Assembly: GCA_017307355.1 (NCBI GenBank)
Contig: JAFKFG010000007.1
Span: forward strand, 62,001 to 126,000
Direction: 5' to 3'
DNA length: 64,000 nucleotides
Source of the DNA: Alphaproteobacteria bacterium
Lineage (GTDB): Bacteria > Pseudomonadota > Alphaproteobacteria > Micropepsales > Micropepsaceae
The notes under the pieces are model-generated. The model did no database searches, was not told the origin of the DNA, and saw nothing but the letters and a program-made list of their open reading frames with translations. This document shows, piece by piece, positions 1 through 64,000 of this stretch. Each line of letters starts with the position of its first letter. Position 1 is the first letter of the stretch. Made by a program: the position numbers and the translations under genes.

Positions 1-84
1 GTCGCGCTCCGGGTTGTGGCCCTGGCCGAACGCCGGGGACCGGCGCCGGAAGCGCAACGGCTGTACGAAATCGTCGCGGACTGA
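1..84 (+). CDS. RNA-binding S4-domain (Hsp15-like) protein, C-terminus only
   Basis: Open frame from the window edge to TGA at 82-84, encoding 27 residues that end in ERRGPAPEAQRLYEIVAD. The ERRGPAPEA..LYE tail is the usual C-terminus of small alphaproteobacterial S4-domain proteins of the HslR/Hsp15 type, which bind rRNA or stalled 50S subunits. In many alphaproteobacteria this gene lies directly before fdxA, as here. The S4 fold itself is outside the window, so the call rests on the tail and the neighbour. Confidence 0.7.
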   Translation, partial: VALRVVALAERRGPAPEAQRLYEIVAD

Positions 85-153
85 CCGCTTGCTATCGCCG
101 CCAGCCGGTTTTATGGACCTAACCGCTTATTCGTCGCCGTCTGGAGCCTGCCA

Positions 154-492
154 ATGACCTATGTCGTCACCGAAGCCTGCATCAAGTGCAAGTTCATGGA
201 TTGCGTCGAAGTCTGCCCGGTGGATTGCTTCTATGAAGGCGAGAATATGCTGGTGATCAACCCGGACGAATGCATCGATTGCGGCGTCTGCGAGCCGGAA
301 TGCCCGCCCGAAGCCATCAAGGCCGACACCGAGGCCGGGTTGGAAAAATGGCTTTCGGTCAATTCCGAATATTCCAAGACTTGGCCCAATATCAGCCAGA
401 AGGGCGAAGCCCCGGCCGACGCCAAGGACTGGCAGGGCGTGCCGGACAAGTTCGAAAAGTATTTCGACCCCAAGCCCGGCTCGGGCTCCTGA
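154..492 (+). CDS. fdxA: FdxA-type 7Fe ferredoxin
   Basis: A 112-residue soluble electron carrier. Cysteines 9, 17, 21, 40, 43, 46 and 50 are spaced as in seven-iron ferredoxins, which carry one [3Fe-4S] and one [4Fe-4S] cluster; C12 and C25 are additional. Motifs are [16 protein letters not shown] and [12 protein letters not shown]. The acidic C-terminal 60 residues are typical of bacterial FdxA. The ATG has a GGAG eight bases upstream. It sits between the S4-domain gene and carD. The redox partner cannot be told from sequence. Confidence 0.95.
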
Positions 493-795
493 GACCCATC
501 CACCAGGATTAACACCGTTCGGTGCCGTCCTTCCTCGGGCGGGCCGCTGGTTCTCGATTCGGGACAATGGATCAAGGGCTTGGGTGGAGCTTCGCAGTAA
601 GGGATTCGAAAGAAATGCCGCCTTTTCAACGGCTTGTGACGATTTTCCTTCCATTTTGCTTCAATCTGTGATAGGGTTGCCTTCAATCTGATCAGGCATG
701 AACCACACCCGCCGGCGTCCCCCGGCGTGTTTCAGCCATATTGATGTGAAATTATCATGCGTCCCGGGCCCTGCCGGACGCCAACGGAAGTAACG
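493..795 (+). other. intergenic region between fdxA and carD
   Basis: About 300 bases without a convincing gene. Short reading frames on the minus strand lack coding character or recognisable homology. The region must hold the carD promoter and leader, but I cannot place a clean -35/-10 pair. A small hairpin (CGCCGG with CCGGCG, near 711-728) lies upstream of the carD start and could be a weak fdxA terminator. Confidence 0.5.
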
Positions 796-1371
796 ATGAC
801 CGCACCCAAAGCCCATACGCCTGCCGCCAAGCCGGCCGCCGCGCCTGCCAAGAAAATCCCCGCCAACTCCAACAAGAAGCACGAATTCAAAACCAACGAC
901 CATGTGGTTTACCCGACCCATGGCGTCGGCAAGGTTTCCGGCATCGAAGAGAAGGAAGTCGCCGGGGCGAAGTTGGAATTGTTCATCATCGAGTTCGAAA
1001 AGGACAAGATGACCCTGCGCGTGCCGACCATGAAGGCCAAGGCCGTGGGCATGCGCAAACTGTCGTCGCCGGAAGTGGTCGGAAATGCCCTGAACACGCT
1101 CAAGGGCCGTGCCCGGATCAAGCGCACCATGTGGTCGCGCCGGGCGCAGGAATATGAAGCGAAGATCGACTCCGGCGATCTGGTGTCGATTGCCGAAGTG
1201 GTGCGCGACCTGCACCGCGCCGGCGGCCAGCCGGAGCAGAGCTATTCAGAACGCCAGCTGTACGAAAAGGCTTTGGCGCGCATGGCCCGCGAAGTCGACG
1301 CCGTGGAGCGCACCGACGAGCAGACCGCGGTCAAACGCGTCGAAGGCATGCTGACCAAAAAGGCCGCTTAG
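796..1371 (+). CDS. carD: CarD/CdnL-family RNA polymerase-binding regulator
   Basis: 191 residues. A basic Ala/Pro/Lys-rich N-terminal tail (about 35 residues) precedes the RNAP-interacting Tudor-like domain (from KTNDHVVYPTHGVGKVSGIE) and the helical DNA-binding CarD C-terminal domain (about residues 95-185). CarD proteins bind the RNAP beta subunit and stabilise open complexes at rRNA and other promoters. The ATG at 796 was chosen over the in-frame ATG at 757 because it starts the family-like tail. The gene faces the thermonuclease gene and shares a palindromic terminator with it. Confidence 0.92.
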   Translation: MTAPKAHTPAAKPAAAPAKKIPANSNKKHEFKTNDHVVYPTHGVGKVSGIEEKEVAGAKLELFIIEFEKDKMTLRVPTMKAKAVGMRKLSSPEVVGNALNTLKGRARIKRTMWSRRAQEYEAKIDSGDLVSIAEVVRDLHRAGGQPEQSYSERQLYEKALARMAREVDAVERTDEQTAVKRVEGMLTKKAA

Positions 1372-1423
1372 TGCAGGGACGCGGGCTAATCGCTTCGCGG
1401 CCCTTGCCCTGCAGATTCTAATA

Positions 1424-1455
1424 AGAAAGGCCCGGTATCGATACCGGGCCTTTCT
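1424..1455. terminator. bidirectional terminator between carD and the thermonuclease gene
   Basis: A perfect 32-base palindrome with 16-base arms centred between 1439 and 1440. AGAAAGGCCCGGTATC is followed directly by its reverse complement. The outer A/T-rich ends give a short U-tract in either direction. It overlaps the last two bases of the minus-strand stop codon, so it can serve both convergent genes. Confidence 0.85.
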
Positions 1456-2221
1456 ATTTGATAATTTCGATCTGCCTCGGGTTGGAAAGAGACATTTCCC
1501 ACCGCCCGTTGAAGTTTTCCACGATGCCCCGCACGCGGATCTCACGGCCCACAAGCGCTTCCAGGATGAGATCGCTGTCGCGAAACGCCTTGCGGTCCTC
1601 CGGGGCGATGATGGCGGAAAAGCCCTTGCGATAGTCCGGGCTGAAATCCAGGAAAACACGCCGGTCGTTGGTGGCGACATTGACGATGCGGCCCTGAACG
1701 ATCTGGAAACTTCCGGCCGGCGCCTTGAAGGGCGCAGCGTTGCGGACGGCGAATTCGGGGAGCGCCCATAGCCCGCGCCGCGCCTGGCGCGCCTCGGCCT
1801 CGGCGTCATAGAAATCGGGCGAGCATTCCTGCCGGTCCGGCATCACCGATACCCGCGCAAGCCCGCGCTTCAAAAGCTCGACCTGAAGCCACGCCGTGCC
1901 GAAGGCTTGCACGCGCATGCGGCCATAGCGGTCATGTTTGGGCGATGTGGATGTGAGGGTCAGGGCCTCCTTCGTCAAGGCGCGCAAGGCGGCAAGCGCC
2001 TCGTCCGCGACCGGCGCGGCAGAGCCGTCCGCGCCCGGCAAGCGAATGCCTTCCAGCAGAGCGCCCTGCCCGCCGTCCAGCATCAGAACCCCTTTGGGGT
2101 CGACCCGCGCGACATGCACATTCCTGCCGACAAGCTCGCCCGCGCAATCGGGCAATGGCATGGCGAGCCCCGTTGCCGGCCAAAGCAGGCCGGCCATTGC
2201 CAAGGCAGGCAACACTCTCAT
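1454..2221 (-). CDS. secreted thermonuclease-like (SNase-fold) protein
   Basis: 255 residues with a signal peptide (MRVLPALAMAGLLWPATGLAM). A staphylococcal-nuclease-like OB-fold follows (about residues 35-155: LLEGIRLPGADG, KHDRYGRMRVQAFG, LLKRGLARVS, EAEARQARRGLWA). The last 100 residues (GRIVNVATNDRRVFLDFSPDYRKGF onward) resemble the second OB-like domain seen in several alphaproteobacterial family members. Secreted nucleases of this family cut DNA and RNA with calcium. The RxxG/RYGR elements are visible, but full catalytic competence is not proven. The start overlaps the stop of the SDR gene (2218-2221), so the two are probably co-transcribed. Confidence 0.8.
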   Translation of the reverse strand: MRVLPALAMAGLLWPATGLAMPLPDCAGELVGRNVHVARVDPKGVLMLDGGQGALLEGIRLPGADGSAAPVADEALAALRALTKEALTLTSTSPKHDRYGRMRVQAFGTAWLQVELLKRGLARVSVMPDRQECSPDFYDAEAEARQARRGLWALPEFAVRNAAPFKAPAGSFQIVQGRIVNVATNDRRVFLDFSPDYRKGFSAIIAPEDRKAFRDSDLILEALVGREIRVRGIVENFNGRWEMSLSNPRQIEIIK

Positions 2222-3078
2222 CGAATGGCCTTGAGGCTCACGGCCTTGGGCGGCGGCATCGTGTCCGGCACGAAGAAGTCCGGCACCAGGTCCTGGGTGG
2301 GATCGACGCGATACCGGTCGAAATCCGTCACGCCATTTTCGTACAGGAAGGTGTCGTCGATCAGGAAATTGCCGCTAAAGCTTTTCGGTTTGGAGAAAAG
2401 CGCATAGGCCGCATCCGCCAGGATTTCCGGCGTGCGGCAGTTGCGCACGGCGTCGGGACTGCCCATGGCCAGGCGGATGGCGGCGGTGGCGATCGCGGTC
2501 CGGGGCCACAAGGCATTAAAAGCGATGCGGCCGGAAAATTCCGCCGCCATTCCCAGCACGCACATGCTCATGCCGTACTTGGCCATCGAATAGGCGGTAT
2601 GCCCCGCGAACCATTTGGGCTGCATGTCCAGCGGCGGCGACAGCATCAGCACATGGGGATTGTCGGATTTCAGCAGATGCGGAACGCAAAGCTTGCTCAC
2701 CAGGAATGTGCCGCGCGCATTGATCTGCGCCATCAGATCGAAGCGCTTCATGTCGGTTTGCTCGGTCCCAGTCAGGGAAATGGCGCTGGCATTGTTGACG
2801 CAGATATCGATGCCGCCGAATTGCGCCACCGTTGCGGCCACGGCCGCCGTCACCTGCTCCTCGAACCGGATATCGCAGACCAGAGGCAGCGCCTTGCCGC
2901 CCGCCTTTTCGATTTCTTCGGCGGCGGAAAAGATTGTGCCGGGCAATTTCGCGTTCGGTTCGGCGGTTTTCGCGGCGATTGCGATATTGGCGCCGTCCCG
3001 CGCGGCCTTGAGCGCGATGGCAAGACCGATACCGCGGCTGGCCCCGGTCACGAAAAGCGTTTTACCCCGTAGCGACAT
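2218..3078 (-). CDS. HSDL2-like short-chain dehydrogenase/reductase
   Basis: 286 residues. The NAD(P)-binding motif TGASRGIG is at residues 10-17. NNASAIS and the catalytic set (serine in LMLSPPL, then YSMAK) follow. The stretches DGANIAIAAKT, GTIFSAAEEIE, FGGIDICVNNASAISLT and NALWPRTAIATAA closely match the SDR domain of HSDL2, a family linked to lipid metabolism whose substrate is unsettled; the SCP2 domain of the eukaryotic protein is absent. The ATG at 3078 starts the family N-terminus, where the longer frame adds an unrelated 26 residues. It is the upstream member of a minus-strand pair with the thermonuclease gene. Confidence 0.9.
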   Translation of the reverse strand: MSLRGKTLFVTGASRGIGLAIALKAARDGANIAIAAKTAEPNAKLPGTIFSAAEEIEKAGGKALPLVCDIRFEEQVTAAVAATVAQFGGIDICVNNASAISLTGTEQTDMKRFDLMAQINARGTFLVSKLCVPHLLKSDNPHVLMLSPPLDMQPKWFAGHTAYSMAKYGMSMCVLGMAAEFSGRIAFNALWPRTAIATAAIRLAMGSPDAVRNCRTPEILADAAYALFSKPKSFSGNFLIDDTFLYENGVTDFDRYRVDPTQDLVPDFFVPDTMPPPKAVSLKAIR

Positions 3079-3176
3079 GCAGCCTCTCTCGATGATTGCC
3101 GGATCGTACAAGCGGGCATGGCGGCCGGCCATAAAGAAAAGGTGACCCAGCGGCACCGACCGGCTAAAAGGCCGCG

Positions 3177-4130
3177 ATGGAAAGCCTGCTTGCCAAGATC
3201 ATGCCCGCGAATGGCGCGGCGATCGCCCATGCCGCGGGATTGTTGCGGGACGGCAAGCTGGTCGCCTTTCCCACCGAGACGATTTATGGCCTGGGCGCGG
3301 ATGCCCGCAATGGCAAAGCCGTGGCCGGAATCTTTGCCGCCAAGGGCCGCCCCCGCTTCAACCCTCTGATCGTGCATGTCCGAGACATCGCGGATGCGGA
3401 GCCGCATGCCATTTTTTCCCCTACGGCGCGGACGCTGGCGGAAACTTTCTGGCCGGGCGCGCTGACATTGGTATTGCCGCGCCGGAGCGGCACTCCGCTT
3501 TCGGAGCTTGTCAGCGCCGGGCTGGACACGGTCGCGCTGCGGGTCCCCGCCCATCCCGTCGCGCTGGCCTTGCTGCGGGAAGCCGGCCTTCCCATCGCGG
3601 CCCCCAGCGCCAATCCGTCCGGCCGGATCAGCCCCACCACCGCCGCCCATGTGGCGGCTGGACTGGGCGGGACCATCGACCTGATCCTCGATGGGGGCGC
3701 CACGCCGCTGGGCGTTGAATCCACCGTGATCGGATTTGACGGGGACGAGCCGGTGTTGCTCCGCCCCGGCGCCATCGCGCGCCAAGCCATCGAAGCCATC
3801 ACCGGTCCCTTGGCTGCTGCCGGCGGTGCGATCCGCTCCCCCGGCCAGCTGGAAAGCCATTATGCGCCCCGCGCCACATTGCGTTTGAATGCGCGGGAAA
3901 AAGAGCCCGGCGAGATCCTGCTCGGGTTTGGATCATCGCCGGGGGCCGCGCTCAATCTCAGTCCGGTGGGCGATCTTACCGAAGCCGCATCCAATCTCTT
4001 TGCCATGCTCCATGAATTGGACCGCCAGCATTCGCGCATCGCCGTGGCACCCGTTCCCGAAACCGGCCTGGGCGAAGCCATCAACGACCGGCTGCGCCGC
4101 GCCGCCGCACCGAGGCCAAATCATGCATGA
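3177..4130 (+). CDS. tsaC: L-threonylcarbamoyladenylate synthase (Sua5/YrdC family)
   Basis: 317 residues. It makes threonylcarbamoyl-AMP from threonine, bicarbonate and ATP, the first step of tRNA t6A37 modification. The YrdC domain spans about residues 10-195, with FPTETIYGLGADA, KGRPRFNPLIVHV, FWPGALTLVL and PSANPSGRISPT. The C-terminal Sua5 domain (about 215-310, beginning SPGQLESHYAPRA) makes this the long Sua5 type and not the short TsaC. It overlaps the next gene by 8 bases. An internal ATG at 3201 is an alternative start. Confidence 0.95.
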   Translation: MESLLAKIMPANGAAIAHAAGLLRDGKLVAFPTETIYGLGADARNGKAVAGIFAAKGRPRFNPLIVHVRDIADAEPHAIFSPTARTLAETFWPGALTLVLPRRSGTPLSELVSAGLDTVALRVPAHPVALALLREAGLPIAAPSANPSGRISPTTAAHVAAGLGGTIDLILDGGATPLGVESTVIGFDGDEPVLLRPGAIARQAIEAITGPLAAAGGAIRSPGQLESHYAPRATLRLNAREKEPGEILLGFGSSPGAALNLSPVGDLTEAASNLFAMLHELDRQHSRIAVAPVPETGLGEAINDRLRRAAAPRPNHA

Positions 4131-5535
4131 GATATTCGACCGGCTGAAACAGGCCGCGGGTCCGGGCGGCTTCAGCGAAGATGCGAACGAAATCGCGCCC
4201 TATCTGGAAGAATGGCGCAGCCGCATGCGCGGCCAGACAAGGCTTCTGCTCAAGCCCGCCACCACCGAACAGGTTTCGGCCGTTCTGGCGATCTGCCATG
4301 AGACCGGCACCCCCATCGTGCCGCAAGGCGGCAATACCGGCTTGGTGGGCGCCCAGATTCCGCTTCACGGCGAAGTTCTGCTCAGCCTCAAGCGCATGAA
4401 CCGGATCAGGGCCGTCGACGCGCCGGGCATGACGCTGACCGCTGAAGCCGGCGTGACCTTGAAACAGGCACAGGATGCCGCCGCCGGCGAACAGCTTCTC
4501 TTTCCGCTCAGCCTGGGTTCGGAAGGCAGTTGCACCATCGGCGGCAATATCGCGACCAACGCCGGCGGCAATCATGTTCTGCGCTACGGCATGATGCGCG
4601 CGCTGGTGTTGGGGCTGGAAGTCGTTCTGGCCGACGGCAGGGTGCTGCCGATGCTCAAATCACTGCACAAGGACAATACCGGGTACGACCTGAAGCAGCT
4701 TTTCATCGGCGCGGAAGGCACGCTGGGGATCGTCACCGCAGCCTCGCTGCGCCTTTTCCCGCACCCTGCGCAAATGATCACCGCGCTCACGGCCGTGCCC
4801 TCGCCGGAAGCGGCGCTGGCGCTCTTGGGTCATATGCAGGCCCGCACAGGCGGCTTGCTGTCGTCTTTCGAGCTGATCTCGCGGCCGACCCTGGAGATGG
4901 TGCTGCGGCACATCCCGGGCACGCGCGATCCCTTGGCCACGTCTTCACCCTGGTATGTGCTGATGGAAGAGTCGGGCGGTGCGGGCGCCAGCCTGGAAAT
5001 CCTGACGCAATCGGCGCTGGAGGAAGCAGCGGGGGCGGAGTTTCTCACCGATGCCGTGGTCGCCCAGAACCAGGCCCAGGCGCGCAGCTTCTGGCACATG
5101 CGCGAGACCATCTCGGAAGCGGAAAAGCGCGAAGGGGTTTCCATCAAGCACGACATCTCCGTGCCGGTGGCATCCATTCCCGCTTTCATCGCGGAGGCCA
5201 CGGCCGTCGTGGTGGAGAAATTCCCCGGCGCCCGGCCGATCTGTTTCGGCCATATGGGCGACGGCAATCTGCATTTCAATTTCAGCGCGCCCGTCGGCCA
5301 GGATGCCGCTTTCTCGGCGCAATGGGACGAAGTGCAGCTTACCGTTCACGACATCGTGAAGACATACTCCGGCTCGATCAGTGCCGAACACGGCATTGGC
5401 CAGATGAAACGCGACCTGCTGCCGCGCTACAAATCGAGCGAGGAACTGGACGCAATGCGGGCGCTGAAGCACGCCTTCGATCCCAAGAACATCCTGAATC
5501 CGGGAAAGACCGTGCCGGCGGTCAAAAAGCTCTAG
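4123..5535 (+). CDS. FAD-linked D-2-hydroxyacid dehydrogenase (GlcD/D2HGDH family)
   Basis: 470 residues. The N-terminal FAD-binding PCMH domain carries PIVPQGGNTGLVGAQIP and GSEGSCTIGGNIATNAGG. The C-terminal FAD-oxidase domain carries FGHMGDGNLHFNF and EHGIGQMKRDLLP, with the metal- and substrate-binding histidines of D-2-hydroxyglutarate and D-lactate dehydrogenases. It ends in NPGKTVP, as usual. It probably oxidises a D-2-hydroxyacid and passes electrons to an ETF or the quinone pool; the exact substrate cannot be set. The ATG at 4123 overlaps tsaC. Its stop overlaps the stop of the convergent NdvB-like gene by 4 bases. Confidence 0.9.
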   Translation: MHEIFDRLKQAAGPGGFSEDANEIAPYLEEWRSRMRGQTRLLLKPATTEQVSAVLAICHETGTPIVPQGGNTGLVGAQIPLHGEVLLSLKRMNRIRAVDAPGMTLTAEAGVTLKQAQDAAAGEQLLFPLSLGSEGSCTIGGNIATNAGGNHVLRYGMMRALVLGLEVVLADGRVLPMLKSLHKDNTGYDLKQLFIGAEGTLGIVTAASLRLFPHPAQMITALTAVPSPEAALALLGHMQARTGGLLSSFELISRPTLEMVLRHIPGTRDPLATSSPWYVLMEESGGAGASLEILTQSALEEAAGAEFLTDAVVAQNQAQARSFWHMRETISEAEKREGVSIKHDISVPVASIPAFIAEATAVVVEKFPGARPICFGHMGDGNLHFNFSAPVGQDAAFSAQWDEVQLTVHDIVKTYSGSISAEHGIGQMKRDLLPRYKSSEELDAMRALKHAFDPKNILNPGKTVPAVKKL

Positions 5536-8171
5536 GCGGCTTTCGGAAGCACCGGTTCCACTGCCAGCGGCGCGGCCTCGGGCTTTTTGTTGGACATGGC
5601 GCTGATTGATGCGGTGACGAACGTCGCCGCGTAAGGAAGGCTCTGCACCCCCAGCATCACCATCCAGAGGCTGACGGCCGGATCCTCAAAGCCGCGGTCA
5701 AAGCCCATCGAGATCATCGCCGCCAGAAGGCCCGCCAAAAGCACGGTTTCCTGCCACACCACCCTCAGCACCTGGCTGAACTGGGCCGGATTCTCGCATT
5801 TGGGCGTACGCATGAAAGGCTTGCCCGCCGTCAAAAGTCCCGACCACATCGCCTTGCCCACCGTGTGGGTGAGCGACAATCCCGCCACCGACGCCATCAC
5901 CGCCCCTTTCAGGCCGGACCCCACCTTGGGCGGATAAAGCAGCAAGGTCTTGATCAGCTTGGTCGCGAACAGCGCCATCGCCGCGGCGGACAAAGCCGGC
6001 ATCGGCACGTCGATATAACTTGGGATCGCCCACATCAGCGCCGTCCATACCAACGCAGTGCAGGTCACGATCATGCCCAGCCCGTCGGAAATCCAGGGCA
6101 GCCAGCCGGAAAGAAACTGGTAGCGCTGCTCCCAGGAAAGGCCCGAGCCACCCAGGAATATCTCGCGCGCATGCCGCTTCATGATCTGCATCGCGCCATA
6201 GACCCAGCGATAGCGCTGGGACATGAAGGCTTCCAGTGTATCGGGTTCGAGCCCCGCACCCATCCGTTGCGGGATATAGGCGGCTTCATAGCCCGCTTCG
6301 AAGAGCTTCAGCCCCAGCTCGGTGTCTTCGGTGATGCACCATTCGCTCCAGCCGCCCACTTCCTCCAGCGCGCTCTTGGTCACGATGGTCATGGTGCCGT
6401 GCTGGATGATGGCATTGTGCTCGTTGCGCTCCACCATGCCGATATGGAAGAAGCCCCGATATTCCTCATAGGCCATGGCCTTGAAGATGTTCTCGTTTGC
6501 GTCGCGATAATCCTGGGGCCCCTGCACCAGCGCGATGGAAGGCGATGCGAAGAACGGCATCGCCCGGCGCAGCCAGAAAGGCTCGACCTGGTAATCGCTG
6601 TCGATCACCGCCACATGGGTGGCTTCGGGATCGGTCAGCGCCAAGGCGCGGTTGAGGCCGCCGGCCTTGAACCCTTTGACATTGTCGAAATGAAAGAAGC
6701 GGAACCGCGGACCCAAGCTCCTGCAATAGGCCTCGACCGGACGCCAGACCTCCGGATCGGGCGTGTTGTTGTCCAGCACGATGACTTCGAAATCGTCATA
6801 GTCCAGCCGCGTCAGCGCATTGATGGTATCGATCACCATCTGCGGCGGCTCGTTATAAGTCGGCAAATGGATCGAAACGCGAGCGCTTTTTTCCGGAATC
6901 GCGGCCGGGACAAAGCGGCGATCCATCCGCCATAGGGACGCCGCCAGCTCGATGCCTTCTGTGAGAATGATGGCGCAGGCCAGCAGCACCAGAGGCGACA
7001 TCGCAATCATCGCCGCGATGTCGGTGGGATCGATATATTCCAGCGCCGTGGCGTCGATCAGCGCCAGCAATCCCGTCGAGACCAAAGCGATCAACCCGCC
7101 CATCACCAGATAGCCGGTCTGGCGCACCTTGGGCATGCGCCCCAGGATCAAAAGCCCCAACGACAGGCTCATCACCGCGGCCAGCATCGCGTAGCCCCGC
7201 CATTCCGGGAAGCTGCGCAAAAGGCCGGTGAAGCCGAATTTGGGATGGCCGGTGGCGTCGAACACGCCCCAATAGGCGCCGACGGCCCCCTCGCCCGTAT
7301 TCTTCCAGGGCGAGTCATAGGCTTCCATCAGGTAATAATCGTAGCCCTTCTCCTGCGCGAACTGGACGAAAGCGCGCACGAAATAGGCTTCGTTGGCGAT
7401 CGAGGCCTGGGCCGAGCCGCGGGTGCGGCCTTCCGACGGCCACCCGGCTTCGCCGACGATGATCGGCTTGTCGGGAAATGTCTGCTGGGTGATGTCATAA
7501 TGGCGGCCGATGAAGCGCATCGCGCTGGTGATGTGCACATTTTCCCAATAGGGCAGCAGATGGACGAACACCACGTCCACATGCTTGGCCACTTCCGGGA
7601 TCACCACCCAGGTGGACCATGGCTCCGCCGTCGTCACCTTGATGCGCGCCGGCAGCGCCGCGCGCACGCGGTCGAGATAGACGCCGAGCTGCTCGGCGGA
7701 AACATAGCCGAACAATTGCGTCTCGTTGCCCACGATGACGCGGTCGATCACCCGCCGGTTGGCCAGCGCGGTCTTGATCGCCAGATCGATCTGCTGGTCG
7801 TTCTTGGCCAGGTCCGGGCTGATCCAGATTCCCAAGGACACGGTCATGCCGTAGCGGCGGGCAATTTCCGGCACCTTGTCCATGCCGCCATCCACCGTAT
7901 AGGTGCGGATATGGCCGGTGACATGCGCCAGCTGGGCAAGGTCGCGATCGATATGCTCCGGCGTGACGTGAAGCTGGTCGCTGGCGCGGACCAGGCGGCT
8001 GGGATTGTAGGCGATGCCGCGCACCTGTCCGTCCCAGTCCGGTGCCACCACCGTATAGTCGCGGCTGGTCCAGAACAGCGCGCTGGCGCCCACCACTGCG
8101 ATCAGGGCAACGAGAATGCGCAGGCGCACGCCATTATGGATTTGCCGCTGGAAGAGTTGCCGAAAGCGCAT
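5532..8171 (-). CDS. NdvB-like beta-1,3-glucan synthase: GH17 transglycosylase fused to GT2 synthase
   Basis: 879 residues. An N-terminal membrane segment (LRILVALIAVVGASALFW) leads to a periplasmic GH17 domain (about 45-330), with acid/base glutamate 150 in VGNETQ and nucleophile 241 in VGEAGWPS. Membrane helices follow, then a cytoplasmic GT2 domain (about 430-680: HLPTYNEPP, DNNTPD, DSD, TED, QRYRW) and C-terminal helices. The design matches bacterial NdvB/NdvC-type enzymes that polymerise UDP-glucose into beta-1,3-glucan and remodel it with a non-Leloir GH17 transglycosylase. The ATG at 8171, with AGGA upstream, was chosen because the longer frame overlaps the FKBP gene. It is last in a minus-strand run after FKBP (13-base gap). 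Confidence 0.88.
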   Translation of the reverse strand: MRFRQLFQRQIHNGVRLRILVALIAVVGASALFWTSRDYTVVAPDWDGQVRGIAYNPSRLVRASDQLHVTPEHIDRDLAQLAHVTGHIRTYTVDGGMDKVPEIARRYGMTVSLGIWISPDLAKNDQQIDLAIKTALANRRVIDRVIVGNETQLFGYVSAEQLGVYLDRVRAALPARIKVTTAEPWSTWVVIPEVAKHVDVVFVHLLPYWENVHITSAMRFIGRHYDITQQTFPDKPIIVGEAGWPSEGRTRGSAQASIANEAYFVRAFVQFAQEKGYDYYLMEAYDSPWKNTGEGAVGAYWGVFDATGHPKFGFTGLLRSFPEWRGYAMLAAVMSLSLGLLILGRMPKVRQTGYLVMGGLIALVSTGLLALIDATALEYIDPTDIAAMIAMSPLVLLACAIILTEGIELAASLWRMDRRFVPAAIPEKSARVSIHLPTYNEPPQMVIDTINALTRLDYDDFEVIVLDNNTPDPEVWRPVEAYCRSLGPRFRFFHFDNVKGFKAGGLNRALALTDPEATHVAVIDSDYQVEPFWLRRAMPFFASPSIALVQGPQDYRDANENIFKAMAYEEYRGFFHIGMVERNEHNAIIQHGTMTIVTKSALEEVGGWSEWCITEDTELGLKLFEAGYEAAYIPQRMGAGLEPDTLEAFMSQRYRWVYGAMQIMKRHAREIFLGGSGLSWEQRYQFLSGWLPWISDGLGMIVTCTALVWTALMWAIPSYIDVPMPALSAAAMALFATKLIKTLLLYPPKVGSGLKGAVMASVAGLSLTHTVGKAMWSGLLTAGKPFMRTPKCENPAQFSQVLRVVWQETVLLAGLLAAMISMGFDRGFEDPAVSLWMVMLGVQSLPYAATFVTASISAMSNKKPEAAPLAVEPVLPKAA

Positions 8172-8184
8172 CAATCGATGCGTC

Positions 8185-8736
8185 CTAACGTTGAGGCTTG
8201 TCGTCGGGATCGTTGGGATCGGGAACATAACCCGGCTCGCCGCGCCGGGGCGCCGGCGTGGTCGACACCAAAGTCATGTCGAACACCAAAGTCTGGTCCG
8301 GTGGAATGGACTTGCCGGCGCCGCGCGCGCCATAGCCAAGCTGGGACGGGATCACGATCTGCCAATGATCGCCTTCGCGCATCAACTGCAAGGCTTCGGT
8401 CCATCCGGCAATAACCTGGTTGACCTTGAAATTCGCCGGCAGGCCCGGCGAGGTGCCGTCGAAGACTTTGCCGTTGATCAAGGCGCCCGTGTAATAGACC
8501 TCGACGGAATCGGTGACGGCGGGGCGGCGGCCGAAACCGTTTTGCAGCATGCGGATCTGCAGGCCGTCCGGCTTGACGATCACGCCTTTCTTCTTGGCAT
8601 TCGCCGCCAGATATTCCGCATTTGCCTGGGGGCTGAGGGCGGGATCGGTGCTGGGCGGAGCGGGATCGGCGGCCGATGCCGCCAATGGCCAGGCCAGGAT
8701 CGCCATCGCCACGAATGCCGCAGAAAACTTCATCAT
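8185..8736 (-). CDS. periplasmic FKBP-type peptidyl-prolyl cis-trans isomerase
   Basis: 183 residues. A signal peptide (MMKFSAAFVAMAILAWPLAASAA) precedes a short linker and one FKBP domain (about 70-160). Family signatures are VEVYYTGALINGKVFDGT, VIAGWTEALQLMREGDHWQIVIPSQLGYG and IPPDQTLVFDMTLV. It catalyses proline isomerisation during protein folding in the periplasm. The tail is Pro/Asp-rich. The ATG at 8736 has GGAG seven bases upstream and is preferred over the ATG three codons earlier. It lies 13 bases before the GH17-GT2 gene, so it may assist folding of that large envelope enzyme (inference). Confidence 0.92.
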   Translation of the reverse strand: MMKFSAAFVAMAILAWPLAASAADPAPPSTDPALSPQANAEYLAANAKKKGVIVKPDGLQIRMLQNGFGRRPAVTDSVEVYYTGALINGKVFDGTSPGLPANFKVNQVIAGWTEALQLMREGDHWQIVIPSQLGYGARGAGKSIPPDQTLVFDMTLVSTTPAPRRGEPGYVPDPNDPDDKPQR

Positions 8737-8842
8737 GCTCTCCAACTCGTTACTGGCCGTTGCCGGAATTTAGCGTGGCGGGCCCCGTTCCGAACAGGGG
8801 CTTGGGAGCCAGGAAAATGAAGGATTCTGGCAAATTTGGGGG

Positions 8843-9499
8843 TCAGCCGCTCTGGCCGAACACTTTCATCACCACATGGATCAGCACGGCCAGGCCGAAC
8901 AGGGCCACCAGAACGCCCGAACCGCGATTGATGATCCGCACGGTCCGGTCGGTGATGCGGGTGTGGAAAATGCCGATCACGCTGGTGAGGCACAGCCACC
9001 AGCCGGCCGAACCGCCCACCACGCCCGCCACGACGAAGCCGGCATCGACATAGGAATTGGCGCCGCCCACCAGCGCACGGAAGCTGGCGAACATGGAGGC
9101 AAAGGCAATCAAGGTGGCGGGGTTGGTGATGGTCAGGACGAAAGTCGAAACCATCGCCCGCACCAGGGTCGAGGCGCCGGGCTCGTTCTTGTCGCCATCC
9201 TCGACCTTGCCCGCCGACGGCGACAGGATCGTATGCACGCCGAACCAAACCAGGAGCGCGCCGCCCACCAGCTCGATGATGGCGTCATAGCTTTGGATCA
9301 GTTCCGCGATCCAGGTGAGGCCGAAGAAGGTGATGGCCGCGAAGACGCCGTCGCCCAGTGCCGCGCCCAATCCCGAAACAAAGCCGTTGACCGGCCCGAA
9401 GGCGAAACTGCGGCGAATGCAGATCAGATTGACCGGACCGATCGGCACCGCTGCGATCAGCCCCATAATGACCCCGGATATTATAAGAACGACGAACAT
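8843..9499 (-). CDS. LysE/RhtB-family exporter
   Basis: 218-residue membrane protein with about six hydrophobic segments. The N-terminal signature is GLIAAVPIGPVNLICIRRSFAFGPVNGFVSGLGAALGD, and TNPATLIAF marks the second half. LysE-family proteins export amino acids or related small metabolites by proton antiport; the substrate here is unknown. A charged cytoplasmic loop (EDGDKNEPG) lies mid-protein. It sits 45 bases after the dihydroorotase-like gene and 106 bases before FKBP on the same strand. Confidence 0.88.
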   Translation of the reverse strand: MFVVLIISGVIMGLIAAVPIGPVNLICIRRSFAFGPVNGFVSGLGAALGDGVFAAITFFGLTWIAELIQSYDAIIELVGGALLVWFGVHTILSPSAGKVEDGDKNEPGASTLVRAMVSTFVLTITNPATLIAFASMFASFRALVGGANSYVDAGFVVAGVVGGSAGWWLCLTSVIGIFHTRITDRTVRIINRGSGVLVALFGLAVLIHVVMKVFGQSG

Positions 9500-9544
9500 C
9501 GGCGGCCTTGGTGAAAAATCACGACAAAAAATAACGGCAGGCCG

Positions 9545-10897
9545 TCACGGCCGGGGCGGCGAAGACGGTTCCAGCGTTTCCACGAAACGCAGCGGCTTTC
9601 CGGTGGCTTTGCCGGTCACGGCAAAATCGCGCACGACAATTTCACCGGCCAGCACCGACGCCACGGCCCAGCCTTTGGTCTTCATGCCGTCGAACGGCGT
9701 CCAGCCGCAGCGCGATGCGATCCATTTGTTTTCGATCGTGCGGGTCAGACCCATGTCCACGATGGTGAAATCGGCGTCATAACCACGGGCGATGCGGCCT
9801 TTGCCCGCCAGCCCGAAAATACGCTGCGGCCCCGATGCGGTGAGATCGACGAAACGCTCCAGGCTCATATCGCCCTTGTTGACGTGATCCAGAAGGATGG
9901 TGACCAGGGTCTGCACGCCGGGCATGCCCGACGGCGTGTCGGGATAGACCTTGTCTTTTTCCGCGCGCGTGTGCGGCGCATGATCGGAGCCGATCACGTC
10001 GATGACGCCTTCGCGCACTGCTTTCCACAGCGCCAGCCGATGGCTCTCATCGCGGATCGGTGGATTCATCTGGGCATAGGTGCCCAGCCGCTCGTAGCAA
10101 TCGGGCGCGCTGAGCGCCAGATGCTGGGGCGTGGTCTCGGCGGTGGCGAATTCCTTGGCGGCTGCCAGCAGCGGGATCTCGTCTCCCGTGGTGACATGCA
10201 GCACATGCAGGCGGCGGCCCGCCTGTTTCGCCAATCCCAGCACCCGCTCGGTGGAGGCGCGCGCCGCTTCGGCGTCGCGCCAGACGGGATGGGTCTCAGG
10301 CTTGCCGCGTTCGGCAAAGGATTTGCGCGCGATCAGCCGGTCTTCGTCTTCGGAATGAACCGCCATGCGGCGATTGCCGGCTTTCAAGGCGGCCAGAATG
10401 TCGTCGGGATGATTGAGCAGAAGTGAGCCCGTCGAAGATCCCAGGAACGCCTTAACGCCGCAGACGCCCGGCAGCCGTTCCAGCTCGGCCAGCGCGCCGA
10501 CATTGGCCGGGGTCGCGCCGACATAGAAGGCATAGTCGCAATGCATCCGGCCTTTGGCACGGGCGAGCTTGTCGTCGATGGCGGCGCGGGTGGTGGTGGG
10601 CGGAGCGGTGTTGGGCATTTCAAACACGCCCGTGACGCCGCCCAGAATGGCGGCCAGGCTGCCGGTCTCCAGATCTTCCTTATGCTCGTTGCCCGGCTCG
10701 CGGAAATGGACCTGGCTGTCGATCACGCCGGGCAGAACATGCAGGCCCCTCGCCTCGAAAATCTCCCGGGCCTTGGCGTCGGCGAAACTGCCGATGGCGG
10801 CGATCTTGCCGGCAATGACCCCCACATCCGCTGGGGTAATGCCGTTCGGGGTGGCCACTGTGCCGCCGCGGATCAACAAATCGAATGTTTCGCTCAT
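9545..10897 (-). CDS. pyrC: dihydroorotase-like cyclic amidohydrolase (variant metal motif)
   Basis: 450 residues of the class I dihydroorotase/allantoinase superfamily. Visible features are VLPGVIDSQVHFREPG (55-69), KEDLETGSLAAILGGVTGVFEMPNT, the lysine in GVKAFLGSSTG that is carbamylated in relatives, LHVLHVTT, and the metal-binding aspartate in GSDHAPHT. The first histidine of the usual HxH pair is Gln62. Relatives with this DxQVHF variant are found in alphaproteobacteria and are usually annotated as dihydroorotase (carbamoyl-aspartate to dihydroorotate, pyrimidine synthesis). No pyrB is adjacent, so the role is less certain than the fold. It is divergent from ygfZ across 67 bases. Confidence 0.8.
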   Translation of the reverse strand: MSETFDLLIRGGTVATPNGITPADVGVIAGKIAAIGSFADAKAREIFEARGLHVLPGVIDSQVHFREPGNEHKEDLETGSLAAILGGVTGVFEMPNTAPPTTTRAAIDDKLARAKGRMHCDYAFYVGATPANVGALAELERLPGVCGVKAFLGSSTGSLLLNHPDDILAALKAGNRRMAVHSEDEDRLIARKSFAERGKPETHPVWRDAEAARASTERVLGLAKQAGRRLHVLHVTTGDEIPLLAAAKEFATAETTPQHLALSAPDCYERLGTYAQMNPPIRDESHRLALWKAVREGVIDVIGSDHAPHTRAEKDKVYPDTPSGMPGVQTLVTILLDHVNKGDMSLERFVDLTASGPQRIFGLAGKGRIARGYDADFTIVDMGLTRTIENKWIASRCGWTPFDGMKTKGWAVASVLAGEIVVRDFAVTGKATGKPLRFVETLEPSSPPRP

Positions 10898-10964
10898 GCC
10901 GGGTCTGGGTTAGCGCCTCCCCACCACCTTGGCAACCTTGGCCGGGAAGGCTACTTCCGGAGCC

Positions 10965-11774
10965 ATGGAGCCCGTTCACCTCAAAGATCGCGCCGTCATC
11001 GCCCTGGAAGGCGGGGAAGCGCGGGATTTTCTGCAAGGCCTTATCACCAACGACATCCGGGAGTTGGCGCCGCAAACCGGCCTTTATGCCGCGCTGCTGA
11101 CCCCCCAGGGCAAAATCCTGTTCGATTTCCTGGTGACCGAAGGCGATGGCGCCGTGTTGCTGGATTGCCCGGCCGACCGGGCTGAAGCCTTGGCCAAACG
11201 GCTTACAATGTATCGCTTGCGAGCCAAGATTGGCATCGCAGTCCGGCCGCAGCTCGCAGTCTATGCCGGGCTCAGCGGGCGTCCGGCGGAACGTGCCGTC
11301 ACCTTCGCCGACCCAAGGCTGGCGGCGTTGGGTCCGCGCAGCATCGGCGCCGCCGCCGAGATGCCCGATTTCCTGGAAGGCCCGGCGACCTACCATGCCG
11401 AGCGCCTGGCGCTGGGCGTTCCGGAAGGCGCCGATTTCGGCAGCGACAAGGTCTTCGCGCTGGATGCGGGGCTGGAGGAATTGCACGGCGTCGGCTTCGA
11501 CAAGGGCTGCTATGTCGGCCAGGAATTGACCGCGCGGATGAAGCATCGCGGCACGGCGCGCAAACGCATCCTCTCCATCCGCGCCGATGTCCTGCTGCCG
11601 CCCCCCGGCACCGCGATCGCAAGCGCGGGCCTGGAGATCGGGGAAATCATTTCCACGTATGGCACACAAGGTTTCGCGCTGGTGCGCCTGGATCGCCTGG
11701 ATGAAGCCAAAGCATCATTGACGGCCGGCATGATCGCGGTGACTTTGACGAGACCCGCATGGTTGGACTCATGA
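10965..11774 (+). CDS. ygfZ: YgfZ/GcvT-like folate-binding Fe-S maturation protein
   Basis: 269 residues, IBA57/YgfZ family. It helps assemble or repair [4Fe-4S] clusters in enzymes such as MiaB and uses a tetrahydrofolate-binding GcvT-like fold. The hallmark KGCYVGQE (180-187) is intact, with the cysteine essential in E. coli YgfZ. Other features are RDFLQGLITNDI, LTPQGKILFDF and a C-terminal beta-barrel. The ATG at 10965 has GGAG close upstream; an earlier in-frame TTG at 10929 is less likely. The stop overlaps the start of tag (ATGA). Confidence 0.92.
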   Translation: MEPVHLKDRAVIALEGGEARDFLQGLITNDIRELAPQTGLYAALLTPQGKILFDFLVTEGDGAVLLDCPADRAEALAKRLTMYRLRAKIGIAVRPQLAVYAGLSGRPAERAVTFADPRLAALGPRSIGAAAEMPDFLEGPATYHAERLALGVPEGADFGSDKVFALDAGLEELHGVGFDKGCYVGQELTARMKHRGTARKRILSIRADVLLPPPGTAIASAGLEIGEIISTYGTQGFALVRLDRLDEAKASLTAGMIAVTLTRPAWLDS

Positions 11775-12355
11775 AAGACAAGCAGCGCTGCGCCTGGCCG
11801 GGCGTCGACGAATTGTATGTCGCTTATCACGACACCGAATGGGGCGTGCCGGAATATGACGGCCGCGCGCTTTACGAAAAGCTGGTGCTGGACGGATTCC
11901 AGGCGGGCCTGAGCTGGATCACCATCCTGCGCAAGCGGGAGAATTTCCGCAAAGCCTTTCATGGCTTCGATCCCCATCGCATCGCCCGTTATGGCGCCCG
12001 CGACATCGACCGGCTTTTGAAGAATGACGGCATCATCCGCAGCCGCGCCAAGATCGAGGCGGCAATCAAAGGCGCCAGGCTCTGGCTGGAGATCGAAAAG
12101 GAACCGGGCGGTTTCCGCGATTTCATCTGGAAGCATGTCGACGGCAAGCCCGTGGACAATGAATTCAAGAACCGCGACCAGATCCCGGCCCAGAGCGAAA
12201 TGAGCGAAGGGCTGGCACGCGACCTGAAGCAGCGCGGCTTCAATTTCTGTGGCCCGGTGATTTCCTATGCCTTCGCCCAGGCGGTCGGCATGGTGAACGA
12301 CCATGTCACAAGCTGTTTCCGGCACGGCGAATGCACCCGGCACAGCAAGCGTTGA
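11771..12355 (+). CDS. tag: DNA-3-methyladenine glycosylase I
   Basis: 194 residues. It removes 3-methyladenine from alkylated DNA. It has RCAWPG at the N-terminus, YHDTEWGVP, GFQAGLSWITILRKRENFRKAF, and a C-terminal NDHVTSCFRHGEC. The cysteine and histidine pairs at both ends match the Tag zinc snap. The ATG at 11771 overlaps the ygfZ stop and is preferred to 11759. With phrB just downstream it makes a small DNA repair pair. Confidence 0.95.
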   Translation: MKDKQRCAWPGVDELYVAYHDTEWGVPEYDGRALYEKLVLDGFQAGLSWITILRKRENFRKAFHGFDPHRIARYGARDIDRLLKNDGIIRSRAKIEAAIKGARLWLEIEKEPGGFRDFIWKHVDGKPVDNEFKNRDQIPAQSEMSEGLARDLKQRGFNFCGPVISYAFAQAVGMVNDHVTSCFRHGECTRHSKR

Positions 12356-12386
12356 TCCGAACACGGATCTCGCGCGTAATCGGTTC

Positions 12387-13799
12387 ATGAAGCCGATCAT
12401 CGTCTGGTTCCGCCGGGACCTGCGCCTGGCCGACAACCCCGCCTTGAGCTTCGCGGCCAAATCGGGACGGCCGGTGGTCTGCCTTTACATCCTGGATGAC
12501 GATGCGCCCGGCGAATGGAAATGGGGCGGCGCCGCGCGCTGGTGGCTGCATCATTCCCTCGCCGCGCTCGACCAGAGCTTGTGCCGTCATGGCGGCGGGC
12601 TGGTGCTGCGCCGCGGCCGGGCGGGAAAAATTCTGCCCGCCGTGATCGAAGAAACCGGCGCCGAGGCGGCCGCATGGAACCGCTGCTACGAGCCCTATGC
12701 CGTGGCCCGGGATACGGCGCTGAAGCAGCAGCTTGCCGGGGGGAAAATAGACGTCCAAAGTTTCAACGCATCGCTGCTGTTCGAGCCCTGGGAAGTCGCG
12801 ACCAAGGACGGCAAGCCGTTCCGCGTCTTCACGCCGTTCTGGAATGCGCTGCGGGGAAAATCCGAACCCGGCAAACCGCATCCCGCGCCACGCAAGCTTG
12901 CCTTCCACGCGAAACCGGAAAGCGAGACGCTATCGGATTGGAAATTGCTGCCGGCCAAGCCCAATTGGGCAAAGAATTTCGATTGGACGCCGGGAGAAAC
13001 AGCGGCGCGCCGGGCACTTTCGTCTTTCCTGGGCGATATCTCCCATTACGCCACGATGCGCGATATTCCGGGCCGGGACGGAACCTCCCAACTCTCGCCG
13101 CATCTGAATTGGGGCGAGATCGGTCCAAGACAGATCTGGCACGCCGTCAAGTCTCACGCCCATGCCCGGAGCGATGGCGCGCAAGCCTTCCTGAAGGAAT
13201 TGGGCTGGCGCGAATTCTGCAGCCAGCTTCTTTTTCACAATCCCAATCTGCCGGACAGCGCATTTGATGCCCGCTTCAATCATTTCCCCTGGCGGCGGAG
13301 CGAAAAGGACTTCACGGCCTGGACGCGTGGCCGGACCGGCATTCCCATCGTCGATGCCGGCATGCGCCAGCTTTGGCAAACCGGCTGGATGCACAATCGG
13401 GTGCGGATGATCACGGCCTCCCTGCTGATCAAGCATCTGGGCATCCATTGGAAGCGCGGCGAGGAGTGGTTCTGGGATACGCTGGTCGATGCGGGCCTGG
13501 CCAACAATGCCGCCAACTGGCAATGGGTCGCCGGGTCGGGCGCCGACGCCGCGCCTTTCTTTCGGATTTTCAATCCGGTGCTGCAGGGCCAGAAATTCGA
13601 TCCCGGGGGCGATTATGTCCGCCGCTATGTCCCGGAACTGAAGAATGTGCCCGACCGGTACATCCATCACCCTTGGGACGCGCCCACCCCTCCTCCGGAT
13701 TATCCCCCTCCCATTGTGGATTTGGACCAAGGACGCATGCGCGCCCTGGAGAGCTTCCGATCGATTTCCAAGGTTGAAGCCCTTCCGGGAGACATCTAG
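12387..13799 (+). CDS. phrB: class I cryptochrome/deoxyribodipyrimidine photolyase
   Basis: 470 residues. The N-terminal alpha/beta photolyase domain (KPIIVWFRRDLRLADNPAL) binds an antenna chromophore. The C-terminal FAD domain includes FLKELGWREFCSQLLFHNP, GIPIVDAGMRQLWQTGWMHNRVRM, KHLGIHWKRGEEWFWDTLVD, ANNAANWQW and RIFNPVLQGQKFDPGGDYVRRYVPEL. Tryptophans of the electron-transfer chain appear in place. It repairs cyclobutane pyrimidine dimers using blue light. The ATG at 12387 follows tag by 31 bases; the longer frame adds 28 residues overlapping tag. Confidence 0.94.
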   Translation: MKPIIVWFRRDLRLADNPALSFAAKSGRPVVCLYILDDDAPGEWKWGGAARWWLHHSLAALDQSLCRHGGGLVLRRGRAGKILPAVIEETGAEAAAWNRCYEPYAVARDTALKQQLAGGKIDVQSFNASLLFEPWEVATKDGKPFRVFTPFWNALRGKSEPGKPHPAPRKLAFHAKPESETLSDWKLLPAKPNWAKNFDWTPGETAARRALSSFLGDISHYATMRDIPGRDGTSQLSPHLNWGEIGPRQIWHAVKSHAHARSDGAQAFLKELGWREFCSQLLFHNPNLPDSAFDARFNHFPWRRSEKDFTAWTRGRTGIPIVDAGMRQLWQTGWMHNRVRMITASLLIKHLGIHWKRGEEWFWDTLVDAGLANNAANWQWVAGSGADAAPFFRIFNPVLQGQKFDPGGDYVRRYVPELKNVPDRYIHHPWDAPTPPPDYPPPIVDLDQGRMRALESFRSISKVEALPGDI

Positions 13800-13808
13800 A
13801 TTTCGCGC

Positions 13809-14843
13809 ATGATCCTTCCCGATGTCATTGCGGCGATCGGCAACACGCCGCTCATCCGCCTCAAGCGCGCATCGGACGAGACCGGATGCGAGATCCTGGG
13901 CAAAGCCGAATTCCTCAATCCCGGCCAGTCGGTCAAGGACCGCGCCGCGCTTTACATCATCCGCGATGCGGTGGCGCGGGGTGCCCTCAAGCCCGGCGGC
14001 ACCATTGTCGAAGGCACCGCCGGCAATACCGGCATCGGCCTGGCGATGGTGGCGAATGCGTTGGGGTTCAAGACCGTGATCGTGATCCCTAAGACCCAAA
14101 GCCAGGAAAAAAAGGACGCGCTGCGCCTGATGGGCGCCGAGCTGATCGAAGTGCCCGCCGTGCCTTACCGCGATCCCAACAATTATGTCCGCCTGTCGGG
14201 ACGGCTGGCGGAAGAAATGGCGCGAACGGAAAAGAACGGCGCGATCTGGGCCAATCAGTTCGACAATGTCGCCAACCGCCAAGCCCATATCGAAACCACG
14301 GGCCCCGAGATCTGGCGGCAGACCGGCGGCAGGATCGACGGCTTCACTTGCGCGGTGGGAAGCGGCGGCACCCTAGCGGGGACCGGCATCGCCCTGAAAG
14401 CGCGCAATCCCGATGTGAAGATCGCCGCCGCCGACCCGTTGGGGGCCGCGATCTATTCCTGGATCAAGACCGGCAAGCTGGAATCGCACGGCTCCTCCAT
14501 CACCGAAGGCATCGGCCAGGGCCGCGTCACCGCCAATCTCAAGGATGCGCCGATCGACGACGCTTATGAAATTCCCGACAGCGAAGCCTTGCCCATCATC
14601 TTCGACCTTCTGGAACATGAGGGCCTGTGCCTGGGCGGTTCGTCCGGCATCAATGTGGCGGGCGCCATCCGCATGGCGCGCCATATGGGACCGGGGCACA
14701 CCATCGTCACCATGCTGTGCGACTACGGCAATCGTTATCAGAGCAAATTGTTCAACCCCGAATTCCTGAAAGGAAAGGGACTTCCCGCGCCGCGCTGGCT
14801 CACCGAGACACGCGGCGCGATCTCGGTCCCCTATCAGACATGA
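13809..14843 (+). CDS. cysK: cysteine synthase A-type O-acetylserine sulfhydrylase
   Basis: 344 residues, a PLP fold-type II enzyme making cysteine from O-acetylserine and sulfide. IGNTPLIRL is at 10-18. The PLP lysine is K43 in QSVKDRAA. The substrate loop reads EGTAGNTGIGLAM where classical CysK has TSGNTG. The phosphate-binding loop is GSGGTLAGTG. At 344 residues it is about 30 longer than E. coli CysK, as in an alphaproteobacterial CysK subgroup. It starts 9 bases after phrB and overlaps sseA (ATGA), placing it at the head of a sulfur gene string. Confidence 0.9.
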   Translation: MILPDVIAAIGNTPLIRLKRASDETGCEILGKAEFLNPGQSVKDRAALYIIRDAVARGALKPGGTIVEGTAGNTGIGLAMVANALGFKTVIVIPKTQSQEKKDALRLMGAELIEVPAVPYRDPNNYVRLSGRLAEEMARTEKNGAIWANQFDNVANRQAHIETTGPEIWRQTGGRIDGFTCAVGSGGTLAGTGIALKARNPDVKIAAADPLGAAIYSWIKTGKLESHGSSITEGIGQGRVTANLKDAPIDDAYEIPDSEALPIIFDLLEHEGLCLGGSSGINVAGAIRMARHMGPGHTIVTMLCDYGNRYQSKLFNPEFLKGKGLPAPRWLTETRGAISVPYQT

Positions 14844-15670
14844 GCGATATCGTTTCCGTCGAATGGCTGACGCAGAATCTCGGCAAAGTCCGGGTGCTGG
14901 ACGCGTCCTGGTACATGCCCGCCGACAAGCGCGACGCGAAAGCGGAATTCGAAGCCGCGCATATTCCCGGCGCGGTTTTTTTCGACATCGACGCCCTGTC
15001 GGATCACAGCACCAGCCTGCCCCACATGTTGCCCCCGCCCGAACAATTCGGCCGCGATGTGGGCGCGCTGGGGGTCGGCGATGACGATATGGTGGTGGTC
15101 TATGACGGCGCGGGCATTTTCTCGGCGCCCCGTGTCTGGTGGACGTTCAAGGCCATGGGCCATGACAAGGTGGCGGTGCTGGATGGCGGATTGCCCGCCT
15201 GGAAAGCGGGCGGCGGCGCGCTGGAAAAAGGACCCGCCCGGCCGGCCGCGGCAACATTCACGCCCCGGCCGAATGCCTCCCTCGTGCGCGACTTCGATGC
15301 GGTCAAGGCCGCGCTGGGACATACCCAGGTCCTGGATGCGCGAAGCGCCCCGCGCTTCGAAGGCAGCGAGGCCGAGCCGCGCCCCGGCCTGAAATCCGGT
15401 CACATGCCGGGCGCGGCGAATGTCCCTTACCGGGCGGTTCTCACCGGCGACGGGCATCTGAAGGACGACCGTGCCCTGCAGACCCTGTTCGCGGAAAAAG
15501 GCGTGGATCTGCGCGCGCCAATCATCACCAGTTGCGGCACCGGCGTCACCGCCGCGATCCTGATGCTGGCGCTGGAGAAGCTGGGCGGCCGCCAGGTGGC
15601 GATTTATGACGGCTCCTGGACGGAATGGGGCGGACGCGACGATGCCCCAGTGGCGACGGGGCCCGCCTGA
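14840..15670 (+). CDS. sseA: 3-mercaptopyruvate/thiosulfate sulfurtransferase
   Basis: 276 residues with two rhodanese domains. The N-terminal inactive domain begins SVEWLTQNLGKVRVLDASW and the C-terminal domain carries the active-site loop SCGTGVTA. The CG[ST]GVT loop is typical of mercaptopyruvate sulfurtransferases, which transfer sulfur from 3-mercaptopyruvate (a cysteine catabolite) to a thiol or cyanide. The start overlaps the cysK stop, and the stop overlaps the GNAT start by one base, so the genes are translationally linked. Confidence 0.93.
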   Translation: MSDIVSVEWLTQNLGKVRVLDASWYMPADKRDAKAEFEAAHIPGAVFFDIDALSDHSTSLPHMLPPPEQFGRDVGALGVGDDDMVVVYDGAGIFSAPRVWWTFKAMGHDKVAVLDGGLPAWKAGGGALEKGPARPAAATFTPRPNASLVRDFDAVKAALGHTQVLDARSAPRFEGSEAEPRPGLKSGHMPGAANVPYRAVLTGDGHLKDDRALQTLFAEKGVDLRAPIITSCGTGVTAAILMLALEKLGGRQVAIYDGSWTEWGGRDDAPVATGPA

Positions 15671-16200
15671 TGGCCGCAAAGGAACATTCCCGCCGTCTGT
15701 CCATGACGGTCACGTTTCTGGAGATGGCCGCCAAGCCGGTGGCCCTGCCCCCGCCCTTGCCGCGGGGCAAGATCGCGTTTCTCAGAAGCGAGCATCCGCC
15801 GGTGCATTTCTACCGCTACCTCTACGACGCGGTGGGCAGCAAATATTTCTGGGTCGACCGCAAGAAGATCTCCGACGACAAGCTGGCGGACATCATTCAT
15901 GCCCCCAACAATCATCTCTATGTTCTGTATACGGAAGGAACCCCGGCCGGGATGGCGGAACTGGATTTTCGCGCCGACGGCACCGCCAACATTGCCTATT
16001 TCGGGCTGACGCCCGAAGCCACCGGAAAAAGGCTGGGCTATTTCTTTCTCTACCAGGTCTGCGCCAGCGCTTGGGCTCAGCCGATCTCCAAACTGCTGGT
16101 CAATACCTGCACCCTGGACCACCCCCGCGCCTTGCCGCTCTATCAGCGCCTGGGCTTCACGCCCTACGCGCGGGAAGAGCGTTTCGTGGAATTGCTCTGA
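15670..16200 (+). CDS. GNAT-family N-acetyltransferase
   Basis: 176 residues. A GNAT core is recognisable from HLYVLYTEGTPAGMAELDF (strands 2-4), IAYFGLTPEATGKRLGYFFL (acetyl-CoA-binding region, with a degenerate Q/RxxGxG/A loop) and NTCTLDHPRALPLYQRLGFTPYARE (C-terminal hallmark). The substrate is unknown. ATG at 15670 overlaps the sseA stop in a TGATG arrangement. Confidence 0.85.
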   Translation: MAAKEHSRRLSMTVTFLEMAAKPVALPPPLPRGKIAFLRSEHPPVHFYRYLYDAVGSKYFWVDRKKISDDKLADIIHAPNNHLYVLYTEGTPAGMAELDFRADGTANIAYFGLTPEATGKRLGYFFLYQVCASAWAQPISKLLVNTCTLDHPRALPLYQRLGFTPYAREERFVELL

Positions 16201-16245
16201 CCGGCAATTGAAGGCAAAGTCGCACCGGCAATTCCGGGGTGGGCC

Positions 16246-18171
16246 ATGAATTCCGCAGAACCAAAGGAACTCAGCTGGCGCGGCATCGCGCTCGGCATGT
16301 CGCTCACGTTCCTCTTCACCGCCGCCAACATGTATCTGGGATTGAAGGTGGGCCTCACCATCGCCACCTCGATCCCCGCCGCGGTGATCTCGATGGCGTT
16401 TCTGGGATTGTTTTCCGGCTCCAACATCCGCGAAAACAACATCGTCCAGACGGTCTGCTCGGCGGCCGGCGCATTGGCCTCGGTCATCTTCATTCTGCCC
16501 AGCCTGGTGATCATCGGCTGGTGGGTGGATTTTCCCTTCTGGACGTCGTTCCTGGTCTGCGCGGCGGGCGGCGTTCTGGGCGTGCTCTTCACCATCCCGC
16601 TGCGCCGGGCCTTGGTGGTGCAATCCGACCTTCCCTATCCGGAAGGCGTGGCGGCGGCGGAAGTGCTCAAAGTGGGCGCCGACATGCGCGCCGAAAATCC
16701 GGAAGCGCGCGAAGGTTTGCTGGCGGTGATTTATGGCGCGCTGGCATCGGCCGGACTTGCGATCGCCACCGCGATGCGGCTGGCCGCCGATGGCGCGCGG
16801 GGCGCTTTCCCCGTCGGCGCGAGCGCGGCAAGCGGCTACAGCTTCTCCTTCTCCCTGGCGCTGGTGGGCGCCGGCCATCTGGTCGGCATATCGGTGGGTG
16901 TCGCGATGCTGGTGGGCATCCTGATTGCCTGGGCCGGCGCCGTGCCCCTGATCGCGGCGATGACGCCCATGCAGGGCGATCTGGCCGGCTTCGTCAACGG
17001 CATCTGGCGCAATGACGTGCGCTTCATGGGTGCCGGCGCCATGGCCGTCGCCGCCATCTGGTCCCTGCTTCGCACCATGGGACCGATCATCGGCGGGTTG
17101 AAGACCATGATGCAGGCGCGCGGCGGCGCCCTCAATCTCGTCGACCGGACAGATCGCGACATGCCTTTCCCCACCATCCTCATGATCGGCGCGGCTTCGA
17201 TGGCGGTGACGAGCTGGCTGGTCTGGCGCTTCAGCAACGAAACCGGCGTTCCGCACTCCGCGCTTGGGATCGCACTCTTTTCGATTCCCGTGATCCTTGC
17301 CGGCGGCTTCTTCGTCTCGGCCATCTGCGGCTATATGGCGGGCCTGATCGGCTCCTCCAACAGTCCCATTTCGGGCGTCGGCATTCTGGCGGTGGTCGGC
17401 ACGGCGCTGGGCCTGGCGGTTCTGTTCGGCGCCGACAATCCCAAAGCCCTGGTCGCGATCGCCCTCTTCATCACCGCGATCCTGTTCGCGGTGGCCTGCA
17501 GCTCCAACAACAATCTGCAGGATTTGAAGACCGGACAGCTGGTGGGCGCCACGCCCTGGCGCCAGCAAGTGGCGCTGCTGGCCGGCGTGACCGCCGCGAC
17601 CGTTACCGTGCCGGTCGTGCTCAATCTTCTGGCGCAGGCTTACGGCTTTGCCGGCGCTCCCAATCTCCACACCGTCACCTCTCAGCCGTTGGCGGCGCCG
17701 CAGGCCAATCTGATGGCGGCGCTGGCGCAAGGGGTGATCGGCGGCAAACTCAACTGGAACATGATCGAGATCGGCGCGGTGGTCGGCGCGGGCATTGTAT
17801 TCCTGGATGAGATTCTGCGCATGGCCAAATTGTTGCGCATCCCCCCGCTGGCCGTGGGCCTGGGCATCTATCTTCCCATGGAAGCGACCTTGCCCGTGGT
17901 GGTGGGAGCGGTGATCGGCTGGGTCTATAACCGCAATGTGCGGGGCGAGCGTGCCGACCGGCTGGGCGTGCTGGTGGCATCCGGATTGATCGTGGGCGAG
18001 AGCCTGTTCGGCGTTCTCAATGCCGGGCTGATCGTGCTCTTCAACAAGGACGCGCCTCTTTCCATCGTTTCGGCCAGTTACGGCCTTGGCGAAATCGTCG
18101 CGCCGCTGGCCTTCGCGGGATTGATCGCCTTGCTGTATGGCTGGCTGCAACGGCGGGCGCGCACCGCGTGA
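16246..18171 (+). CDS. OPT-family oligopeptide transporter
   Basis: 641-residue membrane protein with many hydrophobic segments. ELSWRGIALGMSLTFLFTAANMYLGLKVGLTIATSIPAAVISM is the OPT-family start, and GSSNSPISG and ACSSNNNLQDLKTGQLVGATPWRQQ are conserved loop elements. OPT proteins are proton-coupled importers of oligopeptides, glutathione or metal chelates. The gene overlaps the POT transporter gene by 4 bases (GTGA). Neighbouring cysK, sseA and metC make import of sulfur-containing peptides or glutathione a reasonable, untested idea. Confidence 0.93.
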   Translation: MNSAEPKELSWRGIALGMSLTFLFTAANMYLGLKVGLTIATSIPAAVISMAFLGLFSGSNIRENNIVQTVCSAAGALASVIFILPSLVIIGWWVDFPFWTSFLVCAAGGVLGVLFTIPLRRALVVQSDLPYPEGVAAAEVLKVGADMRAENPEAREGLLAVIYGALASAGLAIATAMRLAADGARGAFPVGASAASGYSFSFSLALVGAGHLVGISVGVAMLVGILIAWAGAVPLIAAMTPMQGDLAGFVNGIWRNDVRFMGAGAMAVAAIWSLLRTMGPIIGGLKTMMQARGGALNLVDRTDRDMPFPTILMIGAASMAVTSWLVWRFSNETGVPHSALGIALFSIPVILAGGFFVSAICGYMAGLIGSSNSPISGVGILAVVGTALGLAVLFGADNPKALVAIALFITAILFAVACSSNNNLQDLKTGQLVGATPWRQQVALLAGVTAATVTVPVVLNLLAQAYGFAGAPNLHTVTSQPLAAPQANLMAALAQGVIGGKLNWNMIEIGAVVGAGIVFLDEILRMAKLLRIPPLAVGLGIYLPMEATLPVVVGAVIGWVYNRNVRGERADRLGVLVASGLIVGESLFGVLNAGLIVLFNKDAPLSIVSASYGLGEIVAPLAFAGLIALLYGWLQRRARTA

Positions 18172-19505
18172 AACAGGCAGTCACCTTGTTCGGCCATCCT
18201 CGCGGGTTGGCCTTTCTGTTCGGCACGGAAATGTGGGAGCGCTTTTCCTATTACGGAATGCGCGCCCTTCTGGTGGGCTATCTGGTCAAATACCTGCTTC
18301 TGCCCGGGCATGTGGAAGATGTCTGGCTCTATCCGCAGGTCAAGGCATTTTACGAAATGCTGTCGGGGCCGCTGGGCGTTCAGCCACTCTCGGCGCTGAT
18401 CTACGGCACCTATACCGGGCTGATCTATGCCACGCCCTTGCTGGGCGGCTGGCTGGCGGACCGCTTCTTCGGCCAGCGGCTGATTGCCATTTGCGGCATC
18501 GTGATGGTGGCGTTCGGCCATTTCATGATGGCGTTCGAGAATATGCTGTTTCCCGCGCTGACCCTGCTGATCTTCGGCGTCGGCTTCTTCAAGACCAACA
18601 CCACCACCCAGGTCGGCTTGTTGTATGAAACCGGCGATCCCAGGCGCGACAGCGGCTATTCGATCTTTTATGTGGGGATCAATCTGGGCGCCTTCCTCGC
18701 CCCCTTTGTCTGCGGCACCCTGGGCGAGAAAGTCGGCTGGGCTTATGGCTTCGGCGCCGCCGGCGTGGGCATGCTGTTCGCCCTCATCGTCTATCTCTCC
18801 GGCTTGAAATATCTGCCCCCGGAACTGCCCCGCAACGCCCGCGCGCAGGAGCCGCGCCCCCCGCTCACCGGCGCGGAGTGGCGATCCGTCGGCGCCCTGT
18901 TCCTGCTGGTCATTCCGTTGACGCTTTACTGGGCCTGCAACGAGCAGCAGGGAAACACCATGGCGCTCTGGTCGATCGACAATACCGATCGCTCCCTGTT
19001 CGGGTGGGAAATTCCCTGGACCTGGTTTCAATCGGTCAATCCCTTCGTGATTTTCATCGGCACGCCGCTGCTCCTGGCCTTGTGGGACCGGCGGGGCGCG
19101 CCCAGCAGCACCATGAAAATGGCCTGGGGCTGCTATCTGATGACGGCCGCCAATCTGGTGATGGCATTGGTCGCCTGGAATGCCGGCGGCGGAAAATCGA
19201 GCTGGCTGTGGCTGTCGCTTTATTTCATCGTCATGACGATAGGCGAAATCACCCTTTACCCGGCCAGCATGTCGCTTTTCTCCAAGGTCGCGCCCTTGCG
19301 CATCGCTTCGGTGATGATGGCGGTGAATTTCCTGCCGAATTTCCTGGGCGGCGGCTTTCTGCAAGGCTGGCTCGCCAGCTATTGGGAAAAGATGGACAAG
19401 TCCCTCTTCTTTGTGATGATAGCGGCGATTGCGGCCATCGCGGGAGCGGTCATCCACGCGGCCGACCGTCCCCTGGCCCCCCTGCTTGAGGAAAAAAAGA
19501 CGTGA
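18168..19505 (+). CDS. POT/PTR-family proton-dependent oligopeptide transporter
   Basis: 445 residues, major facilitator fold. The POT signature is at the N-terminus: FLFGTEMWERFSYYGMRALLVGYLVKYLL, containing the ExxER proton-coupling motif. GGWLADRFFGQR and FKTNTTTQVGLLY follow. These carriers take up di- and tripeptides with protons. The GTG start overlaps the OPT stop and the gene overlaps metC by GTGA, so the three genes are probably one transcript. Confidence 0.93.
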   Translation: MKQAVTLFGHPRGLAFLFGTEMWERFSYYGMRALLVGYLVKYLLLPGHVEDVWLYPQVKAFYEMLSGPLGVQPLSALIYGTYTGLIYATPLLGGWLADRFFGQRLIAICGIVMVAFGHFMMAFENMLFPALTLLIFGVGFFKTNTTTQVGLLYETGDPRRDSGYSIFYVGINLGAFLAPFVCGTLGEKVGWAYGFGAAGVGMLFALIVYLSGLKYLPPELPRNARAQEPRPPLTGAEWRSVGALFLLVIPLTLYWACNEQQGNTMALWSIDNTDRSLFGWEIPWTWFQSVNPFVIFIGTPLLLALWDRRGAPSSTMKMAWGCYLMTAANLVMALVAWNAGGGKSSWLWLSLYFIVMTIGEITLYPASMSLFSKVAPLRIASVMMAVNFLPNFLGGGFLQGWLASYWEKMDKSLFFVMIAAIAAIAGAVIHAADRPLAPLLEEKKT

Positions 19506-20659
19506 GCGAAATGCGCGACAAGCCCGAAACCATCGTGGTCGGAAGCGGCCGCATGAGCGCATCTCATTTCGGCACCGTCAACACGCCGGTCTATCGCACA
19601 TCGACGATCCTGTTTCCCGACATCGCCAGCATGGCGCCCGGCAAGCAGCCTTACAGTTACGGACGGCGCGGCACGCCCACCTCGCAGAGCCTTGAACAGG
19701 CGATCGGTGAACTGGAAGGCGGCGCACAGGTGGTTCTGGTGCCGTCCGGGCTCAATGCGGTGACGACCGCCATCCTCTCCGTCATCGCCAGCGGCGATCA
19801 CATGCTGGTGACCGACAGCGTCTATGGCCCCACCCGCCAATTCTGCGATACGACATTAAAGCGCCTGGGCGTCGAAACCACCTATTACGCACCGGGAGCC
19901 GATATCGCACCGTTGCTCAAGCCCAACACCAAAATCGTGTTCTGCGAAAGCCCCGGCTCGCTCACCTTCGAAATCCAGGATATTCCCGCCATCGCCGGGA
20001 TCGCGCACGCCCATGGTGCGTCCGTGCTTCTGGACAATACCTGGGCGACGCCGCTTTTGTTCGATGCCCACGGTCACGGCGTCGATCTGTCAATCCAGGC
20101 GGGCACAAAATATCTGGGCGGGCATGCCGATGTGAATATCGGTTATGTCAGCGCCAATCAGGCTCATGCCGCGCGGCTGAAGGAGACCCATGGCAATATG
20201 GGCCTCAATGCCAGCGGCGACGATTGCTTCCTGGCATTGCGCGGGCTTCGCACCCTGGCGGTACGGCTGAAGCGCCATCAGGAAACGGCACTGGCCTTGA
20301 CGGACTGGCTCGCCAAGCGCCCGGAAGTGACGCGCATCCTTTATCCCGCCCGTCCCGACGATCCCGGCCATGCCATCTGGAAGCGCGATTTCAAGGGCGC
20401 CAGCGGATTGTTCGGGTTCGAACTGAAGCCGGTTTCCGATACCGCCCTGGCCGCTTTCGTGGACGGGATGCGCCATTTCGGCATCGGCTATTCCTGGGGC
20501 GGGTTTGAAAGTCTGATCCTTCCCAGCCATATCCATCGCACCGCCGGATCCTTCGAAGCCAAGGGACCGGTGGTGCGCATCCATGCCGGCCTGGAAGATG
20601 CGGGCGATCTGATGGCCGATCTGGAACAGGGTTTCCTGCGCCTGAACGGCACCCAATAG
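19502..20659 (+). CDS. metC: cystathionine beta-lyase
   Basis: 385 residues, Cys/Met-metabolism PLP family. [23 protein letters not shown], the PLP lysine in [16 protein letters not shown], and a C-terminal [20 protein letters not shown] typical of MetC beta-lyases. It cleaves cystathionine (and often cystine) to homocysteine or thiol, pyruvate and ammonia. GTG start overlaps the POT stop. hisI follows after 8 bases. Confidence 0.93.
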
Positions 20660-20667
20660 GACACCAA

Positions 20668-21009
20668 GTGACCGATACCCTGACTCAATCCGCGTTCCTC
20701 GATGCCGTCTCGTTCGACGAACGGGGACTGGTGCCCGCTATCGCCCAATCCGCCGCCACCGGCCAGGTTCTGATGATGGCCTGGATGAATCGCGAAACCC
20801 TGGCGACCACCCTCGCCACCAAGGAAGTCACCTACTGGTCGCGGTCCCGGCAGAAAGTCTGGCGCAAAGGCGAAAGCAGCGGCCATACCCAGCGGCTGGT
20901 CGAGGCGCGGGTGGATTGCGATGGCGATGTGGTGCTGCTGAAGGTCGATCAGCTGGGCCCTGCCTGCCATACCGGGGCGCCGACCTGCTTCTTCCGGCAG
21001 CTGGCCTGA
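20668..21009 (+). CDS. hisI: phosphoribosyl-AMP cyclohydrolase
   Basis: 113 residues, stand-alone HisI without a HisE domain. It opens the purine ring of PR-AMP in histidine synthesis. [60 protein letters not shown] is the family core. Zinc and magnesium ligands lie in [34 protein letters not shown] start. The remaining his genes are elsewhere. Confidence 0.96.
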
Positions 21010-21108
21010 CCGGCCCGGCCCTGGCGGATTGCCCTGAACGATCCGTCCTTTCATACGCTATAGTGGGTGTGCCGCACTTTCGCGGTCCTGGAGCATCACC
21101 GAGCTGAC

Positions 21109-22941
21109 ATGCCACCCCGCGGTACCGCGACCACCAGCCTGACCCCCAAATTCATGATGGCCGTGATCGCGGCCATTGCCGTGTGCGGGCTCTATTTCGG
21201 GCGCCCGGTGCTGATGCCGTTGGCGTTGGCGGTCCTGATGTCGTTCGCCATCGCCCCGCTGGTCAGCCTGCTGCGCCACCTCCGGCTGGGCCATATCCCG
21301 TCGGTTCTTCTCAGCCTGACATTGGCGCTGGTGATTCTGTCCGCCATCGGCGCCTTTGTGGGCTCGCAATTTGCCGGCCTTGCCGCCGACCTGCCCCACT
21401 ACCAGACCAATATCGGCCACAAGATCCAGTCCGTGCGGCTTTCGACCGGGCATGGGACCATCGCCCGCCTCAATCAGACCATCGAAGTGCTGGCCGAGCA
21501 GATCACCGGCTCCAGGGATCAGCAGAACCAGGCGGCCGCCGGCGCGCTGCCGGAAGAAAAGCCCGTCCCGGTGGAGATCCGCCGCCAGTCGATCGCGCCC
21601 TGGGGAGTGGCGCAGACCATCCTGGGACCGCTTCTGGAGCCCCTGGCCACTCTGGCGCTGGTTCTGGTGTTTGTCGGCTTCATCATGCTGCAAAAGGATG
21701 ATCTTCGGGATCGTTTCGTACGCCTGGCCGGATCGGGCGACATGCAGCGCACGTCCATTGCGCTGGACGAAGCGGCGTCGCGGCTGTCGCGCTATCTGGC
21801 GCTCCAGACCATCATCAATGCCAGCTTCGGCGCCACCATCGGGATCGGGCTATGGCTGATCGGCATTCCGAATGCCGGCCTGTGGGCCCTGATCGGCATG
21901 CTGTTCCGCTTCGTCCCTTATGTGGGCGTTCCCATCGCCTTTCTGTTTCCCGCCACCCTGGCACTGGCGGTCGATCCGGGCTGGTCGATGCTGTTCTGGG
22001 TGATGGCGCTGTTCGGCGGCGTGGAAGCGGTGATCGGCCAAGTGGTGGAGCCTTTCGTCTATGGCCGCAGCATGGGCCTGTCCGCCGTCGCGGTGGTGGT
22101 GGCGGCGGTGTTCTGGACCTGGCTGTGGGGACCCGTGGGGCTTCTGCTGTCGACCCCGCTCACCATGTGCTTCGTGGTGCTGGGCCGACATATCGAAAGC
22201 CTGGAATTCCTGGAGGTCATGCTGGGCGATACCCCCGCCCTGAAAACCGAGGAAAGCCTTTATCTGCGGATGCTGGCGGAAGATCCGGACGACGCCACCG
22301 AAGATGCCGAAGAGTTTCTGCGCAACAGCACGCTCGCCTCCTATTACGATGAAGTGGTGGCGCGCGCCCTGATGCTGGCGCAAGCCGACGTCAATCGCGG
22401 CGTGCTGGATGCGCCCCGCCAGGTGCGCATCCGCGATGCGATCCAGGGAATCGTTGCCAATCTTTCCGACCATGGCGACGGCAGCATCAAGCCGGTGGAA
22501 TTGCCGCGGCCCTGGCGGGGCGGCAAGCCCGTCCTTTGCATTGCCGGGCGCGGGCCTTTGGACGAAGCGGCCGCCCTGCTGCTGGTGGACATGCTGGAGA
22601 AGCACGGCGTGGGCGCCCAGGTGGTGTCTTCCGACCAGGCTTCGGCGTCGCAAATCGATTCTCTCGACATTGCGGGCGTCCAGGTGGTGTGCGTCTCCTA
22701 TCTGGAGCCCGGCACCTACAAGAATGCCCGTTATCAAGTGCGCCGGTTGCACAAGCATGCCCCGGGCGTGCCGGTCATGGCCGTGTTTTGGGGCCTGGGC
22801 GACGATCATTCGCGCTATCTGGACAGCATCGAAGCCACCGAATCCGATGTGGTGACCACGGGTCTGAAGGAGACCATCCATCACATCCTGCTTTTCGCGC
22901 GCCGCGCCGCAAAGCCGGATGCCGAAAAGGCCGCCGAATAG
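21109..22941 (+). CDS. AI-2E-family (PerM-like) permease with a soluble B12-binding-like C-terminal domain
   Basis: 610 residues. The first 370 form an AI-2E exporter fold: hydrophobic N-terminal pair (MMAVIAAIAVCGLYFGRPVLMPLALAVLMSFAIAPLVSLLR), a charged periplasmic-type loop, then FVPYVGVPIAF, EPFVYGRSMGLSAVAVVVAAVFWTWLWGPVGLLLSTPLTMC. About 220 soluble residues follow: a helical part (390-450) and an alternating beta/alpha part (about 472-570: GKPVLCIAGRGPLDEAAALLLVDMLEKHGVGAQVV, VQVVCVSYLEPG, PGVPVMAVFWG) that resembles a B12-binding-type Rossmann fold without its DxHxxG motif. Transported substrate and role of the extra domain are unknown. Start chosen at 21109; a GTG at 21067 is possible. 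Confidence 0.8.
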   Translation: MPPRGTATTSLTPKFMMAVIAAIAVCGLYFGRPVLMPLALAVLMSFAIAPLVSLLRHLRLGHIPSVLLSLTLALVILSAIGAFVGSQFAGLAADLPHYQTNIGHKIQSVRLSTGHGTIARLNQTIEVLAEQITGSRDQQNQAAAGALPEEKPVPVEIRRQSIAPWGVAQTILGPLLEPLATLALVLVFVGFIMLQKDDLRDRFVRLAGSGDMQRTSIALDEAASRLSRYLALQTIINASFGATIGIGLWLIGIPNAGLWALIGMLFRFVPYVGVPIAFLFPATLALAVDPGWSMLFWVMALFGGVEAVIGQVVEPFVYGRSMGLSAVAVVVAAVFWTWLWGPVGLLLSTPLTMCFVVLGRHIESLEFLEVMLGDTPALKTEESLYLRMLAEDPDDATEDAEEFLRNSTLASYYDEVVARALMLAQADVNRGVLDAPRQVRIRDAIQGIVANLSDHGDGSIKPVELPRPWRGGKPVLCIAGRGPLDEAAALLLVDMLEKHGVGAQVVSSDQASASQIDSLDIAGVQVVCVSYLEPGTYKNARYQVRRLHKHAPGVPVMAVFWGLGDDHSRYLDSIEATESDVVTTGLKETIHHILLFARRAAKPDAEKAAE

Positions 22942-23098
22942 CGCCCGCCACCTTAAAGGATTGGTGCCGAACGTTTAAATAACATCATGATTTAATTGCA
23001 TATTTTTGACGGTCCGCAACGGCCCAATCTCAAGCTTGTGCAGACCCGGCGTTTTTTCGCTCAATCGGATACCGGCGCAGTGTATGAGGAGCCGGTGC

Positions 23099-23175
<77 letters not shown>

Positions 23176-23197
23176 TCCCGTGCCCACCCGATGAATA

Positions 23198-24202
23198 TCA
23201 GTCTCCGCGCAGAAGCACCGCCGGCCGCATCGCGTTGGCGGGCAGCATCAGGCGGACGCATGTGCCGTTGGCATGGTCCAGGGACAATTGCCCGCCGGCC
23301 TGCCGCGCGAATTGGTCGATCAGGCCGGTGCCCAGTCCCGGTATGATCTGCCCGATCCCCGCCCCATCATCCTTCACCGAAAATTCCCAGCCATTCGCGG
23401 ATGGACGGATGCGGACCAGCACGGTGCCGTCGGCTCCGTCGGGAAAAGCATGCTTGAGCGCATTGGTGACGAGCTCATTCATCAAAAGGCCCAGCGCGAG
23501 CGCAATATCCCTCTGCGACAGAAGCGGGGGCAGATCGCAGGTCAGTTTGACATTCTGAGGAAGCGCCAGCCTCAGGCTGCCGCACAGATCCTCGATATAC
23601 TCCGTCAGATTCACGGAAATGACGTCGGACTGCAGATAAATCTGGCGATGAATGCGCGCAAAGGAATTGATGCGCTGCGCGGCTTCGTCCAGCGCCTCGC
23701 GTATCGGCAGTTCGAGGCTTTGCCGGGCCTCATGCTTGAGCAAAGCGGTGGTCAGCGCGAAATCATTGGCCACGCGATGCTGGAGTTCGCGGAACAGCAT
23801 CTCGCGTTCGGCCAGCTTTTCCCCGCGCTCGGTAAATCCGAAGCGTGCCGCCAAACGAAACGCATGCGCCAGCGCGATAATGCTGAGGCCGGTCAATGCC
23901 GCGATCACGGCAGCAGACAGCTGGTATCGCATGGGCAATCCCGCCATGCCCGCTTGAGGAACGACCACCAGCCATCCCAATGTCTCGGAAACGGTCAATG
24001 CCAGCAGCCCCGACTGCCATCCGCCCAACAGGGTCGTGAGCAGAGCCGCCGGATAGATAAAGGCGTAAGGGGACACGCCCGGCGCCACCAGATGCGTGAT
24101 GGCGCGCAGTATGATCGCCAGCATCACGCCGCAAAGGGCAAAGCCCAGCTTTGCAGGCCACCCGACGTCCCTGACAGTCAGAAGCAGCAATTTCTGGAAC
24201 AT
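23198..24202 (-). CDS. HWE/HisKA_2-type membrane sensor histidine kinase with DUF4118-like sensor
   Basis: 334 residues. Three to four N-terminal membrane helices (about 15-115, with the DUF4118-like AYIFIYPAALLTTLLGGWQSG arrangement) precede a HisKA_2 phosphoacceptor with H142 in FRELQHRVANDF and an HATPase domain (NELVTNALKHAFP, DDGAGIG, GLGTGLIDQFARQAGG). The usual relatives read HRVKN; here it is HRVAN. Such kinases often feed PhyR-type general stress or other orphan regulators. No regulator is adjacent, so it is an orphan kinase here. Confidence 0.88.
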   Translation of the reverse strand: MFQKLLLLTVRDVGWPAKLGFALCGVMLAIILRAITHLVAPGVSPYAFIYPAALLTTLLGGWQSGLLALTVSETLGWLVVVPQAGMAGLPMRYQLSAAVIAALTGLSIIALAHAFRLAARFGFTERGEKLAEREMLFRELQHRVANDFALTTALLKHEARQSLELPIREALDEAAQRINSFARIHRQIYLQSDVISVNLTEYIEDLCGSLRLALPQNVKLTCDLPPLLSQRDIALALGLLMNELVTNALKHAFPDGADGTVLVRIRPSANGWEFSVKDDGAGIGQIIPGLGTGLIDQFARQAGGQLSLDHANGTCVRLMLPANAMRPAVLLRGD

Positions 24203-24321
24203 GAGCCCACCCGAGGGCAGGCTATCTCATCGACATTCGGTCGGCCACCCCGAGCAATGCTCCAGGCCGTTCGGCGCCGATTTCTATCTTTGTCTTGGAC
24301 CGTACGAAGCCCGACAGCGCG

Positions 24322-24627
24322 CTAATGCGACCAGGGCTGCTTGCGGTCGAAGCGGAAATTATCGGAATAGGATTTGGGCCGGGGCACCAGCACATGCGGC
24401 TCATAGACCTGAAAGGCGATGCCATGCTTTTGCGCATAGGCAACCGCCTCTTCCCGCGTGTCGAATTCCAGCGCCACCTGCTGGCGCATGTCGTTGGAGC
24501 TGGTCCAGCCCATCAAGGGATCGGGCACCCGCGCCGTCTCCGGCTCATATTCCAATAGCCACAATTTGGTGCGGGCCTTCCCCGACTGCATGGCATTCTT
24601 GGCCGGCTTGTAAATGCGCGCGCGCAT
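24322..24627 (-). CDS. NDUFS4-like accessory subunit of NADH dehydrogenase (ETC complex I)
   Basis: 101 residues. RARIYKPAKNAMQSG, KLWLLEYEPE, PLMGWTSSNDMRQQVALEFDTREEAVAYAQKHGI and YSDNFRFDRKQPWSH match the ETC_C1_NDUFS4 family, the alphaproteobacterial version of the mitochondrial complex I subunit NDUFS4. It is a peripheral matrix/cytosol-side subunit stabilising the NADH module. GGGAG precedes the ATG. It lies next to tRNA-Pro, a common alphaproteobacterial arrangement. Confidence 0.94.
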   Translation of the reverse strand: MRARIYKPAKNAMQSGKARTKLWLLEYEPETARVPDPLMGWTSSNDMRQQVALEFDTREEAVAYAQKHGIAFQVYEPHVLVPRPKSYSDNFRFDRKQPWSH

Positions 24628-24730
24628 GTCCGTCTCCCTTAAATTCTCACGGGGCTTGACCCACCGCGCCTATACCACAATTCGCGCCGCCAGGGGCGGT
24701 CCGCTTCGGTTCGCGCCCATGACGCTGGGA

Positions 24731-24807
24731 TGGTCGGAGCGGTGTGATTCGAACACACGACCCTCTGCTCCCAAAGCAGATGCGCTACCAGGCTGCGCTA
24801 CGCTCCG
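24731..24807 (-). tRNA. tRNA-Pro (TGG anticodon)
   Basis: 77 bases including encoded CCA, minus strand. Acceptor CGGAGCG pairs with CGCTCCG; anticodon stem CTGCT/AGCAG with loop TTGGGA-type reading TGG; T-arm GTGTG TTCGAAT CACAC. It reads CCN codons through wobble at CCA. Confidence 0.95.
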
Positions 24808-24890
24808 GCATTCACGGAAAACCGCCCGGTTCCTTACACGCATAGCCCCCCGGCGGGCAACCGAGGCCCGAATAGCCGCCGGAGTACCGA

Positions 24891-25352
24891 TCAGTGGGGC
24901 TTTTTGCCCAACTCGGGGGCATGGACCTTGGCCCCTTCGGTGATGCCCAGGGCGGCGGCGCGGCCGGCGTTCAGCTCGATCACCAGCTGGACCGGTTCGC
25001 CGGACGGAATATTTTCCCGGGAGTAAGGCGTGGCGTTCGCCTTGATGCGGGCGATGGTGCCGTCCGCGCGAACGAACAGCATGTCCAGCGGCAGGATCGT
25101 GTTCTCCATCCAGAAGCTGACCAGCTGGGGCGTGTGAAAGTCGAACAGCATGCCGGCATCCGGGGCCATCGCCTTGCGGTACATCAAGCCCTTCTCGCGG
25201 CTTTCGTCATCGGCCGCCACTTCCACCGAGAAATTGTGCGGCCCGGCCTTGGTGTCGATGGTGATGGTTTCGACCGGTAGCGACGCGGCAAATGCGGCGG
25301 CGGGGAAAAGCAACACCAGAACGGCAAACACGGCATGAAGCGAAGCGCGCAT
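24891..25352 (-). CDS. secreted DUF192-family protein
   Basis: 153 residues with a signal peptide (MRASLHAVFAVLVLLFPAAAFAA). The DUF192 core runs about 35-150: SREKGLMYRKAMAPDAGMLFDF, VSFWMENTILPLDMLFV, ADGTIARI, YSRENIPSGEPVQLVIELNAGRAAALGI. DUF192 proteins are small periplasmic or cytoplasmic beta-sandwich proteins of unknown function. The ATG at 25352 was chosen because the longer frame antiparallels no known domain and the signal peptide starts here. Located 68 bases after the cold-shock gene on the same strand. Confidence 0.92.
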   Translation of the reverse strand: MRASLHAVFAVLVLLFPAAAFAASLPVETITIDTKAGPHNFSVEVAADDESREKGLMYRKAMAPDAGMLFDFHTPQLVSFWMENTILPLDMLFVRADGTIARIKANATPYSRENIPSGEPVQLVIELNAGRAAALGITEGAKVHAPELGKKPH

Positions 25353-25420
25353 CGGCGGTTTTCCCGAAAGACCCCAGCCTTGATTAGAAGCGGGACCGGC
25401 GAAAATCAATCCGCGGGGCG

Positions 25421-25966
25421 TTAATCGTCCAGCTCCAATTCGGCGGCCAGTTCCCCCTTGGGGCCGAGGCCGGCGCGAAAACGGATTTTCTGGCCTTCGC
25501 GCAACTCGGAAATCCCGTGCTGGCGAAGAACTTCCATATGGACGAAAATGTCGAGCGTGCCGGGGCCGCGGGAGAGAAAGCCATATCCCTTGGCGCGGTT
25601 GAACCATTTGACCGTGCCGGTCTGCCAGGGCCCGTGCGGCTCGGCACGATGACGCAATGTCGGCTCGGCGGGCGGCATCGGATGCGCGGTGGAATTGTCG
25701 ACCGAGATCAACAGGCTTGCCTGAAGCCCGCGCGGACCCATCACGGCCTCGCACACCACGGTCGCCCCTTCCTTGACCGTCTTGAATCCCGACTGGCGCA
25801 CGCAAGCCTGGTGCAGAAGAATGTCACCACCGCCATCGCCGCGCGCGATGAAGCCATAGCCCTTGGTGAAATCGAACCATTTCACCTGCCCCTGGATACG
25901 GGACGGTTTTTCCTGCGCGGCCGGCGTTCGCGCGTCGGATGAGGACGGGTTTACGCCGTTCTCCAT
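25421..25966 (-). CDS. double cold-shock-domain RNA/DNA-binding protein
   Basis: 181 residues with two cold-shock domains. The first (about 24-90) has QVKWFDFTKGYGFIARGDGGGDILLHQ and the second (about 115-178) TVKWFNRAKGYGFLSRGPGTLDIFVHMEVL, each with RNP1 (KGYGF) and RNP2-like motifs. A Pro-rich linker joins them. Double-domain proteins of this kind (Caulobacter CspC/CspD type) act in cold or stationary phase as RNA chaperones. The leader is A/T-rich (AATAAGAATAATTGGAGAG before the ATG), with GGAG as ribosome site. Confidence 0.94.
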   Translation of the reverse strand: MENGVNPSSSDARTPAAQEKPSRIQGQVKWFDFTKGYGFIARGDGGGDILLHQACVRQSGFKTVKEGATVVCEAVMGPRGLQASLLISVDNSTAHPMPPAEPTLRHRAEPHGPWQTGTVKWFNRAKGYGFLSRGPGTLDIFVHMEVLRQHGISELREGQKIRFRAGLGPKGELAAELELDD

Positions 25967-26172
25967 CGACTCTCCAATTATTCTTATTCTTGTCTGGACC
26001 CTGCCATAAACAATCGGGTTGGCAACTCAATTCGCGGGGCATCCCCGGACTATTTTGCCGCGCCGGCAAACTTTGGGGATTATCCCGCAGGTCATTGCAG
26101 GTTCGCGGCAGCATGCAACGCGCCATCTCATCCGCACTTGTGCTTTAATATGGCGCAGCGGAAACTTCGCAC

Positions 26173-26487
26173 ATGAGCGAAGAACTCCGAACAGCAGCCG
26201 CATGGCTGGCCGAAGGGCGCAAGGTCGCATTGGCCACGGTGATCCAGACTTGGGGATCGGCGCCGCGCCCCGCCGGAAGTCAGATCGTGGTCCGCGATGA
26301 CGGGGCCTTTCTGGGTTCGGTGTCCGGCGGCTGCGTTGAAGGCGCGGTCATCGAAGCGGCGCTCTCCACCATTGCCGATACCAAAAATCGCGAATTGGAA
26401 TTCGGCGTCACGGATGCTGAGGCCTGGAATGTCGGGCTGGCCTGCGGCGGACGCATTCGCATCTTCGTCGAGCCGGTCGAAGAATGA
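26173..26487 (+). CDS. XdhC/CoxI-family protein, N-terminal-domain type
   Basis: 104 residues matching only the N-terminal XdhC_CoxI domain: ALATVIQTWGSAPRPAGSQIVVRDDGAFLGSVSGGCVEGAVIEAA and LACGGRIRIFVEP. XdhC binds molybdenum cofactor and promotes its sulfuration and insertion into xanthine dehydrogenase-like hydroxylases. The Rossmann half is encoded by the next gene, overlapping by ATGA (26484-26487), so the two polypeptides probably act together as a split XdhC. Confidence 0.92.
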   Translation: MSEELRTAAAWLAEGRKVALATVIQTWGSAPRPAGSQIVVRDDGAFLGSVSGGCVEGAVIEAALSTIADTKNRELEFGVTDAEAWNVGLACGGRIRIFVEPVEE

Positions 26488-27149
26488 AGCGCGCAACGCT
26501 CGACGCGCTGACGCGGGAAAGCGCCGCTCCCCGGATACGCGCGCTGGATCGCGCCAGTGGAGAAGAAAGGCTGATCGATCCCTTTTCGGACGAAACACCA
26601 TTGGGACTGGCCGCGCGCGCGGCGGCTCGCGCCGACACCAGCGGCGAGATCGAGATCGACGGGCGGACCTGGTTTCTGGAAGTGCACAATCCGCCCTTGG
26701 AGTTGGTGCTGGTCGGCGCGGTCCATATCGCCCAGCCCCTGGCTAAGATGGCCCGCCTGGCCGGATACGCGGTGCGGGTGATCGACCCTCGCGCCGCCTT
26801 CGCCACCGAGGCGCGCTTTCCCGGTGTCAGGCTTCACCAAGGCTGGCCCGACGAAATTCTGGCGGCTTTTCCCCTGGGCAGCCGCTCCGCCCTGGTGGTG
26901 CTGGCGCATGACCCCAAAATCGACGATCCGGCGCTGGAGGCGGCCCTGGCCTCTCCCGCCTTCTATGTGGGCGCCCTGGGATCGAAAAAAACGCATGCGG
27001 CTCGCCTGGAACGGCTTTCGGCGCGGGGGTTCGACCCCGCTACCTTGGCCCGCATTCGCGGCCCGGTCGGGCTTGCCATCGGCGCGCGCAGCCCCGCCGA
27101 AATAGCCCTTTCGATTTTGGCGCAAATGACCCAGACTCTGCGGACCTGA
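26484..27149 (+). CDS. XdhC-family protein, C-terminal Rossmann-domain type
   Basis: 221 residues. The first 75 hold a divergent stretch (TSGEIEIDGRTWFLEVHNPPLELVLVGA) and the rest the XdhC Rossmann domain: VGAVHIAQPLAKMARLAGYAVRVIDPRAAFATEARFPG, VVLAHDPKIDDPALEAAL, YVGALGSKKTHAARLERL and RGPVGLAIGARSPAEIALSILA. It partners with the preceding 104-residue gene. Likely role is Moco handling for a molybdo-hydroxylase. It lies 40 bases before the response regulator. Confidence 0.9.
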   Translation: MKRATLDALTRESAAPRIRALDRASGEERLIDPFSDETPLGLAARAAARADTSGEIEIDGRTWFLEVHNPPLELVLVGAVHIAQPLAKMARLAGYAVRVIDPRAAFATEARFPGVRLHQGWPDEILAAFPLGSRSALVVLAHDPKIDDPALEAALASPAFYVGALGSKKTHAARLERLSARGFDPATLARIRGPVGLAIGARSPAEIALSILAQMTQTLRT

Positions 27150-27189
27150 TAGGGTTTGCGACAAAAGCTTGTTTGCATGAGGACAGGCG

Positions 27190-27939
27190 GTGACGACAAA
27201 ATTGCGGTCTATGAGCAAGGATGAAACCAAACCACACATCCTCCTGGTCGAGGATGCGCGCGATATTCGCGAGCCCTTGGCGCGGTATCTGCGCGAGCAT
27301 GGCTATCGCGCCACCACCGCGCCGGACTCGGCGGCGGCCCGCAAGGTCCTGAAAGGCGCCGCGATCGACCTTCTGGTGCTCGACATCATGATGCCCGGCG
27401 AGGATGGCCTCAGCCTGTGCCGCTCCATCCGCGAGACGTCCCAAATTCCCGTGATCCTTCTCACCGCGCGCGGCGAGGAAGTGGACCGCATCATCGGGCT
27501 GGAGATGGGCGCCGACGATTACATCGCCAAGCCCTTCTCGCCCCGCGAATTGATCGCCCGCGTCACCGCCGTCCTGCGGCGCACCCAGGCGCTGCCGCCC
27601 CGCCAGAAACCGCCCGGCGCCGAACGCATCCGCTTCGGCGAATGGACCTTGGACACCGGCCAGCGCGAATTGATCGGCCCAGATGGGATGGCGTTGCCGC
27701 TGTCCTCCGGGGAATTCCGTTTGCTGACGGCGCTTCTGGAGCGTCCCAAGATCGCGCTTACCCGCAATCAGCTGCTTGACCTCACCAAGGGCCGGGATGC
27801 CGATCTGTTCGACCGCTCGATCGATAACCATGTCAGCCGGCTGCGCAAGAAAATCGAACCGGACCCCAAAAATCCGCGCTACATTAAGACGGTTTGGGGA
27901 GGCGGCTACATTTTCGCGATGGAGCCGGAAGCGGCGTGA
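27190..27939 (+). CDS. OmpR/PhoB-family response regulator
   Basis: 249 residues. The receiver domain (about 15-130) has acidic residues LVEDARD, phosphoacceptor D65 in LVLDIMMPGEDGLSL, the conserved threonine in ILLTARGE and the lysine in DDYIAKPFSPREL. The winged-helix DNA-binding domain (about 148-245) has LSSGEFRLLTALLERP, SIDNHVSRLRKKIEPDPKNPRYIKTVWGGGYIF. The GTG at 27190 has GAGGA upstream. It overlaps the kinase gene by GTGA and probably controls genes for the neighbouring molybdenum or an envelope function; the target is unknown. Confidence 0.95.
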   Translation: MTTKLRSMSKDETKPHILLVEDARDIREPLARYLREHGYRATTAPDSAAARKVLKGAAIDLLVLDIMMPGEDGLSLCRSIRETSQIPVILLTARGEEVDRIIGLEMGADDYIAKPFSPRELIARVTAVLRRTQALPPRQKPPGAERIRFGEWTLDTGQRELIGPDGMALPLSSGEFRLLTALLERPKIALTRNQLLDLTKGRDADLFDRSIDNHVSRLRKKIEPDPKNPRYIKTVWGGGYIFAMEPEAA

Positions 27940-29309
27940 GCGCAAAAATGAAGATCTGGCCCCGGACCCTGGCGGTGCAGATGATCGCGGTGACAGCCGC
28001 CGCGGTGGTTATTTCCAACTTCGCCGTCGCCTGGTGGTTCGAGCTGGGCAACGAACGCCAGAAGGAAACCGCGCTCAACGAACGGGTGCTGGACCGGGCC
28101 GCCGCCGTTGCCGCCACCCTGATCGCCATTCCGCCCGACGCACGCGGCGCGGTGATGCGCTCGATGAATTCCCCGCATCTGTGGCAGTTCGCGGAGCTGC
28201 GTCCCGGCGACGAGATCACCCGCCCAATGAGCGAGGAAGGCGACCGCCTGGCGCAGCGGCTCTCGGCCTCTCTGCCGCCCCAGGCCCGGGTCGGCCGCGC
28301 CACCGTGCTGGTGCATGAGCAGCTGAGCGACATTCCCCAATATCTGCTTCCCGCCCATACCGACGACAATAACGACGCCATGCGGCTGGTGATCCCGCTC
28401 GACGCCAAGAATTCGATCTCGATGGTGTTCCTGCGCTCCAAGCCTGCCTGGCCGGTCGAGATGCTGGTGGCGGCGACGGTCGCCACGCTTGTCACCTCCG
28501 CCGGGGCGGCCCTGGTGGCCCGGCGCGTGGTGCGCCCGCTGTCCGAATTGACCGCCGCCGCCTCGCGTGTGGCCGGGGGCGGATCCGCCCCGCATGTCGA
28601 TGAAAAAGGGCCCGACGATGTGCGCAATGCGGCGGTCGCCTTCAACCAGATGACGGAGAAAGTCACCCGCACCCTGGAAAGCCAGCGTCATCTGCTTTCG
28701 GCGGTGGGTCACGACCTGCGCACGCCGATCACCGCGATGCGCATCAATCTGGAATTCGTGGAAGACGAAGATCTGCGCGAGGGTTTGCAGCAGAATCTGG
28801 ACGAATTGCAGGATCTCACCGAACAGGTCTTGTCGGCGGCGCGCGGCACCGGCGGCGAAGGCAAGCGCAACGTCGATCTGTCGGCCCTGGTGGAAAGCCT
28901 TTGCGCCGATCTCGACGATCTGGGCGAGCCGGTCACCTGGCAGAACCACGATCCCGCGCCCGTCAGCTGCCGCCCCAACGAGATTCGCCGCGCCGTTCGC
29001 AACCTGGTGGAAAATGCTGTCGCCTACGGCAACAAGGCCGACGTCCAGATCACCAACAACAGCGACGGTTACGACATCGTGGTCGAGGATGACGGGCCGG
29101 GTATCCCGGAAGACGAACATACCAGGGTGTTCGAGCCCTTCGTGCGGCTGGAAAGCTCGCGCAACGCGGCCACGGGCGGGACGGGCCTGGGCCTCACCCT
29201 GGCCAAGGCCATAGCCGAAGGTCATGGCGGCGCCATCGTGCTGGAAAACCGCCGCCAGGGCGGCCTCAGGGCGCGCATGCATCTGCCGCGGATGGCGGTG
29301 CAGGCCTAG
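27936..29309 (+). CDS. EnvZ-type membrane sensor histidine kinase
   Basis: 457 residues, partner of the preceding regulator. An N-terminal helix (LAVQMIAVTAAAVVISNFAVAWWF), a periplasmic sensor region (about 35-165), a second helix (MLVAATVATLVTSAGAALVA), a HAMP domain (RRVVRPLSELTAAASRVAGG), HisKA with H259 in SAVGHDLRTPITAM, and HATPase boxes NLVENAVAYG, DDGPGIP and GGTGLGLTLAKAIAEGHGG. The GTG at 27936 overlaps the regulator stop; an ATG four codons later is an alternative. Signal sensed is unknown. Confidence 0.95.
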   Translation: MSAKMKIWPRTLAVQMIAVTAAAVVISNFAVAWWFELGNERQKETALNERVLDRAAAVAATLIAIPPDARGAVMRSMNSPHLWQFAELRPGDEITRPMSEEGDRLAQRLSASLPPQARVGRATVLVHEQLSDIPQYLLPAHTDDNNDAMRLVIPLDAKNSISMVFLRSKPAWPVEMLVAATVATLVTSAGAALVARRVVRPLSELTAAASRVAGGGSAPHVDEKGPDDVRNAAVAFNQMTEKVTRTLESQRHLLSAVGHDLRTPITAMRINLEFVEDEDLREGLQQNLDELQDLTEQVLSAARGTGGEGKRNVDLSALVESLCADLDDLGEPVTWQNHDPAPVSCRPNEIRRAVRNLVENAVAYGNKADVQITNNSDGYDIVVEDDGPGIPEDEHTRVFEPFVRLESSRNAATGGTGLGLTLAKAIAEGHGGAIVLENRRQGGLRARMHLPRMAVQA

Positions 29310-29327
29310 ACCTTTTAGACTGTCGCC

Positions 29328-30968
29328 ATGCAATTCGGACGCTTTCCCGTTGCCGGCGCTATCGGCGCAATCCTGGCCCATGGCGTGCGCCAGGGAGAAT
29401 TGTCTTTCCGCAAGGGGCGCGTCCTTTCCGCGGACGATATTCAGGCCCTGACGGATGCGGGGATTTCGGACGTCACCATTGCCTGGACCGAGCCGGGCGA
29501 TGTGCCCGAGGACAGGGCCGCGGCCCGTGTCGCGGCGGCAGCCGCTGCCCAGGATGGCTCGGTGCGGATCGGGGCAGCGTTCACGGGGCGCGTCAATCTC
29601 TATGCTCAGACGGCAGGATTGGTGCTGGTCGACGCGGCGGCCATTTCAGCGGCGAACGCCCAGGACGAAGCCATCACGCTGGCCACCTTGCAGCCTTTCG
29701 CCAAAGTGGCGGCGGGGCAAATGCTGGCCACCATCAAGATCATCCCGTTCGCGGCGCGCGAAGCCAGCATCGCATCCGTCGAAGCGCTGCTGGCGGCATC
29801 GGCCGCCATCCGGGTGGCGCCGTTCCAGGCGCGGCAGGTGGCACTGATCTCCACCCGCCTGCCCGGGATGAAACCGGCGCTCCTGGACAAAAATCGCGAG
29901 GCGCTGGATGCCCGGCTGAAGCCCCTGGGATCGGCTGTCACCTTCGAACGCCGGGTTCCCCATGACATCGGCGCGGTTTCGGAGGCGATCGGCATGGCCG
30001 CCGAATCCGGCGCCGACCTCATCCTGCTGTTCGGGGCCAGCGCCATCGCCGACCGGCGCGATGTCCTGCCGGCCGCGCTGGAGCGCGCCGGCGGCCGGAT
30101 CGCGGTTCTGGGCATGCCGGTCGATCCCGGCAATCTGCTGATGAGCGGATCGCTGGGCAACCACCCGGTGATCGGGCTGCCCGGCTGCGCCCGCTCGCCC
30201 CGGCTGAACGGCTTCGATTTCGTGCTGTGGCGGGCCCTGGCGGGCCTGCCCATCGGCCGGGCCGAGATCGCGGCCTTGGGTGTGGGGGGGCTGTTGGCAG
30301 ACAGTCCCGTCCGCCCGCATCCGCGCGAGGCGCCGCCCCTGACGCCACCCCGGTTGCCGCGCATCGGTGCCATCGTGCTGGCGGCCGGGCACTCGTCCCG
30401 GATGCGGGCCGCGGGAGAAAGCGTCAACAAGCTGCTTCAGCCCCTGGCCGGGCAACCGATGGTCCGGTATGCGGTTGAAGCGGCGCTGAGGAGCGCCGCC
30501 TCCGATGTTGTTGTTGTCATTGGCAACGAAGGACAGCGCGTTCGGGCCGCCCTGGACGGGTTGCCGGTGATATTTTTGGAAAATACAGACTATTCAAGTG
30601 GTTTGAGTACATCTCTCATCTCGGGTCTCAATGCATTTCCCGCCGATTGCGACGGAACACTGGTTCTTCTGGGCGACATGCCGGCGATAGATGCCGGACT
30701 GCTCGACCGGATGATTGCCGCCTTCGATCCCGGCGAGGACCGCGCCATCATCGTGCCGGTCCATAACGGCAAGCGCGGCAACCCGGTCCTGTGGGCCCGG
30801 CGCTTCTTCGACGAGATGCGGACCCTGACCGGTGATGCGGGGGCCCGCGCCCTGCTCGCGCCCTATGCCGGGCTGGTTTGCGAGATCGAGGCCGGGTCGG
30901 ATGCCCCTTTGACGGACATCGACACGGAACAGGCCCTGTCCGCGTTCCGGGAGCGCAGCCATCCATGA
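29328..30968 (+). CDS. molybdopterin-binding (MoeA-like) / MobA-MocA nucleotidyltransferase fusion
   Basis: 546 residues. The N-terminal part (1-335) is a MoCF-biosynthesis domain: GAIGAILAHGVRQGELSFRKGRVLSADDI, SGADLILLFGASAIADRRDVLPAAL, MPVDPGNLLMSGSLGNHPVIGLPGCARSPRLNGFD. The C-terminal part (about 350-540) is an NTP transferase with IVLAAGHSSRM, NKLLQPLAGQPMVRYA, LVLLGDMPAI and GKRGNPVLW. The architecture matches the family named molybdopterin-binding/glycosyltransferase family 2 protein and would attach CMP or GMP to molybdopterin. It overlaps the scaffold gene by ATGA. Confidence 0.9.
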   Translation: MQFGRFPVAGAIGAILAHGVRQGELSFRKGRVLSADDIQALTDAGISDVTIAWTEPGDVPEDRAAARVAAAAAAQDGSVRIGAAFTGRVNLYAQTAGLVLVDAAAISAANAQDEAITLATLQPFAKVAAGQMLATIKIIPFAAREASIASVEALLAASAAIRVAPFQARQVALISTRLPGMKPALLDKNREALDARLKPLGSAVTFERRVPHDIGAVSEAIGMAAESGADLILLFGASAIADRRDVLPAALERAGGRIAVLGMPVDPGNLLMSGSLGNHPVIGLPGCARSPRLNGFDFVLWRALAGLPIGRAEIAALGVGGLLADSPVRPHPREAPPLTPPRLPRIGAIVLAAGHSSRMRAAGESVNKLLQPLAGQPMVRYAVEAALRSAASDVVVVIGNEGQRVRAALDGLPVIFLENTDYSSGLSTSLISGLNAFPADCDGTLVLLGDMPAIDAGLLDRMIAAFDPGEDRAIIVPVHNGKRGNPVLWARRFFDEMRTLTGDAGARALLAPYAGLVCEIEAGSDAPLTDIDTEQALSAFRERSHP

Positions 30969-31396
30969 GCGATCCTCTGTACCGCAAGGATCTGTTGCGG
31001 CTGGCCGCGGACGCGGCCGGCGCCGGACGCCTGGCCCATCCGGATGCCAGCGCCACGGCCCACAATCCGGCCTGCGGCGACCGGGTTACGATGGACGTCA
31101 GGGTCGAGGATGGCCGCATCACCGAACTGGCGCACCATACCCAGGCCTGCGTATTAGCCCAGGCGTCGGCCGCGATCCTGGGCGCCCAGGCTCCGGGACT
31201 TCGGCCGGCGGATATTCAGGCGCTGGCCGACAGGGTCGCCGCCATGCTGCAAGGCGGCCCGGCGCCTGCCCCGCCATTTTCCGCGTTCAGCGTTTTCGAC
31301 GGGGTGGCCGGGCATAAAGGCCGGCATGTCTGCGTGATGCTGCCGTTCAAGGCGGTGCTGGAGGCTCTTTCAGAGACAGCCAAACCAGGCGCTTAA
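30965..31396 (+). CDS. IscU/SufU-like iron-sulfur cluster scaffold protein
   Basis: 143 residues. Three ligand-type cysteines are at C37 (NPACGD, with D39), C62 (HHTQACVLAQASA) and C123 (HVCVMLPFKAVLEAL), the pattern of IscU/NifU/SufU scaffolds. Such proteins assemble [2Fe-2S] or [4Fe-4S] clusters before transfer. Overlap with the molybdenum gene suggests it supplies clusters to a molybdo-hydroxylase, whose small subunit carries two [2Fe-2S] centres (inference). The stop region overlaps the convergent GH13 gene by 27 bases. Confidence 0.85.
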   Translation: MSDPLYRKDLLRLAADAAGAGRLAHPDASATAHNPACGDRVTMDVRVEDGRITELAHHTQACVLAQASAAILGAQAPGLRPADIQALADRVAAMLQGGPAPAPPFSAFSVFDGVAGHKGRHVCVMLPFKAVLEALSETAKPGA

Positions 31397-32935
31397 AGGC
31401 CCCAAGGTCAGCCGGTCGCCGACGCGCCGCGCCTCCCCGGTCCCCAAATCCAATGCGGCCGCCTCCGCCGGCATAGCCCAGTCCATCGCCGTCCGGCCCA
31501 GATTGAAAACACAGAGCGTTCCTCCGCGCCGGAACGCGATCAAAGGCAGTGGCGCGTCCAGCAGCACCAGATCCGCGTCGATGAGATCGGCATGCTCCTT
31601 CCTGGCTTTCAGCATCGTGCGGGCGAACGCGAGTGTCGAAGCCGGATCGCGATCCTGCAGGGTCACGGCCAGGGCCGCGTGAGCCGGCCCCAAAGGCAGC
31701 CAGGGCGTGCCGGTGGTAAAACCGAGATGGGGCTTGGCGTCGTCCCAGGGCATCGGCGTGCGGCACCCGTCGCGCCCTTTGAACAAGGGATAATAAAGAT
31801 CGCCGACCGGATCGCGCAGCTGATGCCGGGTGAGATCGACGTCGGCCAGGCCCAATTCCTCGCCCTGGTATAACAGGATCGTTCCGCGCAGCGCGAACAA
31901 CAGCGCCAGCATCACTTTTTCGGAGCCTGGACCGAAGCGGGTGGCGGTACGGGCCACATCGTGATTGGAAAAGGCGATGGCGGGCCAATGGCCGGGATGG
32001 TTCGCCAAGGTTTCCAGATGCGCCCGGATCGCGGCCGCATCGCGGGCCAGGAGCAGCGCGAAATTATAGCCGGCATGCAGCCCCTTGTCGGGCGGCAGAT
32101 AACAGCCGGAACGCTCGAACTCTTCCGAAAATTCGCCGAAGACGAAACGGTCGTCGAATGCTTCGACCCGGCGGCGGATCACGTCCAGCACCGCGCGGTT
32201 CTCCACCAGATTGGAGTCGTTGATATGCCGCTGCATATTCGCGGCGGCGGCCCATTCGACAAGTCCCCGCTCGCTCGCGGGAATGGCCGGATTATCCTTC
32301 AACCCGAAGCAATGCAGAAACGCATTGGCGACATCCAGGCGAAAGCCATCGACACCCCGCGCCAGCCACAATTCCAGCACATGCAGCGCGGCCTCGCGCG
32401 CGCCCGTATCGAGCCAGTTGAGCTTGGGCTGCTGGCGGAGGAATTTGTGATGGTAATATTGCCGCCGCGCCGGTTGATAGGCCCAAGCCGGACCGCCGAA
32501 CACCGACAGCCAGTTGTTCGGCACCGTGCCGTCATCCTTGGGATCGGCCCACACATACCAGCCGCGCCTGGCAGGATCGCCGTCGCGGCTGGCGGCGAAC
32601 CAGGGATGCTCGTCGGAGGTGTGCGCCAACACTTCGTCCAGGACGATCTTCAGGCCCCGCGCATGCGCGGCATCCGTCAATGTCCGGAAATCTTCCAGCG
32701 TGCCGTAATCCGGATGCACGCCTTCATAATCGGAAACGTCATAGCCCCAGTCGCGATTGGGCGATGGGTGGACCGGCGACAGCCACAGCGCATCCACGCC
32801 CAGCGCCGCGATATAATCGAGCTTGGAAATCAGCCCGGCGAAATCGCCCTGCCCGTCGCCATTGCTATCGCAAAAGCTGCGGACATAGACCTGATAAACG
32901 ACCGCGCCGCGCCACCATGGCGAAGCGGTCGTCAC
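31370..32935 (-). CDS. GH13 alpha-glucosidase/alpha-amylase family enzyme
   Basis: 521 residues. TIM-barrel domain with WWRGAVVYQVYVRSF, DYIAALGVDALWLSPVHPSPNRDWGYDVSDY, nucleophile aspartate in GFRLDVANAF, acid glutamate in FVFGEFSEEF and SNHDVARTATRFG. The C-terminal beta-sandwich is typical of oligo-1,6-glucosidase/alpha-glucosidases. The lack of a signal peptide suggests cytoplasmic action on maltooligosaccharides or trehalose-like substrates. GTG start one base after the ClpP paralog stop. It is the last gene of a DUF3617-sir2-clpP-GH13 run. Confidence 0.92.
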   Translation of the reverse strand: MTTASPWWRGAVVYQVYVRSFCDSNGDGQGDFAGLISKLDYIAALGVDALWLSPVHPSPNRDWGYDVSDYEGVHPDYGTLEDFRTLTDAAHARGLKIVLDEVLAHTSDEHPWFAASRDGDPARRGWYVWADPKDDGTVPNNWLSVFGGPAWAYQPARRQYYHHKFLRQQPKLNWLDTGAREAALHVLELWLARGVDGFRLDVANAFLHCFGLKDNPAIPASERGLVEWAAAANMQRHINDSNLVENRAVLDVIRRRVEAFDDRFVFGEFSEEFERSGCYLPPDKGLHAGYNFALLLARDAAAIRAHLETLANHPGHWPAIAFSNHDVARTATRFGPGSEKVMLALLFALRGTILLYQGEELGLADVDLTRHQLRDPVGDLYYPLFKGRDGCRTPMPWDDAKPHLGFTTGTPWLPLGPAHAALAVTLQDRDPASTLAFARTMLKARKEHADLIDADLVLLDAPLPLIAFRRGGTLCVFNLGRTAMDWAMPAEAAALDLGTGEARRVGDRLTLGPLSAWFGCL

Positions 32936-32936
32936 A

Positions 32937-33557
32937 TCAGATTTCGCTGGCGCTGGTGATGATCTTGTTCACCAGGCCGTATTTCTGGGCCTCTTCGGCG
33001 CCCATCCAGAAATTGCGCTCGGTATCGGCCACCACCTTTTCGTAAGGCTGTCCGGTCTCGACCGCGATCTCCTTGATCAGGCGCGCGCGCATCTTGAGGA
33101 TTTCCTCGGCCTCGATGGTGATGTCGGAGGCCTGGCCCCGGACACCGCCCAGGGGCTGATGCAGCAGGAATCGAGTGAACGGCAGGCAGTAACGATTCTC
33201 GCGCTTGGCGCCCAGATAGATATGCGCGCCCGCGCTGGCGACCCAGCCGGTGCCGATCATCTTCACCCGATTGCCGACAAAGCGGATCATGTCGTGGATG
33301 GTGTCGCCCGACTCGACATGGCCGCCCGGCGAATTGACGATGACGCGGATATCGCCTTCGCTCTCGGCATAGGCGAGCAGCTGGGCGCTGACCCGCTCGG
33401 CCATCTTCATGTCCACTTCGCCGAAGATCAGCACGGTACGGGACTTATAGAGCGCCTTGGCGATCTCGGAGGATTGCGGATCCGGCGCCTTGGCCTTCTC
33501 GTCGTCTTTTTCTTCAGGTTCTTCGTCGGCGCGGCGCAAGGTCAACTCCGGATACAA
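32937..33557 (-). CDS. clpP: ClpP-like ATP-dependent protease proteolytic subunit (paralog type)
   Basis: 206 residues. An unusual charged N-terminus (DEEPEEKDDEKAKAPDPQ) precedes a complete ClpP fold. Catalytic residues are S108 in GTGWVASAGAHIY, H133 in LLHQPLGG and D178 in VVADTERNFWM. GQASDITIEAEEILKMRARL and MGAEEAQKYGLVNKII follow. The active-site surround (GWVASAGA) differs from the classic QAASMGA and fits a second ClpP class common in alphaproteobacteria. The start is non-ATG (TTG at 33557; a second TTG six codons later has GGAG upstream) and so uncertain. It follows sir2 by 51 bases and precedes GH13 by one. Confidence 0.88.
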   Translation of the reverse strand: MYPELTLRRADEEPEEKDDEKAKAPDPQSSEIAKALYKSRTVLIFGEVDMKMAERVSAQLLAYAESEGDIRVIVNSPGGHVESGDTIHDMIRFVGNRVKMIGTGWVASAGAHIYLGAKRENRYCLPFTRFLLHQPLGGVRGQASDITIEAEEILKMRARLIKEIAVETGQPYEKVVADTERNFWMGAEEAQKYGLVNKIITSASEI

Positions 33558-33608
33558 GGGATCGGTCCAGTCTAGCGATGAAAGGACATATAGGAAGACA
33601 CAACCCGC

Positions 33609-34358
33609 TTATAAAGCCTGAACGGCCTCGGTCAAAGTTGGCCCGATTTCCCGGTGCAAAACCAAGTCCGCATAGGGGTCTTGCTCGGTTTCGTCCCGGT
33701 TGAGAATGACGAATCTGGCCCCCGCCCGCCTGGCCGCCAGCGGGAAAGCCGCCGCCGGATAGACCACCAGCGAGGAACCCGCCACCAGCATCAAGTCCGC
33801 CGCCAGGCTGGCTTTCTGGGCCCGTTCCATTTCGATTTCCGGCATGGCCTGGCCGAAGGAGATGGTGGCGGTCTTGATGATGCCGCCGCAAAGCCGGCAA
33901 TCCGGCGCATCGCCATGGCGGTCGAAATGGGTGCGAATGTCGCCGATCTCCACCCGCGTGTCGCAGGTGAGGCATTTGGCATAGCGCGTGCTGCCGTGAA
34001 TCTCGATCACCTGATTTTCAGGCACGCCAGCCGCCTGATGCAGGCTGTCGATATTCTGGGTGATGACGGAAGCGACGATGCCACGGCGCACCAGTTCGGC
34101 CACCGCCAGATGCCCGGCATTGGGCTTTACCGCGTTCCAGGTTTCTTCCATCTCGAACCGCCGCTCCCAGGAGATGCGGCGCGCGCCGGGATCGGCGATG
34201 TAATCCTGGAACTGCACCGGCATCATCTTGGTCCAGATGCCACCGGGCGAGCGGAAATCTGGAATGCCCGATTCCGTCGATATCCCGGCACCGGTGAAAA
34301 CCACTGCGCGGCGCGCGCCACGGAGCAAATCGGCAAGCTCGGCGATATCCGAATCCAC
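33609..34358 (-). CDS. Sir2-family NAD-dependent protein deacylase
   Basis: 249 residues. VFTGAGISTESGIPDFRSPGGIW (NAD binding), ITQNIDSLHQAAG, the catalytic histidine in IEIHGST, a four-cysteine zinc site CLTCDTR..CRLCGG, and SFGQAMP, MLVAGSSLVVYPAA. It deacetylates or deacylates lysines, producing nicotinamide and O-acyl-ADP-ribose. The GTG at 34358 with AGGA eight bases upstream is preferred to the longer frame, which overlaps the DUF3617 gene. In a run with DUF3617, ClpP paralog and GH13. Confidence 0.93.
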   Translation of the reverse strand: MDSDIAELADLLRGARRAVVFTGAGISTESGIPDFRSPGGIWTKMMPVQFQDYIADPGARRISWERRFEMEETWNAVKPNAGHLAVAELVRRGIVASVITQNIDSLHQAAGVPENQVIEIHGSTRYAKCLTCDTRVEIGDIRTHFDRHGDAPDCRLCGGIIKTATISFGQAMPEIEMERAQKASLAADLMLVAGSSLVVYPAAAFPLAARRAGARFVILNRDETEQDPYADLVLHREIGPTLTEAVQAL

Positions 34359-34381
34359 GCACAGTCCTTGCTCAGGCCATT

Positions 34382-34897
34382 CTATTTCTTGGGCACATAG
34401 GGCTTCACGGCGCCGCAATCGGCTTTGACCCAATCGCCCTTGAAAGTCGAGCTCGTTTCCATGGGACGATCATGGATCGTGCCCTTGAAATTGTACGAGC
34501 CGGCATAATGCTCCGCGCCGCTATAGGATATCTGCATGCGGCCGGTGCCCTTCATCTCGCCGTTGCAGACGGTTTCCGCCGACATGGAATTGGCGGTCTG
34601 GCTGAGGACATGGCTGGTGCAACCCATGTCGTTCTTTCCCACCGGCGGCAGCGCGTCGGAATCCACTTCCGCCTGGGTCATGCAGATCTGAGAGGCGACG
34701 GACTGCATCGAAGGCATCTTCATGCCCATTTCCTTCATCCGCGCCATCGCTTCGGGCGGAAGCTGGGCGTCGGACATTCCGCCGATGCTGGTGGTGACGG
34801 TCCATAGGCCGGCCTTGCCATGCCCCGCCAGCGCCGCGCCGGGCGCCAGCATTAGAGCCGCTGCAGACAATCCGATCAGAAACGCTTTCCCGTTCAT
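34382..34897 (-). CDS. secreted DUF3617-family protein
   Basis: 171 residues. Signal peptide (MNGKAFLIGLSAAALMLAPGAALA) followed by the DUF3617 pattern: GLWTVTTSIGGM, methionine-rich segment (MARMKEMGMKMPSMQ), QICMTQAEVDSD, CTSHVLSQTANSMSAETVCN and a C-terminal MKGTGRMQISY...GSYNFKGTI. Conserved cysteines probably form disulfides in the periplasm. Function unknown. ATG at 34897 (four codons into the longer frame) begins the signal peptide. First gene of the run leading to sir2. Confidence 0.9.
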   Translation of the reverse strand: MNGKAFLIGLSAAALMLAPGAALAGHGKAGLWTVTTSIGGMSDAQLPPEAMARMKEMGMKMPSMQSVASQICMTQAEVDSDALPPVGKNDMGCTSHVLSQTANSMSAETVCNGEMKGTGRMQISYSGAEHYAGSYNFKGTIHDRPMETSSTFKGDWVKADCGAVKPYVPKK

Positions 34898-34955
34898 GCA
34901 AGCCCCCATGAAACCTGGCGACGGAAATCTGGCATGCCGGCCGGAGCTTGGAAAG

Positions 34956-36260
34956 TTAGAACTGTCCGTGGAGGCGCAAGCCCAGAACCGAAACCGGTCC
35001 CCGGTCGGAATTATGGGCCGGGTTGGCGACGAATTGATAATCGGCGGTAAGGTCGACGCCGCTGATCAGGGCGAGGCTGTAATAAGCTTCCACCACATGC
35101 TCGCGCGCATAATGGGCAAGCCGCCCGTCCCCTACCAGAACGCCCAACCCTCCGGCCGCGAAATAGTGCTGCGCCGCCACCGAAATGCCCCCGCTCTCGA
35201 ATGCCAGGCCGACCGTGTCGCCTCCGCGGGCCCAGGAGGTGCCTTTGAGCGAGAGCCCCGCCGCGACGCTGTTGTCGATGTCGGTGAACTCGTCGGCTTC
35301 GCGGCTTCCATCGGTCAGTCCGGCGCGAAGGAAAACGCCCAAATCCTCGGTGATCCCCTGTTCCAGATTGCCGGCCACGCCGGGACGGAAACTCCCCCGG
35401 CGGACGCTTGCGGTATCGGGCAACAGGCCGTGCGCAAGGCCGAAAGCGACCGCGTCCTTATAGGCGCCGAAATTGCCCCGGCTGGCGAAACCGAGAATTT
35501 TGGCCTTGCCGCCTTGCGCGAATATCTGGAACCGGCGCTCTAACTCGGCGTCGAGTTGATATTGGCCGAAACCGCGCGTCAGTTCGGTGCCGTTGGGAAT
35601 GCGGGAGAGATTGAACAACCCGCCGCGCACGCTCCAGTCGCCGCTGTTCCATTCGAGCGCGGCCCCATAGCTGTAACCCCAGGCATCGGCGGCATAATCG
35701 AACGAACCCGTGTCGATCAGCGCCCAGTTGAGGAAATCATTGGCGGGATCGTGAGCATAGGAATTGGTGTCGAAGACATCGACGGCGCTGAATTTTCCTA
35801 TCGTGATGACAAGATTGTCATGCGTCCGGCTTGCGCCCAGCTGATTGGCCGCCGGTGCCAGTTCTTCCTCTTCCCCGCCCAGATCGAAACTCTGGCGGAC
35901 GAACAGCCGGTGCAGCCGGAAATAGGGTTCTGACTTGCCCACCTTGGAGCCCTGCCCGTTCGGGAAGGCGGCAATGCCCAATGTATTGGAGAGACCGAAG
36001 CCCTGGTCGATCTCGCCATTGGCCCAGGCCTCCCCGCCGTCCCAAAGCCGCGCGCCCAGATAGGCGGTGGCGTTGACCGTTTCATTACCCCGGCTGCCCG
36101 GGTCCAAGCTGTTGGTGCCGCGATAGGGCGAGCGGAAGGCCGGATGATATTGCACGATGACAGTCGACTGGCCGTGCAACGCCCAGTCCTCGGCCACCCT
36201 TTCGGTCGCCGCCGCGGGCACGATCCCGATGCTCAGGAACAGCAGAACGCAGACGCGCAT
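34956..36260 (-). CDS. OprB-like carbohydrate-selective outer membrane porin
   Basis: 434 residues. Signal peptide (MRVCVLLFLSIGIVPAAA), then a beta-barrel with alternating patterns and a C-terminal phenylalanine (GLRLHGQF) required for outer membrane insertion. WALHGQSTVIVQYHPAFRSPYRGTNSL, AWANGEIDQGFGLSNTLGIAAFPNGQ, YFRLHRLFVRQSFDLGG and ITIGKFSAVDVFDTNSYAHDP are OprB-type. OprB porins admit glucose and other sugars. ATG at 36260 starts the signal peptide; the longer frame adds 19 non-conserved residues. Confidence 0.9.
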   Translation of the reverse strand: MRVCVLLFLSIGIVPAAATERVAEDWALHGQSTVIVQYHPAFRSPYRGTNSLDPGSRGNETVNATAYLGARLWDGGEAWANGEIDQGFGLSNTLGIAAFPNGQGSKVGKSEPYFRLHRLFVRQSFDLGGEEEELAPAANQLGASRTHDNLVITIGKFSAVDVFDTNSYAHDPANDFLNWALIDTGSFDYAADAWGYSYGAALEWNSGDWSVRGGLFNLSRIPNGTELTRGFGQYQLDAELERRFQIFAQGGKAKILGFASRGNFGAYKDAVAFGLAHGLLPDTASVRRGSFRPGVAGNLEQGITEDLGVFLRAGLTDGSREADEFTDIDNSVAAGLSLKGTSWARGGDTVGLAFESGGISVAAQHYFAAGGLGVLVGDGRLAHYAREHVVEAYYSLALISGVDLTADYQFVANPAHNSDRGPVSVLGLRLHGQF

Positions 36261-36390
36261 GAGAGCACCGGGCGGTTGAACACAAGCCGTGACGCCTCCG
36301 ATACCATAGTCGCGCATTTTTTGAATCCGGGATCCCCGGTCCGGTTATGCGCGATCTTTGTGACGGCCGTCCGCGTCACGGCCGGGACCG

Positions 36391-36918
36391 CTACTTCTTG
36401 GCCCGGGCAATGCCGTCCAGGATCATCTGGCGCGCTTCGGCGGCATCGCCCCAGCGCAGGATCTTGACCCATTTTCCCGGCTCCAGGTCCTTGTAGTGCG
36501 CGAAGAAATGCTCGATCTGGCTGAGAGTGATTTCCGGCAGGTCCTTGTAGTTGGCGATCCCGTCAAAGCGTTGGCTGATATGCTGGGACGGCACCGCGAT
36601 GATCTTCTCGTCCTTGCCGGCATTGTCCTCCATCAAGAGAACACCGACCGGACGCACGCTGATCACCGCCCCCGGGGCGATGGCGCGACTGTTGGCGATG
36701 AGCACGTCCACCGGGTCGCCGTCGCCCGACAGGGTGTGGGGGATGAAGCCGTAATTCCCGGGATAACGCATCGAGGTGTAGAGAAAACGGTCCACCACCA
36801 GGGTGCCCGCCTCCTTGTCCAATTCGTATTTGATCGGCTCTCCGCCCACCGGGACTTCGACGATGACATTGACGTCATCGGGAACGTTGCGGCCGGCGGC
36901 GATTTTATCGATACGCAT
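36391..36918 (-). CDS. ppa: inorganic pyrophosphatase
   Basis: 175 residues, family I soluble pyrophosphatase. [59 protein letters not shown] holds the metal-binding motif [22 protein letters not shown] and [19 protein letters not shown] follow. It hydrolyses pyrophosphate to two phosphates. ATG at 36918 begins the family N-terminus. It lies upstream of the porin on the same strand and is divergent from the first GGT gene. Confidence 0.96.
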
Positions 36919-37032
36919 AATCTGAGATTCCCGCGAAAAAGGTCCTCCTAGGGGGGTGCTCCGCCGTGCCGCCAGTGGGCAAATTGACACGCCGGTCCCG
37001 CCGACCGGCGCTGGCAATGCCCCGTGCCGGCC

Positions 37033-37042
37033 GCTAGGTTTG
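37033..37042 (+). promoter_or_regulatory. shared upstream motif GCTAGGTTTG before the first GGT gene
   Basis: The ten bases GCTAGGTTTG end 33 bases before the GGT start. The same ten bases precede the second GGT gene at 38914-38923. A TTGACA lies at 36984-36989 and a GCCGGTC/GACCGGC inverted repeat at 36991-37009. Shared position suggests a common promoter or regulatory element carried through duplication; sigma factor or regulator unknown. Confidence 0.4.
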
Positions 37043-37075
37043 GCGGAACTGATAAAAACTCAAGGGGAACCGCCG

Positions 37076-38839
37076 ATGCGCCGTATTTTAAGCACCCTGA
37101 CCAGCTTGTCATTCCTGCTGACGCCCACGCTTGACTTTGCCCAGGCCGCCGCGCCGTCCGGCAATGCCCAAGTCTCCGAATTCAATGGAGTGAATGTCGG
37201 CGGAAAGCCGCCCCCGCCGGTTGAAGCGGCAAACGGCATGTCGGTGAGCGCGCAGCGCGACGCTTCCAAAGCCGGCGCGGACATTTTGGCGGCCGGGGGC
37301 AATGCCATCGATGCGGCGGTGGCGATCGGTTACGCGCTGGCGGTGACCCATCCCTGCTGCGGCAATATCGGCGGCGGCGGCTTTGCCACCATCCATCTGG
37401 CCAACGGCAAGGACACCTTCATCAACTTCCGCGAAAAGGCGCCCGCCGCCGCCTCGCCCAACATGTATCTCGACGCCAAGGGCGACGTGATCCCCGGCCT
37501 GTCGCTGCGCGGCTACAAGGCGGTGGGCGTGCCCGGCAGCGTGATGGGCTTCCAGAAGATGCTGGACGAGTACGGCACCATGAAGCGCGAGCAGGTGATG
37601 GCCGCCGCGATCAAGCTGGCCGACCAGGGCTATGTGCTCCAGGAAGGCGATGTGCGGATCTATGGCTTCGCGACCCAAGCCTTCGCCAAGGAGCCCAATG
37701 TCGCGGCGATCTTCCTCAACAACGGCCAGCCCTGGAAAGTGGGCGATACTTTGGTCCAGAAGCAACTGGCCGCCACCTTGAAGGAAATTTCGGCGAAAGG
37801 TCCGGACGTTTTCTACAAAGGCGACATCGCTCAGCGCGTGGTCGACGCCTCCAAGGCCAATGGCGGCCTTCTCACCATGCAGGATTTCGCGGACTATACC
37901 GTCACCGAAAGCGCGCCGCTGTATTGCAACTATCGCGGCTATCGCATCATCTCCTCGCCGCCGCCCTCCTCGGGCGGCGCCTCGATGTGCGAAATCCTCA
38001 ACATCCTCTCCGGCTATCCCATGGACAAAATGCCGGTGCATTCCGCCAAGAGCGTGCACCTGATGGTGGAAGCGATGCGGCACGCTTATGTGGACCGCAA
38101 TTTCTCCCTGGGCGATCCCGCCTTCGTGAAGAACCCGCTGGACAAGATTCTCTCCAAGAAGCACGCCGCCGCCATCCGGGCCAAGATCGATCCGGTCAAG
38201 GCGACACCCTCCTCCGAAGTGAAGATCGGCGTGGTGCCGCATGAAAGCGACCAGACCACGCACTATTCGGTGGTGGACAAGGCGGGCAATGCGGTTTCCG
38301 TCACCTATACGATCAATGGCGGCTTCGGCGCCCAGGTGATCGCGGGCGATACCGGATTCTTCCTCAACAATGAGATGGACGATTTCACGTCGAAGGTGGG
38401 CGCGCCCAACCTGTTCGGCCTGGTGCAGGGCGAGAACAACTCGATCCAGCCCGGCAAGCGGCCGCTCAGCTCGATGAGCCCCACCGTCATCACCAAGAAC
38501 GGCAAGATCTTCATGGTGACGGGCAGCCCCGGCGGCTCGCGCATCATCACCATCACCTTGGAATCGATCCTCAACGTGATCGACCACAAGATGGATGCCC
38601 AGGCGGCCGTGAATTATCCCCGCATCCATCACCAGTGGATGCCGGACACGGTCTATATCGAAGAAGGCGCCATCACGCCCGAAGTCCGCAAGGAGCTGGA
38701 AGGCAATGGCTACCACTTCACCGAAAACCGCTCTTGGGGCACGGACGAAGCCATCATCATCAGCACCAAGAACGGCAAGCGGGTACTCTATGGTGCCAAT
38801 GACGGCCGCTCTCCGGCCGGCGCGGCCATCGGCAATTAA
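37076..38839 (+). CDS. ggt: gamma-glutamyltransferase (first of a tandem pair)
   Basis: 587 residues. Signal peptide (MRRILSTLTSLSFLLTPTLDFAQA), then the Ntn-hydrolase GGT fold: GGNAIDAAVAIGYALAVTHPCCGNIGGGGFATIHL, processing/nucleophile threonine T394 in QTTHYSVVDKAGNAVSVTYT, MDDF, PLSSMSPT and the oxyanion loop GSPGGSRI (glycines 486-487). The precursor cleaves itself before the threonine into large and small subunits. In the periplasm it transfers or hydrolyses the gamma-glutamyl group of glutathione and other gamma-glutamyl peptides. ATG at 37076, with AGGGGAA upstream. Confidence 0.95.
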   Translation: MRRILSTLTSLSFLLTPTLDFAQAAAPSGNAQVSEFNGVNVGGKPPPPVEAANGMSVSAQRDASKAGADILAAGGNAIDAAVAIGYALAVTHPCCGNIGGGGFATIHLANGKDTFINFREKAPAAASPNMYLDAKGDVIPGLSLRGYKAVGVPGSVMGFQKMLDEYGTMKREQVMAAAIKLADQGYVLQEGDVRIYGFATQAFAKEPNVAAIFLNNGQPWKVGDTLVQKQLAATLKEISAKGPDVFYKGDIAQRVVDASKANGGLLTMQDFADYTVTESAPLYCNYRGYRIISSPPPSSGGASMCEILNILSGYPMDKMPVHSAKSVHLMVEAMRHAYVDRNFSLGDPAFVKNPLDKILSKKHAAAIRAKIDPVKATPSSEVKIGVVPHESDQTTHYSVVDKAGNAVSVTYTINGGFGAQVIAGDTGFFLNNEMDDFTSKVGAPNLFGLVQGENNSIQPGKRPLSSMSPTVITKNGKIFMVTGSPGGSRIITITLESILNVIDHKMDAQAAVNYPRIHHQWMPDTVYIEEGAITPEVRKELEGNGYHFTENRSWGTDEAIIISTKNGKRVLYGANDGRSPAGAAIGN

Positions 38840-38860
38840 GCGCCGTCATGCCTGAAATGC

Positions 38861-38899
38861 GGGCGGTGCGGCTCTGGGGCCGCGCCGCCCACTTTCTTT
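38861..38899 (+). terminator. terminator after the first GGT gene
   Basis: Stem GGGCGGTGCGGC (38861-38872) pairs with GCCGCGCCGCCC (38879-38890) with one G-U pair and a six-base loop, followed by a T-rich ACTTTCTTT. It starts 21 bases after the stop codon. Confidence 0.8.
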
Positions 38900-38913
38900 C
38901 AAGGGGGCCGGGC

Positions 38914-38923
38914 GCTAGGTTTG
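38914..38923 (+). promoter_or_regulatory. shared upstream motif GCTAGGTTTG before the second GGT gene
   Basis: Second occurrence of the motif seen at 37033-37042, 43 bases before the GGT2 start and just after the GGT1 terminator. It is followed by GCGCCCGG. It supports a separate transcription start for the second paralog. Confidence 0.4.
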
Positions 38924-38966
38924 CGCCCGGCGGTCAAGCGACAATGCGATCTTCAGGGGGAATTTC

Positions 38967-40694
38967 ATGCGCCGTTTTCTGAGTGTGCTGGTCGGCACAT
39001 CATTTCTGCTCACGCCCACGCTCAGCATTGCCGACAATGCCGGCATCGCTCCACCCGCCGTCTCGCCTCCGCCGGTCGAAGCCGAGCATGGCATGGTGGT
39101 CAGTTCCCAGCATTACGCCAGCCAAGTCGGCGCCGACGTCCTCAAGGCCGGCGGCAACGCGGTCGATGCGGCGGTTGCGGTCGGTTACGCGCTGGCGGTG
39201 ACCCATCCCTGCTGCGGCAATATCGGCGGCGGCGGCTTCGCCACCATCCACCTGGCCAATGGCAAGGACACCTTCATCGATTTCCGCGAAAAGGCCCCGG
39301 CCGCCGCGACCGAGAACATGTATCTGGATGCCAAGGGCAATGTGATCCCCAATCTCAGCCTGTTCGGCTTCAAGGCGGTGGGCGTGCCCGGCAGCGTGAT
39401 GGGCTTCCAGAAAATGCTGGACGAATACGGCACCATGAAGCGCGAACAGTTGATCGCGCCGGCCATCAAGCTGGCCGAGAACGGCTATGTGCTGCGGCAG
39501 GGCGATGTCGATCTGCTGCGCTGGGGCACCGAATATTTCAGGAAGCAACCCAATGTCGCGGCGATCTTCCTCAACAAGGGCCAGCCCTGGAAAGTGGGCG
39601 AAACCCTGGTGCAGAAGCAGCTGGCCGTCACTTTGCGCAAAGTCTCCGCGGGCGGCCCCAATGCCTTTTACAAGGGCGATATCGCCGAGCGGGTGGTTGC
39701 CGCCAGCAAGGCCAATGGCGGCCTTCTGACCATGAAGGATTTCGCCGATTACACGGTGGAGGAAACCAAGCCCGTCACCTGCTCCTATCGGGGCTATCAG
39801 ATCATCTCCTCGCCCCCGCCCTCGTCCGGCGGCACCATCGTGTGCGAGATCATGAACATCCTGTCCGCCTATCCGATGGACAAGATGCAGCCGCATTCGG
39901 CCAAGAGCGTTCACCTGATGGTGGAAGCCATGCGGCGCGCCTATGTCGACCGCAACTTCTCCCTGGGCGATCCGGCCTTCGTGAAGAACCCGGTCGACAA
40001 GCTTCTGTCCGCCAAGCATGCCGCCGATATCCGCGCCAAAATCAAGCCGGAAAAGGCCACGCCGTCGGCGGAAATCCGCACCGGCGAAGTCCTGCATGAG
40101 AACAACGAAACCACGCATTATTCCGTGGTCGACAAGAACGGCAACGCGGTCTCGGTCACCTACACCATCAACAACAATTTCGGCGCCAATGTGATCGCGG
40201 GGGATACCGGCTTCTTCCTCAATGACGAGATGGACGATTTCACGTCGAAAGTGGGCGCGCCCAACCTGTTCGGCCTGGTTCAGGGCAAGAACAACGCCAT
40301 CGCGCCGGGCAAGCGGCCGCTCTCCTCCATGAGCCCCTCCATCGTCACCAAGGACGGGAAAATCTTCATGGTGATCGGCAGCCCCGACGGCTCGCGCATC
40401 ATCACCATCACATTGGAAGCGATGCTCAATGTCATCGACCACAAGATGAACATCCAGCAGGCGATCAATTATCCCCGCATCCATCATCAATGGATGCCGG
40501 ATACGGTCTATATCGAGAAAGGCGCCCTGACGCCGGAGGTGCAAAAGCAGCTTGAAGCCCAGGGCCACAAATTCACCAACGATGTTCCCTGGGGCGAGGC
40601 CGAAGGCATCGTGATCGGCACCAAGAACGGCAAGCGCATGCTCTTCGGCGCCAATGACGGCCGGGTCGAAGCCGGCGCCGCGATCGGGCATTGA
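38967..40694 (+). CDS. ggt: gamma-glutamyltransferase paralog with altered oxyanion loop
   Basis: 575 residues, close tandem paralog of the preceding gene with long identical stretches (for example around the CCGNIGGGGFATIHL region). Signal peptide MRRFLSVLVGTSFLLTPTLSIA. The nucleophile T382 (ETTHYSVVDKNGNAVSVTYT), MDDF and PLSSMSPS are intact. The oxyanion loop reads GSPDGSRI: the first glycine of the usual GG pair is Asp474. This may alter maturation or turnover. Periplasmic glutathione or gamma-glutamyl peptide hydrolysis is expected. It ends two bases before the cyclophilin gene. Confidence 0.93.
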   Translation: MRRFLSVLVGTSFLLTPTLSIADNAGIAPPAVSPPPVEAEHGMVVSSQHYASQVGADVLKAGGNAVDAAVAVGYALAVTHPCCGNIGGGGFATIHLANGKDTFIDFREKAPAAATENMYLDAKGNVIPNLSLFGFKAVGVPGSVMGFQKMLDEYGTMKREQLIAPAIKLAENGYVLRQGDVDLLRWGTEYFRKQPNVAAIFLNKGQPWKVGETLVQKQLAVTLRKVSAGGPNAFYKGDIAERVVAASKANGGLLTMKDFADYTVEETKPVTCSYRGYQIISSPPPSSGGTIVCEIMNILSAYPMDKMQPHSAKSVHLMVEAMRRAYVDRNFSLGDPAFVKNPVDKLLSAKHAADIRAKIKPEKATPSAEIRTGEVLHENNETTHYSVVDKNGNAVSVTYTINNNFGANVIAGDTGFFLNDEMDDFTSKVGAPNLFGLVQGKNNAIAPGKRPLSSMSPSIVTKDGKIFMVIGSPDGSRIITITLEAMLNVIDHKMNIQQAINYPRIHHQWMPDTVYIEKGALTPEVQKQLEAQGHKFTNDVPWGEAEGIVIGTKNGKRMLFGANDGRVEAGAAIGH

Positions 40695-40696
40695 CC

Positions 40697-41569
40697 ATGA
40701 AACGCGCGCTGCCGATTGCGATCCTGGCCTCCCTGGTGCCGGCCATCGCAGCGGCGGCGCCGTTTCGAACGCCGGAAGCCATATTGAAGGAAGCGCCGGC
40801 CAGCGACTGGCAGGCGCTGGATCCCGCCGACACGCTTTATATGGACCTGCCTTCCGGGCGGGTGGTGATCCTGCTGGCGCCAGGCTTCGCGCCCAAGACC
40901 ATCGCCAATATCAAGGCGCTGGCGCGCGAGAAGTATTTCGACGACGCCTCGCTGCTGCGCTCGCAAGACAATTACGTGGTGCAATGGTCGCAGGAGGACA
41001 AGACGCGCAAAGCGGCCAAGGCCACGCTCAAAGGCTTTGTCGAATTCGACCGCCCTGCCTCCTCCTCGCTGGTGCGCCTGCCCGATCACGATACTTATGC
41101 GCCGCAGACGGGGTTTGACGGCGATTTTCCGGCCGGAAGTGACGGCAAGCGCGAATGGCTGCTGCATTGCTATGGCATGGTGGGCGCGGGCCGCGACAAT
41201 GCCGCCGATTCCGGCAGCGGCGTCGAGCTTTACGCCGTGACGGGCCAATCGCCGCGCCAGCTGGACCGCAACATCACCCTGGTGGGACGCGTGGTGCAGG
41301 GCATGGATCTTCTGTCGGCGTTGCCACGCGGCCCCGCGCCGATGGGGTTTTATGCCAAGCCCGACCAATACACACCGATACGATCGATCCGGCTGGCCTC
41401 CGAGGTTCCGGCACAGGACCGTCTGGCGCTTCAATACCTCAAGACCAACACCAAATCCTTCACCGCCTATGTCGAAGCCCGGCGCAACCGCCACAATGAC
41501 TGGTTCGTGCGTCCGGCGGGCGCGATCGACGCCTGCAACATTCCGCTGCCGGTTCGCACGGCGCCCTGA
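40697..41569 (+). CDS. periplasmic cyclophilin-type peptidyl-prolyl isomerase
   Basis: 290 residues. Signal peptide ([22 protein letters not shown]) followed by a divergent cyclophilin domain (about 45-230): [103 protein letters not shown]. Several active-site residues are not canonical, as in other secreted alphaproteobacterial members, and the C-terminal 60 residues are extra. ATG at 40697 follows the GGT2 stop by two bases, so it is probably co-transcribed. Confidence 0.85.
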
Positions 41570-41577
41570 GAAACGGC

Positions 41578-41832
41578 CTATTTCGCCGCTTTCAATTGGC
41601 ATTCCAGATAGGCCGTGGTTCCGGGAATGGCACCGCTGTCGATGCAATGTTCGCGCACGGCGCGCGCCCGTTGCTGTTCCCCGTAAATGGCCGCGTCGCT
41701 GCGGGTTTTTTGAATCTGGTGCGCCGAGACGCAGCCGCCCAGCAAAAGCGCAACGCCCAAGGCCGCCAGCGCCCTGGAACGGCTATCGATTTGCGTTTTC
41801 GAATCTGGGGGCTTCTTTCGTTTGCCCGTCAT
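41578..41832 (-). CDS. small predicted lipoprotein
   Basis: 84 residues. A basic N-terminus (MTGKRKKPPDSK) precedes a hydrophobic segment and lipobox LLLGGC at about residues 30-35, so the mature protein is a roughly 50-residue lipoprotein (CVSAHQIQKTRSDAAIYGEQQ...CQLKAAK) with two further cysteines that could form a disulfide. AGGA precedes the ATG. No family recognised. Convergent with the cyclophilin gene (8-base gap) and divergent from ogt. Confidence 0.7.
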   Translation of the reverse strand: MTGKRKKPPDSKTQIDSRSRALAALGVALLLGGCVSAHQIQKTRSDAAIYGEQQRARAVREHCIDSGAIPGTTAYLECQLKAAK

Positions 41833-41902
41833 GGTCCTATCTTCACTCCTGGACGACGCAGGAAATCGCATGCGCCATCCCGTCTCACGCGTGGAGCAAA
41901 TC

Positions 41903-42436
41903 ATGTCCAAGCCCGGCGGCAAAGACCCCAAAGCCCCAACAAATTATGTCTACAAGACCATGAAATCGCCCGTCGGCGATCTAAAGCTGGTCGCCGGCGA
42001 TAAGGGGCTGGCGGCCATCCTGTGGGAGAATGACAATCCCAAGCGGGTGCGCCTGAACATTGTGGGCGAAGACCGGCGCCATCCCGTCCTCGCCGAAACC
42101 GAGCGCCAGTTGACCGAATATTTTGCCGGCGAGCGCAAGACGTTCACGGTGAAGCTGGATTTCAACGGCACCGATTTCCAGAAAAGCGTGTGGCAGGCCC
42201 TGCTCGAAATCCCGTTCGGCCAGACCCGCTCTTATGGAGACATCGCCAAGTCGCTGGGCAACGCCAAAGCCATGCGGGCCGTGGGCGCGGCCAATGGACG
42301 GAACCCCATCTCCATCATCGCGCCTTGCCACCGGGTGATCGGCTCGGCGGGGCAACTGACCGGCTTCGCGGGCGGGCTGGACGTGAAGGCCCGGTTGCTG
42401 GGCCTGGAACGCGGCGAGATCGGTCGGCTCGTCTAG
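41903..42436 (+). CDS. ogt: methylated-DNA--protein-cysteine methyltransferase
   Basis: 177 residues. It repairs O6-methylguanine by irreversible transfer to its own cysteine. FQKSVWQALLEIPFGQTRSYGDIAKSLGNAKAMRAVGAANGRNPISIIAPCHRVIGSAGQLTGFAGGLDVKARLLGLE includes the active-site PCHRV and the DNA-binding helix. The N-terminal domain is short, as in Ogt. ATG at 41903 with GGAG upstream. It overlaps the convergent CPBP gene by 4 bases. Confidence 0.95.
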   Translation: MSKPGGKDPKAPTNYVYKTMKSPVGDLKLVAGDKGLAAILWENDNPKRVRLNIVGEDRRHPVLAETERQLTEYFAGERKTFTVKLDFNGTDFQKSVWQALLEIPFGQTRSYGDIAKSLGNAKAMRAVGAANGRNPISIIAPCHRVIGSAGQLTGFAGGLDVKARLLGLERGEIGRLV

Positions 42437-43197
42437 GAAGAAGCCGCCCTATTCGGCGCTCCGTTCGTGCGCCACAGGGCCAGAAGCGCGAAACTCAGGG
42501 CCGCCGCCGCGCATGCCGCAGCGACAATCGCAGGCGAACCCAGCATCCGGTCGAAGATCTGCGGTTCGTATAGCGGCCTGTTGGTCGCCGCATCGGAAAA
42601 GCTTGCGGGCAGCCACACCACATTCCAGCCGGCATGCAAGGCCCAGGAAAAACCGATATGCCGGCAGGCCAGATAAAGATTGTTCATTGCCACGCCGGCG
42701 AGGAACAGCGTCGCAAGCGCGCGCGCCGAAAGCGCCAGATGCATGGGGTTGGAAAAGCGGTAGAGAAGAAAATGTGCCCCCGCGAAGAGGAGCGCCGTTC
42801 CGATGGAAACGGCAAGCCGCGACGGAATGAAAAGAACAAGCAAGCCGATCAGAAGCGCTCGGAAAAAGATTTCCTCGTTGAGGGCCTGAAACAGAAATCC
42901 GATCCGATCTTCAAGAGCGGGCGCGGTCACTCTCAACCCGGCCGCCGCATAGACATGGTGGAGAAGAATTGCGCTTGCGGCTGCAATCGATGCGAATGCC
43001 GCAATGCTCAGCACGGCATGGGTCCGCGACAGTCCGAGGCCTGCAAACACCGGCCATTGCCGCCCCAGCAGCAGGCGCAGAACCCCCATGATCGCGGCGG
43101 TGACCAGGATGAACGCCCACCAATGGTCCCCGGCGATCAGAAGCGGCCATGGCAGCAAGGCCGCAACCAGAATCGCAGCAATCAGCCGCCGCTTCAT
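42433..43197 (-). CDS. CPBP (Rce1-like) intramembrane metalloprotease family protein
   Basis: 254-residue membrane protein with about eight hydrophobic segments. The CPBP motifs are present: LNEEIFFRALLIG (EExxxR), LFAGAHFLL, and the C-terminal WALHAGWNVVW. These enzymes cleave substrates within membranes or act in secreted-peptide processing; the substrate here is unknown. ATG at 43197 begins the first membrane helix. Its 3' end overlaps that of ogt. Confidence 0.87.
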   Translation of the reverse strand: MKRRLIAAILVAALLPWPLLIAGDHWWAFILVTAAIMGVLRLLLGRQWPVFAGLGLSRTHAVLSIAAFASIAAASAILLHHVYAAAGLRVTAPALEDRIGFLFQALNEEIFFRALLIGLLVLFIPSRLAVSIGTALLFAGAHFLLYRFSNPMHLALSARALATLFLAGVAMNNLYLACRHIGFSWALHAGWNVVWLPASFSDAATNRPLYEPQIFDRMLGSPAIVAAACAAAALSFALLALWRTNGAPNRAASS

Positions 43198-43310
43198 GTG
43201 CCCTTTTTGTCCGGCATCAGATGGACAGCTTTCTTTCTGGCGCACCCCGCGAAGCCCCTGATCCTGCTTGCAATAGATCCCCTTGGCCGGTATAGCCCCC
43301 GTTTCCGGAT

Positions 43311-43385
43311 GCGCCCTTCGTCTATCGGTTAGGACTCAAGATTTTCAATCTTGCAAGAGGGGTTCGACTCCCCTAGGGCGCACCA
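43311..43385 (+). tRNA. tRNA-Glu (TTC anticodon)
   Basis: 75 bases including encoded CCA. Acceptor GCGCCCT pairs with AGGGCGC; anticodon stem AAGAT/ATCTT with loop TTTCA-type reading TTC; T-arm GGGG TTCGACT CCCC. Reads GAA/GAG. Confidence 0.94.
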
Positions 43386-43401
43386 CTTTTCTCAATTCTA
43401 A

Positions 43402-45207
43402 TCAAATACTTGTCGCGGCATCCTCGATCTGGAGCTGAACCCGCGCCTGGCCATTCCAATCGTCGGTCCTGAGCTTCCCCGCCACATGGATGGGCCGGCC
43501 TCGGGACTGCAGAAGACCCTCGCCCAGAGGCGTGCCAGCGGCCCTGAAGGCAATGGCGTCCAGCTTCGCCCCATCGCCGCCCGTGAGCCGGACTTTGACA
43601 TGGGCGCCCCCCACCACATCGGCAAAGGCCACCCGCACATCCGGAAAGACCAGCAGGGGTTCGGGGTTGCCTGCGCCATAAGGACCTGCCAGCGCGATCT
43701 CCGCGACCAGGTTGCGTCCCGCCGCCGCGGGCGACGACACAGCGTCCAGGACCAGGCTGGCCGCCTCTTCATAGGCAGCTTCGGTGCCGGAAAATTGCTG
43801 CTCCAGGAATTTGCGGAAAGCGGGCAACTGCTCCGCCATCAGGGAGAAGCCCGCCGCCATGGCATGGCCCCCGCCCGCTTCGATCAGCCCCGCTTCCCGC
43901 GCCGCGCGCACCATGCGGCCGATATCGATGCCGGGGATGGAGCGGGCGGAGCCGCGGCCCATTCCGCCTTCAAATCCGGCAACGAAAGACGGTTTGGCGA
44001 ATCGTTCCTTCAAGCGTCCCGCCACGATCCCCACCACGCCGGGATGCCAGCCGTCATTGGCCACCAGCAGGAACGGCACATTGTCCTGGGCGGCGGCCAA
44101 TGCCACGGCTTCTTCCAGGATCAGCTTTTCGATGCCCTGGCGCTCGCGATTGTGAAGATCGAGTTGAAGCGCGAAATCCTGTGCCGCCTCGGCGTCGCGC
44201 GCGGTGAGCAGATCGGCGCCCAGTCCCGAGCGGCCGACCCTTCCGCCGGCATTGATGCGGGGGCCGAACACAAAACCCAGATGATAGGCGGTGAAAGGCG
44301 GCACCGATTTTCCGATCCCCGCCAGCGCCGCCAGGCCGGGGCGCGAAAATTTCGACAATTGTCCCAGGCCCTGGCGCACGAAGGCACGATTGACGCCCAC
44401 CAGTGGCACCACATCGCAAACGGTCGCCAGTCCGACCAGATCCAGATGCTCGCGCAGATCCGGCTCGGCAATGCCGCGCGCCGCAAAGAATCCGGCCTCG
44501 CGCAAGGCGCGGTTGAGCGCCACCAGGAACAGAAACGTCACCCCCGCCGCGCAAAGATATGTGAGCCCCGACTGATCAGAAGGCTGGTTGGGATTGACGT
44601 GCGCGGCGGCATCGGGCCGCGCTTCGACCCGGTGGTGATCCAGCACCACCACATCCAATCCTATCTCGCGCGCCGTTGCGAAGGCCGCGCCGCCGGAGGC
44701 GCCGCAATCCACCGTCACCACCAACGAAGCACCCTCGGCTTTCAGGGCCTGCATGGCGGGCGCAGACGGTCCGTACCCTTCCGTCATCCGGTCGGGAATA
44801 TAGATCCTGGGCGGCGCGCCCAGAGCGGTCAGGAAATTCGTCATCAGCGCGGTGGAAGTCGATCCGTCCACGTCATAATCGCCGAACACCGCGATCCGTT
44901 CGCCTGCTTCCAGCGCACGCTTGACCCGCGCCACGGCCAGATCCATCTCGGCCAGCACCGAGGGATCGGGCAGGAATTTCTTCAGGGTGGGATTGAGATA
45001 GTCATAGGCTTCCGCCACCGGGATGCCGCGCGCCGCCAGAAGGCGCGCCAGCACGGGCGAAAGCGTCAATTCCTGTTGCAGCTGGCGCGCCAACGCGTCG
45101 TCGCCCGCCTCCAGGCGCCAGCGGCGGCCGGAAAAACTGCGCGCGACGCCGAAAGCCGCTTCCGGCCGGGCGGCCAAGGCCCCACCAGGTGTCAGCGTCT
45201 CAACCAC
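43402..45207 (-). CDS. recJ: single-stranded-DNA-specific exonuclease RecJ
   Basis: 601 residues. It degrades single-stranded DNA 5' to 3' in recombination and mismatch repair. The DHH phosphoesterase motifs are clear: IAVFGDYDVDGSTSTAL, VTVDCGAS, VVVLDHHRVE, FVFGPRINAGGRVGRSGLGADLL. The DHHA1 domain includes GGHAMAAGFSL, and an OB-like C-terminal domain follows (VRLTGGDGAKLDAIAF). GTG start overlaps the glpX stop by 8 bases. It is the last gene of the aminotransferase-hom-glpX-recJ run. Confidence 0.95.
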   Translation of the reverse strand: MVETLTPGGALAARPEAAFGVARSFSGRRWRLEAGDDALARQLQQELTLSPVLARLLAARGIPVAEAYDYLNPTLKKFLPDPSVLAEMDLAVARVKRALEAGERIAVFGDYDVDGSTSTALMTNFLTALGAPPRIYIPDRMTEGYGPSAPAMQALKAEGASLVVTVDCGASGGAAFATAREIGLDVVVLDHHRVEARPDAAAHVNPNQPSDQSGLTYLCAAGVTFLFLVALNRALREAGFFAARGIAEPDLREHLDLVGLATVCDVVPLVGVNRAFVRQGLGQLSKFSRPGLAALAGIGKSVPPFTAYHLGFVFGPRINAGGRVGRSGLGADLLTARDAEAAQDFALQLDLHNRERQGIEKLILEEAVALAAAQDNVPFLLVANDGWHPGVVGIVAGRLKERFAKPSFVAGFEGGMGRGSARSIPGIDIGRMVRAAREAGLIEAGGGHAMAAGFSLMAEQLPAFRKFLEQQFSGTEAAYEEAASLVLDAVSSPAAAGRNLVAEIALAGPYGAGNPEPLLVFPDVRVAFADVVGGAHVKVRLTGGDGAKLDAIAFRAAGTPLGEGLLQSRGRPIHVAGKLRTDDWNGQARVQLQIEDAATSI

Positions 45208-46180
45208 CGTTCCGGCGATGGCGCGCCTTGATCCAGCGCACCGTGCCCGTGGCCGAACGCATCACCACGCTTTCGGTGGTGACGTAATCGCCGTCGCGAT
45301 GCACGCCCGCCAGCATCGATCCGTCGGTGACGCCGGTGGCGGAAAACACCACATCGCCCGAGACCAGATCGGTCATGGCATATTTGCGATTGAAATCCTT
45401 GATGCCGATCTTTTCGGCACGGCGCTTTTCGTCTTCCTTCTTGAAGACCAGGCGGGCCTGCATCTGGCCGCCGATGCAGCGAAGCGCCGCCGCCGCCAGC
45501 ACGCCTTCGGGTGCGCCGCCCTGGCCGATATAGATATCGATGCCGGTGGCCGGATCGGTGGTGGCGATCACGCCCGCCACGTCGCCATCGGTGATCAGCT
45601 TCACCGCCGCGCCCGCCTTGCGGACTTTGGCGATCAACTCTTCGTGACGCGGCCGGTCCATGATGCAAGCCGTGATTTCATGCGGCTTGACGCCCTTGGC
45701 CTTGGCCAGGGCATTGCTGTTGTCGCCTGGCTCGGCGTCCAGGTCGATCAACCCTTCCTTGAAGCCGCCGCCGATGGCGATCTTGTCCATATAAGTATCG
45801 GGCGCATGCAGCATGGTGCCGGGTTCGGCCATCGCCATCACCGCCAGCGCATTGGCCATCGCCTTGGCCGTCAGCGTGGTGCCTTCCAAAGGATCGAGTG
45901 CGATATCGACCGCCAATCCGCCCTGCCCGACTTTCTCGCCGATGAACAGCATCGGGGCTTCGTCCCGTTCGCCTTCGCCGATCACCACCGTTCCGTCGAT
46001 CGGCAGGACGTTGAAGGCCGCCCGCATCGCTTCCACCGCGGCTTGGTCGGCGGCGTGTTCATCGCCCCGCCCGATCTGGGCGGCGGCGGCGATGGCAGCC
46101 GCCTCGGTGACGCGCACCGCTTCCAGGGCAAAGGCACGGTCCAGCGGTTGAACGGTGGAAGGGGGGCGGATCAGGGTCAT
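45200..46180 (-). CDS. glpX: class II fructose-1,6-bisphosphatase
   Basis: 326 residues. It dephosphorylates fructose-1,6-bisphosphate in gluconeogenesis (some relatives also act on sedoheptulose bisphosphate). Metal and substrate motifs are VVIGEGERDEAPML, ALDPLEGTTLTAKAMANA, GGAPEGVLAAAALRCIGGQMQARLVF and VVFSATGVTDGSML. The order hom-glpX-recJ on one strand is common in alphaproteobacteria. GGGAGATGAC precedes the ATG. Confidence 0.96.
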   Translation of the reverse strand: MTLIRPPSTVQPLDRAFALEAVRVTEAAAIAAAAQIGRGDEHAADQAAVEAMRAAFNVLPIDGTVVIGEGERDEAPMLFIGEKVGQGGLAVDIALDPLEGTTLTAKAMANALAVMAMAEPGTMLHAPDTYMDKIAIGGGFKEGLIDLDAEPGDNSNALAKAKGVKPHEITACIMDRPRHEELIAKVRKAGAAVKLITDGDVAGVIATTDPATGIDIYIGQGGAPEGVLAAAALRCIGGQMQARLVFKKEDEKRRAEKIGIKDFNRKYAMTDLVSGDVVFSATGVTDGSMLAGVHRDGDYVTTESVVMRSATGTVRWIKARHRRNGG

Positions 46181-46255
46181 GTCATCTCCCGGCGTGGGCC
46201 GTCTCAGGCGGCAGGTTTGTTGGGGCGGCTATATCACAGCCTGGTTATCGCCCGC

Positions 46256-47539
46256 TTACGCGGCCTCCATGGGAATCATGCAGGGCCGTGCCCGAACCTT
46301 GTCCGAGGCGGCGATGGCCTTCAAGGCGCGTTCCACCGCGCTTTGTGCGGCTTCATGGGTAATCATCACAATGGCCACGGGGGCGCCATGGGCGCGGCCT
46401 CGCTGGATCATGCTTTCAATGGAAACACCGGCCGCCGACAGGTGTCCGGCGATGTCCGCCAGCACGCCGGGCAGGTCCAGAACCTCGAAGCGCAGATACC
46501 AGGGGGTAAAGGCGGCATCCCCGGCCCCCGCCTTGAACCCGGCCAGCTCCGTCGCCGGACGGCCGAAGACGGGCGTGCAGGAGCCCCGCGCAATCTCGAC
46601 CAGATCGGCCACCACGGCCGAGGCGGTGGGAGCTTCCCCCGCCCCCCTTCCGGAAAAGAAGAACGGTCCCGCCTGCCCCGCATCGACCAGAACGCCGTTG
46701 GCCGCGCCATCGACATTGGCGAGCGGCGAGCGCGCGCGCACCATGGCAAGATGGACTTTCTGGTCCACGCCCGATGCGGTGCGCCGCGCCACGCCCAGGA
46801 GCTTGATGCGGAATCCGAATTCGGACGCGAAATGAATATCGGCAGGCGTGATGTGCTGAATGCCTTCCACCGTCATGTGGGAGAGATCCGGCGCAACGCC
46901 GAAAGCCAGGCTGGAAAGCAGCGCCAGCTTGTGCGCGGTATCGCCGCCGCCCACATCCAGGGTGGGATCGGCTTCCGCATAGCCCAGCGCCTGCGCGTCT
47001 TTCAGCACGTCGGCGAAGCTGGCGCCGGAAGCTTCCATCTCGGTGAGAATGTAATTGCAGGTGCCGTTGAGAATGCCTTTGACCGCCTGGATTTCATAAG
47101 CGACCAGGCTTTCGCGCAAGGTCTTGACGATGGGAATGCCGCCCGCCACCGCCGCTTCGAATTTCAACTGAAGATTTTTGCGCTCGGCCGCCGCGGCCAA
47201 TGCCTTGCCATGCTTGGCCAATAGCGCCTTGTTGGCGGTCACCACATGCTTGCCGTTGGCGAGCGCGGCTTCGACCAGCGCGCGCGCCGGTCCTTCTTCG
47301 CCGCCGATCAATTCGACCACCACATCCGCGTCGGAACTGGCGAGCGCCAAGGGATCGGTGGTGAAATTCGGGACCGCGAAGCCGCGCGCTTTTTTTGCGT
47401 CCCGGGCGCTGGCGCCCACCACCACCAGTTCGCGGCCGGCCCGCACCGCCAGTTGCGCGGCTTGCGCCGACAAGGCTTTGACCACGCCGCCGCCCACGGT
47501 GCCCAGACCCGCAATGGCAATCTTGAGAGGAGCCCCCAT
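46256..47539 (-). CDS. hom: homoserine dehydrogenase
   Basis: 427 residues. It reduces aspartate semialdehyde to homoserine for threonine and methionine synthesis. NAD(P) motif AIAGLGTVGGGVVKAL is at the start. NKALLAKHGKALAAAAE, FEAAVAGGIPIVKTLRE, LNGTCNYILTEME and EADPTLDVGGGDTAHKLALL are family blocks. A C-terminal ACT domain (RFEVLDLPGVLADIAGHLSAAGVSIESMIQRG) suggests threonine feedback. ATG at 47539, ten bases after the aminotransferase stop, is preferred over a TTG at 47545. Confidence 0.96.
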   Translation of the reverse strand: MGAPLKIAIAGLGTVGGGVVKALSAQAAQLAVRAGRELVVVGASARDAKKARGFAVPNFTTDPLALASSDADVVVELIGGEEGPARALVEAALANGKHVVTANKALLAKHGKALAAAAERKNLQLKFEAAVAGGIPIVKTLRESLVAYEIQAVKGILNGTCNYILTEMEASGASFADVLKDAQALGYAEADPTLDVGGGDTAHKLALLSSLAFGVAPDLSHMTVEGIQHITPADIHFASEFGFRIKLLGVARRTASGVDQKVHLAMVRARSPLANVDGAANGVLVDAGQAGPFFFSGRGAGEAPTASAVVADLVEIARGSCTPVFGRPATELAGFKAGAGDAAFTPWYLRFEVLDLPGVLADIAGHLSAAGVSIESMIQRGRAHGAPVAIVMITHEAAQSAVERALKAIAASDKVRARPCMIPMEAA

Positions 47540-47549
47540 CGTCAACCGA

Positions 47550-48767
47550 TCAAACCTTGGCCGCGACGAGATCGGCGGGCGCGTGGTTGGTGCCCATGCC
47601 CAGGAACTTCTTCACGTTGCGGGCCGCCTGGCGGATGCGGTGCTCATTCTCCACCAGCGCCACGCGCACATACCCTTCGCCATATTCGCCGAAGCCGATG
47701 CCGGGCGACACCGCCACCTTGGCGTGCTGCAAAAGCTGCTTGGCGAATTCCATCGAGCCGGCTTCGCGGAATTTCTCCGGCACAGGGGCCCAGGCGAACA
47801 TGGAGGCTTCGGGTGACGGAATATCCCAGCCGGCTTGCGCCATGCTTTTCACCAGCACGTCACGGCGCGATTTGTAGATGGCGCGGATCTCGTCCGCCAC
47901 TTCCTGCGGGCCGTTCAGCGCCGCCGCCGCCGCCACCTGGATGGGCGTATAAGCGCCGTAATCGAGATAGGATTTGATACGGGCCAGCGCGCCGATCAGA
48001 TGCGGATTGCCCGCCGCAAAGCCCATGCGCCAGCCGGGCATGGCATAGGTCTTGGACAGCGACTGGAATTCGATCGCGATGTCCTTGGCGCCATCCACTT
48101 CCAGGATCGAAGGCGGCGGCACGTCGCCGAAATAGATGTCCGCATAAGCCAGATCGGACAGGACCCAGATCTCATGCTTCTTCGCGAATTTCACGATCTC
48201 CTTGTAGAAATCGAGCCCCACCACCTGCGCGGTGGGATTGGAGGGATAATTCACCACCAGCGCCACGGGTGACGGCACCGAATGGCGGGCGGCGCGGCTG
48301 AGCGCGGAGAGATATTCTTCCGGCGAAGTCGCGGGCACATGGCGGATGGCGGCGCCGGCCAGAATGAAACCGAAAGCATGGATGGGGTAAGCGGGGTTCG
48401 GAACCAGCACCACATCGCCCGTCGCGGTGATCGCCTGGGCGAGGTTGGCGAAGCCTTCCTTGGACCCCAGCGCCGCGATGACTTCGCGGTCCGGATCGAG
48501 TGTCACCCCGAAGCGGCGCTTGTAATAGGCGACATGCGCCTTCCTCAGCCCCTTGATTCCGCGCGAGGCGGAATAGCGGTTGGAGCGGGGATCGCGCGCC
48601 GTCTCGCAGAGCTTCTCCACGATATGATCGGGCGTGGGCATGTCGGGATTGCCCATGCCGAAATCGATGATGTCCTCGCCCCGCGCGCGCGCCGCAGCCT
48701 TGAGGCGATTGACTTCCTCGAAAATGTAGGGCGGCAGCCGCTTGATGCGGTAGAAATCGGTGTTCAT
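47550..48767 (-). CDS. AlaC/DapL-like PLP-dependent aminotransferase
   Basis: 405 residues, class I/II aminotransferase. FEEVNRLKAAARARGEDIIDFGMGNPDMPTPDHIVEKL, SRGIKGLRKAHVAYYKRRFGV, NPAYPIHAFGF, VVNYPSNPTAQVV and PLP lysine in SLSKTYAMPGWRMGFAAGN. The best-known relative with these blocks is E. coli AlaC (glutamate-pyruvate aminotransferase); many alphaproteobacterial members next to hom are annotated LL-diaminopimelate aminotransferase, which cannot be decided here. AGGAAA precedes the ATG at 48767. First gene of the run with hom, glpX, recJ. Confidence 0.92.
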   Translation of the reverse strand: MNTDFYRIKRLPPYIFEEVNRLKAAARARGEDIIDFGMGNPDMPTPDHIVEKLCETARDPRSNRYSASRGIKGLRKAHVAYYKRRFGVTLDPDREVIAALGSKEGFANLAQAITATGDVVLVPNPAYPIHAFGFILAGAAIRHVPATSPEEYLSALSRAARHSVPSPVALVVNYPSNPTAQVVGLDFYKEIVKFAKKHEIWVLSDLAYADIYFGDVPPPSILEVDGAKDIAIEFQSLSKTYAMPGWRMGFAAGNPHLIGALARIKSYLDYGAYTPIQVAAAAALNGPQEVADEIRAIYKSRRDVLVKSMAQAGWDIPSPEASMFAWAPVPEKFREAGSMEFAKQLLQHAKVAVSPGIGFGEYGEGYVRVALVENEHRIRQAARNVKKFLGMGTNHAPADLVAAKV

Positions 48768-48882
48768 GGAAGTTTCCTGAAAGCACCCCAAAAATCGGGC
48801 ATTTGGGTGCTGTGTGCAATCACTTTCCGGCTGTTTTGAGGCGCGTTGAAAGCAGGGGGTTTATGCGCGTGTTGTAGGGCCG

Positions 48883-49087
48883 GTCCGGCCGCTCGCCTTA
48901 GCTCGCGGCGTTCGCCGCTCGAAATGGTCCAGGGCGCCCTTCCTGTTCGTGGCTGTCCGGCCGCTCGCTTAGGCTCGCGGCGTTCGCCACTCAAAATGGT
49001 CCAAGGCACCCTTCCTGTTCGTGGCTGTCCGGCCGCTCGCTTAGGCTCGCGGCGTTCGCCACTCAAAATGGTCCACTGGACCATTTT
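48883..49087. repeat. three-copy 72-bp tandem repeat array
   Basis: Units begin at 48883, 48955 and 49027 with an exact 72-base period. Units 1 and 2 differ at only a few positions; unit 3 matches unit 2 for 49 bases and then ends in a palindrome. Because 72 is a multiple of three, one minus-strand frame reads a 24-residue repeat (PWTILSGERREPKRAAGQP...), but low coding support makes a protein doubtful. The array lies in the 340-base gap between the aminotransferase start and the OmpA-like lipoprotein stop. Confidence 0.9.
49065..49087. repeat. perfect palindrome at the end of the repeat array
   Basis: AAAATGGTCCA at 49065-49075 and TGGACCATTTT at 49077-49087 are perfect reverse complements around one base. 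The left arm is part of each repeat unit. It lies 20 bases beyond the stop of the minus-strand OmpA-like gene and could fold as its terminator or mark a repeat end. Confidence 0.85.
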
Positions 49088-49107
49088 GTCCGCTTCGCGG
49101 TCGTGGC

Positions 49108-50403
49108 TCACCCCTGCACAAAGATCTCGGCGCGGCGATTGCCGGCTTCGCCCTTGGGCATGGATTCGTAATAGACCGGCTGGCTGTCGCCCACCGCGTC
49201 GATCAGAACCTTGGAGGCGGGAACGCCCTGGCGGATCAGATCCTGCGCCACCGCATTGGCGCGCGCCTGCGACTTGGCGAAGATCGTTTCCAGATGCTTT
49301 TCCATCGACATGTCGCCGGTCCGGCTGGACGAATGGCCGACCACGCGGATGGAGCCCTGCCCGCCATTGGCCTTGAACGCGGCTGCCGCGGCACGCACCT
49401 GTGCATGCGCCGCCTTGGTGAGGGCAACGCCATCGCCGGCGAAATAGACCACGGCGGTGGGCGTCCCGCCGCTGAGGTTGGCCACCACCGAGCCGCTATC
49501 CGAACCGCGGCTGGCGCCTTTCGGCGGAACCGCGGGAACCGCCGGCGCGGCACTGCCCGCAAGCGAAGCGGTCTGGCGATAGCGCGCCACGATGGGCGCC
49601 GACACGAACTGGTTGACCGAAGGATCGAGCGGCGGTGCCGCCGACGGCTTAAAGCCCAACGCGGCATCGGATGCAGCCGGAGGCGCCATGACCGCGCCGC
49701 CGCGCGCCGGCGCATTGGCCGGAACAGCCGGCTGGCTGCCCGCCGATCCGGCGGAAGGCCCGACCGGTGTCGCGGTGGTGCCGGGAAGCGCCGCCGTGCG
49801 CACGGGCGCATTGGCGGGCACGGCCGGTTCGTTCGATGGTGCGGTGGCGCGCAAGGCCGGAACCGGCGCCGCGGGCGCCGGCGCGGCGGCCCGTGCAGCA
49901 GCGGCGGGTGCAGCAGCGGCGGGTGTCGCGGCGATCTGGGGCGGTGCGGCTTCGGGCGCGGCAGCGGACGGCGCTTCGGAAGCGGTGGGCGGTGTGTCGG
50001 TTGCGCTCAGCGCGCGTTGCGCGATGGCCGGCGCGGTTTCGCTGGCGGGCGGCGGCGGGGGCGCGGCCGCTTCGGTGCCGCCGCGAAGCGCGTCGGCGCT
50101 GTAACGAGCCTGGGCGCCGTCGCTGGCCAAGGATTGCGCGGTCTGCTGCTGATCGCCCGGGGTCGCCGTGGGCGCCGGACGGGCCGGCAAGCTGGCAAGA
50201 TCGGGCGTGGTGCCGGTGGCATCGTCGGACGCGGTCGGCGCCGCCTGGTCCGGAAACTGGCTGGCAGGAGCGGTGTCGCTGCTGCTGCTGTCGCTGAGAA
50301 GTCCCGTGGGATCCAAATCCGAAATGGTGGAACAGGCAGAGGCCGCGACGGTCAGGCCCAGGATCAGCGTCAACTGGCGCAGAGGAACGGTGGACTTGGT
50401 CAT
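49108..50403 (-). CDS. OmpA-family peptidoglycan-binding lipoprotein with long Ala/Pro linker
   Basis: 431 residues. Signal sequence and lipobox AASAC (cysteine near 24), then about 250 residues of low-complexity Ala/Pro/Thr linker, then a C-terminal OmpA domain (about 310-430: VVYFAGDGVALTKAAHAQVRAAAAAFKANGGQGSIRVVGHSSSRTG, AKSQARANAVAQDLIRQGVPASKVLIDAVGDSQPVY, GNRRAEIFV). It probably tethers the outer membrane to peptidoglycan. A TTGGAA-17-TATAGG promoter lies 75 bases upstream. Divergent from phaC. Confidence 0.9.
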   Translation of the reverse strand: MTKSTVPLRQLTLILGLTVAASACSTISDLDPTGLLSDSSSSDTAPASQFPDQAAPTASDDATGTTPDLASLPARPAPTATPGDQQQTAQSLASDGAQARYSADALRGGTEAAAPPPPPASETAPAIAQRALSATDTPPTASEAPSAAAPEAAPPQIAATPAAAAPAAAARAAAPAPAAPVPALRATAPSNEPAVPANAPVRTAALPGTTATPVGPSAGSAGSQPAVPANAPARGGAVMAPPAASDAALGFKPSAAPPLDPSVNQFVSAPIVARYRQTASLAGSAAPAVPAVPPKGASRGSDSGSVVANLSGGTPTAVVYFAGDGVALTKAAHAQVRAAAAAFKANGGQGSIRVVGHSSSRTGDMSMEKHLETIFAKSQARANAVAQDLIRQGVPASKVLIDAVGDSQPVYYESMPKGEAGNRRAEIFVQG

Positions 50404-50477
50404 GCGGTCGTTTCCCGGTCAGAAAGCATTGCCGGACGGCGCGTGACTCCCCGAACGGCGCACGACCCAGCCCATTT

Positions 50478-50506
50478 CCTATACCGTGCCGGGGCTTTGG
50501 TTCCAA
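50478..50506 (-). promoter_or_regulatory. putative sigma-70-type promoter of the OmpA-like lipoprotein gene
   Basis: On the minus strand, TTGGAA (complement of 50501-50506) and TATAGG (complement of 50478-50483) are separated by exactly 17 bases. The -10 box lies about 75 bases before the ATG at 50403. Prediction from consensus only. Confidence 0.5.
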
Positions 50507-50626
50507 GCGCGGCCACTGCTAAATACGTGAATTCTTGACATATTTCAGCCATAACGGCCCTTGCGACAGGGGATTTGCGGCGGCCGGCCGCCCGCGATAT
50601 CACCGGTTCCGGCCAAGCATGGTGCC

Positions 50627-52462
50627 ATGATGGGTGAGAAACAGTCCGCGTCCCGGCCCGAATCGACGGGCCCTTCCCTCTCCGACCGCCTGACGCATCT
50701 GGACCGGGAGAAATTCGCCCGCAACATGGTGATGGTGGCGGGACAGAGCCAGAGGCTGGTCGGCGAATTCCTCCGCCGCTGGGCCGACCGCGAAAATCCA
50801 GGCCCGCTCGATCCTCTCAACATCTCCAGCGCCTTCTTCGCGCTGCTGAAGGCAATGGGCGCGGACCGTCAGACGGTGGCGGAAACCCAAACGCAATTGT
50901 GGCGCGACTGGATGGGCCTTTGGGAAACCACCGCACGGCGCATGCTGGGCGACGACAGCGCAGCGCCCGTGGTCGCGCCTCCGCCCGGCGACCGGCGCTT
51001 CCGCGACGCCGAATGGCAGCAGAACGAGATCTTCGATTTCATCAAGCAATCCTACCTGCTGTCGGCCAACGCCATGCAGGGCATGGTCGCCAATCTCAAC
51101 GGCATTCCCGAAGGCGAGCGCAAGCGGGTGGAATTCTATACCCGCCAATTCGCGGATGCCTTCGCGCCGACCAACTTCCTTCTCACCAATCCCGAAGTGA
51201 TGCGGGCGACCCTGGAGTCGAACGGCGAGAATCTGGTCAAGGGCCTGGACAATCTGATCGCCGACATCGAACGGGGGCGCGGCGAGCTGTCGATCCGTCA
51301 GTCTGCGGACGGTTTCGTGATCGGCGAGAATATCGCCACCGCCCCCGGCAAGGTGGTTTTCCGCAACAAGCTGATCGAGCTGCTTCAGTTCAGCCCCACC
51401 ACCGCCGAAGTGCATGAAAGGCCGCTGCTGATCTTCCCGCCCTGGATCAACAAATTCTACATTCTGGACCTTCGGCCCGAGAACAGCTTCATCCGCTGGC
51501 TGGTGGCGCAGGGCTATACCGTCTTCGTGGTCTCCTGGGCCAATCCCGACAGCGATCTCGCCCAGATGGGGTTCGAGGATTACATGCGCGACGGCGTCTT
51601 CGCCGCGCTGGACGCGGTCAAGGACGCGACCGGGGTGGAAGACCCCAACTGCGTCGGCTATTGCATCGGCGGCACGCTTCTGGCGGCCACCCTCGCCTAT
51701 ATGGCGGCCAAGAAGGACGCGCGCATTCATTCCGCAACCTTCTGGGCCGCGCAGACCGATTTCAGCGAAGCGGGCGATCTTTCCGTCTTCGTGGACGAAG
51801 CCCAGCTCGAAGCGCTGGAGCAGCAGATGAAGCAGGCCGGCGGCGTGCTCGACGGCGCCAAGATGGCCGGCACCTTCAACATGCTGCGCGCCAACGACCT
51901 GATCTGGTCCTTCGTGATCAACAATTACATGCTGGGCAAGTCGCCCATGCCGTTCGACCTGCTCTATTGGAACAGCGACACCACGCGGATGCCGGAAAAG
52001 CTGCATCTGTCCTATCTGCGCCAATGCTACAAGGACAATGCGCTGGCCTTGGGCAAGATGATGCTGGATGGCGTGAAGCTGGATCTTTCGAAAGTGAAAG
52101 TCCCGGTCTATCTGCAATCGGCCAAGGAAGACCATATCGCCCCCGCCAATTCGGTGTTCAAGGCGGTGAAACTGTTCGGCGGGCCGGTCCGCTTCATCAT
52201 CGCGGGATCGGGCCATATCGCGGGCGTGATCAATCCGCCCGCGGCCAAGAAATACCAATATTGGACCAACGAGAAAAAGACCGAGACCGTGGATGGCTGG
52301 CGTGCCAGCGCGACCGAGCATGCCGGCTCCTGGTGGCCGGATTGGGACCGCTGGCTGTCGGCCTTGTCGGGCAAAAAAATTCCCGCGCGCCAGCCCGGCG
52401 ACGGCAAACTGAAAGTTCTGGGAGACGCTCCCGGCGACTATGTGAAGGTGAAATCACGATAA
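50627..52462 (+). CDS. phaC: class I poly(3-hydroxyalkanoate) synthase
   Basis: 611 residues. It polymerises 3-hydroxyacyl-CoA into PHA granules. PhaC N-terminal domain (FLRRWADRENPGPLDPLNISSAFFALL and the WQQNEIFDFIKQSYLLSANAM region), then the alpha/beta-hydrolase core with lipase-like box GYCIGG (nucleophile C346), aspartate in SAKEDHIAP and histidine in GSGHIAGVINPP. Its length and the 100-residue N-terminal region fit class I. ATG at 50627, with another ATG immediately after. Confidence 0.95.
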   Translation: MMGEKQSASRPESTGPSLSDRLTHLDREKFARNMVMVAGQSQRLVGEFLRRWADRENPGPLDPLNISSAFFALLKAMGADRQTVAETQTQLWRDWMGLWETTARRMLGDDSAAPVVAPPPGDRRFRDAEWQQNEIFDFIKQSYLLSANAMQGMVANLNGIPEGERKRVEFYTRQFADAFAPTNFLLTNPEVMRATLESNGENLVKGLDNLIADIERGRGELSIRQSADGFVIGENIATAPGKVVFRNKLIELLQFSPTTAEVHERPLLIFPPWINKFYILDLRPENSFIRWLVAQGYTVFVVSWANPDSDLAQMGFEDYMRDGVFAALDAVKDATGVEDPNCVGYCIGGTLLAATLAYMAAKKDARIHSATFWAAQTDFSEAGDLSVFVDEAQLEALEQQMKQAGGVLDGAKMAGTFNMLRANDLIWSFVINNYMLGKSPMPFDLLYWNSDTTRMPEKLHLSYLRQCYKDNALALGKMMLDGVKLDLSKVKVPVYLQSAKEDHIAPANSVFKAVKLFGGPVRFIIAGSGHIAGVINPPAAKKYQYWTNEKKTETVDGWRASATEHAGSWWPDWDRWLSALSGKKIPARQPGDGKLKVLGDAPGDYVKVKSR

Positions 52463-52506
52463 GACTGGATCCCCTTCCCTCGGCGCTGATCGCGCCTCGC
52501 CGGGGA

Positions 52507-52540
52507 TGACCGAAGAAATGCTTTGGCATTTCTTCGGTCA
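52507..52540. terminator. hairpin between convergent phaC and the PDZ gene
   Basis: A 15-base perfect stem (TGACCGAAGAAATGC with its reverse complement) closes a TTTG loop. It lies 44 bases after the phaC stop and includes the stop codon of the minus-strand PDZ gene. No T-tract follows, so it may be a bidirectional attenuating hairpin, an RNA-stabilising end, or an unlabelled palindromic site. Confidence 0.55.
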
Positions 52541-53749
52541 GTTGGTCCTGCCCGGTTCAAGTTTTTCGTTCAAGCCACCCAGTTGCCGGTAGAAGCCCGG
52601 GCCTTCCTGCCCGTTCGCCCACAGATCGCGGCGCGGATTGACCAGGAAAACCTCGCCGTCATGGGCATGGACATAGCCCAGGCGGAATTTGTCGAGATAG
52701 GTGGCGGCGAAATCGCTGTCCTCGCAGCGATCCTCAAGGCAGCGCGACGAAACCGAGGTTGCCGCCATGGAGGGATCGCGCGGCCGGGGCGGCGGCGCCA
52801 GATCGGACTGGCAGCGCAGCGACAGCAAAGCGCTGGCCGTGACCGGTATGGCCCATGACGCATCGCCGGCGGGCACGCCGGCGATCCAGACGGACAGAAT
52901 ATCGCCGTTCAACCGCCACAGCGCGAAGCCGGTGGCGCCGGTCTTGTTGCCGAAGCTGATGCTGCTCACGCCGAAAGGCCGGGCTTCCACCGGCGTGACT
53001 GTGACCGGGCTGCGGAAGATTTCGTGCAGCAGGCCGGACACGTATCCCAGAAGATCGCGCCGCTGGTCCGCCTCCAGGCGCACCAGCTTGTAGATCGCAT
53101 GCGCGCCACCGGACTCCGAAACGACGTGGATCATGCTCGGGCCGGAATCATGTAGCTGCCATTTTTCCGGCGCCACGCCGGAACAAGTGCCCGCCGTCAA
53201 TTGCGGGAGCGCCCGCAACCGCACGCTGACGCCATGGGCCAGGCGCCGCGACCAGGCGGCATTGGCCGCCATGATCGGCGGCGACAGTTTTTCCTTTGCC
53301 AGGGTCGGGGGCGGCGCGACAGAAAAGATTTTCTCGCTGGGGGGCGCCGAGGCGTCGAAAATCAGCGCCACATTCTTGGCATGAACGCCACCGCGCGCCT
53401 CGTCGAACAGACTGAGGACGATGCGATCGCCGGCCCGGTGGCGGCGAACGATCCGGGACGCCTGCTCCGCCGAGCGGATACCTTCCCCATCGATCCGCGC
53501 CACCACCGCGCCCGGCCGGATGCCGGCCCGCGCGGCGGGACTGTCAGCGGCCACGCCGGTCACCAAAGCGCCGCGTGTGGTGAGAAGCGGCGCGCGCGCT
53601 GCGGCAGCCCCGGTGACGCGGGCGAATTCCAGTCCGGAATAGCCTTCAGGATCGGGCGGACGGGCGATCAGAAGGGCCACGCCAAGCGCGCCCAACGCCA
53701 CCACCGCAAGCACTCCCAGCCAAAGCCGCGCCATACCGGCTTCTAGCAT
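52538..53749 (-). CDS. membrane-anchored PDZ-domain protein of unknown function
   Basis: 403 residues. An N-terminal hydrophobic anchor (LWLGVLAVVALGALGVALLIA) is followed by a PDZ-like domain (about 35-130: GALVTGVAADSPAARAGIRPGAVVARIDGEGIRSAEQASRIVRRHRAGDRIVLSLF). The remaining 270 residues have no recognised motif; no serine-protease triad is visible, so it is not a DegP-type protease. Envelope location is likely. Two ATGs five codons apart (53749, 53734) are both possible. It lies 50 bases after argC on the same strand. Confidence 0.75.
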   Translation of the reverse strand: MLEAGMARLWLGVLAVVALGALGVALLIARPPDPEGYSGLEFARVTGAAAARAPLLTTRGALVTGVAADSPAARAGIRPGAVVARIDGEGIRSAEQASRIVRRHRAGDRIVLSLFDEARGGVHAKNVALIFDASAPPSEKIFSVAPPPTLAKEKLSPPIMAANAAWSRRLAHGVSVRLRALPQLTAGTCSGVAPEKWQLHDSGPSMIHVVSESGGAHAIYKLVRLEADQRRDLLGYVSGLLHEIFRSPVTVTPVEARPFGVSSISFGNKTGATGFALWRLNGDILSVWIAGVPAGDASWAIPVTASALLSLRCQSDLAPPPRPRDPSMAATSVSSRCLEDRCEDSDFAATYLDKFRLGYVHAHDGEVFLVNPRRDLWANGQEGPGFYRQLGGLNEKLEPGRTN

Positions 53750-53799
53750 ATTTGCCGGCGATGCCAGCCCAGTTCGCGCCGCCCGCTATCGGGAACGAT

Positions 53800-54747
53800 T
53801 CAAAGACCCGTGGTCTCTGGGAGGCCCAGCATGATGTTGAGATTCTGGACAGCCGCACCGCCGGCGCCCTTGCCCAGATTGTCCAGCGCCGCCACCAGCC
53901 GCACCTGATCGCCCGCCTTGTTGGCGAAGACGAACAGCTTCATCCGGTTGCTGCCCGCCAGAAGTTCCGCGTCCACGGCCTTCATCGTTTCCGTCTCGTC
54001 CAATCCCGCCACTTCGACCAGCGGCTTGCCGGCATAGGCATTGGCGAGCACCGCATGGATGTCGCGTGGGCCTGGCGCGCCGGGCAGTGCCCAGGATTGC
54101 AGCGGCAATTCCACCAGCATGCCGCGATAAAACCGCGCCACGGAGGGAGCGAACAAAGGCGCATGGTTCAGGCCCGCGCGCGCCTGCATTTCGGGAAGAT
54201 GCTTGTGACCGAGGCCCAGCGCATAACCGCGATGCACCGTCTCCACGAAAATCGGAGAATCCTTTTTCTCGAATTCCTCGATCATGTTTTTGCCGCCGCC
54301 GGAATAGCCGGAGACGCCGTGAACCGTGACGGGAAAATCGGGCGGGATCAGGCCCGCACGAACCAGGGGCCGTGCCAGCGCCAGAAAGCCGGTCGCCCAG
54401 CAGCCGGGATTGGCAACACGGGCGCTGGCCGCGATCCGGTCGTAACCGTCCGCTTCGAGTTCCGGAAAGCCATAGGTCCAGCCTTCGGCGACGCGAAAGG
54501 CGGTGGACGCATCGATCACCCGGACGCGGGGATTGTCGATCAGCGACACGGCCTGGCGCGACGCCTCGTCCGGCAGGCAGAGGATCACCAGATCCGCATC
54601 GTTCAAGGCACGGGCGCGCGCCGCTTCATCCTTGCGCGCGGCATCGGGCAGCGCGACCACCGTCAGATCGGAACGCCCGGCCAAGCGCTCGCGAATTTCC
54701 AGCCCCGTGGTTCCAACCGCTCCGTCGATGAAGATCTTCGCCGTCAT
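53800..54747 (-). CDS. argC: N-acetyl-gamma-glutamyl-phosphate reductase (short type)
   Basis: 315 residues, type 2 ArgC. It reduces N-acetylglutamyl phosphate with NADPH in arginine synthesis. KIFIDGAVGTTGLEIRERLAG (nucleotide binding), catalytic cysteine in ANPGCWATG, HGVSGYSGGGK and HKHLPEM. Many alphaproteobacteria carry argC directly after rplM-rpsI; here it is 3.8 kb away on the same strand with other genes between. Confidence 0.94.
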   Translation of the reverse strand: MTAKIFIDGAVGTTGLEIRERLAGRSDLTVVALPDAARKDEAARARALNDADLVILCLPDEASRQAVSLIDNPRVRVIDASTAFRVAEGWTYGFPELEADGYDRIAASARVANPGCWATGFLALARPLVRAGLIPPDFPVTVHGVSGYSGGGKNMIEEFEKKDSPIFVETVHRGYALGLGHKHLPEMQARAGLNHAPLFAPSVARFYRGMLVELPLQSWALPGAPGPRDIHAVLANAYAGKPLVEVAGLDETETMKAVDAELLAGSNRMKLFVFANKAGDQVRLVAALDNLGKGAGGAAVQNLNIMLGLPETTGL

Positions 54748-54890
54748 GTGCCTGTCCGTTCTGGCGGCTTCTCATAGCCTATTTTGCCCCTGCGGCAAGC
54801 CGGACGGCCATGCGAGGGGCGCACGGCAGCTTTCCAAGCCCGGGAAGCAGGACTAGCATCCCGCCCGGAATGGCTGTTTCGAGGGCGGGC

Positions 54891-55382
54891 ATGGACCTGA
54901 ACGCTATCGTCGAGAATTTCCGCAACACCGTCACCCAGCATTATTTCGACACCAGCGGACGAGTGGGCCGCGAGCGTTTCTGGTATTTCATCCTGGCCTG
55001 CGTCGCGGTGCAGATCGTGGCGCTGGTGGTGCAATCGGCCACATTCATTCCCCTCGCCGCGCTGACGTCGCTGGCGCTGCTGCTGCCGACCGCGGGCATG
55101 GGCGCGCGTCGCCTGCAGGACACCGGGCGCAATGGAAGTCTGGTCTGGATCTTCCTGATCCCCTTCGCCGTCTCGCAACTGTTCCGCTTGTTCGTCTTCG
55201 GGCCGTTCGGGGTCTTTGGCGCGGTGGCCTATATGCTCACCATCGGCCCGCTTCTGGGCCTGATCGGGTTCGTCGCCGCTGTGGTGCTGATTTATTTCTG
55301 GTGCCAGCCCGGCGATGCCGGCGCCAATGCCTATGGCGCGCCACCGGATGCGGGCGTGCCGGCGCAAGCGCCGCCGGCCTAA
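54891..55382 (+). CDS. DUF805-family membrane protein
   Basis: 163 residues. The DUF805 pattern begins YFDTSGRVGRERFWYFILACVAVQIVALVVQ and continues RRLQDTGRNGSLVWIFLIP and a C-terminal hydrophobic pair, then a Pro/Ala-rich tail. DUF805 proteins are small membrane proteins of unknown function. ATG at 54891 has GAGGGCGGG upstream; an ATG at 54870 is possible. Convergent with the PQQ dehydrogenase gene, with a strong shared terminator between. Confidence 0.88.
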   Translation: MDLNAIVENFRNTVTQHYFDTSGRVGRERFWYFILACVAVQIVALVVQSATFIPLAALTSLALLLPTAGMGARRLQDTGRNGSLVWIFLIPFAVSQLFRLFVFGPFGVFGAVAYMLTIGPLLGLIGFVAAVVLIYFWCQPGDAGANAYGAPPDAGVPAQAPPA

Positions 55383-55400
55383 TTCCGAAAAGAAAAAAGC

Positions 55401-55433
55401 AACGGGCCGCCCGATGGGCGGCCCGTTATATTT
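55401..55433. terminator. bidirectional terminator between DUF805 and the PQQ dehydrogenase gene
   Basis: AACGGGCCGCC (55401-55411) pairs perfectly with GGCGGCCCGTT (55417-55427) around a five-base loop. An A-run lies on one side (from 55391) and ATATTTT on the other, giving U-tracts in both directions. Confidence 0.9.
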
Positions 55434-55439
55434 TCAACT

Positions 55440-57560
55440 TCAGTTGCTCGGCAAACTATAGGCGATGTAATCGCCCGAATAATTGCCGCCGCTGACCGCG
55501 ACCACAATGTATTGCTTGCCGCCCACCGAATAGGTCATCGGCGAGCCCGATTGCGGCGCGGGCATCAGGACCGCGCCGACCTGCTGGCCGGTTTTCTTGT
55601 CGTAAGCGCGCAGCATCGCGCCACGCGGATGTTCCGGCGTGGTGGTGAAGAGCGGATCACCCATGACCACCAGGCTCTTGGTGATCACCAGGCCGACATT
55701 GCCCGGTTGGCCGGTCTTGGGAATGTTGATCCCCTTCAACGCCGGATTGTTGCGGATGTCGTCCGGCGTATCGCCATGCGGCACCTGCCAGGTGATCGTT
55801 CCGGTATCCAGGTTGATCGCCGACAGAAGCCCGTAGGGCGGCTTGACCAGCGGCATGCCGTCCACGTTGCGCGGGGGCGGCGGACCGGCAGGTTTCTCCG
55901 GATGCGCGGCAAGCGCGGCCTGAAGTTTGGCTTCATCCTCGCTGACCTTGGGCGCATCCGCGGCGCTGCCGAAGCCCGGACCGCCGCTGATGCGGAAGGG
56001 CTGGCCGGCCGTGCCCAGCAGATATTTGGAATCGGTCAGGCCGGGCGGAGGTTCCACCAGGCCCATCTGCACGATCCCGGTATTGGACGCGGGCGCGAAC
56101 ACGGTATGCAGTTCCGGATCGTAACCGGCGCCGGGCCAGTTGGTGCCGCCGCCGAAATTGCCGATGGTGAGAACCGCGCTGGGGAAGCCGACCTTGCTCA
56201 GTATGGCGGGCGAGAACATCGGGCCCAGCTTGTAATTCTCCGTGATGATCTTGACCGCCTTGGCCCGCAGTTCCGGCGTGTAATCGATGAGATCGTCCAT
56301 CGTCACGGACTGACGCGCATAAGCGGCAGGCTTGGTCGGGAAAGGCTGGGTCTTGGAAGTCTTCTCGCCCGGCACGTCGCTTTGCGGCACCGGCTTTTCG
56401 ACGATCGGCCAGATCGGCTTGCCGGTCACGCGATCGAAGACATAGAGGAAGGCTTCCTTGGTCGGCAGCGCCACGGCCTTGATCGCCTTGCCGTCCACCG
56501 TGATGTCGGCCAGGAGCGGCGGCGAGGACAGGTCATAATCCCAGATCGGATGATGGACGATCTGGTAATGCCATTTGCGCTTGCCGGTTGTCAGGTCGAC
56601 ACAGACAAGGCTGTCGCCGAACAGATTGTTTCCGGGACGCGCGCCGCCATAGGTGTCGTTGGTGGGATCTTCGACCGGCAGATAGACACTGTTCAGTTCC
56701 GGATCGACGGTGATGCCGGTCCAAACGCCGGTATTGCCGTTGCGGTCGGCGGAACCATTCTCCCAAGTGTCGTAACCGAATTCGCCCTTCTGCGGGATGG
56801 TGCGGAATTTCCACAATTCCTTGCCCGTCCGCACGTCCCAGGCCCGCACGATGCCTTTGCTGTTGTTGTGGGTGAGCGGCTGCATGCCTTCCTTGAAGGC
56901 GGAGCCGGCGATGATGACGTCCTTCACCACGGTCGGCGTGGTATGCAGGCCGATCTCGCCCCTTTCCAGGTCGATCTGCTCGCCGGCGCCCTTCAGCACG
57001 CCGACTTTCATGTCGATCACGCCGTGATCGCCGAAGCTTTCGATCGGGCGGCCGGTCTTGGCGTTGAGCTCGACCATGTGATAGCCGGTGGTGACATAGA
57101 TGATGCGCTCGTCACCTTTGCCGTCGGTCCAATAGGAAACGCCGCGGCCCGACAGCTGGCGGGGTGCCAGCGCGGCGCGCGCGCCCTCTTCCATGCTGTA
57201 GACCCATTTCAATTCGCCGGTCCGGGCATTGAGAGCGACCACCGCGCGGCGCGAACCGCCGGTGGTGTAAAGCGTGCCATTGACCTCCACCGGCGTGCCT
57301 TCGAGCTTGAACTCAGGCCTTGTGCCGAGATTGTCGGTCTTGAAGTGCCACGCCACCTCCAGCTTGTTGAAGTTGGAGGCGTTGATCTGATCCTGAGGCG
57401 AATAACGCGAACCGGACGGATCGGCGAAGTACATCGGCCAATCGCCTTTCGCGGTAGAAGGCTGGCCATTGTTCTGCGCCATCGCTTGGGCCCCGAACAG
57501 AGCCGGCACGAGCGCGATTGCCGCGACGGATGAAAGGCGCCGCAGTTGAGATTTGGACAT
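55440..57560 (-). CDS. secreted PQQ-dependent dehydrogenase (beta-propeller, no haem or membrane domain)
   Basis: 706 residues. Signal peptide (MSKSQLRRLSSVAAIALVPALFGAQAMAQ), then an eight-bladed PQQ propeller with repeated W-motif strands such as GTLYTTGGSRRAVVALNARTGELKWVYS, HHPIWDYDLSSPPLLADITV and SAINLDTGTITWQVP. It lacks the N-terminal membrane helices of membrane glucose dehydrogenase, the CxxCH of quinohaemoproteins and an adjacent-cysteine pair (only one cysteine is present). It probably oxidises a sugar or alcohol in the periplasm and passes electrons to an unknown acceptor. Strong AAGGGGGG ribosome site. Confidence 0.85.
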   Translation of the reverse strand: MSKSQLRRLSSVAAIALVPALFGAQAMAQNNGQPSTAKGDWPMYFADPSGSRYSPQDQINASNFNKLEVAWHFKTDNLGTRPEFKLEGTPVEVNGTLYTTGGSRRAVVALNARTGELKWVYSMEEGARAALAPRQLSGRGVSYWTDGKGDERIIYVTTGYHMVELNAKTGRPIESFGDHGVIDMKVGVLKGAGEQIDLERGEIGLHTTPTVVKDVIIAGSAFKEGMQPLTHNNSKGIVRAWDVRTGKELWKFRTIPQKGEFGYDTWENGSADRNGNTGVWTGITVDPELNSVYLPVEDPTNDTYGGARPGNNLFGDSLVCVDLTTGKRKWHYQIVHHPIWDYDLSSPPLLADITVDGKAIKAVALPTKEAFLYVFDRVTGKPIWPIVEKPVPQSDVPGEKTSKTQPFPTKPAAYARQSVTMDDLIDYTPELRAKAVKIITENYKLGPMFSPAILSKVGFPSAVLTIGNFGGGTNWPGAGYDPELHTVFAPASNTGIVQMGLVEPPPGLTDSKYLLGTAGQPFRISGGPGFGSAADAPKVSEDEAKLQAALAAHPEKPAGPPPPRNVDGMPLVKPPYGLLSAINLDTGTITWQVPHGDTPDDIRNNPALKGINIPKTGQPGNVGLVITKSLVVMGDPLFTTTPEHPRGAMLRAYDKKTGQQVGAVLMPAPQSGSPMTYSVGGKQYIVVAVSGGNYSGDYIAYSLPSN

Positions 57561-57732
57561 GTATTACCCCCCTTTTGCCGGGACGGGAGCGATGAGAATG
57601 ATCCCGCCGGACCTGTGAAAAATAATTCATAGGCCATGGAGGCCGACAATCCATCGCGATGTTGTCGCGAAGTTTGTCAGCCTCCATTGTTGCACTGCGA
57701 AAGCGCCGCAGCGCCCGCGCGTCGACCGGGCG

Positions 57733-58359
57733 TTATTTGATCGCCGGGTTGACGTAACCGTGCTCCAGAACCTTCTTCGGGTCGGGACGGACGCTGAGAT
57801 AGGTGACTTCGGTGGTGATGTCGGCCCAGCCATGCGCCACGCCGGCCGGGATCACCGAGATATCGCCCACATTCACTTTGCGGGCGACGAAATTGCCCAC
57901 GATCTTGCCGCTGCAGGACGGGCCGTTCAGGACCTTGGTCACTTCGCTGTCCGGCGCCGAACGCGTGCCGTTCAGAATCTGGCCACCCGTGATCAAGGTG
58001 CCGGAGCCCGAGATGATGATGTAGGTCTCGTCCGTGGAGTCATGGGAAATGCCGCCTTCGGCCGCTTCCTTGGCGCCGGCCGGCATCGCCGTCAGCCCGC
58101 ATTTCACCGCTTTCGGATCGGGCGTACGCACGGGCGCCGGAGTTCCGGCCGGGCGCGTCGGGCCGCGCTTAATCACGGCGACGGAAAGCTGATAATTGCC
58201 CAGATCGACCACCTTGAGAGTGTGATCCACGATCTTGGATGGCGCTTTCAGAACTTGCTGAACCTGCGCCGCGGTGATGTCGGTGGCCCTGTCTTGTTGT
58301 GCAAGCGCGATCGACGAAGTGGTGAGCAACAAGGCTGCAGCCACGATTCCTTTATGCAT
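57733..58359 (-). CDS. secreted cupin-domain protein
   Basis: 208 residues. Signal peptide (MHKGIVAAALLLTTSSIALAQ). A cupin core (about 95-200) has GGISHDSTDETYIIISGSGTLITGG as motif 1, with one of the two usual histidines lost, and VGDISVIPAGVAHGWADI as motif 2. Metal binding is thus uncertain. Function unknown. GGGAGGG before the ATG at 58359. It is upstream of the PQQ dehydrogenase on the same strand (172-base gap), so they may be co-expressed. Confidence 0.85.
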   Translation of the reverse strand: MHKGIVAAALLLTTSSIALAQQDRATDITAAQVQQVLKAPSKIVDHTLKVVDLGNYQLSVAVIKRGPTRPAGTPAPVRTPDPKAVKCGLTAMPAGAKEAAEGGISHDSTDETYIIISGSGTLITGGQILNGTRSAPDSEVTKVLNGPSCSGKIVGNFVARKVNVGDISVIPAGVAHGWADITTEVTYLSVRPDPKKVLEHGYVNPAIK

Positions 58360-58480
58360 GCGTCCCTCCCAGTGAATTTGTTGTGATTGGCTCGTTTGCG
58401 ACTGACTCTCTCTTGGATTCTTACGCAACTGAGGGGCGCACTATAGCCGGATATGGCGAAGGGAGAATTGGGCGGGCAAT

Positions 58481-58510
58481 AAAAAAGCGGCCCGGCTTTC
58501 GCCGGGCCGC
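58481..58510 (-). terminator. rho-independent terminator of the rplM-rpsI operon
   Basis: Stem GCGGCCCGGC (58487-58496) pairs with GCCGGGCCGC (58501-58510) around TTTC. On the minus strand the stem is followed by TTTTTT (complement of 58481-58486), the classical intrinsic form. It lies 30 bases after the rpsI stop. Confidence 0.93.
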
Positions 58511-58539
58511 CCAAGAAATAGGCAGTAGAGTTTTTGCGC

Positions 58540-59028
58540 TTAGCGCTTGGAGAACTGGAAGCTGCGGCGCGCTTTGGGACGGCCATACTTCTTGCGTTCC
58601 ACCGCGCGCGGATCGCGGGTGAGGAAACCGCCCGGCTTCAGCGCGGCGCGCAGACCCGGCTCGTAATTCACCAGGGCGCGCGAAATGCCGTGACGCACCG
58701 CACCCGCCTGGCCCGACAGGCCGCCACCGGTGACGGTGACCACCACATCGAACTGGCCGTCGCGGTTGGCGGCGATCAGCGGCTGGCGCAGGATCATGCG
58801 CAGCACCGGACGGGCGAAATAGGTCTTCTCGTCCCGGCCATTGACGGTGATCTTGCCGGAACCCGGCTTGATCCAGACGCGGGCCACCGATTCCTTGCGG
58901 CGGCCGGTGGCATAGGCGCGGCCCTTGGAGTCGCGCTTATTGTCCGCCTTGGCGGCGTCTTCCGGCGTGTTGGTCTTGGCCTTGATGAGCGTGGATTTCA
59001 GTTCGCCGAACTTGTTGTCGTCAGCCAT
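58540..59028 (-). CDS. rpsI: 30S ribosomal protein S9
   Basis: 162 residues. [92 protein letters not shown] is the S9 core and C-terminal KR tail. The tail contacts tRNA at the P site. An N-terminal extension of about 35 residues is as in other alphaproteobacteria. Three bases after rplM. Confidence 0.98.
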
Positions 59029-59031
59029 GAC

Positions 59032-59508
59032 TTAAGCCGCCTTCGTCTTGTATTGAGTGTTCTTGGGATTCATCGCCGCCACGTCGAGCTTTTCGGGCTG
59101 CTGCGCTTCATGCGGATGTTCCGCGCCGGGATAGACGCGCAGGTTGGACATCTGCTGACGGCCGAGCGGTCCGCGCGGGACCATGCGTTCGACCGCCTTC
59201 TCCACGATCCGTTCCGGGAATTTGCCCGCCATGATGGCGCCGGCGGTACGTTCCTTGATGCCGCCGATATAGCCGGTGTGGTGGTAATAGACCTTCTTTT
59301 TCAGCTTCTGGCCGGTCAGCACCACCTTGGCGGCGTTGATCACGATGACATTGTCGCCGCAATCCATGTGAGGGGTATAGGTCGGCTTGTGCTTGCCGCG
59401 CAGGCGCATGGCAATGATCGAGGCCAGACGCCCGACCACCAGGCCTTCGGCGTCGATCACGACCCATTTCTTTTCGATCTCGGAAGCTTTGGCCGAGTAG
59501 GTTTTCAT
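59032..59508 (-). CDS. rplM: 50S ribosomal protein L13
   Basis: 158 residues. [79 protein letters not shown] and [38 protein letters not shown] match L13. First gene of the rplM-rpsI pair, with a strong promoter upstream. ATG at 59508 is the family start; longer frames are spurious. Confidence 0.98.
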
Positions 59509-59535
59509 GGCGATATACTCTTGAAAGGACGCGTG

Positions 59536-59564
59536 CCTATACGGGCGACCCGGCGGAAGGTCAA
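59536..59564 (-). promoter_or_regulatory. predicted promoter of rplM-rpsI
   Basis: On the minus strand TTGACC (complement of 59559-59564) and TATAGG (complement of 59536-59541) are 17 bases apart, close to sigma-70 consensus. The -10 box lies about 28 bases before the rplM ATG. Confidence 0.65.
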
Positions 59565-59595
59565 TAGAAAACTCGGAATTCCGGGCATTTCTACG

Positions 59596-59617
59596 ATACG
59601 GTATCATTGTACCGTAT
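59596..59617. repeat. operator-like inverted repeat ATACGGTA-6-TACCGTAT
   Basis: Perfect eight-base arms at 59596-59603 and 59610-59617 in the short divergent region between rplM and the crotonase gene. Form and spacing resemble TetR-type operators, but no TetR gene is nearby. Confidence 0.5.
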
Positions 59618-59668
59618 AAAAGCGGCGAACATCGTGAATTTGCCGCCCGCCCGCACTACAGTCCGGCC

Positions 59669-60472
59669 ATGAACATCACCCAGCTGGAATCCCCCCTGAA
59701 GTCCGCCCGCGACGGCGCCGTGCTCCGGTTGTCGATGAACCGGCCCCAGGCCCGCAACGCCCTGAGTTCCTCCCTGATGGGCGCGCTGTCGAACGCCCTG
59801 GAAGGCGCGGCCGCGGATACGGGGGTCCGGGTCATCATCATCGCGGCCGAAGGCAGCGTGTTTTCGGCCGGGCACGACCTGAAAGAGATGAATGCCCGCC
59901 GGTCGGAAGACGATGACGGGGCCGGTGCCTTCGCCGCCCTCTTCACCCAATGCTCGGCCCTGATGCAACAGATCGTGGCCTGCCCCAAGCCGGTGATCGC
60001 CGAAGTGCAAGGCACCGCCACCGCGGCGGGATGCCAGCTGGTCGCCAGCTGCGATTTGGCGGTCGCCTCGTCCCAGGCCCGCTTCGCCACGCCGGGGGTC
60101 GATATCGGCCTGTTCTGTTCGACCCCGATGGTGGCTTTGTCGCGCAGCGTCAGCCGCAAGGCGGCGATGCAGATGCTTTTGACCGGCGAAATGATTTCCG
60201 CGGACGAAGCCCAAGCGCTGGGCCTGGTCAACCGCGTGGTGGCGCCCAGCCGGCTTCAGGCCGAGACGATGGCGCTGGCACAGACCATCGCCTCCAAACC
60301 CCGCGCCACCGTGCGCACGGGCAAGGAAGCCTTTTACCGCCAGATCGAAATGCCGCTGGACGATGCCTATGACTATGCCTCGCGGGTGATGACGGAAAAC
60401 ATGTTGAACGCCGAGGCCGAGGAAGGCATCTGCGCCTTCCTGGAGAAGAGAGAACCGCAATGGCCGGCCTGA
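59669..60472 (+). CDS. ECHDC3-like crotonase-family protein lacking both catalytic glutamates
   Basis: 267 residues, crotonase fold. RPQARNALSSSLMGALSNALE, the oxyanion element SAGHDLKEM, GTATAAGCQLVASCDLAVASSQARFATPGVDIGLFCSTPMVALSR and a C-terminal ITGEMISADEAQALGLVNRVV-like block. The two hydratase glutamates (E144, E164 in rat crotonase) are Gln in AGCQL and Gly in TPGVD, exactly as in ECHDC3. It therefore is unlikely to be a standard enoyl-CoA hydratase; it may bind another acyl-CoA or act on a different step. Overlaps the next gene by 13 bases. Confidence 0.9.
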   Translation: MNITQLESPLKSARDGAVLRLSMNRPQARNALSSSLMGALSNALEGAAADTGVRVIIIAAEGSVFSAGHDLKEMNARRSEDDDGAGAFAALFTQCSALMQQIVACPKPVIAEVQGTATAAGCQLVASCDLAVASSQARFATPGVDIGLFCSTPMVALSRSVSRKAAMQMLLTGEMISADEAQALGLVNRVVAPSRLQAETMALAQTIASKPRATVRTGKEAFYRQIEMPLDDAYDYASRVMTENMLNAEAEEGICAFLEKREPQWPA

Positions 60473-60981
60473 GCTATCCCGACACCCTGATCAAAACCAT
60501 CCTGCGCTCGGTCAAGACCATCGCCATGGTGGGCGCCAGCGGCAACGAGATCCGCCCGTCCTATTTCGCGATGATGTATCTCCTGAACAAGGGCTACAAA
60601 ATCATTCCCGTGAATCCGGGCATGGCGGGCAAGGAGATACTGGGCCAGAAAGTCTATGCCAGCCTCGCCGAGGTGCCGGGGCCGGTCGACATGGTGGATA
60701 TCTTCCGCGAGTCCCAATATGCGCCCGCCATCGTGCGCGAAGCCTTGGCGGAAAAGGACCGTTTCGGCCTCAAATACATCTGGATGCAGCTGGGCGTGGT
60801 CAGCGAGGAAGCCGCCAGGCTGGCCGAGGATGCCGGCCTCACCGTGATCATGGATCGTTGCCCCAAGATCGAGCATGGCCGTTTTTCCGGCGAGCTGGGC
60901 TGGATGGGCATCAACCGCAAGGTGATCGACAACCGCAAACCGCTTCTGTTCGGCAAGGGCGGCAGCCTGAAACGGATCTGA
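60460..60981 (+). CDS. CoA-binding (YccU-type) protein
   Basis: 173 residues, CoA_binding_2 Rossmann domain. VKTIAMVGASGNEIRPSYFAMMYLLNKGYKIIPVNPGMAGKEILGQKVYASLAEVPGPVDMVDIFR, then WMQLGVVSEEAARLAEDAGLTVIMDRCPKIEHGR. The last cysteine-containing block is conserved in the family. It binds CoA; its physiological role is unknown. It overlaps the crotonase gene and precedes the GST gene by two bases. Confidence 0.92.
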   Translation: MAGLSYPDTLIKTILRSVKTIAMVGASGNEIRPSYFAMMYLLNKGYKIIPVNPGMAGKEILGQKVYASLAEVPGPVDMVDIFRESQYAPAIVREALAEKDRFGLKYIWMQLGVVSEEAARLAEDAGLTVIMDRCPKIEHGRFSGELGWMGINRKVIDNRKPLLFGKGGSLKRI

Positions 60982-60983
60982 CC

Positions 60984-61577
60984 ATGCTGACCATTTATGG
61001 CGACTCCATTTCCGGAAACTGCCTGAAAGTGAAATTCGTTTGCGACCGGCTGGGCATCGCCTATCGCTGGATCGAAACCAGCGTGCTGAAAGGCGAAACC
61101 CGCACGCCGGAATTTTTGGGCATGAATCCGGCCGGCCAGGTGCCGACCGTGAAGCTGTCCGATGGCCGCGTGCTGTCCCAATCCAACGCCATCATGCTCC
61201 ATCTGGCGGAGGGTTCGGACCTGATCCCGTCCGATGCCTATGAGCGCGCGCTGATGTTTCAATGGCTGTTCTGGGAGCAGTACAGCCACGAAACCGTGAT
61301 CGCGGTGCGCCGCTTCCACAAAACCTATTTGAAAAAGGCGGATGCCGATATCGATCCGGCCCTTCTTCCCAAAGGCGAGCGCGTGCTGGCGGTGATGAAC
61401 GATCACCTGGCCAGGCATCGCTATTTCGTGGGCGGCAAGCTCGGCCTGGCCGACATCGCCCTCGTCGCCTATACGCGCTGGGCCGATCAAGGCGGCTTCG
61501 ACCTTGCGCGCGCGCCGCGCGTCCAGGATTGGATCGCGCGGGTGGAACAGGATCTGGGCCTTGCGCGCGCAGCCTAA
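60984..61577 (+). CDS. glutathione S-transferase family protein
   Basis: 197 residues. N-terminal thioredoxin-like domain (MLTIYGDSISGNCLKVKFVCDRLGIAYRWIETSVLKGETRTPEFLGMNPAGQVPTVKLSDGRVLSQSNAIMLHLAEG, with a SGNCLK N-terminal active-site region) and a C-terminal helical domain ending HRYFVGGKLGLADIALVAYTRWADQGGFDL. It conjugates or reduces with glutathione; substrate unknown. Two bases after the CoA-binding gene; overlaps the DUF2059 gene. Confidence 0.93.
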   Translation: MLTIYGDSISGNCLKVKFVCDRLGIAYRWIETSVLKGETRTPEFLGMNPAGQVPTVKLSDGRVLSQSNAIMLHLAEGSDLIPSDAYERALMFQWLFWEQYSHETVIAVRRFHKTYLKKADADIDPALLPKGERVLAVMNDHLARHRYFVGGKLGLADIALVAYTRWADQGGFDLARAPRVQDWIARVEQDLGLARAA

Positions 61578-62163
61578 AGGGATTTTCGCACTGATCCTGG
61601 CCGCGTCGCTGGCGGCCTCCGCCGCCCATGCCGCCGATACGATGGAGCTTGCCCGCAAACTGGTCCGCTATACCGGCGGCGTCAGCCTGATCCTGCGAAA
61701 TTTCGAAGGCGGCATGGCCGCCTCGGTCGCAGCCCCCGACATCTTCCGCCAGAGTTTCGAGCAGGCCTTGACCGACAACGCCAAGTCCCTCGCCGCCGCC
61801 GACGAGGATTTGGCCAAGGCCTATGCCGCGCTTTATTCCGCCGACCAGATGAGCGCCGAGATCTCTTTCTATGAGAGCCCGGAAGGCCAAAGCATCATGA
61901 CCAAGAGCCGCGACACATTCGGCGTCGTGGTCTGGCCCGATCCCGGCACGCCGGGCCTCACCGCCGAGCAAAGCGCGGCGCTGGTCAAATTTCACGAAAC
62001 AGTCAAAAAACGCGCCGCCATCGCCGCCGGAAATTCCCAGGCCACCGATGCGATCATGACCGCGGAGACCGATGCCCTGGTCAAGGTCCGGGCGGCGGCC
62101 TTTGCGAATTATTGCAAGATCAGGGATTGTAAGGCGGAACACGTCACCCCGCCGCCGCAATAA
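61561..62163 (+). CDS. secreted DUF2059-family protein
   Basis: About 200 residues. A signal peptide (LRAQPKGIFALILAASLAASAAHAAD) is followed by a helical DUF2059 region (SFEQALTDNAKSLAAADEDLAKAYAALYSADQMSAEISFYESPEGQSIMTKSRD). No ATG fits; the TTG at 61561, overlapping the GST gene by 17 bases, gives a normal signal peptide, whereas an upstream TTG gives an implausible leader. Function unknown. metY follows after 12 bases. Confidence 0.75.
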   Translation: MRAQPKGIFALILAASLAASAAHAADTMELARKLVRYTGGVSLILRNFEGGMAASVAAPDIFRQSFEQALTDNAKSLAAADEDLAKAYAALYSADQMSAEISFYESPEGQSIMTKSRDTFGVVVWPDPGTPGLTAEQSAALVKFHETVKKRAAIAAGNSQATDAIMTAETDALVKVRAAAFANYCKIRDCKAEHVTPPPQ

Positions 62164-62175
62164 GGATTTGATGAC

Positions 62176-63450
62176 ATGGCCGATTATGGTTTCAGCACCC
62201 TCAGCGTGCATGCGGGCGCGCAGCCCGACCCCGCCACCGGCGCGCGCGCGACGCCGATCTATCAGACCACGGCTTACGCCTTCGAAGATGCCGACCATGC
62301 GGCCGCGCTGTTCAACCTGCAGGTCTTCGGCAATATCTATTCGCGGATCATGAATCCCACCAATGCGGTGCTGGAGGAACGGGTTGCCGCGCTGGAGAAT
62401 GGCCGCGCCGGTCTTGCCTGCGCCTCCGGCCATTCGGCGCAGCTGCTCGCGCTCCACACCTTGATGAATCCAGGCTGCGAGATCGTGTCCGCGCGCCAGC
62501 TGTATGGCGGCTCGGTCAATCAATTCTCCCAAAGCTTCGCCAAGTTCGACTGGCATGTGAAATGGGCCGACACCCGCGATCCCGAAAGCTTCAAGGCCCA
62601 GATCACCGACAAGACCAGGGCGCTCTATGCCGAAAGCATCGCCAATCCGGGCGGGCTGATCACCGATATCGAGGCTTTGGCCAAGATCGCCCATGACGCG
62701 GGGCTGCCGCTGATCATCGACAACACGCTGGCGTCTCCCTACCTGATCCGCCCCATCGAATGGGGCGCGGACATCGTGCTGCATTCGGCCACCAAATTCC
62801 TGGGCGGCCATGGCAATTCCATGGGCGGGGTGATCGTGGATGGCGGCAAGTTCGATTGGGGCAAGAGCGGGAAATTCCCCACCCTGTCCGAGCCCAACCC
62901 CTCCTATCACGGCATGCGCATGTGGGAGACGTTCGGCGACATGGCCTTCGCCGTCGCCACGCGCGTGCTGGCGCTCCGGGATCTTGGCCCGGCGCTTTCG
63001 CCAATGAACGGATTTCTGATTCTGACCGGCACCGAAACCTTGCCGCTGCGCATCCAAAAGCATTGCGACAATGCGCTGGCGGTGGCGCGCTGGCTGAAGG
63101 CCAATCCCAACATCGCCTGGGTGAATTACGCCGGGCTGGAAGACAATGAGAGCTATGCGCTGCACAAAAAATATTGCCCCAAGGGAGCAGGCAGCGTCTT
63201 CACCTTCGGCCTGAAGGGCGGTTACGAAGCCGGGCTCAAGCTGGTGAACGGGGTCAAGCTATTCTCCCACCTCGCCAATATCGGCGACACCCGCAGCCTG
63301 ATCATCCATCCCGCTTCCACCACCCATCGCCAATTGTCGGACGAAGACCGGGCCAAGGCCGGGGCGGGCAATGATGTGGTGCGCTTGTCGATCGGGATCG
63401 AGGATGTGGCGGACATTGTCGCCGACCTCGAGCAGGCGCTGGCTTCTTAA
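62176..63450 (+). CDS. metY: O-acetylhomoserine sulfhydrylase (aminocarboxypropyltransferase)
   Basis: 424 residues, Cys/Met PLP family. It makes homocysteine from O-acetylhomoserine and sulfide. [71 protein letters not shown] is typical MetY; PLP lysine in [12 protein letters not shown]; the C-terminal [19 protein letters not shown] lies 9 bases before the ATG. This is the direct sulfhydrylation route to methionine, complementing metC. The stop overlaps that of the convergent COX15 gene by 4 bases. Confidence 0.94.
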
Positions 63451-64000
63451 GCCGCGCGATGGCGCACCTCATAGGCATGCCAGACGGCGGCGCATAACAG
63501 TGCCGCCGCCGTCACCTGGTGGAAGGCCGCCAATTCTTCCGGCGCCTGCAGCAGCAAGGTGAAAATGCCCAGCCCAATCTGGAAGGCGGTGATGGCCGCC
63601 ACCAGTTTGGCGCTCTTCTTGGCAAAGCCGCTCAACCGCACGCCGCTCGCGAATATCCAGGCAGCAAACCCGGCCACGATATAGGCGCCGATGCGATGAT
63701 CGAATTGCGCCAGGCCGGGATCCTCGAAGAAGTTGATCCACCAGGGCGAAGCAAAGAAGGGATTTTCCGGAAAGACGTGGCCGTTCATATCCGGCCACGT
63801 GTTGTAGATCAGCCCGGCATGCAGGCCCGCCACCAGCGCGCCCAGCAGCATCTGGACATAGATCAACGCCACGAAACCAATCTGGCGTCCGACAGGTTTG
63901 GGCGCAGATTTCAGGTCCCGCAAATATTCCAGCGCGATCCAGAGAATGGCGATCAACAGCAGCAGCGCCGCGCCCAGATGAATTGCCAGCCGGTATTGGC
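63447..64000 (-). CDS. COX15/CtaA-family haem A synthase, C-terminal part
   Basis: Partial: the reading frame runs off the right edge; about 184 residues are visible. From the edge, YRLAIHLGAALLLL (haem-ligand-type histidine), then helices LVALIYVQMLLGALVAGLHAGLIYNTWPDMNGHVFPENPFF, FFEDPGLAQFDHRIGAYIVAGFA, and [43 protein letters not shown]. HAGLxYNTWPxM and NPFF...QFDHR are COX15 signatures. It oxidises haem O to haem A for cytochrome aa3 oxidase. Convergent with metY. Confidence 0.93.
   Translation of the reverse strand, partial: QYRLAIHLGAALLLLIAILWIALEYLRDLKSAPKPVGRQIGFVALIYVQMLLGALVAGLHAGLIYNTWPDMNGHVFPENPFFASPWWINFFEDPGLAQFDHRIGAYIVAGFAAWIFASGVRLSGFAKKSAKLVAAITAFQIGLGIFTLLLQAPEELAAFHQVTAAALLCAAVWHAYEVRHRAA

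Follow-up and report, generated by a model that had tools for sequence, protein, structure and literature searches.

The 64,000-nucleotide stretch of alphaproteobacterial DNA analysed here (the window) carries, at the stop codon of an OmpA-like gene, a repeat that we interpret, with a probability of roughly 0.6, as a non-autonomous, REP-like mobile palindromic element, which bears a GTGAG tag and persists as a 3′-UTR structure. Copies of this element are dispersed, share a fold, coincide with stop codons and have turned over among related genomes.

The array in the window and the fold of the element

A first-pass annotation of the window had described a three-copy, 72-bp repeat array ending in a perfect palindrome. 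Both are real. TRF reported a tandem array at 48883–49075 (period 72, 2.7 copies, 95% matches), with units starting at 48883, 48955 and 49027 at a spacing of exactly 72. The unit at 48955 has 90% identity to that at 48883; the unit at 49027 is the same as that at 48955 over its first 49 nt, diverging beyond, and has 69% identity to the unit at 48883 over 72 nt. The perfect palindrome lies at 49064–49088, with the arms CAAAATGGTCCA and TGGACCATTTTG. When AAAATGGTCCA was searched for in the same genome, three matches were obtained, all within the array, and the reversed control gave none. The flanks were also as described: on the minus strand, the OmpA-family gene ends at 49108 and an aminotransferase gene begins at about 48767. 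The array end, placed by the annotation at 49087, had to be corrected, since the full copy reaches into the OmpA stop codon, to 49111. The full element is thus 80 nt long and occupies 49111 to 49032 on the minus strand; two degenerate copies come after it. The 72-bp period is the spacing of the truncated copies, which the units of the annotation nearly match. The features of the locus are listed below; bit scores and E-values refer to the covariance model R1, which was built from 15 copies of this genome, full unit 1 being one of them.

49032–49111, minus: full unit 1, 80 nt, with GTGAG tag, P1, P2, P3 and P4 (103.8 bits, E 8.4e-21)
49107–49111, minus: GTGAG tag; its TGA at 49108–49110 is the stop of the OmpA-like gene (gene call, stop offset 4)
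49054–49062, minus: P1 3′ strand, GTGGC-GA-AC, pairing with 49103–49107 and 49110–49111, with GA opposite GA between
49090–49100, minus: P2 hairpin of the predicted fold, CCGC-GAA-GCGG
49064–49088, minus: P3 hairpin of the predicted fold, identical with the perfect palindrome
49032–49053, minus: P4 tail hairpin of the predicted fold, GCCGC-GA-GC-CTAA-GC-GA-GCGGC, which served as search pattern
48960–49029, minus: degenerate unit 2 (45.7 bits, E 4.9e-7; own fold weak, z −1.98)
48888–48957, minus: degenerate unit 3, with lesions like those of unit 2 (35.4 bits, E 1.3e-4; z −1.01)
49108–50403, minus: upstream OmpA-family gene, its stop inside the element (PF00691, 1.9e-10)
47550–48791, minus: downstream class I/II aminotransferase gene, likely ATG at 48767 (PF00155, 2.9e-61)

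Unit 2 retains the upper part of P1 and P4, while its GTGA tag, P2 and the 5′ arm of P3 have been replaced. A 115-codon ORF on the minus strand (48764–49111) begins at the element's own GTG and is probably spurious. Further tandem or close pairs of the element, spaced by 78 to 110 nt, were noticed at L263, L240, L235 and L065, in the genomes G441, G417 and G000 (the last being that of the window).

The element folds into a closing stem, P1, around the hairpins P2 and P3, and the tail hairpin P4 follows directly. P1 consists of GT, then GA opposite GA, then GCCAC paired with GTGGC. When unit 1 was folded alone, its energy was −41.7 kcal/mol against a mean of −22.8 for shuffled sequences (z −6.62; none of 200 shuffles was as good), and this single-sequence fold was the consensus fold. 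Folded as DNA, the same strand retained the structure except for the outermost two pairs; the opposite strand, folded as RNA, gave a similar but weaker structure (−38.8).

Covariation in the stems was extensive. In the consensus of the 15 copies from the window's own genome, 95.3% of the cells were paired and 18 of the 29 pairs had changed on both sides, none of 500 shuffles being as high. Two further alignments gave comparable values: A2, of loci fetched by the P4 sequence alone (94.8% of cells paired, shuffles 76.7%, 0 of 500; 27 of 29 pairs), and A3, of loci mainly from two close relatives (92.9%, shuffles 72.5%, 0 of 500; 25 of 29 pairs). Both were aligned to the model and so lean towards the fold; slid controls were only 25–44% paired. 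The tag and P4 are conserved in sequence, P4 being fixed by the search pattern in one alignment.

Pairs were tallied over the counted stem cells of the best 74 rows of A2 and of A3 (73 and 67 distinct). Non-standard pairs were mostly G.A (191, against 25 A.C and 24 others), and GA also stands opposite GA at the base of P1 and in P4, outside the counted pairs. G.T cells outnumbered A.C cells by 66 to 25, an excess that is expected if the gene-sense strand folds. It is this strand that the covarying fold fits best. The P1 base is Watson–Crick in G417, G444 and G015, with the stop codon still included. A separate variant at L269 and L286 has a Watson–Crick P1 of 10 bp (GTCGACATCC/GGATGTCGAC) and lacks the TGA tag; it is identical in two species, the upstream flanks of which differ by 8%.

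Dispersal and coincidence with stop codons

The first-pass annotation had proposed dispersed elements of this lineage and, failing that, a local accident. A DNA search of the window's own genome gave 47 matches at E<=10, and the covariance model gave at least 78 at E<=10 and at least 51 at E<0.01 (150 candidates scored; two of the 51 overlap each other, C24). The array is therefore one of many copies, and the local accident was ruled out. Among 69 genomes of the same genus, own genome included, at least 34 had a match at E<=1e-5 and at least 29 had five or more; the other 35 had no match at this threshold among the 67 candidates scored per genome. In a sample of the class, at least 7 of 385 genomes were positive at E<=1e-6 (12 candidates scored per genome), three of them from the window's genus (its own genome included) and four from elsewhere. 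All these model counts are lower bounds, because a limited number of candidates was scored in each genome.

A search of named genomes with the P4 pattern alone gave 80 loci (at least 116 stretches), mostly labelled Alphaproteobacteria. The whole-element model scored at least 45 bits in 74 of them, including L139, which is truncated at the end of its contig. So are L106 and L123 among the remaining six; L080, L084, L110 and L152 are weak. Carriage by plasmids or phages was set aside, since neither the plasmid collection nor the phage collection gave a match to the element. It may be added that elements also occur in MAG records under the labels Rhizobium, Rhizobiaceae or Caenibius (L108, L126, L133, L134, L156). 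The label of L134 may be wrong, as an identical element with a 95.7% identical flank occurs in L205 (G440, of the window's genus).

The position of the element relative to genes was examined for 49 of the 51 matches of its own genome, the best 82 of 100 A2 rows and 80 A3 rows. After duplicates and pieces under 60 nt had been left out, 196 distinct elements remained. In place of a standard gene finder, we called genes with a custom script based on codon usage, which had been checked against one stretch of the window. The upstream gene lay on the same strand in 152 cases and on the opposite strand in 28; 11 had no call and 5 elements lay inside a called gene. For 71 of the 152, the TGA within GTGAG is the exact stop of the upstream gene, which ends at element position 4; every other offset accounted for six cases or fewer. 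This bears out, and makes more precise, the earlier suggestion that copies sit downstream of genes, although 28 of 196 lie behind an opposite-strand gene and 5 within genes. Of the other same-strand copies, 55 lie past the stop by more than 5 nt, and 26 are close to it at other offsets.

Stop offset 4 was found in 14 of 48 elements from the own genome, 34 of 79 from A2 and 23 of 69 from A3 (all distinct elements), the last set being favoured towards stops by five guaA-selected members (L198, L204, L205, L211, L218). For comparison, element-free GTGAG sites were counted outside coding sequence in the window and in L078–L157: stops accounted for 14, same-strand noncoding sequence for 55 and opposite-strand noncoding sequence for 57, and 9 had no upstream gene. 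Stops were thus over-used by the element, with 71 of 154 against 14 of 126 for free GTGAG (odds ratio 6.8, p 8e-11, comparing 71 vs 83 with 14 vs 112, the 26 same-strand near-stop elements being left out). Copies away from stops also favoured the sense orientation (55:28, against 55:57 for free GTGAG; p 0.02). The 125 of 196 elements away from offset 4 count against our interpretation of the element.

The element starts with GTGAG in 151 of 196 cases and with GTGAA in 11. The copies off stops, those behind an opposite-strand gene and those for which no upstream gene was called amount to 94; a CTTCGACAAGC-type hairpin immediately precedes 15 of them, a unit ending in CGTGCT immediately precedes 13, and 66 have neither. 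A second hairpin family, with the loop CTTCGACAAGCTCAG or its reverse, was seen upstream of the element at L044, L052, L053, L083 and L090, and also at L104, L249, L260 and L263. Its 3′ arm ends in AGGGTGAG and so supplies the GTGAG tag of the element in these composite copies. The host genes look diverse; judging from their sequences, we take them to include GuaA-, GcrA-, HtpX-, PntB- and GltB-like genes.

Gain, loss and replacement at orthologous sites

The relatives compared are different species, at roughly 80–92% DNA identity; the ancestral sites are therefore reconstructed, which weakens the case for mobility. Clear counterparts, 79–92% identical, were found for 12 of 47 loci of the window's genome (11 places) among 72 element loci of G417 and G441, two incomplete genomes from which part of the matches was fetched. 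Nine stop-codon elements had a readable relative without the element, and in seven of these comparisons the stop was at an unchanged codon position. Where the window's genome has GTGAG, the seven relatives carry CTAAC, TTGAT, GTAAG, CTGAT, CTGAT, GTAGC or CTGAC. As none of the seven has GTGAG, a pre-existing GTGAG target is unsupported. A pure GTGAG DNA target, entered in random orientation, was rejected: it leaves both the stop enrichment and these GTGAG-less empty sites unexplained. At L039, the G441/G417 sequence (GTAAG) may hold a relic of the element, and G014, with CTAGC, is the safer comparison. At L045 and L055, the proteins end one and five residues earlier owing to the TGA of the element.

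Copy number at the window site varies among relatives, as the annotation had wished to see examined: there are three units in G000, one in G014, one in G440 and none in G441. A presumably atpH-like gene lacks the element in G441, G417, G014 and G440, and further orthologous sites without it were seen. At the guaA stop, the element was present at 8 of 30 sites read; these were 30 of 59 matches, and presence was decided by the model at 21 of them and by visual inspection at the other 9. Its distribution needs five changes on the guaA tree, at least three of them forced by well-supported branches (bootstrap not settled). G014, G000, G417 and G441 all have the element at this stop, with the fold kept and the stems very different, which would also fit a retained function.

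Orthologous copies are identical or nearly so at L267/L283 and L245/L258. At L195/L196 and L236/L287, stems can differ greatly between flanks that are 93–94% identical. Some copies contain other hairpin modules, either within P3 or P4 or in the interval from P1 to P4. Modules with the core TAGCGNCAGCGTA, or a close variant of it, lie in the P3/P4 part at L055, L066, L070, L081, L101, L253 and L297, and a palindromic insert, CAAGCTTTTCTAGGCT...AAGAAAAGCTAAGCCAACG, separates P1 from P4 at L066, L320, L299 and L303. Taken together, the site comparisons indicate that the same places have repeatedly gained the element, lost it or had it replaced.

Proposed mobility, rival explanations and related repeats

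If the element is mobile, a folded single strand may be the intermediate by which its copies spread, with the GTGA tag paired to an internal guide, GAAC or TCAC, at the 3′ base of P1; tag and guide together would mark the point of cleavage and joining. Copies would survive where their own TGA ends a gene harmlessly, and would then be transcribed as a compact 3′-UTR fold that starts at the stop codon, with possible effects on termination, on mRNA decay or on expression downstream. In the window, an element at the ompA-like stop would have gained two truncated tandem copies. The ends of IS200/IS605 elements have a guide tetranucleotide that pairs with the tag at the foot of a hairpin. A partly non-canonical pairing of tag and guide would follow the same logic, the guide role in the GTGAG element being putative. 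IS200/IS605 elements use a Y1 transposase; for the GTGAG element the base pairing in P1 is seen, and no such transposase was found in its own genome.

A stronger version, which we regard as doubtful, is that the element homes to stop codons: its own TGA would replace the existing stop without shifting its codon position, the P1 strand that contains the stop would couple termination to the 3′-UTR fold, and the pairing of GTGA with GAAC or TCAC would serve both as insertion logic and as RNA structure.

Y1_Tnp was not found in the window's own genome, and Y1 transposase genes were present in 3 and absent in 26 of 29 element-rich genomes of the genus, which we count against a mobile element; they occurred in 15 of 40 other genomes of the genus. 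Mobilisation of a REP by a RAYT, with Y1 absent here and present in just those 3 of 29, was thus without support. In G008, the distance between an element (L328, 1328–1408) and a Y1 transposase gene is about 1.1 kb; the Y1 genes of G014 and G016 have no element nearby (within about 2 kb). Moreover, the sites on which the mobile reading rests have no defined target-site duplication or exact 3′ joint.

The element might instead be a cis-acting 3′-UTR RNA, either a termination-coupled regulator or an mRNA stabiliser, kept by selection, its spread being incidental. The sense orientation (152:28, and 55:28 off stops against 55:57 for free GTGAG), the wobble excess on the sense strand and the compensatory changes that keep the fold at the same guaA stop would all suit such an RNA. 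We nevertheless consider it unlikely, as the host genes look diverse (OmpA-like by Pfam, others judged from their sequences), clear counterparts are confined to 12 of 47 own-genome loci among the 72 loci of the two close relatives, and 35 of 69 genomes of the genus have no copy at E<=1e-5 among the candidates scored. Neutral correction of imperfect palindromes by template switching could make the stems of an inert DNA covary without selection, and wholesale replacement of this kind would give the very different stems between 93–94% identical flanks. It would, however, erase GA opposite GA, which persists at the P1 base and in P4, and the tag and P4 are conserved in sequence; this origin appears improbable.

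An intrinsic transcription terminator would be in keeping with GC-rich hairpins directly behind genes. A T run of at least 4 within 15 nt after the element was present in only 9 of 196 cases, and at L039 a separate hairpin with a T-run lies farther downstream, leaving a terminator very improbable. The first-pass annotation had also noted a 24-residue periodic peptide. Both strands of the window array do have open frames, yet the lengths of the 196 elements spread over all three frame classes (73/53/70), and we give a coding repeat practically no weight. The preferred reading remains the mobile palindromic element.

Over the element, whether in the window or at 18 further element loci, no Rfam 15 family exceeded its gathering threshold, and no description of the GTGAG family was found in a literature search and Rfam. 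The nearest relatives in kind are REPs. According to PMC3733652, REPs lie mostly downstream of genes, and GTAG termini often give a stop codon. GTAG REPs with a RAYT (PMC3733652 and PMC2817692) and the GTGAG element are alike in being dispersed palindromes with a fixed 5′ tag, found mostly after genes, and in forming dimers and mosaics; the tag often supplies the stop, as TAG in the former (PMC3733652) and as TGA in the latter. They differ in that GTAG is outside the 12 commonest starts of the element, which cover 188 of 196. The GTGAG element has about 80 nt and four helices, whereas GTAG REPs are palindromes of 20–40 bp, and its tag is paired in the fold, where theirs is described as unpaired. 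No gene of the RAYT (Y1) type, the transposase of GTAG REPs, was found in the own genome.

CGTC REPs, which have no associated transposase genes according to PMC3733652, resemble the GTGAG element in being mostly alphaproteobacterial, in lying downstream of genes and in the lack of a dedicated transposase among those found. As presented there, they form one stem-loop, with another tag, other stem rules and another tail; when alignments were compared by eye, the GTGAG element showed no CGTC-type tag, 8–9 bp stem or short tail. Earlier work, as reported in PMC12306157, found that REPs less than 16 nt from the stop codon lower translation. The E. coli REPs near stops in that account share with the GTGAG element a structured repeat immediately at the stop codon, but in the latter the stop codon is inside the structure. 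The GTGAG family therefore shares the logic of REPs and not their tag, size or fold, and is placed outside both the GTAG and the CGTC super-families.

The GTGAG family covaries strongly and, in diverse genes, links a probably mobile palindrome to the stop codon with single-base precision. It thus offers a practical way of testing why REP-like repeats accumulate at the ends of genes and, where a RAYT is absent, by which enzyme they are moved.
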